Source of the DNA: Candidatus Puniceispirillum sp.
Lineage (GTDB): Bacteria > Pseudomonadota > Alphaproteobacteria > Puniceispirillales > Puniceispirillaceae
Length of the DNA stretch: 64,000 nt
NCBI GenBank assembly: GCA_028382965.1
Contig: JAOEUK010000009.1
Coordinates: forward strand, 1-64,000
Direction of reading: 5' to 3'
The position numbers were made by a program, and so were the translations under genes. How positions within the stretch are numbered: position 1 is the first letter of the stretch; every line of letters starts with the position of its first letter. The notes under the pieces were generated by a model, which was given only the letters and a program-made list of their open reading frames with translations, was not told the origin of the DNA and searched no databases. Of the stretch, positions 1 through 64,000 are shown in pieces.

Positions 1-308
1 TCAACCTCTTTTTAGCGTTTTTATAAGTCACTTGGCTTGTCTTTGAGTTCTTCACGTAGTCCTAGCTGTTCTTGCCACTCAGCATCTATCTGTGCGTACT
101 CATCTTCGCTTAACCATGTTTGCAGCTAGCGGTTTTGCACGTTTTCTCCACGCTTCAACTTAGCAGCAATAGCTTCTAATTAAACTAGCTTAGCCTGTGC
201 TTCTCGCGTTAACTCTTTGCGACGTGGGTTGGCTTTTCAATGCGTTCTTGCAACAACTTACGGAGGTTTCTGTTTGATTTTTTTTAATTATCGCGCCACT
301 CGTTCGTT
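1..308 (-). pseudogene. Broken copy of the 134-aa island accessory gene
   Basis: The reverse strand aligns along its length with the gene at 2790-3194, including recognisable NVQNR, LQTWL and EDEYAQ segments. It is disrupted. A CAG codon has become TAG at 126-128, between NVQNR and LQTW. A TAA lies at 180-182. A one-base deletion near 235-240 shifts the frame. No start codon survives at the expected 5' end near 308. The 3' part runs off the left edge. The sequence is clearly a pseudogene paralogous to the copy in the adjacent island. Its original function is unknown. Confidence 0.85.
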
Positions 309-331
309 ACTTCTTTAAAAAGGCCAACCGA

Positions 332-1285
332 TCATACTTCTATAAGAACATCGCCAATCACAGCACTAAATACTCCCAAATCCCTACCCTTTTCTTGATC
401 AAAATTGGTTAATTTCGGGATACCTCTTTTTGATGGTAGGGCTAAGAAATTTCTGCAATCAAGAGAGCAACCAGGTAAAACTTCGTTTACCATAAAAACT
501 CTATAGTCCAACTCTTTCAGGTAGCTAGTAACGTTACTAACTTTTTCTTTAGAAATATGTTGCTCAAATGAAATAACAGGTAAATCTCGATTAATGAGAG
601 ACATGGCACCCTTTAGTACAGACAGCTCGAAACCTTCTACATCCACATGAAAAAGCCCAATAGACGAGCCATCTTTTTCTATAATCTCGTCAATTGTCGT
701 ACTTAATATGTGATTTTCTGAAGTTGCAATCTTAAAAGAGGCATGGTCTATTGTTCCATCATATTCTAAGCCGATACCACTTTTATCTGCGCATACTGCT
801 TGAACAAACTTTATATTTTTTGCTTTGTTTAATCGAGCTAGCTCTTGACCATAGGATATGTTAGCAGAAGAAGGATCAATCGCGATTACTTTTCCTGGTT
901 CTGACAAGTAATGTGACCAAATAATACTGTTATCTGAGATCCAACTTCCAATATCAATTATCGATAATGTTTTGTTAATGTAGCCACTTTTGTAAAGTTC
1001 GAAAATTGTTTTTCTTAACAAAACCTCAGCAAACGGTCGCGTCATGTAATCAATATTTCGTTTGACCAGAACTCCTTTACCTAACACCACCTCAAGCAAA
1101 GATACTTTTGGAAGCTTTACTGCAATTGATCCCTCATTGACGAAGTCAATAGTGTAATTTAAGCGCTCAATTTCTTTGTATTGCACCAGACGAGAGATGG
1201 GAGCCTTGATACTTAATTCTAACTTTCGAAAAATCGCCTTTAATATCCCAAAGAGACCTTTCCTCATCATTTTCTTAAATATCAT
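332..1285 (-). CDS. FkbM-family SAM-dependent methyltransferase
   Basis: The 317-aa protein has the FkbM methyltransferase fold in its C-terminal two thirds. A SAM-binding stretch (IIDIGSWISDNS, about residues 108-119) is followed by an acidic ribose-binding segment (VIAIDPSS), then the family signature DVEGFELSVLKGA near residue 213. FkbM proteins O-methylate sugars or polyketides, often in surface polysaccharide or glycolipid modification; the substrate here is unknown. The ATG overlaps the stop of the upstream 41-aa ORF as ATGA, so translation is probably coupled. The gene occupies the slot that the restriction operon holds in the neighbouring island, so it is best read as exchangeable cargo. 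The basic, slightly hydrophobic first 30 residues could contact membrane, but no clean membrane segment is present. Confidence 0.85.
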   Translation of the reverse strand: MIFKKMMRKGLFGILKAIFRKLELSIKAPISRLVQYKEIERLNYTIDFVNEGSIAVKLPKVSLLEVVLGKGVLVKRNIDYMTRPFAEVLLRKTIFELYKSGYINKTLSIIDIGSWISDNSIIWSHYLSEPGKVIAIDPSSANISYGQELARLNKAKNIKFVQAVCADKSGIGLEYDGTIDHASFKIATSENHILSTTIDEIIEKDGSSIGLFHVDVEGFELSVLKGAMSLINRDLPVISFEQHISKEKVSNVTSYLKELDYRVFMVNEVLPGCSLDCRNFLALPSKRGIPKLTNFDQEKGRDLGVFSAVIGDVLIEV

Positions 1286-1407
1286 TTCTTTTTCCGTCCT
1301 TCAGCCAATGCACCTTTCAGCATCCCAGCAGTAAAGCTAAACTCTTTGCAGACGCGCTTTACTTCTTTCAGTGCATTGGCACGTTCGTTCTTCTTTGTTT
1401 CAACCAT
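1282..1407 (-). CDS. 41-aa island leader protein (KEVKR-CKEF family)
   Basis: This complete small ORF has ATG at 1405-1407 and TGA at 1282-1284, giving 41 residues. Its core (NALKEVKRVCKEFSFTAGML) is nearly the same as the C-terminal half of the 103-aa protein at 7804-8115. The stop overlaps the FkbM start by four bases, exactly as the 103-aa gene overlaps its downstream methyltransferase. A basic tail (GRKKK) and a short helical body suggest nucleic-acid binding, but no function is known. Conservation of sequence, position and overlap between two cassettes with different cargo argues that it is a real gene. Confidence 0.65.
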   Translation of the reverse strand: MVETKKNERANALKEVKRVCKEFSFTAGMLKGALAEGRKKK

Positions 1408-1419
1408 CTTGTTGCTTAA

Positions 1420-1528
1420 TTGCTATTATTTTCAGTGGCCACACGTTTGTACAACATTCTGCATAACAGAACGAGAAAACTTCAATAAAATCAATGATTG
1501 ATTTTTTATGCGAAATAAATACGCAAGT
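1420..1528 (-). promoter_or_regulatory. Conserved upstream block of island 1 (copy of 8130-8238)
   Basis: About 109 bases upstream of the 41-aa ORF align without large gaps to the block at 8130-8238 upstream of the 103-aa gene. Shared landmarks include CACACGTTTGT, GATTGATTTTTTATG and a TTGAA element on the minus strand. The block sits immediately 5' of the first gene in both islands, so it probably carries the operon promoter. A recombinase or regulator binding site is also possible. Its role is inferred from position and conservation only. Confidence 0.6.
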
Positions 1529-1831
1529 AATTGTTTTAGAATGTTTTATTTTCACTTTGTGAGTGCTTTGTAAGTCATTATAGTAAAGCTGAGTAAATTT
1601 CGTCTGAAAAAACTTTAATGTAATTTTGTATTAACTTTGAAAGTGATTACATAACCTTTTCATGCAAACACTAGCAAAAAATACAAATACGCTTAGGCTA
1701 AATAAATGTTTGATTGCGCTAATTCTCTCCATTTTTTCACTCCATACATAGCGTTTAATTTTAAAGTTTTTGTCGCTCCTCACTTAGCCGTCAATATTTT
1801 TTAACCAATTGACTTTATAAAATTTTTATTC
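1529..1831. other. AT-rich non-coding stretch inside island 1
   Basis: No convincing coding frame was found on either strand. The stretch separates the conserved upstream block from the 16-bp attachment repeat. In the neighbouring island the equivalent spacing is only about 40 bases, so this is extra or foreign material, perhaps the remnant of a lost gene. Confidence 0.5.
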
Positions 1832-1847
1832 ACTCCCACTCAATAGT
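1832..1847. repeat. Attachment-site direct repeat, distal copy (att-like)
   Basis: ACTCCCACTCAATAGT is identical, and in the same orientation, to 8279-8294 at the end of guaA. Read on the minus strand it gives the guaA codons for Thr-Ile-Glu-Trp-Glu followed by TGA. This copy therefore still provides a functional guaA terminus and marks the junction between the two stacked islands. Confidence 0.75.
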
Positions 1848-1992
1848 TCAAATGTTATAAAACATTGTTTTTGTTTAGTCTTTTAAATACTTTCTAACAA
1901 CTTTCTAACATTTGAGTAGAAACAGCGTGCTCAAATGCGTGTTTGATACTATTGAAATACAATGGAAAGACTAAAATAAGGTTCGAAAGTTT

Positions 1993-2496
1993 CTAACCTT
2001 TTAGTACAAGCCCATAGTCGATTTGATCAAAGCAATCTCCACCATAAAATAAATGTTGTTTTCGAGTGCCTTCTATAACAAAGCCATTTTTTTCTAACAC
2101 TTTGCCGCTTCCAATATTACCACTCGCAATGCCAGCGTATAACTTATTTAAATCAAATTCCGCTTTAGCAATCTGAATCATATTGGCAATCGCAAAGGAA
2201 GCCACTCCCTTTCCCCAAAAATTGGTTTCGCCTATAACATAAGTTAACTCTGCTTTTCGATGATAAGAACTTAAACCGCTAATAACTATATTACCTAAAT
2301 GAGTAGTATCGTCAAAAATACCGTACAAGTTAACGTCATCATTTTGGAGGCAATTTTCAACATATGAACATTGCCCATCAAAACTAAATTTTCGGTATTG
2401 ATTGTCTGAATAACGAACAACTTCTTCATTAGAATACCAATCAACGTAAGACTGAGTGACTTGCTCAACTTGAAGAATACTAATGCTTAATTTCAT
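1993..2496 (-). CDS. GNAT family N-acetyltransferase (RimJ/RimL-like)
   Basis: The 167-aa protein has the length and pattern of RimJ/RimL-type acetyltransferases. A TYVIGE-FWGKGVAS segment forms the acetyl-CoA pyrophosphate-binding loop (about residues 86-100). It is followed by the motif-B-like region with VLEKNGFVIEG near residue 134. Such enzymes transfer acetyl from acetyl-CoA to amines on proteins, antibiotics or metabolites; the substrate here cannot be told. A good Shine-Dalgarno (AGAGGA, four bases before ATG) supports the start. It lies inside island 2 between the attachment repeat and the restriction operon, on the same strand but 294 bases downstream. It is probably an independent cargo gene. 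Confidence 0.8.
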   Translation of the reverse strand: MKLSISILQVEQVTQSYVDWYSNEEVVRYSDNQYRKFSFDGQCSYVENCLQNDDVNLYGIFDDTTHLGNIVISGLSSYHRKAELTYVIGETNFWGKGVASFAIANMIQIAKAEFDLNKLYAGIASGNIGSGKVLEKNGFVIEGTRKQHLFYGGDCFDQIDYGLVLKG

Positions 2497-2789
2497 ATTA
2501 TCCTCTTTTAGCGCATCATTTCTATTTACTCACCCACTAACTGCTTTATTATTTTGCCTCTAATATCACCTTTTGTAAGGTTGTATTGCAGAATAAGTTA
2601 TTTTGCTCTCTCTCTAAATAAGTATACAAGCGTATTAATACCTAAATCACTTAACTTAGAATCCTTATTCACATACTCTTAATAGTGATTTAAGTGTGTG
2701 ACTATTGTTCTGTATCTTCCTTCAACAATGCCAACATCTGCTACTCCAACATCTTGTTTGCGGTATTCCAAATACGTTTAGACACCTTC

Positions 2790-3194
2790 TTAAATGCTGC
2801 TAGCAAAGAAACTCTTTCCGTTTTTTATGTCGTTTCTTATTTCAATGTACAAGTCTTCAGCACGATTATAGAAGAAAGTGGCTTTTTTTAACTTTTCTTC
2901 GTAACGCTTCAAGTCGTCTGGTTTGTCTTTTAGTTCTTCCCGTATTTCGAGCTTTTCTTGCCATTCTATGTCAACTTGTGCGTACTCATCTTCACTTAGC
3001 CAAGTCTGAAGCTGACGATTTTGCACGTTATCTCCACGTTTCAACTTCTCCGCAATACCTTCTAGTTTTGATAGTTTTGTTGTTTCGTCTATTGCCAGTT
3101 TGCGACGTGGATTAGTTTTTTCTAAACGCTCTTGCAGTAACTTCCGAAAGTCAACAATGGGCTTCTTCTGACTGGTGTACCACTCACTTATCAT
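2790..3194 (-). CDS. 134-aa island accessory protein of unknown function (C-terminus probably frameshifted)
   Basis: This highly charged, probably helical and coiled-coil protein has 134 residues. A broken paralogue lies at 1-308. Its ATG overlaps the helicase stop (ATGA), so it is the last gene of the restriction operon. The middle segment (NVQNRQLQTWLSEDEYAQ) is the part best kept between copies. The end looks damaged. At the A6 run in codons for DIKN, the next frame continues as IKTERVSLLAAFKKVSKR and on to a TAG at 2741-2743, then, in the same frame, to another TAG at 2702-2704. The longer reading resembles helical protein sequence better than the terminus used here. I do not recognise a function. 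A role with the adjacent nuclease or in island maintenance is only a guess. Confidence 0.65.
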   Translation of the reverse strand: MISEWYTSQKKPIVDFRKLLQERLEKTNPRRKLAIDETTKLSKLEGIAEKLKRGDNVQNRQLQTWLSEDEYAQVDIEWQEKLEIREELKDKPDDLKRYEEKLKKATFFYNRAEDLYIEIRNDIKNGKSFFASSI

Positions 3195-5677
3195 AATTGC
3201 TCTACAAACTCTGCTGACGAGATTGTAGTATCAAATAATCCTACATCTTCATCTGTATGCTTATTGATGCCAGTGTAGCTAAGACTTGCGTCTTCATATC
3301 TCTTAAACTTGTAGACAGCATCGTTCATAAGCGAACTGTTAAATACATTTAAGCTGACAAGCAAATCAAAATCCTCAACGGACAAACCGGTAACTTTTTT
3401 GAATAGTCCAGGTTCTAGTTGCGTTATAACATCTTTAAGACTTCGTTCACGATAATCAGTTAGATACATAAACACGGGGATGCGAGTGGCGAACTTGATT
3501 AGCTTTTCTTGTATCTGCTTGCGCAAGCTTTTGTATTCTTTTTCTTCCTCTGTTATCTTCTTTTTTTCTTTCCACGTTAATTCATCTTCATTCGCTTTTT
3601 CTTTAGCTTTCTTAACGGAATCAGACTTATTAATTATAGTTTCAATGTCATTGTTTAGACTTCTGAAGCCTTCGATATTCATTAGTGCTAGCATAGCTTT
3701 TTCGTTTTTCATCAGACGTGCTAGCGTCATGTTGTCGACGTTTACAAGGAGTGCACTTTCCCATCTACGTGCAAGTAATGTAGCTGATGTACCGCTCATT
3801 GCCATATCGAGTATGCCAGCAGCGTCAATCTCTTTCATAGAACTACCATCGTAAGCAAGCACTGGAAGGAACTTAATAAACTCTTCTACTTTTTTTTCTG
3901 GATTGTTTCCATCTATATTCAAACGACAGCTATAGTCGGCAATCTGCCGCAAGGCACGATTAGGAGCAAAGTCAAATACATAGCACTCATGCTTGAGAAT
4001 TTCTTTTTTGTTGGGCGACAATCCGTCTGGATTCTGGATTTCCCAGGGGGTTTGCACACGGAACGCTGCTTGAAAGTATGTCTCTGGACTTGATGAGTTG
4101 CGTAACATTAGGATCCCAGTCCAGGGCTTTACTGAGACACCAGTAGCCAGCTTTCCGCACGATAACGTAATCGTTTTAGTTTCTAGCGGATTATCCATCG
4201 CCAATTTAACTGGCTCTAATGCCTTAACGCCAAGTCCTGCCTTATTGCCCGCTGCAACAACGATGTTGTAATCATGAAAAAATAAATTTTGATTCTGTAA
4301 ATTCTTCATAGCATGACATGAAGCCACTGTTGGAAGAAACCAGAACGTATGGTTAAGCAGCCTCAATAGTCTACTATCTGAAAAGGGAAGCGGTGGTTTT
4401 TTTGCACCTAGTTTTAGGTTATTTTTTGTCGTTGGTAAGTACTGCCCGCGTATTAAGTCTAACCACTTTTGTACTTCACTTTCGTAAACAAATTTTGCAT
4501 CTTTGCCTTCGCCTTTTGCAGAGAAGAATAAGTTCAAATCGAACTCATCAAATTCGCCATCGAGTGCAACTTCACGGATAGAGTCTGGTAGTTGATATGT
4601 CATAAGCACCATACGCGGTAGTGATGCGTATGGATTGTCGCCGCCCAGCCATTCTTGTTTTGCCTTTTGTTCGTCAGAGTAAGTCCAATTGAAAATTTGC
4701 TCCTCAATGAACTCGCCAGACTCTATAGCCCGAAAAGGAGTGCCCGACAGATACAAGTAATGATTCGTAGTGATGGGTAGAATATCCTCTTCAAAGAAGT
4801 CTATACCTTCTCCTTCTTGAGCTGTTACCTCTTTCTTATCTTCTGCTTCAAATAACTCTTTGGCACTTTCACGCCATGCACCATAATGATATTCATCAAA
4901 GATTACACAGTCCCAGTGTGTCGTATGAGCCCACTCATTCTTTTGTTTGATACCACCAACATTGTTCTTGCCGAGAAAATCTTGAAAAGATCCAAAGCAA
5001 ACGAAGGGTTTTGATTTGTCTACATCTTTGAAGCTCAATCCGTCTCTGCTAATAAACTGCCAGCCAGAAAAGTCTGTGTGGGTAAGTAAGTCTTCCTCCC
5101 ATGCACTTTGAACAGCTGGTTTAAAAGTTAGCACCAAAACTTTTTTCCATCCCATTTTTACCGCAAGTTGATAGGATGCAAAGGTTTTCCCAAAGCGCAT
5201 CTTCGCATTCCAAAGAAAGTGTGGAATAGCGTCACCTTCATCTTCATTATAGCTATTAAAGAATACAGCTGTTTTTTCTACTGCAGCTTCTTGTTCTGGC
5301 CGCATCTCAAAACTATTGGAGCGCTTCTCACTGCTTAATTTGCCTGTCTTTATTGATATTAATGCAGAACGTACATCATCAATATTACACTTAAACCATT
5401 CCCCACTTGGGTTAAGAAAACCTTTATTCAGAAGGTAGCGATGCACATCTTTATCAGTAAACGATGAGCCATCATTGCAAACCGCAGATTCATCAAGGTG
5501 GATAGTGTAAGTTGGCTTACCTGGAGTAATAATTGGATATTGTTGATTAACCCGATCTTTTACCGTTCTTGTTGTGTATCCAATTTTATACAATCCAGCG
5601 TACTGTTGATGAGAGTCGGAGTATGCATAAATACGAGGATTGAAGTATGGCTCCGGTTGAAAAAATTCTTTACTCAT
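3191..5677 (-). CDS. Restriction enzyme: GIY-YIG (T5orf172-like) nuclease fused to SF2 helicase
   Basis: The product is about 828 residues. The N-terminal 115 residues form a GIY-YIG-type nuclease domain: GLYKIGYT near residues 29-36, Arg in VKDRV, and a GEWFKC segment near 93-98. A superfamily 2 helicase or translocase follows. Its Walker A variant is NAKMRFGKT (about 158-166), motif II is DEYH (about 262), SGTPF acts as motif III, and a QAAFRVQTPW segment stands in for motif VI. The C-terminal 200 residues are charged and helical. It probably cleaves unmodified DNA after ATP-driven translocation, partnered by the methyltransferases upstream. The ATG at 5677 overlaps the previous gene's TGA by one base, and a GTG one codon earlier is possible. 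The exact restriction type (III-like or a novel hybrid) is not settled by sequence alone. Confidence 0.8.
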   Translation of the reverse strand: MSKEFFQPEPYFNPRIYAYSDSHQQYAGLYKIGYTTRTVKDRVNQQYPIITPGKPTYTIHLDESAVCNDGSSFTDKDVHRYLLNKGFLNPSGEWFKCNIDDVRSALISIKTGKLSSEKRSNSFEMRPEQEAAVEKTAVFFNSYNEDEGDAIPHFLWNAKMRFGKTFASYQLAVKMGWKKVLVLTFKPAVQSAWEEDLLTHTDFSGWQFISRDGLSFKDVDKSKPFVCFGSFQDFLGKNNVGGIKQKNEWAHTTHWDCVIFDEYHYGAWRESAKELFEAEDKKEVTAQEGEGIDFFEEDILPITTNHYLYLSGTPFRAIESGEFIEEQIFNWTYSDEQKAKQEWLGGDNPYASLPRMVLMTYQLPDSIREVALDGEFDEFDLNLFFSAKGEGKDAKFVYESEVQKWLDLIRGQYLPTTKNNLKLGAKKPPLPFSDSRLLRLLNHTFWFLPTVASCHAMKNLQNQNLFFHDYNIVVAAGNKAGLGVKALEPVKLAMDNPLETKTITLSCGKLATGVSVKPWTGILMLRNSSSPETYFQAAFRVQTPWEIQNPDGLSPNKKEILKHECYVFDFAPNRALRQIADYSCRLNIDGNNPEKKVEEFIKFLPVLAYDGSSMKEIDAAGILDMAMSGTSATLLARRWESALLVNVDNMTLARLMKNEKAMLALMNIEGFRSLNNDIETIINKSDSVKKAKEKANEDELTWKEKKKITEEEKEYKSLRKQIQEKLIKFATRIPVFMYLTDYRERSLKDVITQLEPGLFKKVTGLSVEDFDLLVSLNVFNSSLMNDAVYKFKRYEDASLSYTGINKHTDEDVGLFDTTISSAEFVEQL

Positions 5678-7179
5678 CACTCAGTATCCAGAATTGCTTC
5701 ATCAATCACTCGCCACTCACTATTAGTAATCCCCCATTTTTCACACAACTCTTCATCACTAATATATGATATATAATCATCTAGCTTTGGAACAAAACGA
5801 AAGTTTTTTCTATTAACGTCTTGCGACACAGTAGCCTGAATAATGAGAAATCTAACCACTTTACTGAATAGATAAGCCCGATAGTTTTTGGCTTCAACTT
5901 CGGAATTAAAATAACCAGCCACTATGTATGATTCTACACATATTTCGCCTGGCTTTACTACAAAACAGTTTCGAGAATGATATAACCGGATAGCTTTACC
6001 AAAATCAGTTTGTCCAGCTATTGGTGCTTTTGGAACAAGAACTTTCCAGTAGTCTTTTATCTTATAATTATCTGTAAAGTCACTGACCCCAGCATACTTA
6101 AGCCCTATACTTTGTTTGAACCAACATGGAGTGCCACTTTGTTTTGGAGAGTAATTAGTTGGTAATCCAAAAGGTTTAATAGGGCTCACAAATGAATCAA
6201 GGAATTTTCCTCCATTTCTGACAACTTTCCGTACTATATCTTCAGCCTTAGGATTCCTAATAAATATATTAAATTCGTTTAAATTACGATGAGATGTCTG
6301 TCTTTCGGATTTTCGAACAGTGGTAACTTCGGATTTACCCGAAAACTGATTATCAAGAAGAAAATAGCACACACCACCCGCGATATCGACGCCAGGAAAA
6401 ACATCGGAAGAATTCTCAAAGTCAACTAGCTTAGATATTTTATTAGAGTTCAACATCTCACTTCTGAATTCATCTAGGCCAAATCCACCAGCGTACCATC
6501 TAGCAGGAATGATCATGGACAAGTAACGAGGCTTCATTTTAATAGCTTGCTGTACAAACTTTTGGTAAATCGGTTTAGCCTGTTTGCCTGAGCCGCCAGT
6601 CTCGAGTTGATATGGGGGGTTTCCAATAATTACATCAAACTTCATATTAAAATCCTTAGATGGGTTTTTTGAGTGTATAAAGTCATAGGCATAACTTTCG
6701 TAATCCCCGCCGCGTTCATAAACATCCTTGTTTGCGCCACAATCCTCACAAGTAGCACCCTTCCAATTGTGTTTATGATTAAACTGCCTAATATTACCTT
6801 CATCCGTCTCACAATCGTCAAATACTGAATACTTACTATTAGCATATTTGGAGCAATACAGCGTTCTTCGTGATATCAACGCTGTTAAATCTGTAATTGG
6901 AATTCCAAAGACTTGATTGTTAAAAATATGTCGAAGGCGGATATTTTCGTCTGCAAATTCTTTAACAAGTCCAACATTTAGCCTCTTTACTATTTCGCGT
7001 AAGAAAACCCCTGATTTGGTCGCTGGATCCAGGAATTTCAAGTCAGGGTTGCTCCAAATTTCTTTCGGCAACTCGTCTAAAATTTGGTGAACAAGTGAAG
7101 GGGGGGTAAAAACCTCATCGTTGCTTAAATTAGCTAAACATGAAAGAACATCAGGGTTGTATTGTAAGTAGCTATTCAT
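5677..7179 (-). CDS. Eco57I-type DNA adenine N6-methyltransferase
   Basis: The 500-aa protein shows N6-adenine methyltransferase motifs in the usual order. An EVFTP motif X lies near residue 22, motif I (FLDPATKSGVFL) near 49-60, and the catalytic NPPY at 187-190. Between motifs I and IV is an inserted segment with HKH and CEDCG (about 135-148) that looks like a small metal-binding knuckle. The second half is probably target recognition. It methylates the site recognised by the neighbouring nuclease-helicase, protecting the host. GAAGG six bases before the ATG supports the start. It overlaps the 211-aa gene by eight bases and meets the helicase at a TGATG junction, indicating coupled expression. 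The insertion is the main unusual feature. Confidence 0.8.
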   Translation of the reverse strand: MNSYLQYNPDVLSCLANLSNDEVFTPPSLVHQILDELPKEIWSNPDLKFLDPATKSGVFLREIVKRLNVGLVKEFADENIRLRHIFNNQVFGIPITDLTALISRRTLYCSKYANSKYSVFDDCETDEGNIRQFNHKHNWKGATCEDCGANKDVYERGGDYESYAYDFIHSKNPSKDFNMKFDVIIGNPPYQLETGGSGKQAKPIYQKFVQQAIKMKPRYLSMIIPARWYAGGFGLDEFRSEMLNSNKISKLVDFENSSDVFPGVDIAGGVCYFLLDNQFSGKSEVTTVRKSERQTSHRNLNEFNIFIRNPKAEDIVRKVVRNGGKFLDSFVSPIKPFGLPTNYSPKQSGTPCWFKQSIGLKYAGVSDFTDNYKIKDYWKVLVPKAPIAGQTDFGKAIRLYHSRNCFVVKPGEICVESYIVAGYFNSEVEAKNYRAYLFSKVVRFLIIQATVSQDVNRKNFRFVPKLDDYISYISDEELCEKWGITNSEWRVIDEAILDTE

Positions 7180-7807
7180 CCGAAACCTTCAAAAAATTAA
7201 CCAAGCCAAAAGTCTTTATTGGTGGTGGTAAGAACGCTTCAGTTCCTAAATCTGAAAACAGAGATTGCTCATCAAATGGTTGGTATGCAATGAGGTTTTC
7301 AAAGGTATAGTCGACGCGTTTAACTTTTGTCCCACTTACAAAACTCCATTCGCAAAATACTATTGGCTGTGTACCATCGCTAGTTCTTAGGCTTATTGCA
7401 TCACCTTGAATGATGTTTTTACCTAAAACATACGCTAAAGAAATCTTTAGTTTTTCGCATATAGGCTGCTTTAATGTTGATTCGTAGAAATTTTCATAAA
7501 AGTTTAAAAGGCGCTCTCGACAGGTTTCGACATTGTCCAATAGGATATCTACACCATAGAGACTGGCTATGACTTGAAAAGAAGCAACCTGAAATTCTAA
7601 ATTACTGTCGCAGTATCTTTTCTTAACGACTTCTAATTTACGCCTTAATACTTCGATTAGGAAGTTTCCATCGCCACACGCAGGCTCTAGAAATCTAGAC
7701 TCAATTCTGCATGTCTCGCCTTCAACCAAGTCTAGCATTGCCTTCACTTCACGCTCCGAAGTGAAAACTTCTCCAAAATCTGCTTTACGCTCTTTTGATT
7801 TAATCAT
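7172..7807 (-). CDS. Short DNA methyltransferase-like protein lacking NPPY
   Basis: The 211-aa protein begins like an adenine methyltransferase: GEVFTSE as motif X (about residues 12-18) and EPACGDGNFL as SAM-binding motif I (41-50). At the position where NPPY would be expected there is instead PIVFCEWSFV (about 149-158), and no other catalytic motif IV is seen. It could be a partner subunit of the 500-aa methyltransferase, a regulator, or a degenerate paralogue. I recall similar short proteins with an FxEWSF motif next to other restriction systems, so this form may be typical of its family. The gene overlaps the genes on both sides (four and eight bases), so it belongs to the operon. Confidence 0.7.
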   Translation of the reverse strand: MIKSKERKADFGEVFTSEREVKAMLDLVEGETCRIESRFLEPACGDGNFLIEVLRRKLEVVKKRYCDSNLEFQVASFQVIASLYGVDILLDNVETCRERLLNFYENFYESTLKQPICEKLKISLAYVLGKNIIQGDAISLRTSDGTQPIVFCEWSFVSGTKVKRVDYTFENLIAYQPFDEQSLFSDLGTEAFLPPPIKTFGLVNFLKVSDE

Positions 7808-8115
7808 TTAGTGGAATTTTGCTTGCATCCGTTAGTTAATGCACCCTTAAGCATCCCAGCCGTAAAGCCAAACTCTTTGCAAAGACGCTTTACTTCTTTG
7901 AGTGCATTCGTAGGTTCGCTCTTCTTTTCCAAGTAAGCTGCTTTGCCACGCTCAATAGCTGTGCTTTCGCTGCGTGTGCGTAGACTTTTGCGTGCGTACT
8001 TGTTCTCTTTAGGTAACCATAAGCGAAACTGACAATACTCGCCTCGCTTGTACACACAAGCTTCGTCAAATATTGCTATTTCACCTTCAGCAAAGTTTCG
8101 TTTTTTAAGTGCCAC
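7804..8115 (-). CDS. 103-aa operon leader: integrase-like N-terminal arm joined to KEVKR-CKEF domain
   Basis: This first gene of the restriction operon starts at GTG 8113-8115. Residues 1-50 (IAIFDEACVYKRGEY, then FRLWLPKENKYARKSLRTR) resemble the N-terminal arm-binding region of tyrosine integrases carried by many marine islands; this is from memory of the family, not a search. The rest, from KKSEPTNALKEVKRLCKEF on, matches the free-standing 41-aa protein at 1282-1407. The simplest reading is an internal deletion that joined an integrase start to the downstream small gene. The active-site domain of an integrase is absent. The stop overlaps the next start as ATGA. It may bind attachment-site arms or regulate the operon. 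Confidence 0.6.
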   Translation of the reverse strand: MALKKRNFAEGEIAIFDEACVYKRGEYCQFRLWLPKENKYARKSLRTRSESTAIERGKAAYLEKKSEPTNALKEVKRLCKEFGFTAGMLKGALTNGCKQNSTK

Positions 8116-8129
8116 GTTTGCTCGCAGAG

Positions 8130-8238
8130 TTACTATGATTTTTAGTAGTCACACGTTTGTGCAATACCCTATATAACTGTACGAGGAAAGTTCAATTAAA
8201 TCAACGATTGATTTTTTATGTGAAACAAATGTGTAAGT
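8130..8238 (-). promoter_or_regulatory. Conserved upstream block and putative promoter of the restriction operon
   Basis: This block aligns over about 109 bases with 1420-1528. On the minus strand a TTGAAC (8190-8195) lies 16 bases before TATAGG (8168-8173), a plausible -35/-10 pair for the operon. The block sits between the first operon gene and the guaA attachment repeat and may also hold recombinase arm sites. The promoter assignment is by eye. Confidence 0.45.
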
Positions 8239-8276
8239 TAAATATCGCTTAATATCAATAAGTTAAAGTAGAATAA

Positions 8277-9824
8277 CTACTCCCACTCAATAGTCCCAGG
8301 AGGCTTTGAAGTCACATCATAGACAACACGGTTTATCCCATGCACTTCATTCACTATCCGGGTTGAAACTTGACTAAGAAATTCATGGCTAAAGGCAAAG
8401 CTTTCAGCTGTCATCCCATCGCTAGAAGTGACAGCACGTAAAGCACAAACATACTCATAGGAGCGCGTGTCACCCATAACTCCAACAGTTTTAACCGGCA
8501 GCAAGACTGCAAATGCCTGCCAAATATCATCATAAAGGCCAGCTGCTCTGATTTCCTCTAGATAAACAGCATCGGCTGCACGTAGAATATCTAACTTTTC
8601 AATCGTTATATCACCTGGAATCCGAATTGCCAGCCCTGGGCCCGGAAATGGATGCCGCCCAACAAGGCTATCTGGGAGCCCAAGTTCACGCCCAAGTTCA
8701 CGCACTTCATCCTTAAATAACTCACGAAGCGGTTCAACAAGTTCTAGCGCCATATCATCAGGCAATCCTCCAACATTATGATGCGACTTGATCGTCACCG
8801 CACTGCCTCCAGCAGCGGAAATACTCTCAATCACGTCTGGGTATAGCGTGCCTTGAGCCAGAAATCTGGCGTCTTCAATTTTACCAGCCTCTTCATCAAA
8901 CACCTCGATAAAACTGGCCCCAATAGTTTTACGCTTTGCCTCTGGATCACTAACTCCAGTCAAACGCCGTAAAAATAAATCCGAAGCATCTTTATGGATT
9001 AAAGGAATATTATAATGACCACTGAACAGCATCAGCACTTCTTCCACCTCCCCCTTTCGCAGCAGACCATGGTCTACAAAAACACACGTCAATTGATCCC
9101 CAATGGCCTGATGAATCAACACCGCTGTTACAGATGAATCAACACCACCAGACAAACCACAAATTACCCGTGAATTCCCAACCTGCGAACGAATTGCGTC
9201 AATGGCTCTATTACGATAAGCAACCATTGACCAACTGCCCGCACATCCACAAATACCAAGAGCAAATCTAGCCAGGAGATCGGTTCCATTTTCCGTGTGC
9301 ACCACTTCTGGATGAAACTGCACGCCATAATAATGACGACTCTCATCAGCAACTGCAGCGAAAGGCGCCCCAGAAGATTTAGCTACGGCAGAAAAGCCAT
9401 CAGGCAATTCAGCTACATGATCACCATGGCTCATCCAAACCGTGTGTTGACTATGGGTGTCCCAGAAACCTTCAAAAAGAGCACATGATGCGGTAACATC
9501 TAATAATGCTCGGCCAAATTCGCGGCTTGTTCCTGGCTCAACTCGTCCACCAAGCTGCGCACACATGGTTTGCTGGCCATAACAAATTCCAAGAACTGGA
9601 ACCTCCATCTCAAATACAATTTGCGGTGCACGTGGAGTGTTAGCAAGCGTCACTGAATTCGGCCCACCAGATAGGATGATGCCCTTTGGGGCCGCTAATT
9701 TTATTTTTTTAGGATCCGTGGTACATGGCAAAATTTGTGTATAGACACCTGACTCACGCAGGCGACGAGCAATAAGTTGCGTAACCTGTGAACCAAAATC
9801 AATAATCAGAATAGAATCAGACAT
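8277..9824 (-). CDS. guaA: GMP synthase (glutamine-hydrolysing)
   Basis: GuaA converts XMP to GMP using ATP and glutamine, the last step of GMP synthesis. The class I glutamine amidotransferase domain has its nucleophile Cys in GICYGQQT and the HPE triad segment (FHPEVVH). The ATP-pyrophosphatase P-loop SGGVDSS follows near residue 225, then the C-terminal dimerisation domain ending GTIEWE. Total length is typical. I chose the ATG at 9824 (MSDSILIID), three codons inside the longest frame, because it gives a normal ribosome-site spacing and a family-like N-terminus. It is the last gene of the rlmE-guaB-rsmB-guaA series. Its 3' end is the attachment site for the island to its left. Confidence 0.97.
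8279..8294. repeat. Attachment-site direct repeat, guaA copy (att-like)
   Basis: These bases encode the last five residues of GuaA (Thr-Ile-Glu-Trp-Glu) plus the first base of its TAG stop. An identical copy lies at 1832-1847 in the same orientation. Island insertion at this point rebuilds the gene end rather than breaking it. Confidence 0.75.
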
Positions 9825-9888
9825 TACTCTCATCCCCTAAGCTCAGTCAAATCATGCAGTCTCATTGAATCTACTTTGCGTATCGTTA

Positions 9889-11229
9889 CTAACGTAGTCT
9901 AGCCTGAATCACAGCAATGAAAAACCCATCAGTACCATCACGGTTGGGTAAAAGTTGTAACAGCCCATTATCAGTCGGTGGACAGGCTCCACCGCCCGCT
10001 TTGACAACTGTATCAGCCCATATATCAGCAATATCCGCACATTCAAGCTCAGGCGCTTTGGCTAAAAACTGCTTGATCAGTTGCGGACCTTCACTAGCAA
10101 GAACAGAACAGATGATATAAATAATCCTTCCACCAGGAACAACCATTGCCCGCGCTTTTTCTAACAAAATCAACTGTGTTTGTTTTATCTGATCCAGCCG
10201 TTCTGCTGTGAGTTGCCATTTAGCATCAACCCGTCGTCGCCATGTCCCCGATCCGGAACACGGCGCATCAACAACCACACGATCAAATTTTCCTCTCCAT
10301 GACCGATTAGACCATTTTTCAGCCACCAGCTTGCGTTCAACATTATGAATGCCAGCCCGGCGCAGGCGAACCCCCCCCTGCTCGAGCCGCTTGGCATTTG
10401 GATCAAGCGCTAAGATACGGCCCTTATTTTGCATATTTCCTGCCATTACTAATGATTTACCAGCCGCACCTGTACAAATATCAGCAACCTGCATTCCAGG
10501 CCGCGCATCGCACAACATAGAGGCAATTTGTGATCCTTCGTCTTGAACATCAAACAAACCAGCTTTCCATTCAGGCAGATTTTCAAGCCGCGACCGTTTT
10601 TCCAATCGGACACCGAGCGGCGAAAGCCTAGTTGGGTGCCCTTTGATACCACGCCCTGCCAGTTTGTCCCGAAGCTTACGACGTTCAAGCTGGTTTAGCG
10701 GATTGATCCGTATATCTGTAGGAGCTTCACTCATCATTGCAAAAAGTTCACTCGTCAACCGGTCACCAAGCCCAGCCTTAGTGTCAAGCATCAACCATTC
10801 CGGCCATTCGAACACAGTATGCTCAGGCATTCCAGGATCGCTGAGATCACGACCCTCAAGCGCTTCAACAAGCAAAATTTCTGTTTTATCCAGCGGGGCT
10901 GGTGCATGGGCAATATCAGATGAGAACAGCTCAGACAAAGTCAATATTTGCTTGTCGATCAGCACAAGTGCCGCAATCACTATGTTACGTGGATTTGACG
11001 GGGCACCCAGGGCAGCAAGGTGCCAAGCGATGCGAGCTGCAGCGCGCTGGCTTTTCCAAAACAGATCGCCAATAGCAGCCCGGTCACCAGAGCCAGCATA
11101 ACGGCGACGTTGAAGGCTGGAACGAAGCCATTGTTCAGCCTGGCGACCAGTCAGGGTTCCAGCATCTCTAGCTGCCTGCATTTCGGCAAGAATTTCGATC
11201 ACAGCAGCGATCCTAGCAGCTGGCTTCAT
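9889..11229 (-). CDS. RsmB/NOP family rRNA cytosine-C5 methyltransferase
   Basis: The 446-aa protein has an N-terminal NusB-like helical region and a C-terminal SAM-dependent RNA m5C methyltransferase domain. The motif I region is VADICTGAAGKS, motif IV is DAPCSGSGT with one Cys, and motif VI is IICSVLASEG with the catalytic Cys. It probably methylates a cytosine in rRNA (the RsmB type modifies 16S C967), though the exact target in this lineage is not certain. The ATG at 11229 (MKPAAR) is preferred over an in-frame TTG five codons upstream. The gene lies between guaB and guaA, with gaps of about 65-85 bases, suggesting co-transcription or read-through from guaB. Confidence 0.88.
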   Translation of the reverse strand: MKPAARIAAVIEILAEMQAARDAGTLTGRQAEQWLRSSLQRRRYAGSGDRAAIGDLFWKSQRAAARIAWHLAALGAPSNPRNIVIAALVLIDKQILTLSELFSSDIAHAPAPLDKTEILLVEALEGRDLSDPGMPEHTVFEWPEWLMLDTKAGLGDRLTSELFAMMSEAPTDIRINPLNQLERRKLRDKLAGRGIKGHPTRLSPLGVRLEKRSRLENLPEWKAGLFDVQDEGSQIASMLCDARPGMQVADICTGAAGKSLVMAGNMQNKGRILALDPNAKRLEQGGVRLRRAGIHNVERKLVAEKWSNRSWRGKFDRVVVDAPCSGSGTWRRRVDAKWQLTAERLDQIKQTQLILLEKARAMVVPGGRIIYIICSVLASEGPQLIKQFLAKAPELECADIADIWADTVVKAGGGACPPTDNGLLQLLPNRDGTDGFFIAVIQARLR

Positions 11230-11261
11230 GGTACAATTTTCCAAATCTGGCCAGTTGTAGG

Positions 11262-11308
11262 CCGTAAAAAATTAATCTACCATTTGCCCATCATAAATGG
11301 ACAAATGG
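11262..11308 (-). terminator. Possible terminator or attenuating hairpin after guaB
   Basis: Ten-base arms at 11280-11289 and 11299-11308 (CCATTTGCCC with GGACAAATGG, one mismatch) form a stem. On the minus strand it is followed by TAGATTAATTTTTT. It lies just past the guaB stop and before rsmB, so it could reduce read-through. Confidence 0.4.
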
Positions 11309-11314
11309 AAAAGC

Positions 11315-12850
<1,536 letters not shown>

Positions 12851-13648
12851 TTAAATGATTAATGCGCCACTAGCATCACGCCTGCCAACAGCAATATCAA
12901 CTGCAATATCTTCAGCACAACCTCTTCCATGAAAACCACTTGCCAGTACGTAACTCTCAACTGATTCTAACCGGCTGGCCGCAGGCTTGACATGACGCAC
13001 CATTTTAAAATTACGTTGCATAATATCTAGTAAAGATTTTTCTGCACCTCCACGAAAACACTTCGCCAGAAAAAAGCCATTAGGATTCAAAATATCCAGC
13101 GCAAAATCCAGTGCTGCTTCAAGCAGCGCTGTTGTTCGCAAATGATCAGTGGCGCGGTGACCAGTTGTATCAGCTGCCATATCACTCAAAACACCATTAG
13201 CCGCCCCACCAATAGCAGACCGGACTTTTTCTAACATATTGCAATTAGTCATATCACCAACAAAAATATTGGCTCCCACAATACCCTCAGTTTCCAGAAG
13301 ATCAATACCAACAAGGCGCGCCCTGCTGGCACCAAGTTTAGTACGAATTGACGATACTTGTAACCATCCACCCGGTGCACAGCCAAGGTCAACGATAGCC
13401 ATGCCACTTTGAAGCAGCTGGTAACGATCATCAATTTGTTCCAGCTTAAGGGCGGCGCGCGATCGAAACCCACGTGCTTTTGCTTGGGCAACAAATGGAT
13501 CATTTAGCTGGCGTGTCAACCACCTTTGTGACGAGACTTTTCTTCCACGCATTTTTTTTGGTTGGCGCGTCAGGCCTGTAGCGTTGCGATAGCTGCGCCC
13601 CGATGGGCCTTTTTTGCCCGATTTACCATAGCCTGATTGATCTACCAT
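12851..13648 (-). CDS. rlmE: 23S rRNA 2'-O-methyltransferase RlmE (FtsJ)
   Basis: RlmE methylates the 2'-OH of U2552 in the 23S A-loop late in 50S assembly. The 265-aa protein has a basic N-terminal extension rich in Lys/Arg/Gly (about 50 residues). Then come the FtsJ hallmarks: RSRAALKLEQID with the catalytic Lys, the SAM motif VDLGCAPGGW, Asp in VLSDMA, and FFLAKCFRGG with the second Lys. The basic extension is longer than in E. coli RlmE and may help rRNA binding. It is first in the minus-strand series and is divergent from glnE, with a 168-base shared upstream region. Confidence 0.93.
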   Translation of the reverse strand: MVDQSGYGKSGKKGPSGRSYRNATGLTRQPKKMRGRKVSSQRWLTRQLNDPFVAQAKARGFRSRAALKLEQIDDRYQLLQSGMAIVDLGCAPGGWLQVSSIRTKLGASRARLVGIDLLETEGIVGANIFVGDMTNCNMLEKVRSAIGGAANGVLSDMAADTTGHRATDHLRTTALLEAALDFALDILNPNGFFLAKCFRGGAEKSLLDIMQRNFKMVRHVKPAASRLESVESYVLASGFHGRGCAEDIAVDIAVGRRDASGALII

Positions 13649-13816
13649 GACTGCTTATCGCCAAACTTATCCAACTTTACAACTGTCAATTGGCAAATAC
13701 CAATTTTAGGTAAGGCACCATATCGTTTTTCAATTCTGAAAAACAGATCTCTTTATTTGTCCTACCTATAATTTTTTATACTAGAACGCACAGTTATTTT
13801 AGATAAGCTAAACAAC

Positions 13817-16735
13817 ATGTCGAACCCTATCTACTATGATCAAATTTGTCCACGTATGCCACTTGTTGACACGGCAAGCAAAGCTTTGCGTGATGATTTT
13901 ATAAAAATATTTGTTGAAAGATGGCCTGACAGTGGCCTTCAGAATACCAAATATGCAACTAACGATTTGGCGGCCATGCTTTTGCACAGCCCATATCTTC
14001 AGCGTCTTGCTTTGCGCCATGGAAATGTTATTGCTGGTTGTCTTAACGGCCATGCCAGAGAACAAATCACTAAGGAGAGGACCACCTTTATTCAAATGTT
14101 GGACAACTCCAATGATGATAACGCTGCCATGCACGCAATCCGTGTATGGCGTGAAAGATGTGCGTTGCTAGTCGCGCTAAGTGATATTACTGGCCTTTGT
14201 GATATGAAAACACAAATGCATTGGTTAAGCGATGCGGCGCAAATAGTTTTAATTCACACAGTAGGCTATCTTTTCCGCCGTGCATCCAAACATGGAAATA
14301 TCAAATACTTTGCTAAAGATTTTACGGGGTGCGGATGGACCATCCTCGCACTCGGCAAGCTAGGTGCAAACGAACTTAATTTTTCATCAGATATTGATTT
14401 AATTGTTTTACATGACAAAGATCATGCTCCGTTTAAAAACCCAGAAGTCATTCAGCCATTTTTTGTGACCATGACGCGCGATTTGATCAAGTTGTTAAGC
14501 AAGCCAACCCAAGACGGTATTGGCTGGCGCGTCGATTTACGGCTTCGGCCTGATCCCGGTGCAACCGCTGTTAGCATCGATGTTAATGCGGCAATTGGAT
14601 ATTATGAATCGATTGCGCGTACATGGGAGCGTGCCGCCTTTATCCGTGCCCGTCCAATTGCAGGCGATCTCAAGCTTGGGCTGAGTTTTCTAGAACAAAT
14701 AAAGCCATTTATCTGGCGAAAAACACTGGATTATACAGTTATGGAAGATATGAAAATGATGCTTCAGCGTCCACCACAATCAAAGGGCTGGCTTGGATAC
14801 AATTTAAAAACTGGTGTAAACAGTATTCGGCAGATCGAATTTTTCATCCATGTATTGCAGCTTGTAACAGGTGGACGTGATACAAATTTACGTCATAATA
14901 ATAGTCTTTTAGCACTTAATGCCCTTGCCGCTGCAAACTGGATAACACACAAACAATCAAACGCTCTTGGCAATGCCTATCATAAGTTAAGGCGCATCGA
15001 ACACCGGCTTCAAATGATTGGCGACAACCAAACACACAGCTTACCACGCAGTGAAACTGATCTTGAAAAATTTGCTCACTTTATGGGGCATGACAACGCC
15101 AAAGTGTTTTGTGATGAGCTTCAAAAACTTATGGGTCAAGTTGGCCAACATACCACACACAATATTTTAGACCCACCCTCACACAATAATGCAGTTAGCG
15201 ATAACAGCGCCAAAAATGTCCTGCTTGACGATTATGAATCACTAATTGACTGGCTGGCTGATAATGGCTTTCAACGACCAAATATTGTCGCTGACACGCT
15301 TTCTGGCTGGATGGCCGGTCGTATTTTAGCAACCCGCGGCGAGCGGGCGCAGGCGATTTTAAACCGGTTGATGCCGGATATCCTGATGTCATTTGCAGAA
15401 GTAAGCGCACCAGATGATAAATTTGCAGCACTAGCACAATTCATTGAGGGGTTGCCCGCTAGCGTGCAGATTCTTTCCCTACTGGACTATAACAGGCACT
15501 TGACCCGACTTTTGTGCGATATTCTGTTACTTTCACCGCAGCTCGGAAATCTTTTGCGCCAACATCCAACACTGTTTGACTTGCTGCTTTATAAGACATT
15601 TTTTGAACCGTTGCCAAAGACTTCAGCTTTAACTAAGCATTTAAAAGAATGCTGCGCGGCTCTTCCTCTTGAAGAAGCCCTAGATCAACTCAAAATTCAG
15701 ACCCGTGAATGGAAGTTTAGAGTTGAGGTGCAAGCCCTAAGCCAAACAATTAATAGCACCAACCTTGCAAAAAGTCTGAGCGCAATAGCAACAGCAACCG
15801 TGGTGCTTATACTGGATCTTGCAAAGGCTGATATGCTCCGTCGACATGGTGCGATTGAGGGAAAAGTGAATGTTCTTGGCCTGGGCAGCCTTGGGACTGA
15901 GCAGATGACGGTCGGTTCTGATCTCGACCTGATGATCATCTATGAGGCTCCTAAAACAGTCTTGTCCAAGGGTAGCCGGCCAATCAACGCACCCACCTAT
16001 TTTGCTCGCCTTGCTCAGACCATGGTGAGTTGGATTAGCACGGCAACAGCCGAAGGCGTCCTCTATCCAGTAGATTTGCGCCTTCGTCCAGAAGGTAAAG
16101 CCGGCGCCATCGCAACATCACTTGAACGTCTTGATGCCTATTTTGCGAATGATGCTTGGGTCTGGGAAAAAATGGCGATGTCAAAAGCAAGATCCATCGC
16201 CGGAGATACCTGTTTAACAAATAATCTAGAGACTACGCTTCATCAGATTGTCAACCAGCCACATCATCATGCAACCGTTGGGAAGGCTGTTAAAACTATG
16301 CTGGAGCGGGTTCGCAAGTCCCGTAACACCCAATCAAAATGGCACTTATGGGCGCATAATGGTGGCCTTGTTGATCTTGATTTTCTTATTCAAGCAATGC
16401 GGATTCAATATGGAGACCTGTTTGCTGGTACTGGTCAGTCGCCGTTAGATATTTTAGAAACAATGGTTTCAGCATCGAAGATTAGCCAGTCCCGCTTCTC
16501 AGAATTGCATGATGCAGTCAACCTTTTTGAAGAAGTGCATCAGTGTATACGCCTGACGTTTGGCAATGCGGCTGCCGCACCCTCAAGCCTACCCGTGCCA
16601 CTAAGAAAATTTATGCTTACTCGGATGGATCTGGCAAATGAGGATCAGCTCACTCTTTTGTTAAAAGCATCACTGTGTCAGGTTCAAAAACATCTTGAAA
16701 ATTATACAATGATAAACCACAAAAAATCACTTTAA
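13817..16735 (+). CDS. glnE: Bifunctional glutamine synthetase adenylyltransferase/deadenylase
   Basis: GlnE attaches AMP to glutamine synthetase when nitrogen is plentiful and removes it when nitrogen is scarce, in response to PII and glutamine. The 972-aa protein has the expected duplicated nucleotidyltransferase domains. The first, with FSSDIDLIVLHD near residue 195, is the deadenylase half. The second, with VGSDLDLMIIYE near 700, is the adenylylase half. Each is followed by the helical GlnD/GlnE-type bundle. It is a single transcription unit divergent from rlmE. A PII gene (glnK) is present 13 kb away, so the regulatory partner exists. No defect is visible. Confidence 0.96.
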   Translation: MSNPIYYDQICPRMPLVDTASKALRDDFIKIFVERWPDSGLQNTKYATNDLAAMLLHSPYLQRLALRHGNVIAGCLNGHAREQITKERTTFIQMLDNSNDDNAAMHAIRVWRERCALLVALSDITGLCDMKTQMHWLSDAAQIVLIHTVGYLFRRASKHGNIKYFAKDFTGCGWTILALGKLGANELNFSSDIDLIVLHDKDHAPFKNPEVIQPFFVTMTRDLIKLLSKPTQDGIGWRVDLRLRPDPGATAVSIDVNAAIGYYESIARTWERAAFIRARPIAGDLKLGLSFLEQIKPFIWRKTLDYTVMEDMKMMLQRPPQSKGWLGYNLKTGVNSIRQIEFFIHVLQLVTGGRDTNLRHNNSLLALNALAAANWITHKQSNALGNAYHKLRRIEHRLQMIGDNQTHSLPRSETDLEKFAHFMGHDNAKVFCDELQKLMGQVGQHTTHNILDPPSHNNAVSDNSAKNVLLDDYESLIDWLADNGFQRPNIVADTLSGWMAGRILATRGERAQAILNRLMPDILMSFAEVSAPDDKFAALAQFIEGLPASVQILSLLDYNRHLTRLLCDILLLSPQLGNLLRQHPTLFDLLLYKTFFEPLPKTSALTKHLKECCAALPLEEALDQLKIQTREWKFRVEVQALSQTINSTNLAKSLSAIATATVVLILDLAKADMLRRHGAIEGKVNVLGLGSLGTEQMTVGSDLDLMIIYEAPKTVLSKGSRPINAPTYFARLAQTMVSWISTATAEGVLYPVDLRLRPEGKAGAIATSLERLDAYFANDAWVWEKMAMSKARSIAGDTCLTNNLETTLHQIVNQPHHHATVGKAVKTMLERVRKSRNTQSKWHLWAHNGGLVDLDFLIQAMRIQYGDLFAGTGQSPLDILETMVSASKISQSRFSELHDAVNLFEEVHQCIRLTFGNAAAAPSSLPVPLRKFMLTRMDLANEDQLTLLLKASLCQVQKHLENYTMINHKKSL

Positions 16736-16925
16736 ACTCCTAAAAATGTTGTTAATACGACCGCCAATCAACGTTTATGGAACAGACTAAATACCCTTAT
16801 CCGCTTTAGGAAAGAGATGATAATTAGTTAGTAGATTAGCGCTTTACTCGTTTGAGGTTTTCAAGAAGCTGTAGTGCAATTAGAAGCATTTAAACTATGT
16901 GAATTTTTATTAAGAAGGGGGCTCA

Positions 16926-18218
16926 ATGTTAAGGGCCATCATATCAAGCTGGACGTTATTCTTTGGTCTATTGCTGATTTCTGCTGGCAGTGGTCTGCAA
17001 GTGGTTCTTCTTGGCACGCGCGCGCCTGAGGCTGGCTTTAGCAATATCGCCACCGGTATTGTGATGTCTGGTTATTTTGCTGGTGTTTTTGTTGGTTCAA
17101 TTATTGTGCCTCACATTCTGGCCCGCGTTGGGCACGTGCGCGTTTTTGGTGCAATGTCTGCAATTGCGTCTGCGGCTGTATTAATACATATCGCTATTCT
17201 AGATCCGTCTTTATGGACAGCGATGCGATTTGCAAGTGGAGTAAGCTTTGCTGGCATGTATATTGTATGTGAAAGCTGGCTAAATGAAAAAGCCACTAAT
17301 GAAACCCGTGGACAACTTCTTTCCCTATATATGATTATCAATATGGCTGGCATGGGAGCTGGTCAAATGATGATTTTGTTTGGTCAGGATGGTGGCTCCG
17401 GATTGTTTTTGCTAGCATCGGTTATGGTGTCAATTGCCGTAGTTCCCATTCTGATTACGGCGAGCCCAGCACCCAGTTTTGAGGCCTCTGAACGTATAAG
17501 CTTTCGTCGGTTAGTGCAGGTTTCACCACTTGCCGTTATTGGCATAGCCCTTATTGGCATTATCGTTTCAATGATATTTGGCATGGGCGCAGTTTATGGG
17601 CGTACAATTGGCTTAAGCAATTCCGAAGTTGGCTATTTTATAACCTCAGTTACGCTCGGTACATTAGTATTTCAATACCCAATTGGTCGGCTATCTGACA
17701 GATTTGATCGCAGAGCAGTCATTCTTGGAGCCGCTATCATCGCCAGCATTGCGATTAGTATCGCGAGCATTTTTGGCCCAGATGAGTTTATTCTATTATT
17801 AGTTATGATGCTGATTTTTGGTGGTTTTACTTTTTCGCTCTATTCATTATTTATTGCCCACGCTAATGACTACCTGGCACCAAGCCAAATGGTTGCTATG
17901 TCATCTGGCTTATTGATGGTGAACGGTGCTGGTGCAGTGATAGGATCACCACTTGCTGCAACTGTTATTGAAGTTATTGGTGTCAGAGCCTTTATGCCAG
18001 CCATAGCAATGGTTCTTTTTATGATTTCAGCCTTTGTGATCTACCGCATGAGTGCCCGCAGCGCAGTACCTGCCGGGGCTCAGGGTACATTTGTTGCAAT
18101 CCCTGATGCATCTACCGGGGTTGCTATTAACCTTAGCCCAGAGGTTGAATGGGTGATGAATCAAGAGGAGGCCAACAATGATCAGGACCCGTTCAAAGAT
18201 AATCCTTATGTAAATTGA
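16926..18218 (+). CDS. MFS transporter (YcaD-like)
   Basis: The 430-aa protein has about 12 predicted membrane segments. A first-half loop (RFASGVSFAGMYIVCESWLN) and the second-half loop GRLSDRFDRR are typical of major facilitator permeases of the YcaD/COG0477 branch. These are secondary transporters, often efflux; the substrate is unknown. A strong ribosome site (AAGGGG) precedes the ATG. The C-terminal 35 residues are soluble and acidic. The gene stands alone between glnE and the nuclease gene, with about 190 and 110 bases on each side. Confidence 0.88.
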   Translation: MLRAIISSWTLFFGLLLISAGSGLQVVLLGTRAPEAGFSNIATGIVMSGYFAGVFVGSIIVPHILARVGHVRVFGAMSAIASAAVLIHIAILDPSLWTAMRFASGVSFAGMYIVCESWLNEKATNETRGQLLSLYMIINMAGMGAGQMMILFGQDGGSGLFLLASVMVSIAVVPILITASPAPSFEASERISFRRLVQVSPLAVIGIALIGIIVSMIFGMGAVYGRTIGLSNSEVGYFITSVTLGTLVFQYPIGRLSDRFDRRAVILGAAIIASIAISIASIFGPDEFILLLVMMLIFGGFTFSLYSLFIAHANDYLAPSQMVAMSSGLLMVNGAGAVIGSPLAATVIEVIGVRAFMPAIAMVLFMISAFVIYRMSARSAVPAGAQGTFVAIPDASTGVAINLSPEVEWVMNQEEANNDQDPFKDNPYVN

Positions 18219-18328
18219 TAACAGTACCTTTGTGGCCTTACTGGTTGAAACAACACCCTTTTAAGGCAAACTGCAAAATCACCGATGCCCAGCTGATCTT
18301 TATTGAACCTAAATATTAAAAGTCATTC

Positions 18329-18862
18329 ATGAAACAAAAATCAAATATCAGTCGATATACTATCTGCCTTTGCATTGGTCTTGCAGCAACCCTTTGCGCA
18401 CCAAATGCCTCAGCCGAGGATAACATAAAAAATGTATCTTCTTCTATTTCTTGCACCCTTAAAATCACACACATCAGCGATGGCAATTCGATGCGTAGTA
18501 GTAAATTTCGAATTCGCCTTTTTGGAGTTGATGCGCCAGAAAAACAGTGGCAATGTAAGGATACAGTAGGTAGAAATTGGGATTGTGGGCTTGCCGCAAA
18601 AAAGGCTCTGGAAAAATTAGTGAGCTCAGTATCACAATTATCCTGTACCCTTATGGATGTCGACCGCTATGGGCGCCTTGTGATGCGATGCGATGCTGGC
18701 AAAACCGACATTGCAACTGCGCTTGTTAGAGATGGAATGGCCCTTGCTTATCAGCAGTACTCTAAACTCTATATTCAGGATGAAATCACTGCCAAAAAAG
18801 CTCGGACAGGAGTGTGGAGTGGCTCATTTATTGAGCCATGGACATGGCGACGCTCCCAATAA
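18329..18862 (+). CDS. Secreted thermonuclease-like (SNase-fold) protein
   Basis: The 177-aa protein carries an N-terminal signal peptide (hydrophobic core near 10-28, ending NASAE) and a staphylococcal-nuclease fold. The catalytic set is recognisable: Arg and Asp/Glu in RIRLFGVDAPE and the second Arg in DRYGRLV. It probably degrades DNA or RNA in the periplasm or outside the cell, perhaps for nutrient scavenging. Six Cys residues in the mature part (for example SISCTL, QWQCKD, WDCGL) could form disulfides. It is convergent with the DUF1489 gene. Confidence 0.88.
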   Translation: MKQKSNISRYTICLCIGLAATLCAPNASAEDNIKNVSSSISCTLKITHISDGNSMRSSKFRIRLFGVDAPEKQWQCKDTVGRNWDCGLAAKKALEKLVSSVSQLSCTLMDVDRYGRLVMRCDAGKTDIATALVRDGMALAYQQYSKLYIQDEITAKKARTGVWSGSFIEPWTWRRSQ

Positions 18863-18929
18863 ATATATGCATAGGTAGGTCAACAATCATTTACTCAATT
18901 CATATTGTGGGAGCACCTTTGAAAATATT

Positions 18930-19343
18930 TTAAAAAATACCAAGTGCACGCAATTCTGCAACCAACTCAATTGGCATGTTTATATCACCATGCACCACAA
19001 GATCTGGAGGCGCGTCATTTACTTCCAAGTAACGCCACCCCTGGAAAATGCGCATGCGTATTGGTGCAACTGGAACAATTTCTGGCGATAGCACAACTCC
19101 GCAAGCCAAGCTACCATCGCTACGCTTTGCCTCAGCAAGGTCAATGACAGATTGGCGTGCAGTCATCACACCTTTTATAATCCAATAGATGGATCCGCCA
19201 TCCAACAATTCATCAGCACGGCGTGGTCTATTGCGAGTGACGTGAACCAGTTTACCTCCATTGGCCAGACGCTGTGTTTGCACTTCTCTTAGGCTGTCAA
19301 GCGAAGTTGACCCAACTGATAGTTTCTTAAGATGAACAGTCAC
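18930..19343 (-). CDS. DUF1489 family protein
   Basis: The 137-aa protein matches the DUF1489 pattern: an N-terminal MTVHLKKLSVG strand, then HVTRNRPRRADELLDGGSIY, and FQGWRYLEVNDAPPDLV. The family is largely alphaproteobacterial and has no known function. The conserved Arg-rich segment suggests nucleic-acid or phosphate binding, but that is a guess. It lies downstream of mgtE on the same strand with a 91-base gap. Confidence 0.9.
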   Translation of the reverse strand: MTVHLKKLSVGSTSLDSLREVQTQRLANGGKLVHVTRNRPRRADELLDGGSIYWIIKGVMTARQSVIDLAEAKRSDGSLACGVVLSPEIVPVAPIRMRIFQGWRYLEVNDAPPDLVVHGDINMPIELVAELRALGIF

Positions 19344-19434
19344 ATAACCACCAAATTTTAAAAATTTTGTCCAAGCCGGACTTAGATCTAGGATACGTAA
19401 TAATCAACAACTTTATTACGAACAGGTAATCGTT

Positions 19435-20835
19435 TTAAATCAAATACAACGCAGCCAAACCCAAAAATACAAAAAATCCAACTACATCAGTAATTGTTGT
19501 CACAAAAACACTCGACGCTACCGCTGGATCAACTCCAACACGAAGCAGCCCCAATGGAACCAATGCTCCACTTAACCCCGCGATCAACAAGTTGGCCAGC
19601 ATTGCAAATGCCATTACCGCAGAAATTTCTAAGCTAGAAAACCAAACATAAGAAACTAGACCTCCTAATGCAGCAAAAACCAAACCATTTAATAGTGCAA
19701 CAAAACCTTCACGAAACACAAAGTTACGTGATGAGACTACATCAAACTGCCTCAAAGCAATCGCGCGCACTGCAACTGTCACAGTTTGGGTGCCTGCATT
19801 GCCGCCCATTGATGCTACAATTGGCATTAGCACCGCTAGCGCAACAAGCTGTTCAATTGTTGCCTCGAATATGCCAATAACAATTGATGCTAAAATTGCT
19901 GTAAATAAATTAACAAGCAACCATAAGGTTCTACCTTTCATGGATTCGACGATGCTTAGTCGAAGGCTTGACCCACCAACGCCTGCAAGTGCCATCAAAT
20001 CTTCTTCCGCTTCTTCATCAATAACATCAATAACATCATCAATTGTAATCATGCCAACAAGACGATCAGAAAAATCAACCACCCCTGCACTAACCATTCC
20101 ATAGCGCCTAAACAAAACCGCAACTTCCTCTTGATCCATGTCAACAGGAATGGACCGGAAATCAGATTCCATAATTTCTGAAACACGGCGTGGTCTCTGC
20201 GAACACAACAATTTGCTTAAAGGCACTTCACCAAGTGGTTTACACGCTGGATCAATAACAAAAATTAAATAGAAATCTTCTGTTGTTGTTTTACCGCTTC
20301 GCAAAAAATCAATTGTTTGACCAACAGTCCAGAATGATGGAACGGTAATAATTTCACGTTGCATAAGCCTACCGGCTGAATCTTCAGGAAAAGATAGGCC
20401 TTCTTCTACTAATACACGATCCTCAGCGGACAAAGCGTCTAATACATCAGCAAGTGCGTCGTTTTCTAATTCCTCAACAATATCAATAGCATCATCTGTT
20501 GGCAAATCATGTAATTGGCGTGCCAAAGCCTTTGTCCCAATAACTTCGACCATCGCTTCACGCGTGGTTTCATCAAGATAAGTCAAAGTTTCCGCTTCGA
20601 GATGATCACCCAAAAAACGAACTAATGATGCTGCTGTTTGTGTTGGCATTCGTTCGAGAAGATCAGCCTGATCAGCTGGGTGAAGCGGCGCAACAAGTGA
20701 ACGGAGGCGGCGAACAGCCCCCTCTTTAACAGCTTCAATAATAGCCGTCTCAACCTTGGGTGTCAGGCCATACAAAGCGGAAAGTCGATCATTATTATCC
20801 TCTTTATGGTCAGATTTTTCAATATCTTGTGCCAT
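19435..20835 (-). CDS. mgtE: Magnesium transporter MgtE
   Basis: MgtE is a Mg2+ channel gated by cytosolic Mg2+. The 466-aa protein has the N-terminal MgtE domain (helical, residues about 30-130 with DAIDIVEELEND), a CBS pair (about 135-260 with ITIDDVIDVIDEE), the acidic plug-helix region, and five membrane segments including PIVASMGGNAGTQT near the pore. No defect is visible. Ribosome-site and context evidence are ordinary. It faces away from the glycerate kinase gene with about 150 bases between. Confidence 0.95.
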   Translation of the reverse strand: MAQDIEKSDHKEDNNDRLSALYGLTPKVETAIIEAVKEGAVRRLRSLVAPLHPADQADLLERMPTQTAASLVRFLGDHLEAETLTYLDETTREAMVEVIGTKALARQLHDLPTDDAIDIVEELENDALADVLDALSAEDRVLVEEGLSFPEDSAGRLMQREIITVPSFWTVGQTIDFLRSGKTTTEDFYLIFVIDPACKPLGEVPLSKLLCSQRPRRVSEIMESDFRSIPVDMDQEEVAVLFRRYGMVSAGVVDFSDRLVGMITIDDVIDVIDEEAEEDLMALAGVGGSSLRLSIVESMKGRTLWLLVNLFTAILASIVIGIFEATIEQLVALAVLMPIVASMGGNAGTQTVTVAVRAIALRQFDVVSSRNFVFREGFVALLNGLVFAALGGLVSYVWFSSLEISAVMAFAMLANLLIAGLSGALVPLGLLRVGVDPAVASSVFVTTITDVVGFFVFLGLAALYLI

Positions 20836-20988
20836 TGGCCCTACACCATTACCCCTAAGATTATCTCTGTTTTATCGTGTTCAACACTAAAGAGTTTTTA
20901 CTACATACTAGAGATTATTTTATTAGATTGCGGGTTTTTTTTAAAAAACAAGAGTTGTTCACATATTGAGAATCAAAATTTTTAAAAA

Positions 20989-22272
20989 TTAATTTGATTG
21001 CGCTATAAATAGAACCAAGTCAGCAAGATTGGTCCCAGTTGACCCAACCATGAGCAATTGATTGTTTGTTTTCAGGTACTCATAGCTGTTATGCGATGAC
21101 AACGCAGCAATGGCTGCTGAGCTATCAAAGTGTTGCAAAGCTGAAATTAAACCGCCAGCAGCATCTGTTGGTCCATCCCGACCATCTGTACCACCCGCTA
21201 AAATTGTCCAATTCTTTGGCGCTTTTGACCCAGAAGTATGCATAACTGACGCAAATGCAAGAGCCAGCTCCTGAGAGCGTCCGCCTCTGCCAGGATTATC
21301 AATATCAAGCTTAACTGTGGTTTCGCCCCCAGCAACAAAGCCAAATGGTTTGTCTGGGGTTTCATTGCCCGCATGTTGTTCAATCATCAACTCAGCAAGG
21401 TCGCGACCCATCTGACTTGCCTCTCCATCCAGCACAGGAGTGCTTATAACACGAAGCTGAGGGAGCGTATGTTGGATATAACTGCTAGCAGCGGCGCGGC
21501 ATTGCTCATTACTAGCCAGAATTTGAGTATTAACCTTGTCAAGAACTACGTCACCGCAGCGCACTGGACCAACCACCTCACCCCTTACAATCGCGTCTAA
21601 ATGCGGCATGACAAAGTCTAACTGGTCAAGCATATTGGCGCGAATTAAAGCAAGTGCATCTTCAAAAGGTACCGGATCAGCCACAGCGGGACCGCTCGCA
21701 ATCGACTCAGGTAAGTTGCTTGGCACATCAGATAACAAAAACTGCGTAATCCTTGCTGGCGCTGCTAATCGGGCTAACTGTCCACCTTTTAGCCTCGAAA
21801 ACAATCGACGCACAATATTCATGGCATCAATATCAAGACCGCTAGAAAGCAAAGCATCATTCAATCTAATTTTTTGAGCAAGGGTAATACCTACTGCTGG
21901 AGCAGGAACCAAAGCTGAACCACCACCACTGATCAAAAGTAACAAATGATCACTCTCATTCAGAGATCTTACAATATTTTCAACAGCTATAGCCGCAGCA
22001 ATGCCACGCTCATCAGGAACTGGATGTGCACTAGCAATGCAGTCAAAACCAGGAATTTTCCGATAGTTTTCGTCATTGGTTACTACAAGTCCCGTGCCAT
22101 CGTAGCCAGCAGCGCGAACAGCCGCCGCCATCGCACCAGCAGCCTTTCCAAGAGCTATAATAACGTTTGGCGGTTTGGGGAGGTTTGAATAAGCCTCTTT
22201 GGTAATGCTGCCAGGGTCTCCTGCGGCAAGAGCAGCAATAAATCCATCACGCACTATGTTGTCAAAATGCAT
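20989..22272 (-). CDS. Glycerate 2-kinase (MOFRL family)
   Basis: The 427-aa protein belongs to the TtuD/GckA family, which phosphorylates D-glycerate to 2-phosphoglycerate using ATP. Diagnostic segments are VIIALGKAAGAM near residue 38, LLLISGGGSALV near 110, and the C-terminal MOFRL domain with VAGGETTVKL and ILAGGTDGRDGPTDAAGG. It sits 13 bases downstream of a D-2-hydroxyacid dehydrogenase gene on the same strand. The pair can take glyoxylate- or hydroxypyruvate-derived glycerate into glycolysis, as in the serine or glycerate pathways. Confidence 0.93.
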   Translation of the reverse strand: MHFDNIVRDGFIAALAAGDPGSITKEAYSNLPKPPNVIIALGKAAGAMAAAVRAAGYDGTGLVVTNDENYRKIPGFDCIASAHPVPDERGIAAAIAVENIVRSLNESDHLLLLISGGGSALVPAPAVGITLAQKIRLNDALLSSGLDIDAMNIVRRLFSRLKGGQLARLAAPARITQFLLSDVPSNLPESIASGPAVADPVPFEDALALIRANMLDQLDFVMPHLDAIVRGEVVGPVRCGDVVLDKVNTQILASNEQCRAAASSYIQHTLPQLRVISTPVLDGEASQMGRDLAELMIEQHAGNETPDKPFGFVAGGETTVKLDIDNPGRGGRSQELALAFASVMHTSGSKAPKNWTILAGGTDGRDGPTDAAGGLISALQHFDSSAAIAALSSHNSYEYLKTNNQLLMVGSTGTNLADLVLFIAQSN

Positions 22273-22285
22273 TTATACCACCTGA

Positions 22286-23260
22286 TCAAACCGGATCAAT
22301 TAAAGGCTGACCTGCAAAAAAAGCCCGCGCATTTTCAACTACTTTGAGCCCCATTGCCGTTCGCGTTTCCACGGTAGCTGAGCCTAGATGCGGTAGCAAA
22401 ACAGTATTTGGCGCTTCTAACAATGCCGAGGAAATGACTGGTTCACCTTGGAAAACATCAAGCCCTGCCCCTCCAATACGGTTTTCACTTAAAGCTCTGG
22501 CCAATGCTGTTTCATCGACCACATCACCCCTCGCAGTATTGATGAGGTAGGCATCTTTTTTCATCAGCGCCAGCCGTTCGGTATTCATAACATGAAAAGT
22601 CTCAGGGCTTGCTGCACAATGAAGGGATATAATGTCTGCTTTACGGCAAACATCTTCCACTTCATCCTGCTGCCGGGCAGAATAGCCAAATCTCTCAGTC
22701 ACCTTTGATCGATTGTGAAACACAACGTTCATCCCAAAACCAAGAGCGGCTCGATGAGCAACAGCTTTACCAATCCGTCCCATGCCAACAATGCCAAGCG
22801 TTTTACCCTGAAGGGCACGCCCCATCAAATGGGTTGGCCGCCAACCTTCCCAAGATCCAGAGCGCAACTCACGTTCCCCTTCCCCAGCTCGACGTGAGAG
22901 CATCAAAATCAATGCCATAGTAAGATCAGCAGTCGCATCAGTTAGTACGCCAGGCGTGTTGCTGACAACGATGCCTGCTTTAGCTGCAGCCTCAAGATCA
23001 ATGTGATTTACCCCAACACCGAAATTGGCAATTAATCGTCCTGAAGACTTAGCCCCAGCATTAATTACGTCAGCCCCAATCTTGTCTGAAACAGTTGGTG
23101 CAATCGCATCATGACTGGCAAAGCCAGCTGCCATTTCGGTAGCAGAAAGCGGTGTATCAGAAGTGTTAAATGTTGGGTTAAAATATTGAGAAAGCGCGGC
23201 TTCCGCCTCGACTGGCCAGCGGCGCGTTACAAAAATTGTAGGTTTGTCATTATTTTTCAT
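22286..23260 (-). CDS. D-2-hydroxyacid dehydrogenase (glyoxylate/hydroxypyruvate reductase)
   Basis: The 324-aa NAD(P)-dependent enzyme has the Rossmann motif GIVGMGRIGKAVAHRA near residue 150, the signature LINTARGDVVDE near 232, an Arg-Glu-His active set, and the C-terminal LLPHLGSATVETR with the catalytic His. By sequence style and neighbourhood it is a glyoxylate/hydroxypyruvate reductase supplying D-glycerate to the kinase 13 bases downstream. The cofactor preference cannot be settled; HNRS after the second strand hints at NADPH. The 157-base upstream region contains the terminator of the BMP operon. Confidence 0.9.
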   Translation of the reverse strand: MKNNDKPTIFVTRRWPVEAEAALSQYFNPTFNTSDTPLSATEMAAGFASHDAIAPTVSDKIGADVINAGAKSSGRLIANFGVGVNHIDLEAAAKAGIVVSNTPGVLTDATADLTMALILMLSRRAGEGERELRSGSWEGWRPTHLMGRALQGKTLGIVGMGRIGKAVAHRAALGFGMNVVFHNRSKVTERFGYSARQQDEVEDVCRKADIISLHCAASPETFHVMNTERLALMKKDAYLINTARGDVVDETALARALSENRIGGAGLDVFQGEPVISSALLEAPNTVLLPHLGSATVETRTAMGLKVVENARAFFAGQPLIDPV

Positions 23261-23362
23261 GTTTTCATTTTGCCTGGTAAAATTTGAATGTCAGTTCTTT
23301 TTGACAGCTCAAAGTTATTTTGAAAAGTATTTCGTGGTGATAAAACACATTAACAGTCAAAC

Positions 23363-23393
23363 AAAAGGGCGCTGCCTTGGACAACGCCCTTTT
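23363..23393 (-). terminator. Rho-independent terminator after the BMP transporter operon
   Basis: A perfect nine-base stem (AAAAGGGCG at 23363-23371 with CGCCCTTTT at 23385-23393) and a 13-base loop lie just after the stop of the binding-protein gene. The T run is on the minus strand, in the direction of that operon. Confidence 0.8.
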
Positions 23394-23417
23394 CAAAAAT
23401 TTTAATCATTATCACAT

Positions 23418-24548
23418 TCAACCAGGAATTTTGCCTTTTACACCCTCGACATAATAATTAAGCGTGGAAAACAATTCTCCATCATTAAGGGTTTTTCCTG
23501 CTGGGACTCTGATTTTACCAGTATTATCCTTGATCGGACCTGTAAAAATCTTATTATTACCAGACTTTATATCCGCTGCTACTTTTGCTGCTGCTTTAGC
23601 AACATCTGCAGACATGTTTTCAAAGGGAGTTAACACCAAATAATCATCTGACATGCCTACCCAATCGTTACCAGCCCAATGATCGGGTCCATCACCAGTG
23701 GTCCAAGTTCCATCAATCATCTTACTAATTTTATTGATATAGTGAGGACCCCAATTATTTACCGAACTAAAGAGTTGCGCTTTTGGTGCAAATGCCTTCA
23801 TATCACTTGCTTGGCCAAATCCAAGAACTCCCGCTTTTTCAGCGGCCTGCAACATTGCTGGACTGTCTGTATGCTGGGCAAGAATATCAGCCCCTTCAGC
23901 AATATGAACTTTAGCCGCGTCGGCTTCTTTTACCGGATCATACCAAGAATTTACCCAAATGACCGAGAGATTCGCATCAGGATTGACAGAGCGAAGCCCA
24001 AGCGCAAATGCGTTAATACCTTGAATCACTTCAGGAATTGGGAACGATGCTAAATATCCAATTTTATTACTTTTTGTCGTTAAACCAGCAACCACACCTT
24101 GCACATAACGGCCCTCGTAATAGCGGATATTTCCCGTTGCAACATTAGCTGCACGTTTATAGCCAGAGATATGCTCAAATTTCACATTTGGGAACTCTTT
24201 TGCTACTTTAATGGTTGGATCCATGTAACCAAATGATGTGGTGAAAATGATACTATTGCCCTTTTTTGCCAGTTCACGAATTATCCGTGCGGCGTCTGGA
24301 CCCTCTGGAACATTTTCAACATAACTGGTTTTAACCTTATTACCGAAATGCTTTTCAACTTGCTGACGCCCAAGCTCATGCGCGTAAGTCCAGCCGTGAT
24401 CACCAGGTGTTGTCAGGTAAACAAAGCCAACTTTCACAGCGCCATCAGATTTTTCAACAACCTGACTGGCTTTCTCGCCAGTAGTCATCCAATACACCGC
24501 TCCCAGAATAGCGGCACCAAGGACCGCAATCACAATTTTATTATTCAT
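23418..24548 (-). CDS. BMP-family ABC transporter substrate-binding protein (nucleoside type)
   Basis: The 376-aa exported protein starts with a hydrophobic signal or anchor (residues 4-22). The BMP/Med domain follows: KVGFVYLTTPGDHGW near 40, IFTTSFGYMDP, and GVVAGLTTKSNKIGYLASFP. Family members bind nucleosides or purines in the periplasm and hand them to a dedicated permease. No lipobox Cys is evident, so it is probably soluble or anchored by the N-terminal helix. A strong AAGGAGA ribosome site is present. It is the last gene of an ATPase-permease-permease-binding protein operon and ends at a clear terminator. Confidence 0.92.
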   Translation of the reverse strand: MNNKIVIAVLGAAILGAVYWMTTGEKASQVVEKSDGAVKVGFVYLTTPGDHGWTYAHELGRQQVEKHFGNKVKTSYVENVPEGPDAARIIRELAKKGNSIIFTTSFGYMDPTIKVAKEFPNVKFEHISGYKRAANVATGNIRYYEGRYVQGVVAGLTTKSNKIGYLASFPIPEVIQGINAFALGLRSVNPDANLSVIWVNSWYDPVKEADAAKVHIAEGADILAQHTDSPAMLQAAEKAGVLGFGQASDMKAFAPKAQLFSSVNNWGPHYINKISKMIDGTWTTGDGPDHWAGNDWVGMSDDYLVLTPFENMSADVAKAAAKVAADIKSGNNKIFTGPIKDNTGKIRVPAGKTLNDGELFSTLNYYVEGVKGKIPG

Positions 24549-24602
24549 AAAAATCTCCTTTCTAAAAAATTTCTAACCAAAGAAACCTAACATCAAAAAA
24601 TG

Positions 24603-25514
24603 CTATTTGTTTTGTATAAAAATCTGACCCAAACACGCTGGCGAATTTGCCCGTGCAAATTCCCGATTTCTGGCAATTATAACAAGCACCACAATCGTTG
24701 CGATATACGGCAACATCGAAAGTAGTTGCGGTGGAATGGTCCAACCGCGTGCCTGACCTGCTAATTGCATAATGGTGATACCACCAAACAATAATGCGCC
24801 TATAAGAATACGTGAAGGAAGCCAAGATGCAAAGACCACAAGTGCAAGCGCTATCCAGCCGCGTCCAGCCGTCATACCCTCAGACCAGTGTGGCGTTAAA
24901 ACTAGCGGCAAATATGCCCCACCAAGTCCTGCCATCATTCCACCAAAAGAGACCGCATAAAACCGCACTAACAGCACCTGATAGCCAAGAGCATGTGCCG
25001 AATCGTGGCTATTGCCAACTGCTCGCAAAACCAAACCAGCACGTGTTTGGGTTAAAAACCAGGCAATAATCACAATGAAACCAATAGACAAATAAACCAT
25101 TATGTCATGGTTAAATAAAAGGTTGCCAAAGACAGGAATGTCCACCAACAACGGAATTGCAAGCGTAGGCAGCCCATCAATCGTTCCTCCAACAAAAGGC
25201 GCTCCAACAAGCCCTGATAACCCAGCTCCAAAAATTGTAAGCGCAAGTCCTGTAGCCACCTGATTTGTTGCCAACCCCAGCGCAAATACTGCAAAGACTG
25301 CTGCTGTTAAAGCGCCAGCCACCGCACCAGCAAGTATACCAACATAAGGGCTTCCAAAAATTGATGACGCTGCAAAGGCTGATACAGCGCCCATTAACAT
25401 CATACCTTCAACCCCAAGATTAAGAACTCCACTTCGCTCGGCAATCAGTTCCCCACTTGCTGCAAAAATTAGAGGCACAGATGTCAAAAGAACAGTTAGA
25501 ATTAATGCTTCCAT
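24603..25514 (-). CDS. Nucleoside-type ABC transporter permease (BmpC/YufQ-like)
   Basis: The 303-aa membrane protein has about eight to ten hydrophobic segments and belongs to the BPD_transp_2 family. LSTSVPLIF-like first helix, then RSGVLNLGVEGMMLMGA (residues 28-44), a signature of these permeases, and TNQVATGLALTIFG. It forms the second half of the membrane channel with the permease one base upstream. The very tight spacing implies translational coupling. Purine or nucleoside import is inferred from the neighbouring BMP protein. Confidence 0.92.
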   Translation of the reverse strand: MEALILTVLLTSVPLIFAASGELIAERSGVLNLGVEGMMLMGAVSAFAASSIFGSPYVGILAGAVAGALTAAVFAVFALGLATNQVATGLALTIFGAGLSGLVGAPFVGGTIDGLPTLAIPLLVDIPVFGNLLFNHDIMVYLSIGFIVIIAWFLTQTRAGLVLRAVGNSHDSAHALGYQVLLVRFYAVSFGGMMAGLGGAYLPLVLTPHWSEGMTAGRGWIALALVVFASWLPSRILIGALLFGGITIMQLAGQARGWTIPPQLLSMLPYIATIVVLVIIARNREFARANSPACLGQIFIQNK

Positions 25515-25515
25515 T

Positions 25516-26616
25516 CTATTTTTCTTTCAGATTCAATTTATTACCAGTACGCTGCCATTGAATATGATAGCGATTAAATGTCTCACCAGCCAAAAGCATA
25601 AACAATAAAATACCTTTGAAAACACCCGTCACCACTTTTGGCATCCCCAGAACAATTTGCGCGTTGTCCCCTCCCAACTCCGCCAAGGCAACAATCAAGC
25701 CAGCGAAAATCACCCCAAGTGGATTTAATCGTGCCAAAAACGCAACTATTATTGCCGTAAAACCATAGCCAAACGACACGTTTGGCTGTAGTTGTCCCAT
25801 ACTGGCGGAAACCTCAACCATCCCAGCAAGTCCTGCAGCACCACCTGCAATTGCCATCACACCAATCGTAGTCACATGTGGATTGAATCCAGCAAAGCGG
25901 CCCGCTCGAGGCGCATCGCCCATCACCTTAATTTGAAATCCAAGAATTGTTCGTGATAACAAAAAAGCAGCCACGCAAGCAAAAAGCAGTGCACCAACAA
26001 CTCCCCAATGAAGTTGCCCAAGCATCCCCACAAAAGGCACTTCAATACGGTGAATTAACGCAGCATCACTATACATTTTAGTCAATGGAAATCCAAAAGA
26101 CATAGGATCACGCCATGGTCCACGAACAAGCCAATCGATAGATAAAGCAGCAACATAGGTAAGCATCAAAGACACTAAGATTTCGTTTGTATTAAAACGA
26201 ACCTTCAACAATGCCGGGATCATTGCCCAAAAAATTCCACCAATCATACCTGCCAATACCATTGAAGGCATCAAGATAAGGGCTGGCCAATCTGGAAAGG
26301 CCAACGCCACACCACCTGAAAAAATAGCACCGAAAATTAACTGACCTTCAGCGCCAATGTTCCATATATTCGCGCGGTAGCAGAACACCAATCCAGTAGC
26401 GGTAATGATCAGCGGACAGGCTTTGACAAAAAGGTCCCCAATTTGATCTGGACGAGAAATCGGGGCAACAAAAAATTCATAGAGCGCTGAAAGTGGATTA
26501 TAATCTAGCAGTCCAAAAATCATCGCCCCTATAATCACGGTTAATACAATAGAAACCACTGGCGTTAATAGTGTTCGAGACAACGGGATATGTTTGCGCG
26601 GCGTCATGCTTATCAT
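25516..26616 (-). CDS. Nucleoside-type ABC transporter permease (YufP-like)
   Basis: The 366-aa membrane protein of the BPD_transp_2 family shows NIWNIGAEGQLIFGA near residue 85, RFNTNEILVSLMLTY, and FGYGFTAIIVAFLARLNPLG near the end. It pairs with the smaller permease downstream to form the transporter channel. The ATG overlaps the ATPase stop as ATGA with AGGGAAGAG upstream, and the gene ends one base before the next. A short internal Met (residue 4) is an equally possible start. Confidence 0.92.
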   Translation of the reverse strand: MISMTPRKHIPLSRTLLTPVVSIVLTVIIGAMIFGLLDYNPLSALYEFFVAPISRPDQIGDLFVKACPLIITATGLVFCYRANIWNIGAEGQLIFGAIFSGGVALAFPDWPALILMPSMVLAGMIGGIFWAMIPALLKVRFNTNEILVSLMLTYVAALSIDWLVRGPWRDPMSFGFPLTKMYSDAALIHRIEVPFVGMLGQLHWGVVGALLFACVAAFLLSRTILGFQIKVMGDAPRAGRFAGFNPHVTTIGVMAIAGGAAGLAGMVEVSASMGQLQPNVSFGYGFTAIIVAFLARLNPLGVIFAGLIVALAELGGDNAQIVLGMPKVVTGVFKGILLFMLLAGETFNRYHIQWQRTGNKLNLKEK

Positions 26617-28166
26617 GTGCGCTCTTCCCTGGAGACGTGAGTGCCACCCATTAACAAACCCACTTTTTCAGCAGTCAAATCTATAGTTGGTTCTGCCGAA
26701 GACAGAATCCCATCGTTCAGCACCGCAACCCTATGTGCTATTGTAAAAAGTTCTTCCAGATCCTGAGAAATCATGACTACAGCAGACCCCTTTGCCGCCA
26801 GATTGAGCATTGCTTCACGGATAAACGCTGCCGCTCCAACGTCAACACCCCAAGTTGGTTGAGATACGATCAAAACCCTTGGTACATTGACGATCTCCCG
26901 ACCAACAACAAATTTTTGCAGATTACCGCCAGATAGAGATGACGCTAGCGGATTCCCCTCTGGCAAACGCACATCAAAAGATCTTGCAATGAGATTTGCT
27001 TTAGCCCGCATTCCAAAGAGATCAAGCAAGCCGTACCGAACTAAATTACCTAATGAATGACCGGTCAATAACACATTTTCAGCAAGTCTCATTGAGGGCA
27101 CGGCCGCATGACCATTACGTTCTTCAGGAACAAATCCCATACCCATGACACGTCGTTCAGCGGGACCTTTGCCGCTGATATCCATACCGTCAAAGATCAA
27201 TATCCCATCATCGTGACCACGCCACTCACCAATTAAAGCCGCCATTAATTCATCCTGGCCATTACCAGCAATTCCAGCAATTCCAAAAATTTCGCCAGCA
27301 TTGGCCGATATTGATACATCACGAAGGGCCACAGAAAAAATTGAGTCTTTTGGACGACAAAGTTTTTTCACCTCAAACAGAACTTCACTTTTTTCTGGCG
27401 CATTCTGCCGGGAAATATTCTTGACCTTGGCCCCAACCATCATTTCAGCAAGCTGACGGTTGGTTTGCCCGTCAATAACAACCGAACCAACGTTTTCTCC
27501 CCGCCGTAAGATGGTTGCGTGGCTTGCAAGGGCACGAATTTCATCTAGCTTGTGCGAAATAAATAAAATAGCCAGACCATTTTCAGAAAATCTTCGCAAT
27601 ACAGAAAACAACTGGCCAGTTTCTTGCGGAGTCAGAACAGATGTTGGCTCATCCATAATCAGTAATTTTGGATCCTGCAATAAACAACGAATAATTTCAA
27701 CACGCTGCTGCTCGCCAACTGAAAGGTTGTGAATGCGCGCATCCGGATCAACACCGATACCATATTCCGCAGAGAGTCTTGAAATTCTGACTGACAGTGA
27801 TGCGATTGTTTCACCTGGCGGCATTGCAAGTTGAATGTTTTCCGCAACCGTTAAGGCATCAAACAAAGAGAAATGTTGAAACACCATACCAATGCCAAGT
27901 TGGCGAGCTTGCTGTGGCCCAGGAATAAAAACCTGATTGCCATTCCAAAATATCTTACCATTGTTGGGTTGTAACAAACCGTACACGATTTTAACAAAGG
28001 TGGATTTACCAGCTCCATTTTCTCCAAGAAGAGCATGGATTTCACCCTCATGAATAGTAAAAGACACATCATTATTAGCAATAAAATCACCGAACTTTTT
28101 GGTAATGCTAACAGCTTCAAAAAGCGGCCGAAGATGCGTATCACTGAGGCTTGATGGTTGCGACAT
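26613..28166 (-). CDS. ABC transporter ATPase, two nucleotide-binding domains (YufO-like)
   Basis: The 517-aa protein has two ABC domains in tandem, as usual for sugar and nucleoside importers. The first is complete: Walker A GENGAGKSTF near 50, signature LSVGEQQR, Walker B LLIMDEPTSVL. The second has a degenerate Walker A region (GIAGNGQDELM near 300) and signature LSGGNLQK. It energises uptake of the ligand of the BMP protein. It is the first gene of the operon. The 229-base upstream gap holds a palindrome at 28216-28234 and the terminator of amtB. Confidence 0.94.
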   Translation of the reverse strand: MSQPSSLSDTHLRPLFEAVSITKKFGDFIANNDVSFTIHEGEIHALLGENGAGKSTFVKIVYGLLQPNNGKIFWNGNQVFIPGPQQARQLGIGMVFQHFSLFDALTVAENIQLAMPPGETIASLSVRISRLSAEYGIGVDPDARIHNLSVGEQQRVEIIRCLLQDPKLLIMDEPTSVLTPQETGQLFSVLRRFSENGLAILFISHKLDEIRALASHATILRRGENVGSVVIDGQTNRQLAEMMVGAKVKNISRQNAPEKSEVLFEVKKLCRPKDSIFSVALRDVSISANAGEIFGIAGIAGNGQDELMAALIGEWRGHDDGILIFDGMDISGKGPAERRVMGMGFVPEERNGHAAVPSMRLAENVLLTGHSLGNLVRYGLLDLFGMRAKANLIARSFDVRLPEGNPLASSLSGGNLQKFVVGREIVNVPRVLIVSQPTWGVDVGAAAFIREAMLNLAAKGSAVVMISQDLEELFTIAHRVAVLNDGILSSAEPTIDLTAEKVGLLMGGTHVSREERT

Positions 28167-28215
28167 TAAAATTTTTGTCTTTCACAAAAACGATCATGCT
28201 GAGCTTGGAATCACA

Positions 28216-28234
28216 CTACGGAAACGATCCGTAG
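28216..28234. promoter_or_regulatory. Palindrome upstream of the nucleoside transporter operon
   Basis: CTACGG and CCGTAG arms separated by seven bases lie about 50 bases upstream of the ATPase start. It could be an operator or a leader hairpin. It matches no purine riboswitch core that I can recognise. Confidence 0.35.
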
Positions 28235-28323
28235 ACTAAAAGAAAAAAATAACTACTGTAAAGAACAAAAAATGTTTAAAAACACTCGGTTTTTTAACCA
28301 TACTATTTTATCTTTTTACAAAA

Positions 28324-28356
28324 TAGCCAGCCCCTACTTTAAAGAGCGGCTGGCTA
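28324..28356 (-). terminator. Terminator after amtB
   Basis: Nine-base arms TAGCCAGCC (28324-28332) and GGCTGGCTA (28348-28356) pair perfectly, with a 15-base loop. On the minus strand the stem is followed by a short T-rich tract, 40 bases past the amtB stop. Confidence 0.7.
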
Positions 28357-28395
28357 AATAGTTTTCAGCATAGTTTTGGTAAGAGCGCTTTTTAT

Positions 28396-29715
28396 TTAAC
28401 GTGAAAACTCAGGATAAGCATCCATTCCAAGCTCAGAACTATCCAATCCTGCAAGTTCATCCTCTTCACTAACACGGATACCAAAAATCTTATTGATAAC
28501 AAACCAAACTATGAATGAAGCGACAAAAGTAAAAGCTCCAACAATTACAATTGACGTAATCTGAGTACTAAAGCTCGCATCAGAGTTGGTTAATGGAACT
28601 GCAATTGTTCCCCAAATTCCTGCTAGCAAGTGCACTGGAATAGCACCAACAACATCATCAATTTTCATTTTGTCGAGCAGTGGTACCGCAAAAACAACGA
28701 TAACTCCGCCGACACACCCAATAAGCGTTGCAACTCCCAGAGTAGGAGTAAGTGGCTCAGCAGTAATTGAGACGAGACCCGCAAGGGCACCATTCAAAAC
28801 CATTGTCAAGTCAGCCTTACCATACAAAAGCTGAGTGAGTACCAAGGCGATCAAGGCTCCTCCCGCAGCAGCCGCGTTTGTGTTCGCAAAAATTCTGGAA
28901 ATATCAGCCACGTCTCCAACGGATCCCATAGCTAACTGTGAACCACCATTAAAGCCAAACCAGCCCATCCAAAGAATAAAAGTGCCTAAGGTTGCCAGCG
29001 GAAGGTTAGCGCCGGGCATGGCTACAACTCGACCATCCTTATACTTTCCAAGCCTTGGACCTAAGATCAAGGCGCCCGCCAATGCCGCCCATCCACCGAC
29101 TGAGTGAACAACAGTTGACCCAGCAAAATCAAGGAAGCCCATGTCATCAAGGAAACCACCACCCCATTTCCAACTAGCTTGGAGCGGGTATATCAGCGCT
29201 GTCAATATGAAAGTGAACAAAAGAAATGGCCAAAGTTTGATACGTTCGGCTAAAACTCCAGATACTATCGAGGCTGTTGCAGCACAGAACATTAGTTGGA
29301 AAAAATAGTCTGAGCCCGTAGCTGCATAACTAAGATCATCTACCTTATCAGGAGCAACTCCAACCGCTTCGAGCACTGCTGTCACTGGTAATAAACCAGA
29401 GAGCACTCCCTCAATAGACCAGTTTCCTAAAGGGTACATTAAATTGTATCCAACAAGATAATATCCAATAGCAGCCAATGAGAATAATGAAATATTTTTG
29501 GTTAATTGCATGGTTGTGTTTTTAGCCCTAACAAGCCCAGCTTCCAACATACAAAAGCCACAAGCCATAAACATAACTAGAAATCCAGACATTAAGAAAA
29601 GAAGAGAATTCAAAATGAATACACTTTGCTCAGGTACCTCTTGCGCAAATGCTGGACTAGCAATCAAACTTGCAAACCCAGCTAAACTCATATGTTTTAA
29701 AAATTTTTTGTACAT
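28396..29715 (-). CDS. amtB: Ammonium transporter
   Basis: The 439-aa Amt/MEP/Rh-family channel has a cleavable-type signal (ending SPAFAQ) followed by 11 membrane segments. Family signatures are seen: FMACGFCMLEAGLVRAKN near 55, FAGSTVVHSVGGWAALAG with the first pore His, and IPVHLLAGIWGT with the second. It takes up ammonium under nitrogen limitation and is blocked by GlnK. I chose ATG 29715, six to seven bases after AGGAG, over an in-frame TTG two codons earlier. It lies 22 bases after glnK, the classic glnK-amtB operon. Confidence 0.95.
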   Translation of the reverse strand: MYKKFLKHMSLAGFASLIASPAFAQEVPEQSVFILNSLLFLMSGFLVMFMACGFCMLEAGLVRAKNTTMQLTKNISLFSLAAIGYYLVGYNLMYPLGNWSIEGVLSGLLPVTAVLEAVGVAPDKVDDLSYAATGSDYFFQLMFCAATASIVSGVLAERIKLWPFLLFTFILTALIYPLQASWKWGGGFLDDMGFLDFAGSTVVHSVGGWAALAGALILGPRLGKYKDGRVVAMPGANLPLATLGTFILWMGWFGFNGGSQLAMGSVGDVADISRIFANTNAAAAGGALIALVLTQLLYGKADLTMVLNGALAGLVSITAEPLTPTLGVATLIGCVGGVIVVFAVPLLDKMKIDDVVGAIPVHLLAGIWGTIAVPLTNSDASFSTQITSIVIVGAFTFVASFIVWFVINKIFGIRVSEEDELAGLDSSELGMDAYPEFSR

Positions 29716-29737
29716 TATCAACTCCTAATTTACAGGT

Positions 29738-30076
29738 TTAGAGGGCGCTTTCACCATTTTCATTCGTACGAATTCGCTTCACATCCTGAAGATCGAATGT
29801 AAAAATTTTTCCATCACCAATTTTTCCAGTGCTGCTAGCAGCTTTGATCGCTTCAACTGTCTTTCCAGCCATTTTAGCTGTCACGGCAACTTCAACTTTC
29901 ACTTTTGGAAGGAAGTGAACGGTGTATTCAGCACCGCGATAAATCTCACTTTTTCCCTTTTGCCTGCCATAACCCTGAACTTCAGTAACGGTCATACCAG
30001 AAACCCCTATGTCTAGGAGCGCTTCATGGACAGCGGTTAATTTACCCGGCTGAATAATTGCAAGAATATATTTCAT
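29738..30076 (-). CDS. glnK: Nitrogen regulatory protein PII (GlnK)
   Basis: The 112-aa PII trimer subunit senses ATP/ADP and 2-oxoglutarate. The T-loop carries the uridylylation site Tyr in YRGAEY (residue 51). The B-loop TGKIGDGKIF (about 83-92) binds nucleotide. It binds AmtB and signals to GlnE and the Ntr system; glnE is in this window. The gene is first of the glnK-amtB unit. Its 5' region of about 160 bases contains a GC-rich foldable leader unlike its AT-rich surroundings, suggesting post-transcriptional control. Confidence 0.95.
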   Translation of the reverse strand: MKYILAIIQPGKLTAVHEALLDIGVSGMTVTEVQGYGRQKGKSEIYRGAEYTVHFLPKVKVEVAVTAKMAGKTVEAIKAASSTGKIGDGKIFTFDLQDVKRIRTNENGESAL

Positions 30077-30235
30077 GTTTTGTCCTTTCCTATTGGCTCT
30101 TTTGCCGCCTCCATTGAAAAAAAGACATGTGAGTATTTCTTTTCAAGGGACTCCGGGGGAGGATCCCCGGAACCATCAGACCTGCGGTATGAGCCGATAT
30201 CGAGGACATAACACCTAGTTGTAAAAATTAATTCT
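30077..30235 (-). promoter_or_regulatory. Structured leader of glnK-amtB (candidate RNA element)
   Basis: The transcript upstream of glnK folds strongly. GGTTCCGGGG pairs with CCCCGGAGTC around an ATCCTC loop (within 30143-30171), including two G-U pairs. A weaker CGG/CCG stem lies just 5' of it. The segment is markedly more GC-rich than the neighbouring DNA. A GTG-started 66-codon frame also crosses it and ends in ATGA at the glnK start, so a coupled leader peptide cannot be excluded. I do not recognise a known riboswitch class. Confidence 0.45.
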
Positions 30236-30252
30236 GCTAAGTTTGCATAAAA

Positions 30253-30273
30253 GTGATGCAGTTTTTGCATCAC
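30253..30273. promoter_or_regulatory. Palindrome between glnK and the LysR gene (LysR-type operator)
   Basis: GTGATGCA and TGCATCAC, perfect eight-base arms, flank GTTTT. The inner TGCA-N5-TGCA has the T-N11-A form of LysR-family binding boxes. It lies 58 bases upstream of the LysR start in the intergenic region shared with glnK, so it could serve autoregulation, or control of glnK-amtB. Confidence 0.5.
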
Positions 30274-30331
30274 ATGTTATTATTTGTTTAATAGGACTTT
30301 AAATTTAGATCAATATGAGAAGATTTTATCC

Positions 30332-31264
30332 ATGCGTTTCATGACTACACTTAATTACATTGATGCCGTAGCTCGTGAAAAATCCATTCGCAAAGCGGCA
30401 GAAAAACTTGCCATAACATCCACAGCGTTAAACCGCCGAGTTTTGCAAATTGAAGATGAAATTGGGCAACCCTTGTTTGAACGGCTTGCATCAGGAGTGA
30501 GGCTTAATACAGCTGGGGAGTTGTTTGTCCAACATATCCGCACTCAAAAAGCAGAGCTTGCTCGCGTAAGGTCGCAGATTGCTGACCTGTCGGGAATTCG
30601 CCGTGGCCACGTTAAAATTGCAAGTGGGGCTGACACAATGCGGCATTTTTTACCTGAAACAGTTGCCAATTATCGCAATGAACATCCCGCCGTCACATTT
30701 GATCTGTTTCATAAATCAGGTCAAGAAGCAGAAAGAGCATTACGTGAGCTAGAAGTCGATATAGCATTTATTTTTGAACCCATCAAAAGTGTTGATTTTC
30801 AAACAATGGCAACCGCCCGTCAGCAGTTACACTGTATTATGTCAGCAACCCATCCACTGGCAAAAAAAGAAGTGCTGCGGTTGCGGGACCTGGCAGGTCA
30901 GCCCGCAATCTTACCACGCGAAGACACGGGAGTTCGACAATTGCTGAATGTTGGATTAATCCAGCGCAATCTTGAATTAGGAATCATAATCGAATCAAAT
31001 GATCAAGAATTTGTACAAAATTATCTAACCCAAGAATTAGTGATATCGTTTCAGATCCCTATTGCATTGCCAAAAAGTGTTGCCGTCGAGAACAAAGGTA
31101 AAAATAACATTGTCGCGCGGCCTGTTGATCTTACAGATGTACCAACAGGTATATTACATGTTGGCCAGCTGAAAGGGAGGGTTTTACCTGTTGCTGCGGC
31201 AAAGTTCTTGGATAGAACCATTACTAACTTAAGCGATCGTTATGGACATAATCTTGACCAATGA
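30332..31264 (+). CDS. LysR-family transcriptional regulator
   Basis: The 310-aa protein has an N-terminal winged HTH (residues about 1-60: TLNYIDAVAREKSIRKAAEK, then LNRRVLQIEDEIGQPLFER) and a C-terminal LysR substrate-binding domain. Its ligand and targets are unknown. ATG 30332 (MRFMTTLNY) is preferred over a TTG 16 codons upstream because the HTH begins there. It is divergent from glnK-amtB, with an operator-like palindrome between, which makes nitrogen-related control possible but unproven. Confidence 0.9.
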   Translation: MRFMTTLNYIDAVAREKSIRKAAEKLAITSTALNRRVLQIEDEIGQPLFERLASGVRLNTAGELFVQHIRTQKAELARVRSQIADLSGIRRGHVKIASGADTMRHFLPETVANYRNEHPAVTFDLFHKSGQEAERALRELEVDIAFIFEPIKSVDFQTMATARQQLHCIMSATHPLAKKEVLRLRDLAGQPAILPREDTGVRQLLNVGLIQRNLELGIIIESNDQEFVQNYLTQELVISFQIPIALPKSVAVENKGKNNIVARPVDLTDVPTGILHVGQLKGRVLPVAAAKFLDRTITNLSDRYGHNLDQ

Positions 31265-31377
31265 TCAATAATACTAAAACGAATAAACTGGATTTTACAA
31301 GGCAATCAGGATAATACTTTGTTTTTTTCAGTGATGATTTATAGCGATTGTCAATCGCTTGATTGGAACTAAAAGCA

Positions 31378-32028
31378 ATGACAGCAACTCCACTTCCTAA
31401 ATATTTGTCACAACGATATCTCGGTTGGAAAGCAACAAAGTACCAAGAAAACAAGGCTTGGTTCCGTCACCTAGCCGATATGGGCCAGCACCCCAGAGCT
31501 ATGGTTATTTCCTGCTGTGACAGCCGGGTCCATGTTACAGCAATTTTTGGATCTGATACGGGTGAATTTTTTATTCATCGTAATATTGCCAATCTTGTAC
31601 CACCCTATCAACCAGATGGCGACCATCATGGAACTTCAGCAGCTGTCGAGTATGCAGTTACTACGCTGAAAGTCGCACATATAATTGTACTAGGTCATTC
31701 AAATTGTGGCGGTATCAATGGCTGTTATGACATGTGTTCTGGAGCCGCACCCGAGCTCGAGCAAACATCGAGTTTTGTTGGTCGTTGGATGGATATTCTT
31801 CGCCCTGGCTATGAGCGTGTAAAAACCCTCGGCACAAGAGAGGAACAAATTATTGCCCTAGAGCGGGAGGGCGTGATTGTTTCGTTAGAAAATTTGATGA
31901 GCTTCCCATTTGTCCAAAAGGCTGTTACGGCTGAAACCATGTCACTTCATGGCTTATGGAACAACATTGGTGAAGGTACCCTTTTCTTTTATGACCCAAA
32001 AGCCACTGATTGGAAGCCTGTAGATTAG
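31378..32028 (+). CDS. Beta-class carbonic anhydrase
   Basis: This zinc enzyme interconverts CO2 and bicarbonate. The 216-aa protein has the beta-class ligands: Cys and Asp in SCCDSR (Cys46, Asp48), then His and Cys in GHSNCGG. The helical N-terminus (YLSQRYLGW) and length are normal. ATG 31378 (MTATPLPKY) is favoured over a TTG five codons upstream. It follows the LysR gene on the same strand by 113 bases. A separate promoter is likely. Confidence 0.95.
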   Translation: MTATPLPKYLSQRYLGWKATKYQENKAWFRHLADMGQHPRAMVISCCDSRVHVTAIFGSDTGEFFIHRNIANLVPPYQPDGDHHGTSAAVEYAVTTLKVAHIIVLGHSNCGGINGCYDMCSGAAPELEQTSSFVGRWMDILRPGYERVKTLGTREEQIIALEREGVIVSLENLMSFPFVQKAVTAETMSLHGLWNNIGEGTLFFYDPKATDWKPVD

Positions 32029-32047
32029 CCAACCAATAAAAATAATA

Positions 32048-33229
32048 TCAAACGTTTTGGCCTGCCACAAAGCCTGATGACCACGCCCACTGGAAATTAT
32101 ATCCGCCGAGGTGGCCAGTCACATCAACAACCTCGCCAATAAAAAAAAGGCCAGGAACATTCCTAGCCTCCATCGTCTTGGAAGACAGTTCTTTAGTATC
32201 CACCCCGCCTAAAGTGACCTCCGCTGTGCGGTAACCTTCTGTGCCATTTGGTTTCAATTGCCAGTTATTAACTAAAGCACCCAGCTCCCGAAGACGCTTG
32301 TCACTCCAGTCAGCTAGTCGTCCAACAGTGCTTAGCATATCACAAAGCTCAGCTGACAAGCGCTTTGGCAAAACTTCAGCTAGACACGAGGTGACATCTG
32401 CCTTGGGCTGCCTCACTTTACCATTTATCAAATGCGCACCCACATCATGCTGCGGCACTAAGTTGACAGAAACCGCCCAATTTTCTCGCCAATAAGATGA
32501 AATCTGCAAAACAGAAGGACCACTGAGCCCACGATGAGTAAACAAAAGCCCCTCGGCAAAAGTTATACCACCACAAGACACTTCTGCAGCAACCGAAAGG
32601 CCCGACAATATTTTACATCGCGTCAAAAGATCTTGGTTAAACACCAAAGGCACCAAACCGGCTCTTTGTTTAAGAATATTTAAGCCAAACTGCTGTGCAA
32701 TTTGATACCCAAATCTGGTGGCACCAATTTTAGGAATAGATAGACCACCTGTCGCTATGACAAGCGACGCTGACTTTATGACAGATGTATCTAGGGTAAT
32801 GTAAAACCCATCCTCACGCTTATCAACAGCCGTTACGCCACACTCCATTTGGAGGTCTACCCCTGCAAATTCACATTCAGCTTCTAACATATCAATGATA
32901 TTTTGAGATGATTGGTCACAAAATAATTGACCTAGTTTTTTTTCATGATGAGTGATCTTGTGCTTATTCACTAGTTTAATAAAATCATATTGATCGTATT
33001 GTCTAAGGGCAGATTTACAGAAATGTGGATTAGCTGACAAAAATGCATCTGGTGACGTGTGAAGGTTGGTAAAGTTGCATCTTCCACCGCCCGAAATACG
33101 AATTTTTTCACCTAATTTTTTAGCGTGATCCAAAAGCATTACTTTGCGACCCCGCTTTCCAGCCTCAGCAGCACACATTAGCCCTGCCGCACCAGCGCCG
33201 ATCACCACCACATCAACATCACAAACCAT
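32048..33229 (-). CDS. HI0933/YhiN-family flavoprotein
   Basis: The 393-aa NAD(P)/FAD-dependent oxidoreductase begins with a dinucleotide-binding motif VVVIGAGAAGLMCA. The family signature KIRISGGGRCNFTN follows near residue 45. A C-terminal GEVVDVTGHLGGYNFQWAWSSG segment closes the FAD site. Members are widespread with no firmly assigned physiological reaction. The ATG at 33229 is taken over an adjacent in-frame TTG. It is convergent with the carbonic anhydrase gene, 19 bases between stops. Confidence 0.9.
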   Translation of the reverse strand: MVCDVDVVVIGAGAAGLMCAAEAGKRGRKVMLLDHAKKLGEKIRISGGGRCNFTNLHTSPDAFLSANPHFCKSALRQYDQYDFIKLVNKHKITHHEKKLGQLFCDQSSQNIIDMLEAECEFAGVDLQMECGVTAVDKREDGFYITLDTSVIKSASLVIATGGLSIPKIGATRFGYQIAQQFGLNILKQRAGLVPLVFNQDLLTRCKILSGLSVAAEVSCGGITFAEGLLFTHRGLSGPSVLQISSYWRENWAVSVNLVPQHDVGAHLINGKVRQPKADVTSCLAEVLPKRLSAELCDMLSTVGRLADWSDKRLRELGALVNNWQLKPNGTEGYRTAEVTLGGVDTKELSSKTMEARNVPGLFFIGEVVDVTGHLGGYNFQWAWSSGFVAGQNV

Positions 33230-33377
33230 CAAATCCCATTCCTTACGTACTAAAAAAATCTAACTGTTCAAAAATATTTGGACAGGTAAAATACTTTAGC
33301 CTTAGCTAACGAGGCTAGCAATTAATCCCAGACGCTTTATACTAAATAATCCCAGATAGAGAGATAATATATATGTA

Positions 33378-33617
33378 ATGCGATGGCATATTTACATCGT
33401 CGAATGCTGTGATGGCAGTCTTTACACAGGCATAACCAATGATTTGGAAAAACGGCTTATAGCCCATAATACCGGTAAGGGTGCAAAATACACATCTGCT
33501 AGGAGGCCAGTAAAGTTGATTTACAGTGAAGATGCAGCCAACCGATCAGAAGCAAGTAAACGAGAAATTGCCATAAAACGGCTCAACCGAGAAGCTAAAA
33601 AGAAGCTTTGCAGCTAA
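33378..33617 (+). CDS. GIY-YIG nuclease-domain protein (UPF0213/YhbQ-like)
   Basis: The 79-aa protein is a stand-alone GIY-YIG domain: YIVECCDGSLYTGITND, then Arg in LEKRL, HN-TGKGAKYT, and a Glu in SEASKREIAIK. The family is common in bacteria and may act in DNA repair, although cellular roles are poorly known. Length is typical. It is unrelated by context to the GIY-YIG domain of the restriction enzyme at 3191-5677. Confidence 0.9.
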   Translation: MRWHIYIVECCDGSLYTGITNDLEKRLIAHNTGKGAKYTSARRPVKLIYSEDAANRSEASKREIAIKRLNREAKKKLCS

Positions 33618-33656
33618 CAATTTAATACGTAATCCGCTTAAACTATATAAATAAAA

Positions 33657-34583
33657 TTATTTGACAATCATATTTGGCACCCCAAAAATCCAACCCTCAC
33701 TGCGTGCGATCGAATATAATTGGTCTGGTAAATTAAGACCTGAAGCCCTGCTGTAATAACGCAAAACAGCTGTTGAAATCAATGCATCAGCCTCATCCGC
33801 ATCATTTCCCATGGGAACAAAATCAGGAGATACGCCTTCACTGTTATAAGCTGACAATGCCTTATTTAAGAATGATGGGTCCGCAGCAGCTTTTTTTGCG
33901 GGCACCATTCCCAGATGATAAAAATAAAAACTGGGAAAAATCTCCACTAAAACCAAATTTGTCTCACCATAAATAATATTTTCAAATGGCCATATCGCAA
34001 GGCGCGGCCCTAACCGCTGTTTTAATTGATGCAGCAGGCGCATACCCGCAAGTGACCCAGTAGAAACGTTATCGGCTCCAACTGCTTTAAATGTTGGAGA
34101 TGGACTGCGCCCAGCAGCGCGAGCTGCAAGTTCTGTATGCCGGCGACGACTTGCATAATGGCGCGCCTGATAGCTGGGCGGAGCAAGATAATATTGGCCC
34201 CATAAATCATGCGAAAACATTGCCCCACCATAAAGGTTTGGCTGATCATTGTTTACACTCTCAACCAAAGCCCATAATGCTGCTGGAGTTTTAGGCGAGT
34301 TTGGAGCGCCAGGAAAATAGCTTTCCTTATCATCAAAGGGGTGTGCAAAGGCAAAGTCAATTCCAGCTAAAACAGGCTCCTTGCCTGCGGCATTGTCAGC
34401 ACGCTCAATAAGGTAATCATAAACCTCAGTTCGTGACCAATGGCGGTTTAATGGAGGACTTACCCGCTGGGGCGCCCCACTTCCTGGTTTAGAAATAGCG
34501 AGCTGCAATCCAGCATGGCTTTTTGCCTTAGAGCCTGACCAATCAATGCCAATAAAAGAAGAAAAAACAGGATGGATTTTCAT
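33657..34583 (-). CDS. DUF429-like RNase H-fold protein
   Basis: The 308-aa protein opens with FIGIDWSGSKAKS, then GIDFAFAHPF near residue 97, and NDADEADALISTAVL near 265. The spaced acidic residues at strand ends are typical of RNase H-fold proteins of the DUF429 type, which have predicted nuclease or sugar-kinase-like folds. Function is unknown. It is convergent with the YhbQ-like gene. No operon partner is visible. Confidence 0.65.
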   Translation of the reverse strand: MKIHPVFSSFIGIDWSGSKAKSHAGLQLAISKPGSGAPQRVSPPLNRHWSRTEVYDYLIERADNAAGKEPVLAGIDFAFAHPFDDKESYFPGAPNSPKTPAALWALVESVNNDQPNLYGGAMFSHDLWGQYYLAPPSYQARHYASRRRHTELAARAAGRSPSPTFKAVGADNVSTGSLAGMRLLHQLKQRLGPRLAIWPFENIIYGETNLVLVEIFPSFYFYHLGMVPAKKAAADPSFLNKALSAYNSEGVSPDFVPMGNDADEADALISTAVLRYYSRASGLNLPDQLYSIARSEGWIFGVPNMIVK

Positions 34584-34705
34584 AAAAGCTCATTGTATTA
34601 TTATGTTTTTATAAAGTGTTCTTGATACCTACTACCCCCTTTACCCTAAATCGGAAGTAATATTTTTTGGGTTAACCACAAAATCTACCCTAAGGTATAT
34701 AGCCA

Positions 34706-35713
34706 TTGCCGCCATCGCAAGACAAAGACACAGTTTCATATGATTTGATTGTTCTAGGAAGCGGAATTGCCGGTCTCGCTGCGGCTGCGGCTGCGCAAAA
34801 AGATGGTAAATCTGTACTTGTGATTGACAAGGGGGAGCGGCTTGGAGGGCGCATTTCTGCTCGGCAAAAAGGTCGACTTACTTTTAATCACGGCGCTCAA
34901 TTTTTTACAGCCAGAGGGAAAAAATTTGCAACAGTCCTTGCAGAAGCAAAACACGCTGGCAATCTTAAGGACTGGCAAATTAGTCCAAATAAAATTGTAC
35001 AAATTGGCACTCCTTCAATGCTAAATTTTCCGCAGTTTATGGCTTTAGACATAGACATACGGCAACACATTGAAATCACAAATATTTCCCATCTTGGCTC
35101 TGATATTGCTTTTTTTAGTAACACCGATTTGATTGCCAAAGGTCGCCAAGCGATTATCACTGCGCCAGCAGCTCAATCAGCTCTTTTATTAAATGACATT
35201 TATCCAAAGCTTGCTGAAACTGCACAGCTAGCAACTTATGACCCCTGCTGGACCGTTATGCTTAATCTTGATAAGAGCATAGAGCTTAGCAATGAGAGTT
35301 ATGATGGTGCATACCCCCTGCGTGACGAAGCGGCAGGCATTGGCTTTGCAGTGCCAGAACAAATTCGCTTTGCACGAGGCTCTCTTGAGCAAGACATCCA
35401 AACCGTTGCGCTAACCATACAGGCAAGCGGTGCATGGAGCCGACAGTATCTGCAAGAAGATCCAAAATTTATTACTATGCAACTCTTGGGTCTATGGGCA
35501 AATTTAAAAGGACATTCGCGCCCCACTGTTCTTAGTGCCACCACTCATCGTTGGCTTTATGCCAAAGTTACAGATGCCGCTGACATAGATGCTCCCCGCC
35601 AAAGTAATGATGGCCAATTGGCAATTGCTGGTGACTGGCTGAGCGGGCCACGAGTTGAGCAGGCATTCGACAGCGGACTTCAAGCCTATCAATCCCTTTT
35701 TAAACCAAGATGA
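34706..35713 (+). CDS. Renalase-like NAD(P)/FAD-dependent oxidoreductase
   Basis: The 335-aa flavoprotein has the FAD motif LIVLGSGIAGLAAAAAA near residue 14. GGRISARQ and NHGAQFFTAR follow, typical of the COG3380 (renalase-like) group. A C-terminal AIAGDWLSGPRVEQAFDSG completes the FAD site. The likely reaction is oxidation of an amine or a reduced nicotinamide isomer; the substrate is unknown. No ATG is in a usable position, so the start is TTG 34706 with AAGG about ten bases upstream. Confidence 0.85.
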   Translation: MPPSQDKDTVSYDLIVLGSGIAGLAAAAAAQKDGKSVLVIDKGERLGGRISARQKGRLTFNHGAQFFTARGKKFATVLAEAKHAGNLKDWQISPNKIVQIGTPSMLNFPQFMALDIDIRQHIEITNISHLGSDIAFFSNTDLIAKGRQAIITAPAAQSALLLNDIYPKLAETAQLATYDPCWTVMLNLDKSIELSNESYDGAYPLRDEAAGIGFAVPEQIRFARGSLEQDIQTVALTIQASGAWSRQYLQEDPKFITMQLLGLWANLKGHSRPTVLSATTHRWLYAKVTDAADIDAPRQSNDGQLAIAGDWLSGPRVEQAFDSGLQAYQSLFKPR

Positions 35714-35819
35714 CCCTTGGTTTCAAAGTTATTTCTGTTAGCTTTATTGTCTTGTATGTCAGACAACATTAGAGGCGCGTCACACTTAGAGTTTTGTTGA
35801 TAGGATAGTATTTCATTCG

Positions 35820-36755
35820 ATGATTGATGTTCTTAATATTTCAATCCCATTTTTTGCGCTTATCTTTTTGGGGTTCGTTGCACATGTAATCCGATTTATC
35901 GACGCCGCAGGCGCGAAAACAATGTCTAAATTTGCATTCTATATCACCCTACCCCCTTACATGTTTTTAAAGGTTTCAGCCAGCGAGCCAGCAGACATTC
36001 TGAATTGGGGGTTTGTTTGGCGCTATGAAAGCAGCACCATTCTAATATATCTGACAGCAGCTTTTATTGCTTACGCGATGTTTCACCTCCGACGCTTAGA
36101 AAGTGGTATTTTTGGACTAAATGTTGCTTATCCAAATTATGGTTATATGGGAATTCCACTCGCTATTCTGGCTTTTGGCGATGGAGCCGCCCTTCCAATG
36201 GCGCTAATCCTTTTTGCGGATACTATTGTGTTGTTGGCACTGACCGCTTGTTTTGTTGCTGGCAATGATGGTGGTTTTGCTGCAGCAACCAAACGTATCA
36301 TAATCACCATATTTGCCAACCCACTCGTCCTCGCAGTTCTTGCTGGGCTGCTTTTTTCAGCGTCAGGGCTGGCCTTACCAAAAATTCCACAACAGTTTGG
36401 CACCTTGCTAGCAGGTGCCGCGGCACCTGTCGCTCTTTTTGCCCTTGGGGCAACTTTATTTGGACAACCAGTTCGTGCCGCCGCCGCTGAAGTTACGGCG
36501 GTATCGTTTCTAAAATTAATTGTACACCCTCTTTTGGTAGCACTCTTTTTTTTAGGCATTCCAGGCCAAGATCCACTTTGGATTAAAGTTGCTATCCTAT
36601 CAAGTTGTCTCCCAGTAGCAGCTAATGTGTTTATGCTGGCTAACCATTATGGCGCTTATAGTGGGCGCACAGCCTCAGCAATTTTGGTTAGCACAGCTCT
36701 TGCTAGTATAACTGTCCCAGCGTTTCTATATTGGCTATTTTATGGTCAAGGGTAA
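35820..36755 (+). CDS. AEC-family transporter
   Basis: The 311-aa protein has about ten hydrophobic segments arranged as two inverted five-helix halves, as in the auxin efflux carrier family. NVAYPNYGYMGIPLAILAFG near residue 100 and SCLPVAANVFMLANHYG near 260 are the crossover-helix signatures. Bacterial members export or import malate and related acids; the substrate is not known here. It is monocistronic. Confidence 0.9.
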   Translation: MIDVLNISIPFFALIFLGFVAHVIRFIDAAGAKTMSKFAFYITLPPYMFLKVSASEPADILNWGFVWRYESSTILIYLTAAFIAYAMFHLRRLESGIFGLNVAYPNYGYMGIPLAILAFGDGAALPMALILFADTIVLLALTACFVAGNDGGFAAATKRIIITIFANPLVLAVLAGLLFSASGLALPKIPQQFGTLLAGAAAPVALFALGATLFGQPVRAAAAEVTAVSFLKLIVHPLLVALFFLGIPGQDPLWIKVAILSSCLPVAANVFMLANHYGAYSGRTASAILVSTALASITVPAFLYWLFYGQG

Positions 36756-36829
36756 ATTAACCAAAGCATACTCTGCAAAAAGCTTGTGCAACCTGTCAGA
36801 CTTGTCAAGCCTCCACAAAATAGTCACGT

Positions 36830-36857
36830 TTTACGCGATGCTATCTTGTGCTATAAT
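36830..36857 (+). promoter_or_regulatory. Putative promoter of the ccmFGHI operon
   Basis: TTTACG (36830-36835) and TATAAT (36852-36857) are separated by 16 bases, about 60 bases upstream of ccmF. The assignment is by eye from consensus. Confidence 0.5.
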
Positions 36858-36918
36858 ATAAAACGTCCAGGCTTGAGAAGGCCAAAACTCAGTTAACCTG
36901 TAGAAAGTCTTCCTTATT

Positions 36919-38916
36919 ATGATTGTCGAATTTGGTCACTTTGCATTAATCACAGCTTTTATCCTAAGCTTTGCGCAGGGTGTTTTGCCATTAGCAGGAG
37001 CTTCACGCGGGAATATTGCATTGATGATGGTTGCCCCAGCAGCAGCAATTAGTGTGGCGTTAGCTGTAACCCTGTCATTCTTGGCACTGGTCTGGAGCTT
37101 TGTGACATCAGATTTTTCTCTAGCACTTGTTGCCAATCACTCGCATTCAACCAAACCACTAATCTATAAAATTTCTGGTACTTGGGGAAATCATGAGGGC
37201 TCACTACTCCTCTGGATATTAATTCTTGCTGTATATGGCGGAGTAATGGCCTTTGGTTCGCGCGCAATGCCGATGGCCTTAAAAGCACGCATTCTAGCCG
37301 TCCAAGGTTTGGTCAGCACTGGCTTTTTAGCCTTTAGCTTATTTACCTCAAATCCATTTTTGCGGCTTTCATCAGCGCCACTTGATGGCAAGGGCTTAAA
37401 CCCCATCCTGCAAGATCCAGGACTGGCTATTCATCCGCCAATGCTATATTTGGGATATGTTGGACTCTCAATGGCCTTCGCTTTCGCAGTTGCCGCGCTA
37501 ATAACCGGTGATGTTGACCGCATGTGGGCAAAATGGATGCGACCATGGGTGATGGCAGCATGGTGCGCACTGACTTGTGGCATCGCTCTTGGCAGCTGGT
37601 GGGCCTATTATGAACTCGGCTGGGGAGGCTGGTGGTTTTGGGATCCAGTGGAAAACGCCTCCTTAATGCCCTGGTTAGCAGCGACCGCCTTAATACACTC
37701 GTCAATTGTTGTTGAAAAACGGGGTCAGTTGAAAAGCTGGACAGTGCTTTTAGCTATTATGGCTTTTTCACTCTCACTTGTTGGCACATTTATCGTTCGC
37801 TCAGGCTTATTGACGTCCGTTCACAGTTTTGCTTCTGATCCAGCGCGAGGTGTCTTTGTCTTGGTGATTTTATTATTCGCAGTTGGCATTCCTCTGTCTC
37901 TTTATGCTTGGCGGGGCCCACAGCTTATAACTACTGCCGACTTTACACTAACAAGCCGCGAGGGCGCCTTGATTGCAAACAACATGTTACTTGTTGTTGC
38001 CACGGCAATTGTTTTGCTTGGCACGTTCTACCCCCTCGCTCTTGAATTGATAACGGGTGCTCGCATTACGGTCGGACCACCCTATTTTAATGCCACATTT
38101 AATCCAGTTATGGCGCTGTTGGTGACGGTTATGACCATTGGTCCGGTCATGGCTTGGAGGCGGGGCAATACTGCACGGCTGAAGCCTGTAATAATTTGTG
38201 CCGCATGCGGAGCTATTTTATCCTGCCTTGCAGTATTGTCGATAGGATCTGGATTTGGCATCGGGCCAATGGTTGCACTAAGTCTTATTGGCTGGCTTGG
38301 CATTGGAATCAGTGCAGACATCTGGCTACAACTAAAGCCAAGCAAATCATCTAGCCTTATTTCAAGAGCAAAGCGCATTCCACGTGATGTAATCGGTATG
38401 TGGGTTGCTCATTTAGGTATTGTTGTTTTCATGATTGGTGCGGTTGGTGATAATCTTCTTAATAGCGAGCAAGTTGTCCGCGCAAAACCAGGCGATGTAA
38501 TTAAAATAGCCAACAGAAGCGTAACATTTTCTGGTGTAAAACAAGTTCAAGGGCCAAATTACCAAGCACTTGCTGCGCAATTGGAGTATCGGGATGAACA
38601 AGGCCGGCTTTTCGCTGTTTTAACCCCCGAAAAACGCATTTACAATGCAGAACGGCAAACCACAAATGAAGCAGCTATCCGGCCGACCTTGTTAGGTGAC
38701 GATTACGCTGTTCTTGGTGATGGGGATGCAAAAATTGGATATACATTGAGGCTTTATTACAAACCCCTCATCAGTTGGATCTGGGGTGGAGCTGTTTTAA
38801 TGGCGCTAGGTGGCCTAATTGCCGCCTTTGGCCGTCAACGTGTAACAAAAAGTCAACCAACAAACGCTGTAACAGCAGGTCCATTATCATCGGCATCAAA
38901 AGTTGGCACAAGATGA
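36919..38916 (+). CDS. ccmF: Cytochrome c heme lyase subunit CcmF
   Basis: CcmF, with CcmH, attaches heme to apocytochrome c in the periplasm. The 665-aa integral membrane protein has about 15 segments. The tryptophan-rich heme-handling WWD domain WGGWWFWDPVENASLMPWL lies near residue 235, with nearby conserved His residues (AIHPPML, ALIHSS). It is the first of four genes joined by ATGA overlaps. The ccmA-E genes are not in the window, so the system is split or they lie elsewhere. Confidence 0.96.
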   Translation: MIVEFGHFALITAFILSFAQGVLPLAGASRGNIALMMVAPAAAISVALAVTLSFLALVWSFVTSDFSLALVANHSHSTKPLIYKISGTWGNHEGSLLLWILILAVYGGVMAFGSRAMPMALKARILAVQGLVSTGFLAFSLFTSNPFLRLSSAPLDGKGLNPILQDPGLAIHPPMLYLGYVGLSMAFAFAVAALITGDVDRMWAKWMRPWVMAAWCALTCGIALGSWWAYYELGWGGWWFWDPVENASLMPWLAATALIHSSIVVEKRGQLKSWTVLLAIMAFSLSLVGTFIVRSGLLTSVHSFASDPARGVFVLVILLFAVGIPLSLYAWRGPQLITTADFTLTSREGALIANNMLLVVATAIVLLGTFYPLALELITGARITVGPPYFNATFNPVMALLVTVMTIGPVMAWRRGNTARLKPVIICAACGAILSCLAVLSIGSGFGIGPMVALSLIGWLGIGISADIWLQLKPSKSSSLISRAKRIPRDVIGMWVAHLGIVVFMIGAVGDNLLNSEQVVRAKPGDVIKIANRSVTFSGVKQVQGPNYQALAAQLEYRDEQGRLFAVLTPEKRIYNAERQTTNEAAIRPTLLGDDYAVLGDGDAKIGYTLRLYYKPLISWIWGGAVLMALGGLIAAFGRQRVTKSQPTNAVTAGPLSSASKVGTR

Positions 38917-39473
38917 GCCAGCTACGTATATCTTTTTTATTGCCTCTACTGGCCTTCAGTATTTTAGCTCTAATTGGTGCTGTGGCACTCTACAGCACAT
39001 TATCAGGAAGTCGTGACCCAACACAGCTCCCATCGGTCCTGGTTGACAAGCCGGCACCACCAACAAATTTGTCAAAACTTGTTCAAAACAATTCACCCGT
39101 TCAATCAAGCGTCACCTTAGCCAGTTTTCGAGGCAAGCCCTTACTGGTGAATTTCTTCGCATCCTGGTGCTCCCCATGCCGTGCTGAGGCACCAGCACTA
39201 GAAATGTTATCAAAACGCATTTCCATCCTTGGAATAGCTTACAAAGACCGAAATGACGATACACTCCAGTTTCTCAAACAATTTGGCAACCCATTTCAAG
39301 CCATTGGAGTGGATCAAGATGGTCGCACTGGCATTGAATGGGGCGTTTATGGCGTTCCTGAGACCTATCTAGTGAGCGCTGATGGTGTGGTGATACTTCG
39401 TCATGCTGGCCCACTGACACGCAGCATCATCGACAATACTATTATACCTGCATTAGAGACACTTGGTTCATGA
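38913..39473 (+). CDS. ccmG: Thiol:disulfide interchange protein CcmG (DsbE)
   Basis: The 186-aa periplasmic thioredoxin is held by an N-terminal helix (residues 8-28). The active site is FFASWCSPCRAEAP (Cys86, Cys89), and YGVPETYLV contains the cis-Pro. It reduces the CXXCH of apocytochrome c before heme attachment. A longer frame exists upstream inside ccmF, but ATG 38913 overlaps the ccmF stop as ATGA and gives the normal N-terminus. Confidence 0.95.
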   Translation: MSQLRISFLLPLLAFSILALIGAVALYSTLSGSRDPTQLPSVLVDKPAPPTNLSKLVQNNSPVQSSVTLASFRGKPLLVNFFASWCSPCRAEAPALEMLSKRISILGIAYKDRNDDTLQFLKQFGNPFQAIGVDQDGRTGIEWGVYGVPETYLVSADGVVILRHAGPLTRSIIDNTIIPALETLGS

Positions 39474-40015
39474 TTAATGGTTCTTCATTAGCACGCCTAT
39501 TGTTCAGGCACTTGCATTTTACCCACACAACTTTATTTACCATCGTGATAAGCATTTTGATAGCCTGCATCACTGCTCCAACAGCCATAGCAATCACTTC
39601 TGAAGAAATGCTGAGTGATCCAGTTTTGGAACAACGTGCACGCGACTTGTCTAAACAGTTACGCTGCCTTGTTTGCCAAAATCAGTCAATTGACGACAGC
39701 GATGCAGATCTTGCACGCGACCTTCGCATTGAGGTGCGGAGTCAGATTACAAAAGGTGAAACTGATGGTATCATACTTGAAAAGCTTCGCCAGAAATATG
39801 GTGATTATGTACTATTGAACCCACCACTTGATCAGGGAACGTTGTTTCTGTGGGTCGCACCCTTTGGATTTATAGGAGTGGGCATAATAATTGTTATGCT
39901 AGCTAGGAAGCAGCGCGCCAACCCCAGAAAAGCAAACCTGAATGCAGCAGACCAAACACTGATCAAAAAAATGGTTGCAAACCGCAATCACGATAATGAA
40001 AATAAGCAAACATGA
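39470..40015 (+). CDS. ccmH: Cytochrome c-type biogenesis protein CcmH
   Basis: The 181-aa protein has a signal helix (about 22-40), the redox motif LRCLVCQNQ (Cys66, Cys69) and a C-terminal membrane anchor (about 125-145). It works with CcmG and CcmF in reducing apocytochrome c and ligating heme. The start overlaps the ccmG stop by four bases. It is the short CcmH form; the TPR part is encoded separately by ccmI. Confidence 0.94.
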   Translation: MINGSSLARLLFRHLHFTHTTLFTIVISILIACITAPTAIAITSEEMLSDPVLEQRARDLSKQLRCLVCQNQSIDDSDADLARDLRIEVRSQITKGETDGIILEKLRQKYGDYVLLNPPLDQGTLFLWVAPFGFIGVGIIIVMLARKQRANPRKANLNAADQTLIKKMVANRNHDNENKQT

Positions 40016-41451
40016 TGATCACACAAATGCTGAACAACCTGTCTGTTAGCAGTCTGCCGATGGTCATAGCAGCGCTGTTTTTTGGTCTTTTTTTAATGGG
40101 TCTCATGCTATGGATTGTTAATAAAGGTAAAGAAAAACATATGCTTAGCAATGGTCAAACAAACCAAATTGATCAGCAAATTGACCTTTTTCAAGATGAA
40201 CGCCAACACCTTGAAAAAGAACTGTCAGACGGCACTTTGAGCGTTGAAGGGCATGAAAATGCATGCTTTGAAATAGACAGGCGGCTACTGGCTCTTGCCA
40301 ACGATGTCAACAAGCATTCACAAAGCAAACAATCTCACCTTACGCCGGTGACCATTTTGTTAAGCCTTCTAATTCCAACCTTCTCAATAGTAATTTATCT
40401 TGCCCTTGGAAGTCCACAAAGCCCTGACCAGCCGATCGCTAGCCGTAGTGCCGAGATTATAGCAGCCAACGCAGGGGCGACAAAAAGCCAGAATAACTCT
40501 GCCCTGGCCTTGCAAAAAGCCATCGTAAAAACTGAACAAACACCCAAAAGTGTTGAAGCCTGGCTTTTGCTAGCACAAGCCGCAGCCAACGTAAGTGATA
40601 GCGTGACTGAAATTAGAGCTTTACGCAACGCCATTGACATCACCAAAAGTGATACAATGATCATATCAATGCTTGCTGAAGCACTAAGCCGTGCGGCTGA
40701 TGGTCAGGTGACAGTGCCAGCGCGTGCACTAATTAAAACCGTTCTTGAAGGCAACCCAAAAGAACCACGTGCGTTATTCCTTTCTGGCCTCGCTGCGTAT
40801 CAAGATGGCAACAATGAGATCGCTATCAATCAGTGGCAGACGTTGCTGGCTGTTTCAAACCCCAACGCCCCTTGGGTTGATTTAGTTCAGGAAAATATGA
40901 AACGCGCAGCCGAAGCTGGAGGTATAACTCTAGACACTGCGAAAAATCCTACACCTTTGAGAGCATCTGGCCCTGATGCAGAAGCCATTGCCGATGCAGA
41001 AAATATGACCAAAGACGAACAAAATGAAATGATTGCAAGTATGGTTCAAAGACTACGTGATCGACTTGCTGATGAACCAGATGACACCGATGGCTGGCTT
41101 CGACTTGCGCGCGCCTATGATGTCCTTGGGCAAACCGAAAACACTATGGAAGCGCTAGCAAAAGCCGCAAAGTCCGCTCCCAACGACCTTGACATTCAAC
41201 TTAACTTTCTAGAACAAATTTTAAGCACCGGTTCAACCACACTAAATATAGAACGCGCAAAAGAAACCCTTGCAACAGCAGCAAAAATCTCGCCAAACAA
41301 TCCACAAATCTTATTTTTTAAAGGCCACCTTGCACGCATCTCTGGCGATAAAAAAGATGCCCGTGACGCATGGAAAGCGCTACTAGATATAATGGAACCT
41401 GGCAGTGATGCTGCCAGAGCACTGGCCAAAGAAATAGAGTTAATTAATTAA
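40012..41451 (+). CDS. ccmI: Cytochrome c biogenesis TPR protein CcmI
   Basis: The 479-aa protein has two N-terminal membrane helices (about 15-37 and 110-130) around a cytoplasmic loop that ends in a coiled-coil stretch. A large periplasmic TPR domain follows (KSVEAWLLLAQAAANV, then DDTDGWLRLARAYDVLG). CcmI holds apocytochrome c for the CcmF/H lyase. The length is long but within the alphaproteobacterial range. It is the last of the ccm operon, ending 12 bases before a convergent stop. Confidence 0.92.
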   Translation: MMITQMLNNLSVSSLPMVIAALFFGLFLMGLMLWIVNKGKEKHMLSNGQTNQIDQQIDLFQDERQHLEKELSDGTLSVEGHENACFEIDRRLLALANDVNKHSQSKQSHLTPVTILLSLLIPTFSIVIYLALGSPQSPDQPIASRSAEIIAANAGATKSQNNSALALQKAIVKTEQTPKSVEAWLLLAQAAANVSDSVTEIRALRNAIDITKSDTMIISMLAEALSRAADGQVTVPARALIKTVLEGNPKEPRALFLSGLAAYQDGNNEIAINQWQTLLAVSNPNAPWVDLVQENMKRAAEAGGITLDTAKNPTPLRASGPDAEAIADAENMTKDEQNEMIASMVQRLRDRLADEPDDTDGWLRLARAYDVLGQTENTMEALAKAAKSAPNDLDIQLNFLEQILSTGSTTLNIERAKETLATAAKISPNNPQILFFKGHLARISGDKKDARDAWKALLDIMEPGSDAARALAKEIELIN

Positions 41452-41463
41452 ACTCTCTCACTT

Positions 41464-42366
41464 TTAAATACCTTTTTTTACCTTTGCTGCCTCTTTTTTC
41501 ACCATGTCAAATTCAGCGCGACGGTTTGAGATTTCTTCATTTGATAACAGTGAAATATTAGAATAGTCTTTTTTCCAGTTTGCTGCGCCAGACCATTCCA
41601 AAGGTGATTGCTGTGTTGTACGGGGCGCATTCGCTTCAATCAACAAATCAACAGCCATTTTAGCTGCTAAATCTTGTGATGATTGGTTATGTGGCAGCCC
41701 TGCCCCATTTCCAAGTGGCAAATCATTAAATAAAAAACGCGGCACACCAACATACTCCAGAATATCCTTTGCACATCCCATAATAACAGTTGGAATTCCT
41801 GCTGCTTCCAAATGAGATGATGCTAGAGCCATTGATTGGTGACATACGGGACAATTAGGCACCATTACAACTGCATCAACTTCATCACCTCGACAAAATG
41901 ACAGTAGTTTTGGACTATCTATTTCAACCGTGACACGTTGCGAACGATTAGTTGGTAACCCGTAGAAATTTGACGATACAGAGCCAATATACCCCTTGCT
42001 AGCGAGCCGCAACAAAGCGTCAAGGGGAAAAAAGCTTGCCATATCATCAGCTTCAGTGTGAGCGCGATCAATTGCAATGTGCGAAATTCGCACATCGGGA
42101 TAAGGGAAAATTGGCTCTGCGTAACTGGAAAAAAATTTAGCTTTTCCATTATAAGGGGCAGACGGCCCTTGCTCACCATTTGCAGGGTCAAAGATTGCCG
42201 CCGTTGTAACAATGCCAATTTTGGCGTCATTTAGTGGCTTGTCAAAGTGAGTGAAGGGTACATCATTCAGCTTGGCCCATTCATAGGGGTATTGATATCC
42301 AAGGCCGATATAATAGCTTTTGATTCGAGGCAAATAATCAAGTGGGGCGTTGTAATCCATATCCAT
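41464..42366 (-). CDS. GrdB-like reductase-family protein (glycine/sarcosine/betaine reductase B type)
   Basis: The 300-aa protein resembles the GrdB-like proteins that many aerobic proteobacteria carry without the rest of glycine reductase. DAKIGIVTTAAIFDP lies near residue 47. The redox segment is MVPNCPVCHQSMALASSHLE near 186, followed by AAGIPTVIMG. A Cys-X2-Cys stands where selenoprotein B carries its redox centre, and no in-frame UGA is present. The role is unknown; a substrate-activating thiol chemistry is plausible. ATG 42366 is chosen because AGG lies seven bases upstream; the longest frame adds 15 weak residues. Confidence 0.7.
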   Translation of the reverse strand: MDMDYNAPLDYLPRIKSYYIGLGYQYPYEWAKLNDVPFTHFDKPLNDAKIGIVTTAAIFDPANGEQGPSAPYNGKAKFFSSYAEPIFPYPDVRISHIAIDRAHTEADDMASFFPLDALLRLASKGYIGSVSSNFYGLPTNRSQRVTVEIDSPKLLSFCRGDEVDAVVMVPNCPVCHQSMALASSHLEAAGIPTVIMGCAKDILEYVGVPRFLFNDLPLGNGAGLPHNQSSQDLAAKMAVDLLIEANAPRTTQQSPLEWSGAANWKKDYSNISLLSNEEISNRRAEFDMVKKEAAKVKKGI

Positions 42367-42448
42367 GAACTTACCTGATAAACCACTATTGAATACAAAA
42401 TATTCAAACAAATATGCACTTAAAAGTTTAAATAAAACAATTATACTT

Positions 42449-43354
42449 TCAGGGTGTCTTGTTTGCCTTCAACCCAGAAAGTGGGACTTTTAGGTACACC
42501 TCTCCATTTGCTTCACTTGCAGGCATATGCCCTGCTCGCATGTTAACTTGAATAGACGGCATTATCAAAGATGGCATCGAAAGAGTAGCATCACGCTTAG
42601 TTCGCATTGCTACAAATTCTGCTTCATTTGCTCCATCAGCCAAATGAATGTTCATCAAGCGTTCATCCCCAACAGTGGTTTGCCAAGCAATATCACGCCC
42701 ATTAGGGCCATAATCATGGCAGACAAAAATACGCGTATCATCAGGAAGAGACAATATTTTTTGAATGGAATTATAAAGTTGAGCGGCGTCACCACCCGGA
42801 AAATCAGCACGGGCGGTACCACCGTCTGGCATGAAAAGTGTATCGCCAACAAATGCGGCGTCACCAATAACATGTGTCATACAAGCAGGCGTATGGCCCG
42901 GCGTATGCATTGCATGTGCAGCCATTTCACCGATTGTATATTGGCTTCTATCACTAAACAAAAAATCAAACTGGCCACCGTCACGTTGGAACTCTGTACC
43001 AGCATTAAAAATTTTGCCAAAAACTTCCTGGACCTCGACAATCTGTTTAGCAATGCCAATTTTGCCACCACGCTGTTGCTGGATATAGGGCGCAGCTGAT
43101 AGATGATCAGCATGCACATGAGTTTCAATTAACCATTCAACAGACAATTGGTGGGTTTCAACATACTCAATCATCGCATCTGCATGAGTATGACCAATCG
43201 TTCCTGACGCATAATTTAGGTCAAGAACGCTATCAATGATAGCGCAAGAGTTGCTTTGTGGATCTTGAACCACATAACTAATGGTGCTGCTTTCTGAGTG
43301 AAAAAAACCCTTAACAAGCGGGCTTACCTGATCTTGGCAGTTTTTAGATGACAT
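42449..43354 (-). CDS. MBL-fold hydrolase, ETHE1/persulfide dioxygenase-like
   Basis: The 301-aa protein has the metallo-beta-lactamase metal motif ETHVHADHLSA near residue 106, His in HTPGHTP, Asp in VGDTLFMPDGG, and a last His in FVCHDYGPNG. The DGGTARADFPGGDA segment is typical of the ETHE1/Blh group, which oxidise glutathione persulfide or related sulfane sulfur with one iron. Detoxification of sulfide-derived persulfide is the likely job. It shares its strand with the GrdB-like gene 82 bases downstream, so a sulfur- or thiol-related pair is possible. Confidence 0.85.
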   Translation of the reverse strand: MSSKNCQDQVSPLVKGFFHSESSTISYVVQDPQSNSCAIIDSVLDLNYASGTIGHTHADAMIEYVETHQLSVEWLIETHVHADHLSAAPYIQQQRGGKIGIAKQIVEVQEVFGKIFNAGTEFQRDGGQFDFLFSDRSQYTIGEMAAHAMHTPGHTPACMTHVIGDAAFVGDTLFMPDGGTARADFPGGDAAQLYNSIQKILSLPDDTRIFVCHDYGPNGRDIAWQTTVGDERLMNIHLADGANEAEFVAMRTKRDATLSMPSLIMPSIQVNMRAGHMPASEANGEVYLKVPLSGLKANKTP

Positions 43355-43679
43355 CTTCTTGACTCTATTTTTTCAACTAATCTCATGAAATTGTGTGTAA
43401 CCCGGACATCACAGGTATGTGTGAACGGCCGCCAACCTAGTAATTTTTCTGGCACTCTAAACGTATTAATACTCACGCCATTTTTTCTTGAATTATAATA
43501 TCAAAACCAATGAAACACGCAAACATTTTCCAGTTGTGTTTCACCAAATCACCTGTCAAAGTTTACCAAGTTCGGACCGATCAAGGTTAAAAGGGTTTTT
43601 ACAGGGTAATTAAAATCTAGTTTTGACCGTGCAAATCTAGGTTTTTGTCAGAAGCAACTGCGGTTAGAATGGATTAAAC
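43355..43679. other. Intergenic region, no gene seen
   Basis: This is the divergent space between the MBL hydrolase and the first DUF1330 gene. It must contain both promoters. I found no coding frame or clear structured RNA. Confidence 0.4.
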
Positions 43680-43973
43680 ATGCCTAAAGCTTATTGGATT
43701 AGCACATATCAAAAAATTATTGATGACAATAAAATGGCGGCGTATGCCGCTTTAGCCGGCCCAGCTATCTCAGCTGGAGGTGGCCGATTTTTAGCCCGTG
43801 GCATGCCAGAAAGAACTTATGAGGCAGGCATAAGTGAGCGAACAGTATTGATTGAATTTGACTCTGTTAATGCTGCCATTAAAACGCATGACAGTCCTGC
43901 TTACGCTGAAGCACTCAGCGCACTTGATGGTGGCGCAGTTCGCGAAATACGAATTGTTGAGGCTGCAGAATAG
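43680..43973 (+). CDS. DUF1330 family protein, copy 1
   Basis: The 97-aa protein has the dimeric ferredoxin-like DUF1330 fold. It begins MPKAYWISTYQ, has GGRFLARGMPERTYE in the middle with a conserved Arg-Gly, and ERTVLIEFDSV with HDSPAYAEAL. Family members are small, soluble and of unknown function. A paralogue of the same length lies 151 bases downstream, roughly 60 percent identical by eye. Confidence 0.9.
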   Translation: MPKAYWISTYQKIIDDNKMAAYAALAGPAISAGGGRFLARGMPERTYEAGISERTVLIEFDSVNAAIKTHDSPAYAEALSALDGGAVREIRIVEAAE

Positions 43974-44124
43974 CTTCCATTAAATTTAACTCACCACACA
44001 TCAAAGCGTAATTTAGAAATTATATTGATAGATTATTTCGATAATAAACTACATTAGACAAAATGTTGCACAGTGACTGGTGGTCCCAGTCCAAACATCA
44101 AACCCAAACCGCAAGGAATGACAA

Positions 44125-44418
44125 ATGCCAAAAGCCTACTGGATCACAACCTATCACAGCATTTCCAACATAGATAAAGTTAATGCCTACGCCAAACTAG
44201 CAGGTCCAGCTGTTGAAGCTTGTGGCGGGCAATATTTAGCACGCGGAGTTCCCCAGGCTGTCTACGAAACTGGTCTAGCTGAACGAACGGTATTAAGTGT
44301 GTTTCCTAGCCTTGAAGAGGCAATCAAAGCTCATGACAGTCCAGGTTACGGAAAGGCGTTAGAAGCGCTTAGCAATGGTGCAATAAGAGAAATTCGTATT
44401 ATTGAAGGGGTTGAATAA
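44125..44418 (+). CDS. DUF1330 family protein, copy 2
   Basis: This 97-aa protein is the paralogue of the gene upstream and keeps the same MPKAYWI start, YLARGVP-VYE middle and AHDSPGYGKAL end. The two differ mainly on surface positions, suggesting divergence in ligand or partner after duplication. It has its own AAGGAA ribosome site and a 151-base upstream gap, so it may be separately expressed. It is convergent with the thioesterase gene. Confidence 0.9.
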   Translation: MPKAYWITTYHSISNIDKVNAYAKLAGPAVEACGGQYLARGVPQAVYETGLAERTVLSVFPSLEEAIKAHDSPGYGKALEALSNGAIREIRIIEGVE

Positions 44419-44446
44419 ATACAATCAAATATTAGATCTTTATGAC

Positions 44447-44908
44447 TTAGAGGGTTTCAGTATCAATAAACAGGTCAACGCATTTTGCGCGAGTCATATC
44501 ATCAACAGCGCATGGTCGCTGATCAACCGAATTAACATTTACATGAACAAACACACCAGCAGCAGCTGTTTTTTCTTCACCAGAAACGAACAGTCCAAGT
44601 TCATAGGTGATTGAACTAGTCCCAATTTTACAAATAGAAATTCCAACTTCGACATCACTCGGATAGGCAACATCAGAAAAATAGTCACAGCCTGATGATG
44701 CTACCAAAAAAACAGTTTTTTCGCCTGCGATATCTAGAATACCAGATTCTATCAGGAATTTATTTACTGCAGAGTCAAACAGCTCATAATAAACTGCATT
44801 GTTCATGTGACCATACTGGTCATTGTCTCGCCAACGTGTCGCAAATTTGATGAACTTTCGATAAGCGTTTCGGCCCTTTGGGCGTGGTCTCGTTTCATTT
44901 TGAGTCAT
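44447..44908 (-). CDS. Acyl-CoA thioesterase (hotdog fold, 4HBT type)
   Basis: The 153-aa single hotdog domain has RWRDNDQYGHMNNAVYYELF near residue 27, with the Asp used as the catalytic residue in 4-hydroxybenzoyl-CoA-type thioesterases, followed by a long central helix. The substrate acyl-CoA is unknown. The ATG is supported by GGAAAT upstream. It is convergent with DUF1330 copy 2 and separated by 137 bases from the dienelactone hydrolase gene upstream. Confidence 0.88.
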   Translation of the reverse strand: MTQNETRPRPKGRNAYRKFIKFATRWRDNDQYGHMNNAVYYELFDSAVNKFLIESGILDIAGEKTVFLVASSGCDYFSDVAYPSDVEVGISICKIGTSSITYELGLFVSGEEKTAAAGVFVHVNVNSVDQRPCAVDDMTRAKCVDLFIDTETL

Positions 44909-45045
44909 TTAGGATTTCCTTTAACTATTCTGGGCAAATTCAAGCATTGCCTTTTGAGAACAAATCACGTCTTGAACAAAAAACGCCATACGTTTGCCAC
45001 AAAAATAAACTTCGACCAGCTTTCTAGTTATCAATTTTTTTGAGG

Positions 45046-45714
45046 TTAAACCAAGTGATCGTTTAGAAAAGTTATTGTGCGGTCCCATGCAACTTTTGCT
45101 GAATTTTCATCATATTGATCACGATGATTACAGTTAAAACCATGGCCAGCATCATAAAAATATGTTTGGACTCCTGGCTGAGCGGCAGCAAAAGTACGGG
45201 CAACTTCCTCAGGAATTGAAGTATCTTGAACACCAAAGTGCGCCAAAAATGGGCACACCGCCGTTCGATTTGCAAGCGACGGCAGTTCACCCCCATAATA
45301 GCTGATTGCGGCGGCAAGATTATTGATTTGATCTGTTGCCATACGCCATGAAAGGGAACCACCCCAACAAAATCCAACAACTGCAGTGGGCCCAAATGCT
45401 TGCAAATAATCAATTGCTGCCTTTACATCAAGTTCGCTATGTGAGTCCACTTGGTCTTTCAAACTTCGGCCCTTAGTGATACCATCAATATCATATTCCA
45501 ATTTGATATTTAACCCGGCCCGATCAAACAACGCTGGGGCAATCGCCACATAACCAGCCGCCGCAAAACGGTCAACAACCTGCTGAATGTGCAAGTTTAC
45601 ACCAAAAATTTCTTGAATCACTACAATGCCACCTTTTGGGGTGCCTGCAGGGGTAGAAAGACAAGCCTCAAAATCATGTTTGTCAGATGCTGTAAGAATA
45701 ATATTAGAACTCAT
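45046..45714 (-). CDS. Dienelactone hydrolase family protein
   Basis: The 222-aa alpha/beta hydrolase has the DLH features: IVVIQEIFGVNLHI near residue 30 with the conserved Glu, nucleophile Cys in VVGFCWGGSLS near 117, Asp in FGVQDTSIP, and His in YDAGHGFNC. It probably hydrolyses a lactone or ester in aromatic or carbonyl compound breakdown; no pathway neighbours are present. Length is normal. Confidence 0.9.
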   Translation of the reverse strand: MSSNIILTASDKHDFEACLSTPAGTPKGGIVVIQEIFGVNLHIQQVVDRFAAAGYVAIAPALFDRAGLNIKLEYDIDGITKGRSLKDQVDSHSELDVKAAIDYLQAFGPTAVVGFCWGGSLSWRMATDQINNLAAAISYYGGELPSLANRTAVCPFLAHFGVQDTSIPEEVARTFAAAQPGVQTYFYDAGHGFNCNHRDQYDENSAKVAWDRTITFLNDHLV

Positions 45715-46075
45715 CAGAATCTCTTTTCAGTTAATGCTAAGCTGATTAAACTTGTTTCAAGTTTGAATCGCTAAATTCCTGTTGGCAATAGGCTTCCAAA
45801 ACAATCGCTACACTACTATTCTGATAGTCCTAATTTATTTCTTGAAGCGGTTTTTCTCATTTTAATTGATATCATATTATTTTAAATCGAACGAGGCTTC
45901 TTTGCGCAGCCAAATATATGTTTTAAAGAAAAAGTGGATAGGAAAGCAGTAATTAATTATCGCCTGACAGCTTTGATCTTGTCAGTTCTATTGCTCCAAC
46001 TAATGAGATTTATTAGATTTGTTCAGTTATAAACCAAAACCTTAGATCACATGGTCACAGCTTTAGGAGCATTAA
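45715..46075. other. Intergenic region, no confident gene
   Basis: This AT-rich divergent space lies between the dienelactone hydrolase and aldo/keto reductase genes. A short plus-strand frame around 45930-46030 would encode about 30 hydrophobic and basic residues. It has no good ribosome site, so I do not call it. Confidence 0.35.
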
Positions 46076-47080
46076 ATGCAGAAAAGAAAAATGGGGAAAA
46101 ATGGCCCAATGACATCCGCAATCGGAATTGGTGCCATGTCCTTTACCAATTTCTATGGCGAAACATCTGAGGATCAATCCCACAAATTATTATCAAGTGC
46201 ACTTGATAATGGCATTTCTCATATCGACACAGCAAATGTTTATGGTGGTGGGCTTTCTGAAGAAGTGATTGGTAATTTTCTATCGATGCAGGGAAGTCAA
46301 AAGGATAAGCTTTTTCATATTGCCACAAAGGCTGGAATTGCCGTGGATAAAAATAGTGGGTGCCGCTATTTTGATAACAGCCCAGCCTACCTCAAAGTCG
46401 AATTAGAAAAATCTTTGTTACGCTTAGGACTGGATTATATTGATCTTTATTATATCCACCGTCGTGACAACGACACTCCTATCGAAGAGGTGACCGAAAC
46501 ACTGGCAAGCTTTATCAAGGCCGGCAAAATTGGTGCATTCGGATTTTCTGAAATCTCACCAACATCACTGTATCGAGCGGCCGCCATACATGAAGTTGCC
46601 GCAGTGCAATCCGAATATTCTCTGGCCGTCCGCAGCCCTGAAATGGGTCTTGTGCAAGCCACTGCAGAACTAGGTACAGCTTTAGTTGCCTTTTCACCTG
46701 TTGGCCGCTCCCTATTAACTGATAAACCGCCTTCATTTAAGAAGGCACAAGCTATTTCTTTCTTAAAGTCAAATCCAAGATTTAACGAGCCAAACCTATC
46801 ATTGAATATTGTCGCTACCGCCGGCTTTCGTAAGTTAGCTGCTGAATTTCAAATGAGTGCGGCTGCACTAGCAGTAGCTTGGTTACTTCACAAAGCACCG
46901 CACATCATACCCATTCCTGGAACTCGGTCTGTTGATCATCTGAGTGAGCATTGTCATGGAGCAAGCAAACAATTGTCACCTGATGAAATGGCACTTATTG
47001 AACAAGTTTTACCCATTGGCTGGGCACATGGTGACCGTTATAGTGATGATCAATGGATTGGACCAGAGCGTTATTGTTAA
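46076..47080 (+). CDS. Aldo/keto reductase
   Basis: The 334-aa TIM-barrel NADPH-dependent enzyme has the family tetrad: Asp/Tyr in HIDTANVYGGGLSEE near residue 50, Lys in HIATKAGI near 86, His in YYIHRRDNDTPIEE near 125. The NADP-binding end is IPIPGTRSVDHLSEH. It reduces aldehydes or ketones; the substrate is unknown. It is a single gene upstream of yajQ by 95 bases on the same strand. Confidence 0.93.
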   Translation: MQKRKMGKNGPMTSAIGIGAMSFTNFYGETSEDQSHKLLSSALDNGISHIDTANVYGGGLSEEVIGNFLSMQGSQKDKLFHIATKAGIAVDKNSGCRYFDNSPAYLKVELEKSLLRLGLDYIDLYYIHRRDNDTPIEEVTETLASFIKAGKIGAFGFSEISPTSLYRAAAIHEVAAVQSEYSLAVRSPEMGLVQATAELGTALVAFSPVGRSLLTDKPPSFKKAQAISFLKSNPRFNEPNLSLNIVATAGFRKLAAEFQMSAAALAVAWLLHKAPHIIPIPGTRSVDHLSEHCHGASKQLSPDEMALIEQVLPIGWAHGDRYSDDQWIGPERYC

Positions 47081-47175
47081 AACAACTACCGTACATTTAG
47101 TCTAATCGAAAATATTGCTCACTCACTCCATTTTTGATAGCATTTAGAATGAAAATTATATAAGGATTTTAACCT

Positions 47176-47661
47176 ATGCCAAGTTTTGATATTGTGAGTA
47201 AAATTGATATCACTGCAGTAGATAATGCCCTTTCGGGTGTCACCAAAGAAATGAAAGTACGCTATGATTTCAAAGGTAGTCTTTGTGAAGTTTCAAGAGA
47301 TGAGGAAGCAATTCATATCAAGGCTGACGATGAATTAAAACGCCGTCAAGTTGAAGAATTAATTATCACTCACCTTACTCGCAAAGGTATAGATACAAAA
47401 GCTCTTGAATTTGAAAACCCAGAACAGGCTGGTGGTAATGCCATCCGGCAAACAGTTTTGGTTCGACAGGGTGTGCACCGTGAGGTAGCACAAAAAATTG
47501 TTAAATCCATAAAAGGCGCGAAGCTTAAAACACAGGCGTCAATTCAGGGCGATGAAATTCGCGTTTCGGGAAAAAAGCGTGATGATTTACAGGCAACCAT
47601 GAGTATGATTAAGTCACTAGACCTTAACCTGCCACTTCAATATGAAAACTTTCGTGACTAG
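47176..47661 (+). CDS. yajQ: YajQ family nucleotide-binding protein (UPF0234)
   Basis: The 161-aa protein has two ferredoxin-like repeats typical of YajQ, beginning MPSFDIVSKID and containing RYDFKGS near residue 35, with the closing LPLQYENFRD. Members bind nucleotides, and some bind cyclic di-GMP as effectors. Length and both ends match the family exactly. Confidence 0.95.
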   Translation: MPSFDIVSKIDITAVDNALSGVTKEMKVRYDFKGSLCEVSRDEEAIHIKADDELKRRQVEELIITHLTRKGIDTKALEFENPEQAGGNAIRQTVLVRQGVHREVAQKIVKSIKGAKLKTQASIQGDEIRVSGKKRDDLQATMSMIKSLDLNLPLQYENFRD

Positions 47662-47751
47662 AAAACACTCATCGATAAATTGTTATTAGTTAACAAGAAG
47701 TCTTAGCAACATTGCAACCACAAGATGACTAATGATAAAGCTGATAAGGCC

Positions 47752-48555
47752 TTAGGCTTCTAAGAAATCAAGAGGTCCTGCCGAACCCAAGCCAAGCCGT
47801 GTTGTCTCTGTCTCAATCACTGCATCAGGCGTAACATTCCCCAGATTAACATCTGGCCCAAAGGTTTTTATGAGAAATTTTTTTCCAGCATAAATTTGTA
47901 CTGTGGTACTACCAACGCGGGGGGTGGCAAGTTCAAAAATACAACGATTAACCTCAATATTTTCCTTTAAAGCAATAATCAACTTCTCATTTGGGATACC
48001 ACCAGACATCAACTCAGCTGCCTCAATCAGAGCGAATTCAGCACCCAGATTTAAAATTTCCTTCACATCGTCAATAACTGTCATGATTGATGATGTTTCA
48101 CGCTTATCACCAATTTCACCAACTGGTGTCATCCCCTGTGAACGAACCATTTCAAAAATTTTCTGATGCCATCCCCGATCAAATTTTACCATATTCTCTG
48201 AAATTTCAATTATATCAAAGCCAACACTTTTAGCTTCAGCCAAGTGCCGCTTCATTGCTTCAATACCCTGTGTGTGAAGAACATATTCTTGGAATTGACC
48301 ACCTAAAAAAGGCCGAATATTATTAGCTTTCAACATTTCAATCTTGGCTAAAAGATGCGACTTGCTGAAAAGTCGTGATGTCCCAGTAGCAATCTTGAAA
48401 AGGTCAATATATTGACCTGAAACCTCAATCAAATCAGCCAAGCCAGCCAGCCCTAATTGATAATCTGAAACCATCGTGATACCAGATTTACGTGGTTTCT
48501 GAATAGACCTGCGTTTATCTAGGGGAACAAATTCAAATGCTGTTTCAAAGCGCAT
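47752..48555 (-). CDS. Phosphosulfolactate synthase-like (ComA family) protein
   Basis: The 267-aa TIM-barrel protein shows the ComA pattern: KPRKSGITMVSDYQLGLAG near residue 21, YIDLFKIATGTSRLF, FLGGQFQEYVLHTQ, and GFDIIEISENMVKF. ComA adds sulfite to phosphoenolpyruvate to make phosphosulfolactate, the first step to coenzyme M in methanogens, or leads to sulfolactate in some bacteria. No comB or comC-like gene is nearby, so the actual product is open. The gene is convergent with yajQ. Confidence 0.8.
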   Translation of the reverse strand: MRFETAFEFVPLDKRRSIQKPRKSGITMVSDYQLGLAGLADLIEVSGQYIDLFKIATGTSRLFSKSHLLAKIEMLKANNIRPFLGGQFQEYVLHTQGIEAMKRHLAEAKSVGFDIIEISENMVKFDRGWHQKIFEMVRSQGMTPVGEIGDKRETSSIMTVIDDVKEILNLGAEFALIEAAELMSGGIPNEKLIIALKENIEVNRCIFELATPRVGSTTVQIYAGKKFLIKTFGPDVNLGNVTPDAVIETETTRLGLGSAGPLDFLEA

Positions 48556-48933
48556 ACGAAAACCCTTACTAATCTACAAATACTGCGAATTAATCTTTTT
48601 AAGATTGTATAACAGATTAAAGGTAGAGCAAGAATATTTCTTGATATAGCTTAAAGATGGTTAGGAAAAATGCATATTTGGCCTCAAAGGCGCCTCAATC
48701 ACAACATCACTTCAGCACAATCAAAGCTTTTCATGTTAATCTAAAACTATATCTGTCAATTGATTTTTCGGTTGGCAAAACAAGCCCTTTTACACTCAAT
48801 AGGATGTTGTTTTTGTTAGCACAACAACACCTCTTCAAAAACACTCTAAAATAGCGTGGATTTGATGGAATATTATTTAAAACAGTGACTTAAGAGATCT
48901 TGATATCTTTTTTGATTGAACTAAAGGCCCGAC
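48556..48933. other. Intergenic region, no gene seen
   Basis: This AT-rich divergent space lies between the ComA-like gene and the 191-aa membrane protein gene. No coding frame with a ribosome site was found. Confidence 0.4.
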
Positions 48934-49509
48934 ATGGAAAATGAACAATTACTTGGTGCCAAAGAAGTAGCAACACAATGGGCTGTTTCGACAACTATGT
49001 CACTATCAGCCTCATTAGTATTTGGAAAAGAACGAGCATCTGAAATAGCTCGGCCACATTTATCCGAATTGTTTAAGCTAACCCAAAATGACCAAGATCA
49101 AGCTCTTCTTTTAATAAAACAAGTAGAGGATTTCTCTGTAAAACGGTTACTTCTTGGTCAATTTAGGCACTGCTACATTTTAAGTTCGGGAGATAGCACT
49201 CTTTCACCCCTTCTCGACCAGGTTGATTTTGCTGACAACAAAGCTGCTATGAGCTATGACCGTGCACTTTTGAGAGTCTTAAAAGAGTGTAACAGTGAAG
49301 AAAACAAATTATCTGGAAGACTAAGGCCGCTTCCATTAACAAAACGACGAGCAGCCATCAAAAGACTTAAACATGAAGATTTCAAAAAACATAGAAAAAT
49401 TAGCTTTGTCAAAAACAACATTTTTAGTGATGAATCAAATAATCCAGTAAAGTGGTGGCACTGGGGGCTAATCATTGCTCTTTTAGCAGCAATGATTCTC
49501 AATCGATAG
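48934..49509 (+). CDS. Tail-anchored protein of unknown function (191 aa)
   Basis: The first 165 residues are soluble and helical, the middle part (about 125-160) is strongly basic, and one C-terminal membrane helix (WWHWGLIIALLAAMIL) is followed only by Asn-Arg. This gives a tail-anchored topology with the body in the cytoplasm. I do not recognise the family. It lies upstream of the deacetylase gene on the same strand with 130 bases between, so co-expression is possible. Confidence 0.75.
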   Translation: MENEQLLGAKEVATQWAVSTTMSLSASLVFGKERASEIARPHLSELFKLTQNDQDQALLLIKQVEDFSVKRLLLGQFRHCYILSSGDSTLSPLLDQVDFADNKAAMSYDRALLRVLKECNSEENKLSGRLRPLPLTKRRAAIKRLKHEDFKKHRKISFVKNNIFSDESNNPVKWWHWGLIIALLAAMILNR

Positions 49510-49639
49510 TCAGCTTGGAACAAGCGCACCAAACCTCAACGCAAAGAATATATCAAGTGACTACGAAATCTTCTAAAAATTCAAGCCACCTTTGATCCGT
49601 CTTATTTTTGTGGCAAAATTTTATCAAGAGGGCCGACAG

Positions 49640-50533
49640 ATGTTAAGTGACCATGGAAGATTTTTGTACACTGGTATTTCCAATCGAAAGCCATTTAAAT
49701 GGCCGGGTGGAAAACGTATCGCATTTTATATTGCCTTAAACATTGAACATTTCCCTTTTGGTAGCGGAGGTGGCATTGATCTTGACCGCGAAACAAACCC
49801 TTGGAGCCAAAGAAGTTGGCTTTGGCGTGAATATGGAAACCGTGTAGGTGCTTGGAGGCTAGCAGACCTTTTTGACGATCTAAAAATAAATATTGGAGTA
49901 ATTGTAAATGCTTCAAATTACTCACATTGTCCGGAACTTATAGAGCGTTACCGGGAGCGCGGCGATGAGCTGATTGGTCATGGAATATCAAATGGTACTA
50001 AAAGGCCAATAGATATGACCATCCAAGAAGAAACTAACATGGTGGCTGAAGTCACAAAAATTATGACTAATGCTGACAAGAAACGTCCCACTGGCTGGCT
50101 TTCCTCATACCTGACGCCAAGCGCAAAGACTCCAGATATTCTAGCTGATGCTGGCTACGATTATTTATTGGACTGGGGACTTTGCGACGAACAGCCATTT
50201 TGGTTGAAAACGGACGGCAACCATATCTTGACACTCCCTTACCCAATTGAACTTAATGATCAACCCGCTATCGTTGGACGCCGAGTTTCTTCAGAGGAAT
50301 ATGCAAATATGATAGTTGATCAATTTGATGTTCTGATGGACTTGAAAGAGCCGCAACCAGTTGTTTTTCCTCTCTCACTCCACTCATTTATTGTTGGCCA
50401 ACCATTTCGGCTAAAACACCTCAAACGAGCATTAAAGCACATTTGCAATAGACAAGATGAGATTTGGATTGCGACGCCAAATGACATTTCAAAATTTTAC
50501 AGGCAACTACCAACAGATGTTCAATTGACGTAA
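49640..50533 (+). CDS. Polysaccharide deacetylase family protein (PuuE-like)
   Basis: The 297-aa NodB-like protein contains IAFYIALNIEHFPFG, NASNYSHCPELIERYRERG, and ELIGHGISNGTKRP, where the His belongs to the metal site. The allantoinase-like (PuuE) branch of this superfamily acts on purine-degradation intermediates or other small amides rather than polysaccharides. The Asp-Asp pair usual in chitin deacetylases is not evident at the first motif, so the substrate is open. ATG 49640 with AGAGGG upstream is preferred over a TTG 16 codons earlier. Confidence 0.85.
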   Translation: MLSDHGRFLYTGISNRKPFKWPGGKRIAFYIALNIEHFPFGSGGGIDLDRETNPWSQRSWLWREYGNRVGAWRLADLFDDLKINIGVIVNASNYSHCPELIERYRERGDELIGHGISNGTKRPIDMTIQEETNMVAEVTKIMTNADKKRPTGWLSSYLTPSAKTPDILADAGYDYLLDWGLCDEQPFWLKTDGNHILTLPYPIELNDQPAIVGRRVSSEEYANMIVDQFDVLMDLKEPQPVVFPLSLHSFIVGQPFRLKHLKRALKHICNRQDEIWIATPNDISKFYRQLPTDVQLT

Positions 50534-50585
50534 ACATGCCTCGCAGACGCATCCTATTAACCGTTTGTGATTTTGAGGTACAATC

Positions 50586-50849
50586 ATGACTAATGGAAAG
50601 CAAAAAAATGAAACGCGGCGGAAAATTCAGTTTCTTTATTGATCCGCCTTATCCAAAAAACTCTCAATTTTAGGCAATTATGTAAGAGTTGAACCATTGG
50701 ATTCATACAAAAATGGCCGCCAACTTTATAATGCTAACAAAGTCCGAAATGAAATAAAAATTGAGATTATTTACCAGAAGTGTCAGCGAAAATACTTACA
50801 TCGAATTTCATACCTCAAAGTCCACCAAATCAAATACAGCCATTCTTAA
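50586..50849 (+). pseudogene. Remnant of a GNAT acetyltransferase N-terminus
   Basis: One frame runs from ATG 50586 to TAA 50847-50849 with a single in-frame TGA at 50640-50642. After the stop the reading continues LSKKLSILGNYVRVEPLDSY, which matches the usual beginning of GNAT proteins (GxxVRLEPL). The later part does not continue into the acetyl-CoA-binding motifs. It is probably a decayed fragment. The rest of the 50850-50964 gap shows nothing. Confidence 0.45.
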
Positions 50850-50964
50850 ATAAAAACAGAAAATCAATAATTCCAGTCAGTAGTTTTTGGTTTTAAAGCT
50901 AGGGAAGAATCGGGTTAGGCTAGCTTAACATGTACGTCCACATACCTTCCCATCAAATCATGAA

Positions 50965-51198
50965 TCACGCACTTTTTTTGAGGTTGTCATCTGACTCCTG
51001 AACCGGATGAGTTAAAGCTTTTTCAAGTATATCAATAAAACCGTCATACGCCATTTTAGCCTGCCCTAGATCAAGCTCTAACTCACGAATTTTTGATGCG
51101 CAGTGATTTAGTTGATGCACTAAAGCCATTTGTCCAGCTGTCAAATCTGATAATTTGTATTCATTACCCTTGACTGTAATCTTTCTTTCTTCCGCCAT
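50965..51198 (-). CDS. DUF6447-like small protein
   Basis: This 77-aa protein starts MAEERKITVKGNEYKLSDL. A helical pair follows (QMALVHQLNHCASKIRELEL), ending in a charged tail. The short strand-then-helices layout matches small DUF6447-type proteins; function is unknown. ATG 51198 has GGAG five bases upstream; the longer frame (to 51267) adds residues without family support. Confidence 0.7.
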   Translation of the reverse strand: MAEERKITVKGNEYKLSDLTAGQMALVHQLNHCASKIRELELDLGQAKMAYDGFIDILEKALTHPVQESDDNLKKSA

Positions 51199-51474
51199 AT
51201 CAACTCCAATAATGTTTTTTAGTCTGTAAAGGCACAAATAAAGTTGCACAGCACATGCCAAAAACACTTAAGCATAAAAACAAAATTAAGCGTTGATATA
51301 AGAGCCAAGGCAGTTGCCTGGCCAAAAGAGGAATAAATAATTGCCTAATAGTTAGAACAGCATGAACAATATGAATTTTAAAATTTCTTTTTACTAAGGA
51401 TTAACTCCAAAATCACTTAATGTATTTTGCTAAAATGCCATCCTTTATGCACTAACAATTAACAATGGATCAAA

Positions 51475-52704
51475 ATGAAAAAAACATTTAGACAACAAGC
51501 CCAAGATGCCACGTTAGAAATGCGAAAGGTCTTTCCTCCTACTCCACTTCAAAAAAATGAACATTTATCTAATATCTACGGAGCTGACATTTGGCTTAAA
51601 CGGGAAGACCTCACGCCAGTAAGGTCTTACAAGCTCAGAGGTGCTTATAACGCTATGCGCAAACTAAGCAGAAAACATCATTTTGTCTGTGCTAGCGCTG
51701 GAAATCACGCTCAAGGTGTCGCCTACATGAGCAAATACTTTGGTGTTAAAGCAACAATCTTTATGCCAACAACTACCCCTCAGCAAAAAATAACTAAAAC
51801 AAAGATATTTGGTGAAAACCATGTCAACGTATTGTTGGTGGGTGACTACTTTGATGATTGTCTGTCTGCAGCTCAAAGATTTAGTGACGAAGAAAATGCA
51901 CACTTTTTATCTCCATTTGATGATTTTGATGTCATTGAAGGCCAATCCACTGTTGCAGTAGAGATTGAAAATCAGATGCAGGGTATCCCGAACAATATTG
52001 TTCTGCCAGTTGGTGGAGGCGGACTCTCGTCTGGGATACTGTCCTATTTTGGCAATAGATGCAGCTATAAATTAGTAGAACCACGTGGAGCTTCTAGTTT
52101 ACGTGCTGCTTTAAATGCGAAGAACCCAGTTAAACTCGATCATATTGATAACTTTGCTGATGGGGCTTCAGTTGCCAGAATTGGAGAACTTAATTTTATT
52201 AAACTGAAAAACGTTGGACTAGAAAATGTATTAACAGTGCCAGAAGATCGAATATGCACGACCATGCTGGAAATGCTAAATATTGAAGGTATAGTTTTAG
52301 AGCCCGCCGGTGCGATGTCTATAGATGTGTTGCAGGATATTGCTGACTCAATTCGTGACAGCAGAGTTGTTTGCATTACAACAGGTGGAAATTTTGATTT
52401 TGAGAGGCTTCCTGAGGTCAAAGAACGTTCTCAACGATACTCTGGGCTAAAGAAATATTTAATACTCAGATTACCACAGCGCCCAGGTGCGCTTAAGGAT
52501 TTTCTAAATAAATTTGGCCCTGATGAAGATATCACACGCTTTGAGTATCTAAAAAAATCAGCGCGTAATTTTGGTTCAATTTTGATTGGGATAGAGACAA
52601 CATCACCTGAAAAAATTGATGTTTTATTTAGGAGGTTGGATGAAGCTGGATTTGACTATACTGATATTACTAATGATGAAATTCTCTCTCAATTTCTAAT
52701 TTAA
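51475..52704 (+). CDS. ilvA: Threonine ammonia-lyase (threonine dehydratase)
   Basis: This PLP enzyme turns threonine into 2-oxobutyrate, the first isoleucine step. The 409-aa protein has the PLP-Lys segment VRSYKLRGAYNAM near residue 45, the glycine loop LPVGGGGLSSG near 165, and a C-terminal single ACT-like domain (about 325-405: YLILRLPQRPGALKDFL), the usual isoleucine-sensing part of short IlvA. The short (one-ACT) form may bind Ile weakly. No leader peptide rich in Ile codons was seen upstream. Confidence 0.94.
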   Translation: MKKTFRQQAQDATLEMRKVFPPTPLQKNEHLSNIYGADIWLKREDLTPVRSYKLRGAYNAMRKLSRKHHFVCASAGNHAQGVAYMSKYFGVKATIFMPTTTPQQKITKTKIFGENHVNVLLVGDYFDDCLSAAQRFSDEENAHFLSPFDDFDVIEGQSTVAVEIENQMQGIPNNIVLPVGGGGLSSGILSYFGNRCSYKLVEPRGASSLRAALNAKNPVKLDHIDNFADGASVARIGELNFIKLKNVGLENVLTVPEDRICTTMLEMLNIEGIVLEPAGAMSIDVLQDIADSIRDSRVVCITTGGNFDFERLPEVKERSQRYSGLKKYLILRLPQRPGALKDFLNKFGPDEDITRFEYLKKSARNFGSILIGIETTSPEKIDVLFRRLDEAGFDYTDITNDEILSQFLI

Positions 52705-52872
52705 TTACCAAAAAATTTGTTCTTTTGTAACGTTTATTCCACTTTAGTTGCAGTGGCTTCCAGTACAGATAGCGAAATGAAATTTTGCGCACGAAACCGA
52801 AGCTAATTTTATAAAAACTTTCCTTTTTTTCTCGTCACATTTTTAAAGAACTGTTTATTGTGCTCGCTGTTT

Positions 52873-53260
52873 TCAAGCAAATATAAATGACTTTATAAAA
52901 AGGTAACAGAAACCAGCCCCAGTAATTAACATCATCAATTTTGAGAGTCCCGCCCAAGGGTTGGAGAATGGTCCACTTTCTGAAATCATTCCACGATAGA
53001 AATCAAGTCCACCTAAAAAAAACGACAAGCCCCAGCAAAACAACGATATGCATTATTATTATTATTTTGCTTAGCATTTGGGTTGCCAAAAAACCATTAA
53101 TGGTAATTGGAATCCCTAAAATTGCCGGGATCATTGAGGTATATGATCCACTCGGAACGGCTAATGTGATCAAAGTCGCCAAACTAATAAAAAATAAACC
53201 AAAATAAATTGTCACTTTTTCCATAGTCTGACCGATAAATTTAAACTCTGTTTGCGTCAT
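52873..53260 (-). pseudogene. Small membrane protein split by a frameshift at a T8 tract
   Basis: The start is intact (MTQTEFKFIGQTMEKVTIYF), with three hydrophobic segments (IPAILGIPITINGFLA among them) and MHIVVLLGLVVFF, then a stop at 53003. Right there lies GTCGTTTTTTTTAGG. Removing one T continues the frame as FLGGLDFYRG and on through LMMLITGAGFCYLFIKSFIF to TGA 52873-52875. The full-length product (about 129 aa) fits a family I recall of four-helix small membrane proteins. It is a pseudogene, a sequencing error, or a case of slippage. Confidence 0.6.
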
Positions 53261-53359
53261 TACTTTTCTTGCCTTTCTGAAATTAGATTTTTGGGTAAAC
53301 TGAGTGAATAATGATGGAAATAAGTCATAAAAATTTACACTTTTTTTATTTCTAATTTT

Positions 53360-53581
53360 CTACTCATCGTCAATTACCTCCTGAGGAAATTGACTTATGA
53401 AGCAGCAGCATAATACCTCATCGATCATAGCCAGAGGTCCATTTGGATGGACAATATGCTTGTAAAGTCCATGATGCGAATGACTGTGATTATACTTGTG
53501 CCCCGTAAAATCAACCACATGATCGTCTTCAGGGTCTAAAATTGGCTTATATTCAGCATGGTGATGATTAACAGAAAACAT
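53360..53581 (-). CDS. His-rich small protein of unknown function
   Basis: The 73-aa frame has two His-rich runs (VNHHHAEY and KYNHSHSHHGLYKH), an acidic DPEDDH segment and Cys-Cys-Cys near the end. It could be a small metal-binding protein. The ribosome site is weak. Evidence for coding is the unusual but coherent composition. It could also be spurious. Confidence 0.4.
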   Translation of the reverse strand: MFSVNHHHAEYKPILDPEDDHVVDFTGHKYNHSHSHHGLYKHIVHPNGPLAMIDEVLCCCFISQFPQEVIDDE

Positions 53582-53922
53582 GCCCTACTCTAATTTCTTC
53601 TTATGCGACAACACCAAATGCTTGTTATTTGTATAAATGCCAGTTTCAGCTTCTTTAGATCAGCTAACATGTTCACATATCATAATACCTATTTTTTCAT
53701 CAAAAATTGACTTTCTTAAAATTATTCATGAAAAACTTATATTGATTTGTGACTATATAGAGTTATCTAATCTTCAAACATTTTAAAGAAAAGAAATTTT
53801 TACTAATAATCTTGACGTGACCGTGAAAGTATAGCCGCAACAAGTATAATTAATAAAATATTCCAATTTTTTTAATACACATTTTTATCTTGCCAGATTA
53901 ATTTTATTTAAGAGGTCAGTAG
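53582..53922. other. AT-rich intergenic region, no gene seen
   Basis: This region lies upstream of the homocysteine methyltransferase gene. No SAM-type riboswitch core and no coding frame were recognised. Confidence 0.4.
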
Positions 53923-54855
53923 ATGTCTAACCGGTATAAAAACTTTTATGAAAAAATTCACAAAAACAGGAATGCTATTCTTGATAGCGGGGTTTCAACA
54001 GAGTTGGAGCGGCAAGGCGCTCCAATGAATGACACTCAATGGTCAGGGCGTGTTTCGATTGATGCATTTGATATTCTGGTAAACACGCATAAAGCCTATA
54101 TTGATGCCGGTGCGGACATCATAACAGTCAACAGTTATGCATCTTCTCGCTTGGTTTTAGGTGATAGTATAAATGAGGCTCTGATCGAAAAAATCAACAA
54201 AAGGAACATTGAGGCTGCTCTCGAAGCAAGATCAAAAACTGGTGCAAATGAAGTGCTGATAGCCGGCTCAATATCTCATCAGGTTGCATGGCAGCACTTG
54301 AATGGGCAAGTCAAACAACAAATTGATATTCCAGTTTCAACGGTTGATTTGACGTTTGCATTTACAGAAATGCGCAACTTATTTGAGTTGGGTGGCGTGG
54401 ATTTATTACTTTTAGAGATGATGAGTATACCATCAAGAACGACACCACTTTACGACTGCGTTTCAAATTCAACTTTGCCCGTGTGGTGTGGCCTTTCCGC
54501 CAAACGACAGAATCATAAATCACAGATAACTAGTTTTCACGATGAAAAAGTTCTTTTCAAAGATAATGTCAAAGCTGCAGCCCTATATAACTTTGACGTG
54601 ATGGGTGTAATGCATACCTCTGTTGATTTAATTAGTGACTGCACTTCAATAATAAAGGAATTTTATAAAGGACCTTTAATGGCCTATCCTGACAGTGGAT
54701 ATTTTCAAGCACCAAATTGGCAGTTTGTTGATATCATAACTCCACAAAATTTATTTAACTTTGCAAAAATATGGCGAACAGAAGGAGTAAAAATATTTGG
54801 TGGCTGTTGTGGGCTAGGTCCAGAACATACAAGTATTCTGAGTCAATTGAAATAA
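53923..54855 (+). CDS. Homocysteine S-methyltransferase family protein
   Basis: The 310-aa TIM barrel has AILDSGVSTELERQG at the start, ADIITVNSYASSR near residue 65, and the zinc ligands in the C-terminal KIFGGCCGLGPEH, with an earlier Cys in VWCGLSAK. It transfers a methyl from S-methylmethionine, SAM or a betaine-type donor to homocysteine. The donor cannot be told. It is BHMT/MmuM-like, not the cobalamin type. Monocistronic, with AGAGG before the ATG. Confidence 0.9.
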   Translation: MSNRYKNFYEKIHKNRNAILDSGVSTELERQGAPMNDTQWSGRVSIDAFDILVNTHKAYIDAGADIITVNSYASSRLVLGDSINEALIEKINKRNIEAALEARSKTGANEVLIAGSISHQVAWQHLNGQVKQQIDIPVSTVDLTFAFTEMRNLFELGGVDLLLLEMMSIPSRTTPLYDCVSNSTLPVWCGLSAKRQNHKSQITSFHDEKVLFKDNVKAAALYNFDVMGVMHTSVDLISDCTSIIKEFYKGPLMAYPDSGYFQAPNWQFVDIITPQNLFNFAKIWRTEGVKIFGGCCGLGPEHTSILSQLK

Positions 54856-55101
54856 ATATCCTTCAAGCTATCAGCGAGTGTATTTACACAATTTCCAGCG
54901 TCATTAAAATAGCGGAGATATTGGAGAGCGTTTACATCTAGAAAGATGCACTTTGGAGCGCAATTTTTAACCAAGAAGCCAGTGTAATATAGTGCAAGCT
55001 CTTGGGATGTGTTTCTGATTAGCTTGAAGAATTCATGTTCAAAAAGAAAACAGAATTTATTTATTTGCTACTAATGCTAGTTTAAATTTTAAGTAATTCG
55101 A

Positions 55102-55554
55102 TCAGCTTGTTATCGCTAAATGTAATTTTGTTTTTTTTCGCGGTTGAGACTGCGCTAATATTATTTGCTTTATTTTAGTAGAAGAGGTTCGGGCATTGTA
55201 GCGCACTTGAACTATTTTTTTCCCAGTTGTCTTTATGAAAGCGTCAACATCCAAATTATAGGGTTTTTTACCCCAATCTTCTCCAATTACAAAAATATCA
55301 ACATTTAGTGCCTTACAGCCTGAAACATATTCGAGCTCATGATAAGGCCTTACAATATCCACACAACTTAGAGCTTGTAACATCTCAATCCGCTGTTCCA
55401 AAGGAACAACTGGAATGTTGGGTTTGTACATACGGACAACTTCATCCGACGCAACGCCAACTGCAAGCACATCTCCAAGGGTCTTGCAATGGTTCAATAG
55501 GGCGAGATGCCCAACATGTAATAAGTCAAACGTACCAATAGTATATACCAGCAT
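55102..55554 (-). CDS. Glycerol-3-phosphate cytidylyltransferase-like protein
   Basis: The 150-aa nucleotidyltransferase begins MLVYTIGTFDLLHVGHLALL, including the HxGH nucleotide motif. It ends with NARTSSTKIKQII, the RTxxISTT-type motif of the TagD/CTP:phosphocholine group. It would make CDP-activated glycerol, ethanolamine, choline or a similar alcohol. ATG 55554 is chosen; 19 more codons upstream look non-conserved. It is divergent from a CDP-alcohol phosphatidyltransferase gene 238 bases away, which would use such a product. Confidence 0.85.
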   Translation of the reverse strand: MLVYTIGTFDLLHVGHLALLNHCKTLGDVLAVGVASDEVVRMYKPNIPVVPLEQRIEMLQALSCVDIVRPYHELEYVSGCKALNVDIFVIGEDWGKKPYNLDVDAFIKTTGKKIVQVRYNARTSSTKIKQIILAQSQPRKKTKLHLAITS

Positions 55555-55792
55555 TATTAATATACTCTTTTTCTGGTCTATAGCCGGAAACAATAATGCG
55601 CTCGATGCCAAATAACCGCTCTCGATACATTACTCTTCCCAGCAACTATTATTGAAGGGCGTGCAAGCAACTTAAGGCCTGTAAACATTTATATTTTTAA
55701 ATATACTCAATTTAGCAATTGAGCCTAGGCTAGTAAAAACTAGTATTAAATATGTCACTATTAGTTTATCGGTGTACCAGAAAGGGCCTCTC

Positions 55793-56449
55793 ATGACAAC
55801 TAAAAAGCCTCCAACCCACCAGCCACCGGTAAAATCTATCCTATCATTTATTATAGATCTTCCCAACCTATGCTCTCTTGCGGGATTAGGTTGTACATTG
55901 ATTGCCATATATTTTCTGATGACCGGCGTTTACGCAGCGGCAATGATTGGAATGATTTGGGCTGTGGCTTTTGATTGGGCTGATGGACTTATAGCAAGAA
56001 GTATGACAGGGCGAACAAATGTAGAGCAACGATTTGGTGGGCAGCTTGATTTAATAATAGATCTTGTTAGTTATGGTGTTACACCTGCTATTTTGATTTT
56101 AACCTATGCTAAATTTAATCCATTTTTCTTATTGGTAGCGTTCATAATGCTGGTTTTTGGGGCAATTCGGCTGAGTTATTTTAGCACTTTTGGATTATCT
56201 GATGACGGAAAATATACTGGATTAGCAATCGACAACAATAGCATCATTCTTGTTTTTATATTTATGTTTGCAGGTCAATTTGACCAATCTGTTTTTTCAG
56301 TTTTTCTTGGCTTTAGCGGCACCTGTCTTGCAATATTGAATATTTCGCAAATAAAGACTCCCAAGCTTTCTGGACGTCCTAAAAATGTTATTTTGCTTGC
56401 TATATATACCCTGGGTGTCACTGCTTTTTATGGCTTAAGTCTGGTGTAG
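55793..56449 (+). CDS. CDP-alcohol phosphatidyltransferase family protein
   Basis: The 218-aa membrane protein has about six segments and the family metal motif DWADGLIARSMTG, then FGGQLDLIIDLVSYG near residue 85 (D-x2-DG-x2-AR ... G-x3-D-x3-D). It transfers a phosphoalcohol between CDP-alcohol or CDP-diacylglycerol and an acceptor. It resembles the Pcs/PssA type. ATG 55793 with AAGGG upstream is preferred. Its neighbour makes a CDP-activated head group, so a joint phospholipid-type pathway is plausible. Confidence 0.85.
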   Translation: MTTKKPPTHQPPVKSILSFIIDLPNLCSLAGLGCTLIAIYFLMTGVYAAAMIGMIWAVAFDWADGLIARSMTGRTNVEQRFGGQLDLIIDLVSYGVTPAILILTYAKFNPFFLLVAFIMLVFGAIRLSYFSTFGLSDDGKYTGLAIDNNSIILVFIFMFAGQFDQSVFSVFLGFSGTCLAILNISQIKTPKLSGRPKNVILLAIYTLGVTAFYGLSLV

Positions 56450-56611
56450 ATTTTTGTTTGTCTACTTCAAACGTTCACAAATAAATACAACTAAATTAGA
56501 TGCCTAGATCCTCATCTAATCTGTATTCTTATCAATGATAATATATATATCTGGATAGGCAGAAAAGGCCCATGCCAGGGATGGGTGGATGATGTTGGAG
56601 TTGGAAAAGCG

Positions 56612-57043
56612 TCAGTGGTTGCTAGCCTGTTCATAATAACTACCTTGTATGCTTTTGATTTCAATAACATTGAAATTTGGGTCCTCAACAAAAAAGGTTT
56701 CTTGCTGGGTTGGCAACCCTGCAAACCTGACATAAGGTTTGTCTAGAAATCCAACCTGGTCCTCTACTTTCTTTTTTACGATAGAAAATACATCCCATTT
56801 TAGATGTATGCCAAAGTGTGGGACGCACACTTTTCCCATGTCAACCTCATGTCTTTCTCTCTCTTGCCCTTTTCCCAAGCGCTGTTCCGTTTCATGAAGA
56901 GTAAGTTCATTCCCCCAAAAATCAACGTCTTGCCATTTTCCAATCTCTGATGGCCCAAGTGAACAACCCAATACATTTGTATAGAAAGGTAAGCTGACTT
57001 CTAATTTTCCTGCTGGAATTGCTAGGTGAAATATATTACTCAT
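56612..57043 (-). CDS. VOC-family (glyoxalase/dioxygenase fold) protein
   Basis: The 143-aa protein starts IFHLAIPAGKLEVSLPFYTN and ends ETFFVEDPNFNVIEIK, with metal-site-like His near residue 6, His71-region (PHFGIHL) and Glu in NVIEIK. It could be a glyoxalase, fosfomycin-resistance-like or ring-cleavage enzyme; I cannot tell which. Such single-domain VOC proteins act as dimers. Confidence 0.85.
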   Translation of the reverse strand: MSNIFHLAIPAGKLEVSLPFYTNVLGCSLGPSEIGKWQDVDFWGNELTLHETEQRLGKGQERERHEVDMGKVCVPHFGIHLKWDVFSIVKKKVEDQVGFLDKPYVRFAGLPTQQETFFVEDPNFNVIEIKSIQGSYYEQASNH

Positions 57044-57111
57044 TATTACATTCCTTTAAAATTAATAGAACAATTGATAGTCGAACGCTAATTACGTTTC
57101 TAAGGGGCCTA

Positions 57112-57150
57112 GGTGATTAGAGTATATGGGTGATTAGAGTATATGGGTGA
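57112..57150. repeat. 17-bp tandem duplication
   Basis: The unit GATTAGAGTATATGGGT occurs twice in a row (57115-57131 and 57132-57148) with short partial flanks. It is non-coding, just upstream of the VOC gene. Probably a slippage duplication. Confidence 0.75.
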
Positions 57151-57262
57151 TTTTCTACTAATTAATAAACGCACTTATCTACTCACTTATAGTGCATTAG
57201 TAAAGTTAACATCATTGGCACCCATTCAGAGGCCAGTGCCGGATAGTTACATATGTATTTAT

Positions 57263-57526
57263 TTACAATGAATGCACACTATGTGTGCGAGCAGTGAACC
57301 GATTCAATTTCCTTCCCGTATCATTTCGAAGTCTCAGAATTGTACTTTCTACTTTTTTGATTGTGCGGAAATCTGAAGCACTACTTGGAGTAACTATTTG
57401 ATTACCGAAATGATCTCTCCAAATAAGGTGATTTTTCTCTCTTATAAGGTTGAATCCTTGTGAAATCATAAACTTCTTAATTTCTGTTCGTTTGTGACAC
57501 ATTAACTTATCTTCTTCATTTTCCAT
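57263..57526 (-). CDS. HicA-like small protein, orphan
   Basis: The 87-aa protein has the HicA double-stranded RNA-binding-like layout: FMISQGFNLIREKNHLIWRD with a conserved His, then an IVTPSS-region strand and a helix. HicA toxins cleave mRNA. No HicB antitoxin-like gene is adjacent. It may therefore be inactive as a toxin, act with a distant partner, or belong to a phage-type YcfA subgroup. A basic C-terminal tail is present. Confidence 0.55.
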   Translation of the reverse strand: MENEEDKLMCHKRTEIKKFMISQGFNLIREKNHLIWRDHFGNQIVTPSSASDFRTIKKVESTILRLRNDTGRKLNRFTARTHSVHSL

Positions 57527-58175
57527 GTGGTTAAGGCAACTTTAATAAAGTGTTATTGAATGAATATTTTACTGTAACCAAATAAATAAGAGAACAAATT
57601 TCTATTTTTTCTACAGATATTATTTAATATGAAATATTATTCAATTTTAAGGGTCTTTTTAAGAATTTATGTCAGAGTCTAAGACATCACTTCAGACAAC
57701 TATTACTGAATTCTTTGTATTAAAATTAGACCGCCTTTTCAACTTTCTTATCTCCCAATACAGTCATCACGAACAAGTGTTTTAAAATATTGGCAAGTTC
57801 ACAAACTGATAAGAATAGGAATAATAAATTGTAAGGCGCTTTTATCTCATTGAGTTGACGTCTTATAGTTTCACAATGCTCACAAGCCACTCATAATATT
57901 TAGTCAGATTATAAGCTGTCTGCATACTCATTTAAATTAAACAGGTAGTGACAGTGACTCACAGTATCCTATAATAAAAACGTAAATTAATGCTGGAGAC
58001 GCGCATTTTTGTGTTAGACGTAACTACGAATTGAAATTTTCAAAATAATTGTAGTTTATGTGTTTGTAATCATATAGATTTCACTGCATACATTAGATAT
58101 GAATAGTTAGCCAAACTACGATCTCGAGATAATATCGGAATAACTGTGAAACGTAAAAGCGAAAAGAGTTGATCA
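57527..58175. other. Long AT-rich gap, mostly non-coding
   Basis: About 650 bases lie between the HicA-like gene and the outer-membrane protein gene. Apart from the small frameshifted ORF at 57726-57931 I see no gene. The stretch 57960-58175 must hold the promoter of the outer-membrane protein gene. Confidence 0.4.
57726..57931 (-). pseudogene. Small frameshifted ORF with one membrane segment
   Basis: A GTG-started 54-codon frame (57726-57890) reads CEHCETIRRQLNEIKAPYN, then a hydrophobic helix (LLFLFLSVCELANIL) and FVMTVLGDKKVEKAV. In another frame, immediately upstream, an ATG at 57929-57931 gives MSMQTAYNLTKYYEWL, which would join it by a frameshift. The coherent composition suggests a real but broken small gene. 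Not recognised. Confidence 0.35.
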
Positions 58176-59870
58176 GTGATTTCTAAAAATATTGCGTTAA
58201 CCATAATACTGTTTTTTCTATGCCTCTTTAGCCATAGTGATGGTGCTTTTGCACAAAATGTAATTACAAATATGACACTTACCGCTGGAGGTTCTGGCGT
58301 AACATCGGGAACTTTTGATGCGGATGATGATACATTAATTAATACAGCCGGCCTGTCACACGCCAAAACTTTACCAGCTTCTTCATCAAGCACAACTCAG
58401 TTCACGCGCAACTACATATCCCAGCGTTTTACGCCGTCAGCCACTGCTCGATATGATTTTGGTATCTCACAGAGCCCAAACGATACTGTGCTGATTGTTT
58501 ATAGCAAACCTTTTAATCCACTAGATCCTGATGATGGCGCTATGGCTGTTGATGATGACAACTCTAGTAATACGGTTCCTCTCGGTGTAACCATAGCGGG
58601 TTGTCCGACAGCGAGTCTGTGCCCACAAATTTCTAATATACTTCTTAATGCAAATCAAACCTATTACATTGTAATTACAACATATAAAGATCACGACACT
58701 ACTACGCCTGATTTGCAGCCAGTTGATTTTCCTCAAACATTCTATGTTTACGGCCCACCTGTTGTCATTGGGGTTTTAAATGCTACAGAAGCAAACACTG
58801 AATATGCCACAGATGTTTCTTCTAATTTTTCACATGAGGTGGGCACATCCCTTGAGGGGTTGGTGACGTTTGAAAGTGGATTTGCTGACTTTGTTCGAGC
58901 AGGCCATATAGCTTCATCCAATTCTGAGAACCTACAATTTCTCTCAAAATCTCAGAACAATGCTCAAACAACTATGCAAATTGGCAATCAAAAATATTCA
59001 TTTTCTGGAGGCATTACGGCAGATGACCATTCATCTAAATTAGACGAAAAAATTGTTATGGAAACTAAACTTTCAAAATCAGGATCACGTTTAATTGTTA
59101 TGAGTGATATTCAACTTCATAAGTATAAAGGCAAATCTTCAGAACACACAGGCCGGCTGAAAGTTGCATATCAAACTGAGGACGGTAATGGCTTAACAAC
59201 TGGAGTAGCAGCGGGCATCGGAAGTGGTAGAACTAAATTTTCTAGAGGCCTTAAAGGTGAAGTCAAACAAAAAAACTTTTCACTCTCGATGTACGCAATA
59301 TCCTCAATTGACAACAACCTCGTATTGGACGGATTTGTCACAGTCAGTAAAGCAGAATATGAAATGGATGTTGCTAATTCAGAGATGAGTTTAACTTCTG
59401 ACTTTGACAACAGCAGTATTGTTGCTGGTATAAATTTAACGGGTTATACTCCTCTGAATTTTGATCAATTGAACAAAGAGACAAAGATTGAATTTCAGCC
59501 TAATGCTTCGATCGTTTTGGGGACGACAAGCAAACAGGATGCTCGATCGAAAGTCATAACTGCAGTTGATGAAAAACAAATTATTCAAAACGTAAATAGC
59601 CAGCAACTGTTGAAAGTTTCTATGAGCCCTCAGGTAACTTACCAGTCCAAAAAAAATGATTCGTTTTTTGGCAATAATATCATTACTATTTCTCCAAAGC
59701 TAATTTGTGAAGAATATGAGGGTTCATCACTCAAAGACGCGTGTGGCTATGGATTAGGCTTGCAAGTTACGAACCTTACCGGCAATGAGAGTATGTCAAA
59801 ATTGTCGTATGAGAGCATTGGCATTCGTGACAGCGGTAGTCTATTTTTTGAATATCGACTAGCTTTTTAA
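58176..59870 (+). CDS. Outer-membrane autotransporter-like protein
   Basis: The 564-aa exported protein has a signal peptide (hydrophobic core 6-22, cleavage after GAFA). A Ser/Thr-, Asp- and Asn-rich passenger (about 27-190) follows. The C-terminal half is made of alternating hydrophobic strands and ends in FFEYRLAF, the terminal Phe being typical of beta-barrel proteins recognised by BamA. It probably sits in the outer membrane with a surface-exposed N-terminal part, perhaps an adhesin. Four Cys residues (AGCPTASLC and CEEYEG with DACGYG) could form two disulfides. TTGATCAGTG ATT at the start makes the exact N-terminus slightly uncertain. Confidence 0.7.
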   Translation: MISKNIALTIILFFLCLFSHSDGAFAQNVITNMTLTAGGSGVTSGTFDADDDTLINTAGLSHAKTLPASSSSTTQFTRNYISQRFTPSATARYDFGISQSPNDTVLIVYSKPFNPLDPDDGAMAVDDDNSSNTVPLGVTIAGCPTASLCPQISNILLNANQTYYIVITTYKDHDTTTPDLQPVDFPQTFYVYGPPVVIGVLNATEANTEYATDVSSNFSHEVGTSLEGLVTFESGFADFVRAGHIASSNSENLQFLSKSQNNAQTTMQIGNQKYSFSGGITADDHSSKLDEKIVMETKLSKSGSRLIVMSDIQLHKYKGKSSEHTGRLKVAYQTEDGNGLTTGVAAGIGSGRTKFSRGLKGEVKQKNFSLSMYAISSIDNNLVLDGFVTVSKAEYEMDVANSEMSLTSDFDNSSIVAGINLTGYTPLNFDQLNKETKIEFQPNASIVLGTTSKQDARSKVITAVDEKQIIQNVNSQQLLKVSMSPQVTYQSKKNDSFFGNNIITISPKLICEEYEGSSLKDACGYGLGLQVTNLTGNESMSKLSYESIGIRDSGSLFFEYRLAF

Positions 59871-60315
59871 TTTAGTGGTTTATCTTGCTAACGATATGCA
59901 AAGGTCTGAGATCAAGTAAAATGACCAGTCCTTTTAAGTTATTATTATAGGCCAGATTGTGAGCGTGTTGTCTGTGGATCACTGTGTCCTAAGATGAAGC
60001 TATTGCTTATTTATCAGTGCAAGTGGTAACTTATTATAGAAAAATTCTACTCCTCGCCCGCACCACATCCTTAGAAATACTCTTGGTAGCTCATTACTCT
60101 TGGGGCGTTCCGTGTATTTACTCAGCAAGGCTTCTGTCCCAAAAGCTATGGGCTACACATCTATCATCACTTGCCTAGCCCCATGAATAAGACATGGCTG
60201 TGTGCAAGTTATACGTTGTTGAGAGATTAAATAAATTGATAGTTGAGGGGTTCTGAAATTGGCATGAAAATTGATTGACTGGGTTCTAGCAAAAGTTTTT
60301 TCATCGGAGTGAATG
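59871..60315. other. Intergenic region with a short unexplained open stretch
   Basis: About 440 bases without a confident gene. On the minus strand 60003-60152 is open for 50 codons (it contains LLSKYTERPKSNELPRVFLR) but lacks a start and ribosome site. It could be a gene fragment. Confidence 0.35.
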
Positions 60316-61107
60316 ATGAGTGGGACGTCGATTTCTAAACAACCTGTAAAAGACGAATATTATTGCCAACAAGACATATGTCCGATATGCGAAAGTCACA
60401 CTGTGCTAATTGATGTAGTTGATTTTAACAAGAGTTGCATAGAAACTTCTGGGGTGTTTTTGCCTATTTGTGGAAAGCCTATCTATTATACTCAATGTCA
60501 GGCCTGCGGATTCACGTTTGCTCCAGAAATGTGTAAATGGACAGAGAAAGAGTTTTCGGAGCAGGTATATAACGAAGAGTACCTCTCAGTAGACCCAGAC
60601 TATGTTGTAAAGCGCCCTGTAAATAGCTTTAATCTTCTTGAAAAGTTATTTCCCATAAACACACATTCAATCAATCACTTGGATTACGGTGGTGGAAACG
60701 GCTATTTGAGCAAATTGTTGAGAGAGCATGGTTGGAAATCTAAGTCCTTTGACCCTTTTCTAGACAATAAAATGAGCATAAAAAAATTGGGAAAATTCAA
60801 CCTGATAACAGCTTTTGAAGTGTTTGAACATGTTCCAAACACAGATTTACTTTTGAAAAATTTATCAAAATTAATGCATCTAGATTCTGTTATAATTTTC
60901 TCCACACTTGTTTCAGATGGACATATAAAACTGAATGGTCGCCTCGATTGGTGGTACGCGTCGCCAAGAAACGGGCACATCAGTCTGTATTCCAAAGCCT
61001 CGCTGACTAAACTAGCCAGTAAATTTGAACTAAAGTTTGGTAGCTTTAACGAAAATGTTCACTGTTTTGTCAAGCAAGTGCCGAGTTGGGCGTCTCATCT
61101 TTTTTAA
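60316..61107 (+). CDS. Zn-ribbon class I SAM methyltransferase
   Basis: The 263-aa protein has an N-terminal zinc ribbon (CPICESH near residue 22 and CQACGF near 63). A class I methyltransferase core follows: HLDYGGGNGYLSKLL near 119 as SAM motif I, and ITAFEVFEHV near 157 as the EVFEH motif. The layout is that of Methyltransf_23-type enzymes often found in surface sugar or lipid modification loci. The substrate is unknown. Two ATGs are adjacent; the second (60316) has GGAG at the better distance. Monocistronic. Confidence 0.85.
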   Translation: MSGTSISKQPVKDEYYCQQDICPICESHTVLIDVVDFNKSCIETSGVFLPICGKPIYYTQCQACGFTFAPEMCKWTEKEFSEQVYNEEYLSVDPDYVVKRPVNSFNLLEKLFPINTHSINHLDYGGGNGYLSKLLREHGWKSKSFDPFLDNKMSIKKLGKFNLITAFEVFEHVPNTDLLLKNLSKLMHLDSVIIFSTLVSDGHIKLNGRLDWWYASPRNGHISLYSKASLTKLASKFELKFGSFNENVHCFVKQVPSWASHLF

Positions 61108-61688
61108 CAGAGAAAGCTTTGAATGCACCAAAGCAAGTTCCTGCGCGCGTTTTGTAGCCAGAGCCTTTATGTTTGTATGAAGAGATTGTTTGGCACAGCG
61201 CACTAGTATGAAAATTTATTGCTGTGTTTCATGACATATTTCATGGAAACCTTTACATACATCTTTCCACAAAAGTTTTACTCAGAACTGCTGTAAAATT
61301 TGATTTATCTGAATCGCATCGAGAAAAATGGTGCGGCTAAGAAATGCTATCATGCCTCACGTAAGCACCATCACTGACCTGAACATAAGCAGTACTCACA
61401 TATTATGTGTCACTGACTCAGTGTCAACAAGCACATAATCTTTCATAGTTTTTTTCACAGTAATCCTTATCGTTATCAGTAAAGGGAAAGTGTTTAGGTA
61501 AATAATAATCAATTAGTTCATAAATACAGGACTTAAAACCAACTTAAATGGCTGGCTGGGCTGTTGGTATTGGTATGTCCTAAAACTTAAAAAAGCACAC
61601 CTATTCTCAATCATTGTGTTAAAGTGTTGTTATGCCTTGACATGCTAAGCCGTCAATATTTGAAATGAGATAGACTAAAAGGATAAAA
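61108..61688. other. Long intergenic region, no gene seen
   Basis: About 580 bases without a convincing coding frame. It contains a nested inverted repeat at 61402-61439 and, at its right end, the promoter and AGGA ribosome site of the peroxiredoxin gene. Confidence 0.4.
61402..61439. repeat. Nested inverted repeat
   Basis: Outer arms ATTATGTG (61402-61409) and CACATAAT (61432-61439) enclose an inner CACTGA-C-TCAGTG dyad (61411-61423). A T-rich run follows about 15 bases later, so it may be a weak plus-strand terminator or a binding site. Confidence 0.5.
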
Positions 61689-62339
61689 ATGAGCATTCGT
61701 ATTAATGAGATTATTCCTGACCTCCAAGTAATGACGGACAAAGGGAAATTTAGTATGCACAATTATATAGGAGACACATGGGCAATATTGTTTTCGCATC
61801 CAAAAGATTTTACGCCAGTCTGCACAACTGAGTTTAGTGCTGTTGCTAAATTAGAAGGCGAATGGGAAAAGCGAAAAACGAAAGTTATTGGTGTTTCTGT
61901 TGATGGCGTTGAAGACCATACAAAATGGAAAAACGATATTGAGATCTATGGCAAGTGCAAACCTGATTTCCCTATTATTGCCGATATTGACCTGGCTGTT
62001 TCCAAGGCCTTTGACATGTTGCCAAGCGAAGCATACCTGCCCGATGGCAGAACACCCAATGACACCGCTACAGTAAGGTCTGTTTTTATTATTGGGCCAG
62101 ATAAGAAGTTGAAGCTTTCAATGACATACCCAATGACTGTCGGAAGAAACTTTACAGAAATATTAAGAGCTTTAGATGCTTTGCAGTTGTCAGCAAACAA
62201 AGGGGTGGCCACTCCTGCTGATTGGCAAATAGGGCAAGACGTAATTATACCCGCTGCCATTAATAATGAGGATGCATTTAAAAAGTTTGGAGTTTTTGAA
62301 ACAGTCTTACCATATCTCAGAAAAGTTAACCTACGCTAG
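61689..62339 (+). CDS. 1-Cys peroxiredoxin (Prx6 type)
   Basis: The 216-aa peroxidase has the active site HPKDFTPVCTTEFS with peroxidatic Cys45 and the conserved Thr and Glu. VIGVSVDGVEDHTKW and the Prx6-type C-terminal extension (TPADWQIGQDVIIPA) follow. It reduces H2O2 and organic peroxides. No resolving Cys at the usual 2-Cys position is seen. AGGA five bases upstream of ATG supports the start. Confidence 0.94.
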   Translation: MSIRINEIIPDLQVMTDKGKFSMHNYIGDTWAILFSHPKDFTPVCTTEFSAVAKLEGEWEKRKTKVIGVSVDGVEDHTKWKNDIEIYGKCKPDFPIIADIDLAVSKAFDMLPSEAYLPDGRTPNDTATVRSVFIIGPDKKLKLSMTYPMTVGRNFTEILRALDALQLSANKGVATPADWQIGQDVIIPAAINNEDAFKKFGVFETVLPYLRKVNLR

Positions 62340-62537
62340 CTATCGGTACAGCACTGTAATCAACATGCAAAGCATAAAAATTAAAACTGGTGCAATTCAA
62401 TCAGTGACTCTCAGATTGCCGGCATTGGGTGCCTAATATTGATTTAATTAAGACCCCTGATACGCAATAACATTCTGTTGTAATTGGGGCTGAATTCGAT
62501 GGAATGACGAAATACGAGAACAAGCATTAACTATGGG

Positions 62538-62711
62538 CTAGAGGTTATTCTCTGGCTCCTTCTTTTTCATTCGGGCAGCATGGATTTCCATGTACTTACG
62601 GGTGTAATAAGCCTTTTGGCTTTCATTGTCTGCCGCATCCTTTGGTTTACTCGGAGCCGCCCCTTTACGATCAGGATCGACGATATAAAAGCCTTTTTTA
62701 TTTGCCACCAT
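62538..62711 (-). CDS. 57-aa basic protein of unknown function
   Basis: The complete small ORF has ATG 62709-62711, TAG 62538-62540, and GGAGAG at a proper distance upstream. The protein is charged and contains GFYIVDPDRKGAAPSKPKD, then KAYYTRKYMEIHAARMKKK. Strong ribosome site, clean composition and codon pattern support it. I do not recognise the family. It is convergent with the peroxiredoxin gene, about 200 bases apart. Confidence 0.65.
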   Translation of the reverse strand: MVANKKGFYIVDPDRKGAAPSKPKDAADNESQKAYYTRKYMEIHAARMKKKEPENNL

Positions 62712-62929
62712 CCATGCTCTCCTTTTTTAGTTATTTAACTCAATAAAAAATGATAGCTTAATAAGCTCAATATCAAGCCTTTAACAAAGGCTATTCATGT
62801 GACCCCATACTAAGAGACACCGACCTTTTGTTTCCACCAACCAATTTTTTTTGTGCCAATCAAGCATTTGCGTTCTTAACGCTTCCCTTCTTAATCGGCC
62901 TTTGCCTCAACAACGCATGGCATTTCCAA

Positions 62930-63181
62930 TTACGGACCTTTTGTAGCCTCCTTGCAGTGGAGACACCAATTCTTGTGTTTAATAAAGTATTCAACCCACG
63001 GTTCAAAAACATGAACTGAACCACAGTCAATTTTTATCTTTTGCTTTGTTTTTTTGGCCTCTTTCCTTAACAAAGTGCCACCGCTATTCTTCACTATTTC
63101 TAAAACTTGGTCTATTGCAGGAACCGCCAGCTTGTTTCCGAAGTCGTGAGATTGCGATGGGTGCTGTGGATGTGATTTCAC
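62930..63181 (-). CDS. Possible 83-aa protein, unknown
   Basis: A GTG at 63179-63181, 11 bases after the serine hydrolase stop, opens an 83-codon frame. It has a helical middle (VPAIDQVLEIVKNSGGTLLR), a Lys-rich part and a CLHC pair near the end. The composition looks protein-like, but no ribosome site is obvious, and the same frame runs further upstream into the serine hydrolase gene. It may be a remnant or a small gene. Confidence 0.35.
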   Translation of the reverse strand: MKSHPQHPSQSHDFGNKLAVPAIDQVLEIVKNSGGTLLRKEAKKTKQKIKIDCGSVHVFEPWVEYFIKHKNWCLHCKEATKGP

Positions 63182-63191
63182 AAGTAGGTGT

Positions 63192-64000
63192 TTAATTTGG
63201 CAATTTACCGTCACTAATAACATTGAGCATAAAAATTCGTTGATCCCAGGCTGGAGCAGCACTCTGAGTAACAACAATTTTTGAATTATCCATGTCAATT
63301 AACATATTTTGGCTGCTTTTGCCCTCAGTCCCTAAAATATTTCGGCCATCCATTTTTAGAAAATCAAAGTAGATTTGAGCACCATATTTGCGAGCGTAGT
63401 TGTGTAACAAGAATTTCGCGCTTTTCTTTCCTGGGCTGTATTTCGGCCACTTTTCCGCCTGTGCCTGTGATGCTTTTAAATATTTTCCTACACAGGTTTG
63501 TTGTTGATAGTCTTTCATCATCGCCACAGCCACTCGTAACAAATCTTTACGGGTTATTAAAAATGAATAGGACGCCCTAGTTTGGATCTGCCCACGGTAG
63601 TTACTTCCCGAACTGCTTTGCTTGTGAAGTTCAAAGTGAACCTCGTTTTCGATTTTAACTTTGTCCTGAAAAACAATCTGCAATAGGCGATCATATTCAT
63701 CCCCAGCCTTGAACGCCACATAGCTTGCGAGGACATCTGAAAGGAAGTTATTATAAAATAGTTTGTCGCCCTTGGGCTTTGTACCCTCCAACAACTTGGC
63801 TATTGTGACTAAGTCCATATCACGATGATGCTTTCGCTTTCCCATGACGTAATGTGTTCTCTTAGGGTCAATCGTGTGATTATCTCCGGCACTCATGTTC
63901 AGTAAATTCCTGAGTGGTTGGCCCTGGTAAAGCGTCTTACTCATCAATGGCCAATCTATACGTTCATCGATTGAGGTAATATGGCCTTCACATATAGCGT
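63192..64000 (-). CDS. Serine hydrolase, beta-lactamase-like (5' end outside window)
   Basis: The C-terminal 269 residues are in the window and the frame stays open to the right edge. GHITSIDERIDWPL precedes LRNLLNMSAGDNH, typical of class C beta-lactamase/6-aminohexanoate-dimer hydrolase proteins. The SxxK nucleophile motif would lie upstream, off the window. The end SKIVVTQSAAPAWD matches the family's last strand region. Substrate unknown; an esterase or amidase role is likely. Confidence 0.8.
   Translation of the reverse strand, partial: AICEGHITSIDERIDWPLMSKTLYQGQPLRNLLNMSAGDNHTIDPKRTHYVMGKRKHHRDMDLVTIAKLLEGTKPKGDKLFYNNFLSDVLASYVAFKAGDEYDRLLQIVFQDKVKIENEVHFELHKQSSSGSNYRGQIQTRASYSFLITRKDLLRVAVAMMKDYQQQTCVGKYLKASQAQAEKWPKYSPGKKSAKFLLHNYARKYGAQIYFDFLKMDGRNILGTEGKSSQNMLIDMDNSKIVVTQSAAPAWDQRIFMLNVISDGKLPN

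Follow-up and report, generated by a model that had tools for sequence, protein, structure and literature searches.

A putative 5′-proximal hairpin in the glnK-amtB leader of a SAR116-like bacterium and its relatives

The mRNA of glnK and amtB may carry a lineage-specific hairpin close to its 5′ end that affects its stability or expression. This reading receives a probability of about 0.55. Under it, the copy in the window (the whole stretch of 64,000 nt that was analysed) is divergent, and the mRNA start, the homology and the role are inferred. The sequence-level support consists of the hairpin, its place, the covariation in relatives and the conserved promoter region. The SAR116 lineage is widespread in the sea, and glnK-amtB provides a main route for ammonium uptake. 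With its covariation, its lack of an Rfam match and its LysR-type promoter, the leader hairpin is a candidate, open to testing, for nitrogen control at the post-transcriptional level in SAR116.

Gene neighbourhood and predicted promoter

The following features surround the leader:

28396–29721, minus strand: amtB, ammonium transporter (PF00909)
29738–30076, minus strand: glnK, P-II protein (PF00543)
30077–30198, minus strand: predicted untranslated leader of the glnK-amtB mRNA, about 122 nt, start deduced from the operator and the extended −10 element
30083–30090, minus strand: Shine-Dalgarno-like GGAAAGGA of glnK, predicted to be unpaired
30114–30146, minus strand: predicted second hairpin, A/U-rich (UUGAAAAGA...UCUUUUUUUCAA), not shared by aligned genus members
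30145–30177, minus strand: window hairpin, putative counterpart of the hairpin of relatives (HP2), with GA/UU and GG/CC lower pairs, bulged U30150, UUCCGGGG/CCCCGGAG and loop AUCCUC, from folds and alignment with relatives
30205–30213, minus strand: predicted extended −10 element TGTTATGTC; TGNTA stands at the same spacing in family leaders
30235–30271, minus strand: operator GATGCAAAAACTGCATC-N7-TGCAAACTTAGCA, two T-N11-A boxes of LysR type, conserved in relatives, with putative LysR binding
30332–31264, plus strand: divergent LysR-type regulator gene (PF00126 and PF03466)

The domain assignments of GlnK and AmtB confirm the view of the earlier note that the region is the 5′ side of a nitrogen-control operon. 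When named genomes are compared, GlnK has its best match, with 71% identity, in a MAG of the SAR116 cluster, and the host genome appears SAR116-like. For the LysR-type gene, ATG 30332 is favoured over the mechanical TTG 30284; the MRF.. start is common to relatives. For the 25 NCBIfam families listed, its protein scores under the cut-off of every named one. A carbonic anhydrase (PF00484) is encoded downstream of it, at 31363–32028 on the plus strand.

Two T-N11-A boxes are the form expected for a LysR-type operator. The box form and the divergent LysR-type gene together point to LysR binding. Relatives are most similar to the window upstream of the leader, across GTGATGCAAAAACTGCATCAC...TGCAAACTTAGCA. 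The search pattern for the −10 element demanded TG but not TA. TG was located 21 nt past the operator in 40 of 44 family leaders, and each of these 40 has TA where it is expected. The conserved operator and the extended −10 (TGNTA) at fixed spacing predict an mRNA start near 30198. In the predicted fold of the leader, the Shine-Dalgarno region is open. A terminator search made no call in the transcribed leader; its two calls correspond to the operator palindrome.

A weaker relative of the two-box operator lies just upstream of urtA, a urea ABC transporter gene (TIGR03407), in the same genome (L160 877–933, G000:C18). The occurrence of operator-like boxes at both glnK and urtA suggests a LysR-type nitrogen regulon. 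The genome also encodes RpoN (PF04552, G000:C23:189574–190050), although the conserved promoter region of glnK resembles a LysR-type one with an extended −10.

The window hairpin

The stem GGTTCCGGGG/CCCCGGAGTC has ten pairs, including two G-U pairs, and a six-base loop. It is located at 30149–30174 on the minus strand, with arms and loop in the order GGTTCCGGGG-ATCCTC-CCCCGGAGTC (DNA letters). Hairpins of this kind are rare by chance. Both strands were scanned for hairpins with at least 10 bp, at least seven G-C pairs and a loop of 3–8 nt. The window contains three, the GGTTCCGGGG stem among them. Of 20 dinucleotide shuffles of the window, 17 contained no such hairpin, two contained one each, and the remaining one contained two. 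The hairpin is single-copy genome-wide at up to three mismatches, which argues against a repeated or mobile hairpin. An exact 20-base match in another family (L032) belongs to an unrelated locus.

The earlier note had described the ten-pair stem with flanking helices in a 174-nt segment. This segment folds with −51.7 kcal/mol (z = −3.06). The stem was found again. Since the mRNA is predicted to start near 30198, about 50 nt at the upstream end of the segment probably belong to the promoter, as does one flanking helix. In the long fold, the outer helix TGTCCT/AGGACA shares bases with the predicted −10 and so is probably not transcribed. A long-range TGTCCT/AGGACA helix masking the Shine-Dalgarno sequence was ruled out by the same overlap of its 5′ arm. 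Folded from 30200, the leader reaches −38.8 kcal/mol with z = −2.07; another shuffle set gives z = −1.65.

Comparison with the leaders of relatives

A GlnK relative is present in 56 of 61 family genomes, and the upstream regions of 49 glnK loci were compared. The leaders of five genera share HP2, in which a stem of five pairs with a single bulged base on the 3′ side is followed by a GCC/AAA internal loop and an upper helix that varies. The motif in the g1, g3, g4 and g11 leaders runs from GGA through the stem, GCGCC, a variable loop and AAAAGAC to the second arm of the stem. The g8 leaders have a comparable hairpin whose upper helix is strong.

Pairing is maintained while the sequence changes. 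In 12 leaders, the six-pair helix is 97.2% paired with nine two-sided changes. None of 500 shuffles reached this value, and slid helices were at most 35% paired. Across alignments, compensatory changes occur at two to four stem positions. Adding two g8 sequences gives four pairs with two-sided changes; as g8 was brought in on visual inspection, this part of the evidence is less independent. In a structural alignment built by hand from 16 leaders, that of the window among them, 47 of 50 pairs are formed over 10 distinct stems. One of 20000 permutations was as high, a figure that is not a true probability as the related sequences are non-independent. The hairpin of relatives changes its letters at the same place and yet stays paired; it is therefore likely a functional RNA element.

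Covariance models were used for a wider search. With model R2, the held-out leader L044 was recovered at its correct position with E 0.005; L043 gave a weak match of E 0.92. In the 136 genomes searched from the order, strong matches to model R1 were confined to glnK leaders. Five weaker matches (E 4e-4 to 0.05) were inspected, and the best two were in unrelated coding sequence. Among 385 genomes of the class, seven matches outside the family were located in other contexts, with no adjoining P-II gene seen, and were judged to be chance. HP2 was not detected in g2, g7 and g10, whose leaders have other hairpins. The genera without a detected HP2 still keep the glnK-amtB pair and the operator.

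The window hairpin occupies the HP2 position: it lies within the leader, downstream of the conserved promoter and ahead of glnK. In a sequence alignment with seven genus members that CGGCTCATA-CCGC-AGG anchors, five of the six HP2 pairs are formed in the window. The GCC/AAA internal loop of relatives is UCC/GGA in the window and hence paired, as part of the long GC stem. The lower stem has a bulged U in the local fold, but its pairs are rare in the full-leader ensemble, which prefers other partners. Neither R1 nor R2 detects the window copy. Over eight genus members, the exact window stem is paired in 50% of cells and thus not conserved. These three observations, the ensemble, the models and the exact stem, are the reason to regard the window hairpin, with moderate confidence, as a divergent counterpart of HP2 and not as a full member. 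The covariance analysis of glnK leaders suggested in the earlier note had two outcomes: compensatory changes were present at the same place in relatives, and the exact stem of the window was neither conserved nor recovered by the models. Conservation of the whole window fold was unsupported in the genus comparison.

Proposed function and alternative explanations

In the SAR116-like family, transcription of glnK-amtB would begin from a promoter of LysR type with an extended −10 element, giving an mRNA with an untranslated leader of roughly 75–160 nt. HP2, about 15–35 nt from the predicted start in five genera, would be an RNA element near the 5′ end of the mRNA. By protecting this end, or as a site for a protein or nuclease, it may determine how stable the glnK-amtB mRNA is or how strongly the genes are expressed. 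The anatomy of the leader makes this the best fit. HP2 begins 17–35 nt past a point just beyond the −10, and its distance to the ATG varies from 68 to 141 nt. That its spacing is kept to the predicted start, and not to the ATG, favours an action near the 5′ end over one at the ribosome site. In the window species, the GGTTCCGGGG hairpin would have kept its place and most lower pairs, with UCC/GGA pairs replacing the internal loop. HP2 is an example of a leader element with a stable position and a rapidly changing sequence.

The most serious alternative concerns the window species, whatever HP2 does in relatives. Its hairpin could be an incidental, fast-drifting, GC-rich structure without function. 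The missing covariance-model match, the unconserved exact stem and a leader fold that beats shuffles only moderately are consistent with this. The rarity of such hairpins, the occupation of the HP2 position and the exchange of the internal-loop bases of relatives for pairing bases speak against it. A functionless hairpin is thus considered unlikely, though it keeps a substantial minority share of the probability.

Far less weight is given to HP2 as an undescribed cis-regulatory RNA of SAR116-type bacteria, whose internal loop would bind a nitrogen-status signal, a metabolite or a protein, with a rewired version in the window species. Slightly less probable still is a riboswitch or other ligand-sensing leader for nitrogen-status control of glnK-amtB. 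A covarying hairpin with conserved unpaired bases ahead of a nitrogen gene would suit a riboswitch. These unpaired positions are few, however, the internal loop is lost in the window copy, and other genera retain gene pair and operator without HP2. The open Shine-Dalgarno sequence and the lack of a called terminator in the transcribed leader also disagree with it. Glutamine-sensing RNA control, raised in the earlier note, is unsupported on the same grounds, including the lack of detection in g2, g7 and g10. Rfam provided nothing credible for the leader at gathering or E-value thresholds, glutamine riboswitches included; the statement that it matches no known riboswitch has held.

A 66-codon leader peptide ending in ATGA at glnK was rejected as highly improbable: an open frame exists from GTG 30273 to a TGA overlapping the glnK ATG, but it begins at the operator edge, upstream of the predicted −10, has no Pfam match and is often closed or startless in relatives, where similar C-terminal residues result from the Shine-Dalgarno sequence.

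Hairpins near the 5′ end are known to stabilise mRNA, as in the 5′ UTR of E. coli ompA. The leader described here is similar in having a hairpin near its (predicted) 5′ end and a ribosome site predicted to be open. Unlike the ompA type, HP2 has conserved internal-loop bases and covaries within one family. The glutamine riboswitches, the glnA and Downstream-peptide motifs of Rfam, are also located in leaders of nitrogen-assimilation genes, but differ in shape from HP2. Candidate structured RNAs of Pelagibacter ubique include an amtB-adjoining intergenic region in a table (PMC2704228). This is also a marine alphaproteobacterium, but of a different lineage; the text mentions neither SAR116 nor glnB, and a shared motif was not seen. 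A literature search found no report of such a glnK leader.

Other hairpins accompany HP2 or occur in leaders without it. Right after the predicted start, only some relatives show a clear first hairpin, which g8 lacks. The genus members L035–L041 have a third hairpin just before the Shine-Dalgarno sequence, of CGGCAU/AUGCCG or UGGUA/UAUCA type, with weak covariation. The g2 leaders (L061–L063, L145, L149, L056 and L059) have their own conserved hairpin of CUGUCGC/GCGACAG type before the Shine-Dalgarno sequence, with compensatory changes.
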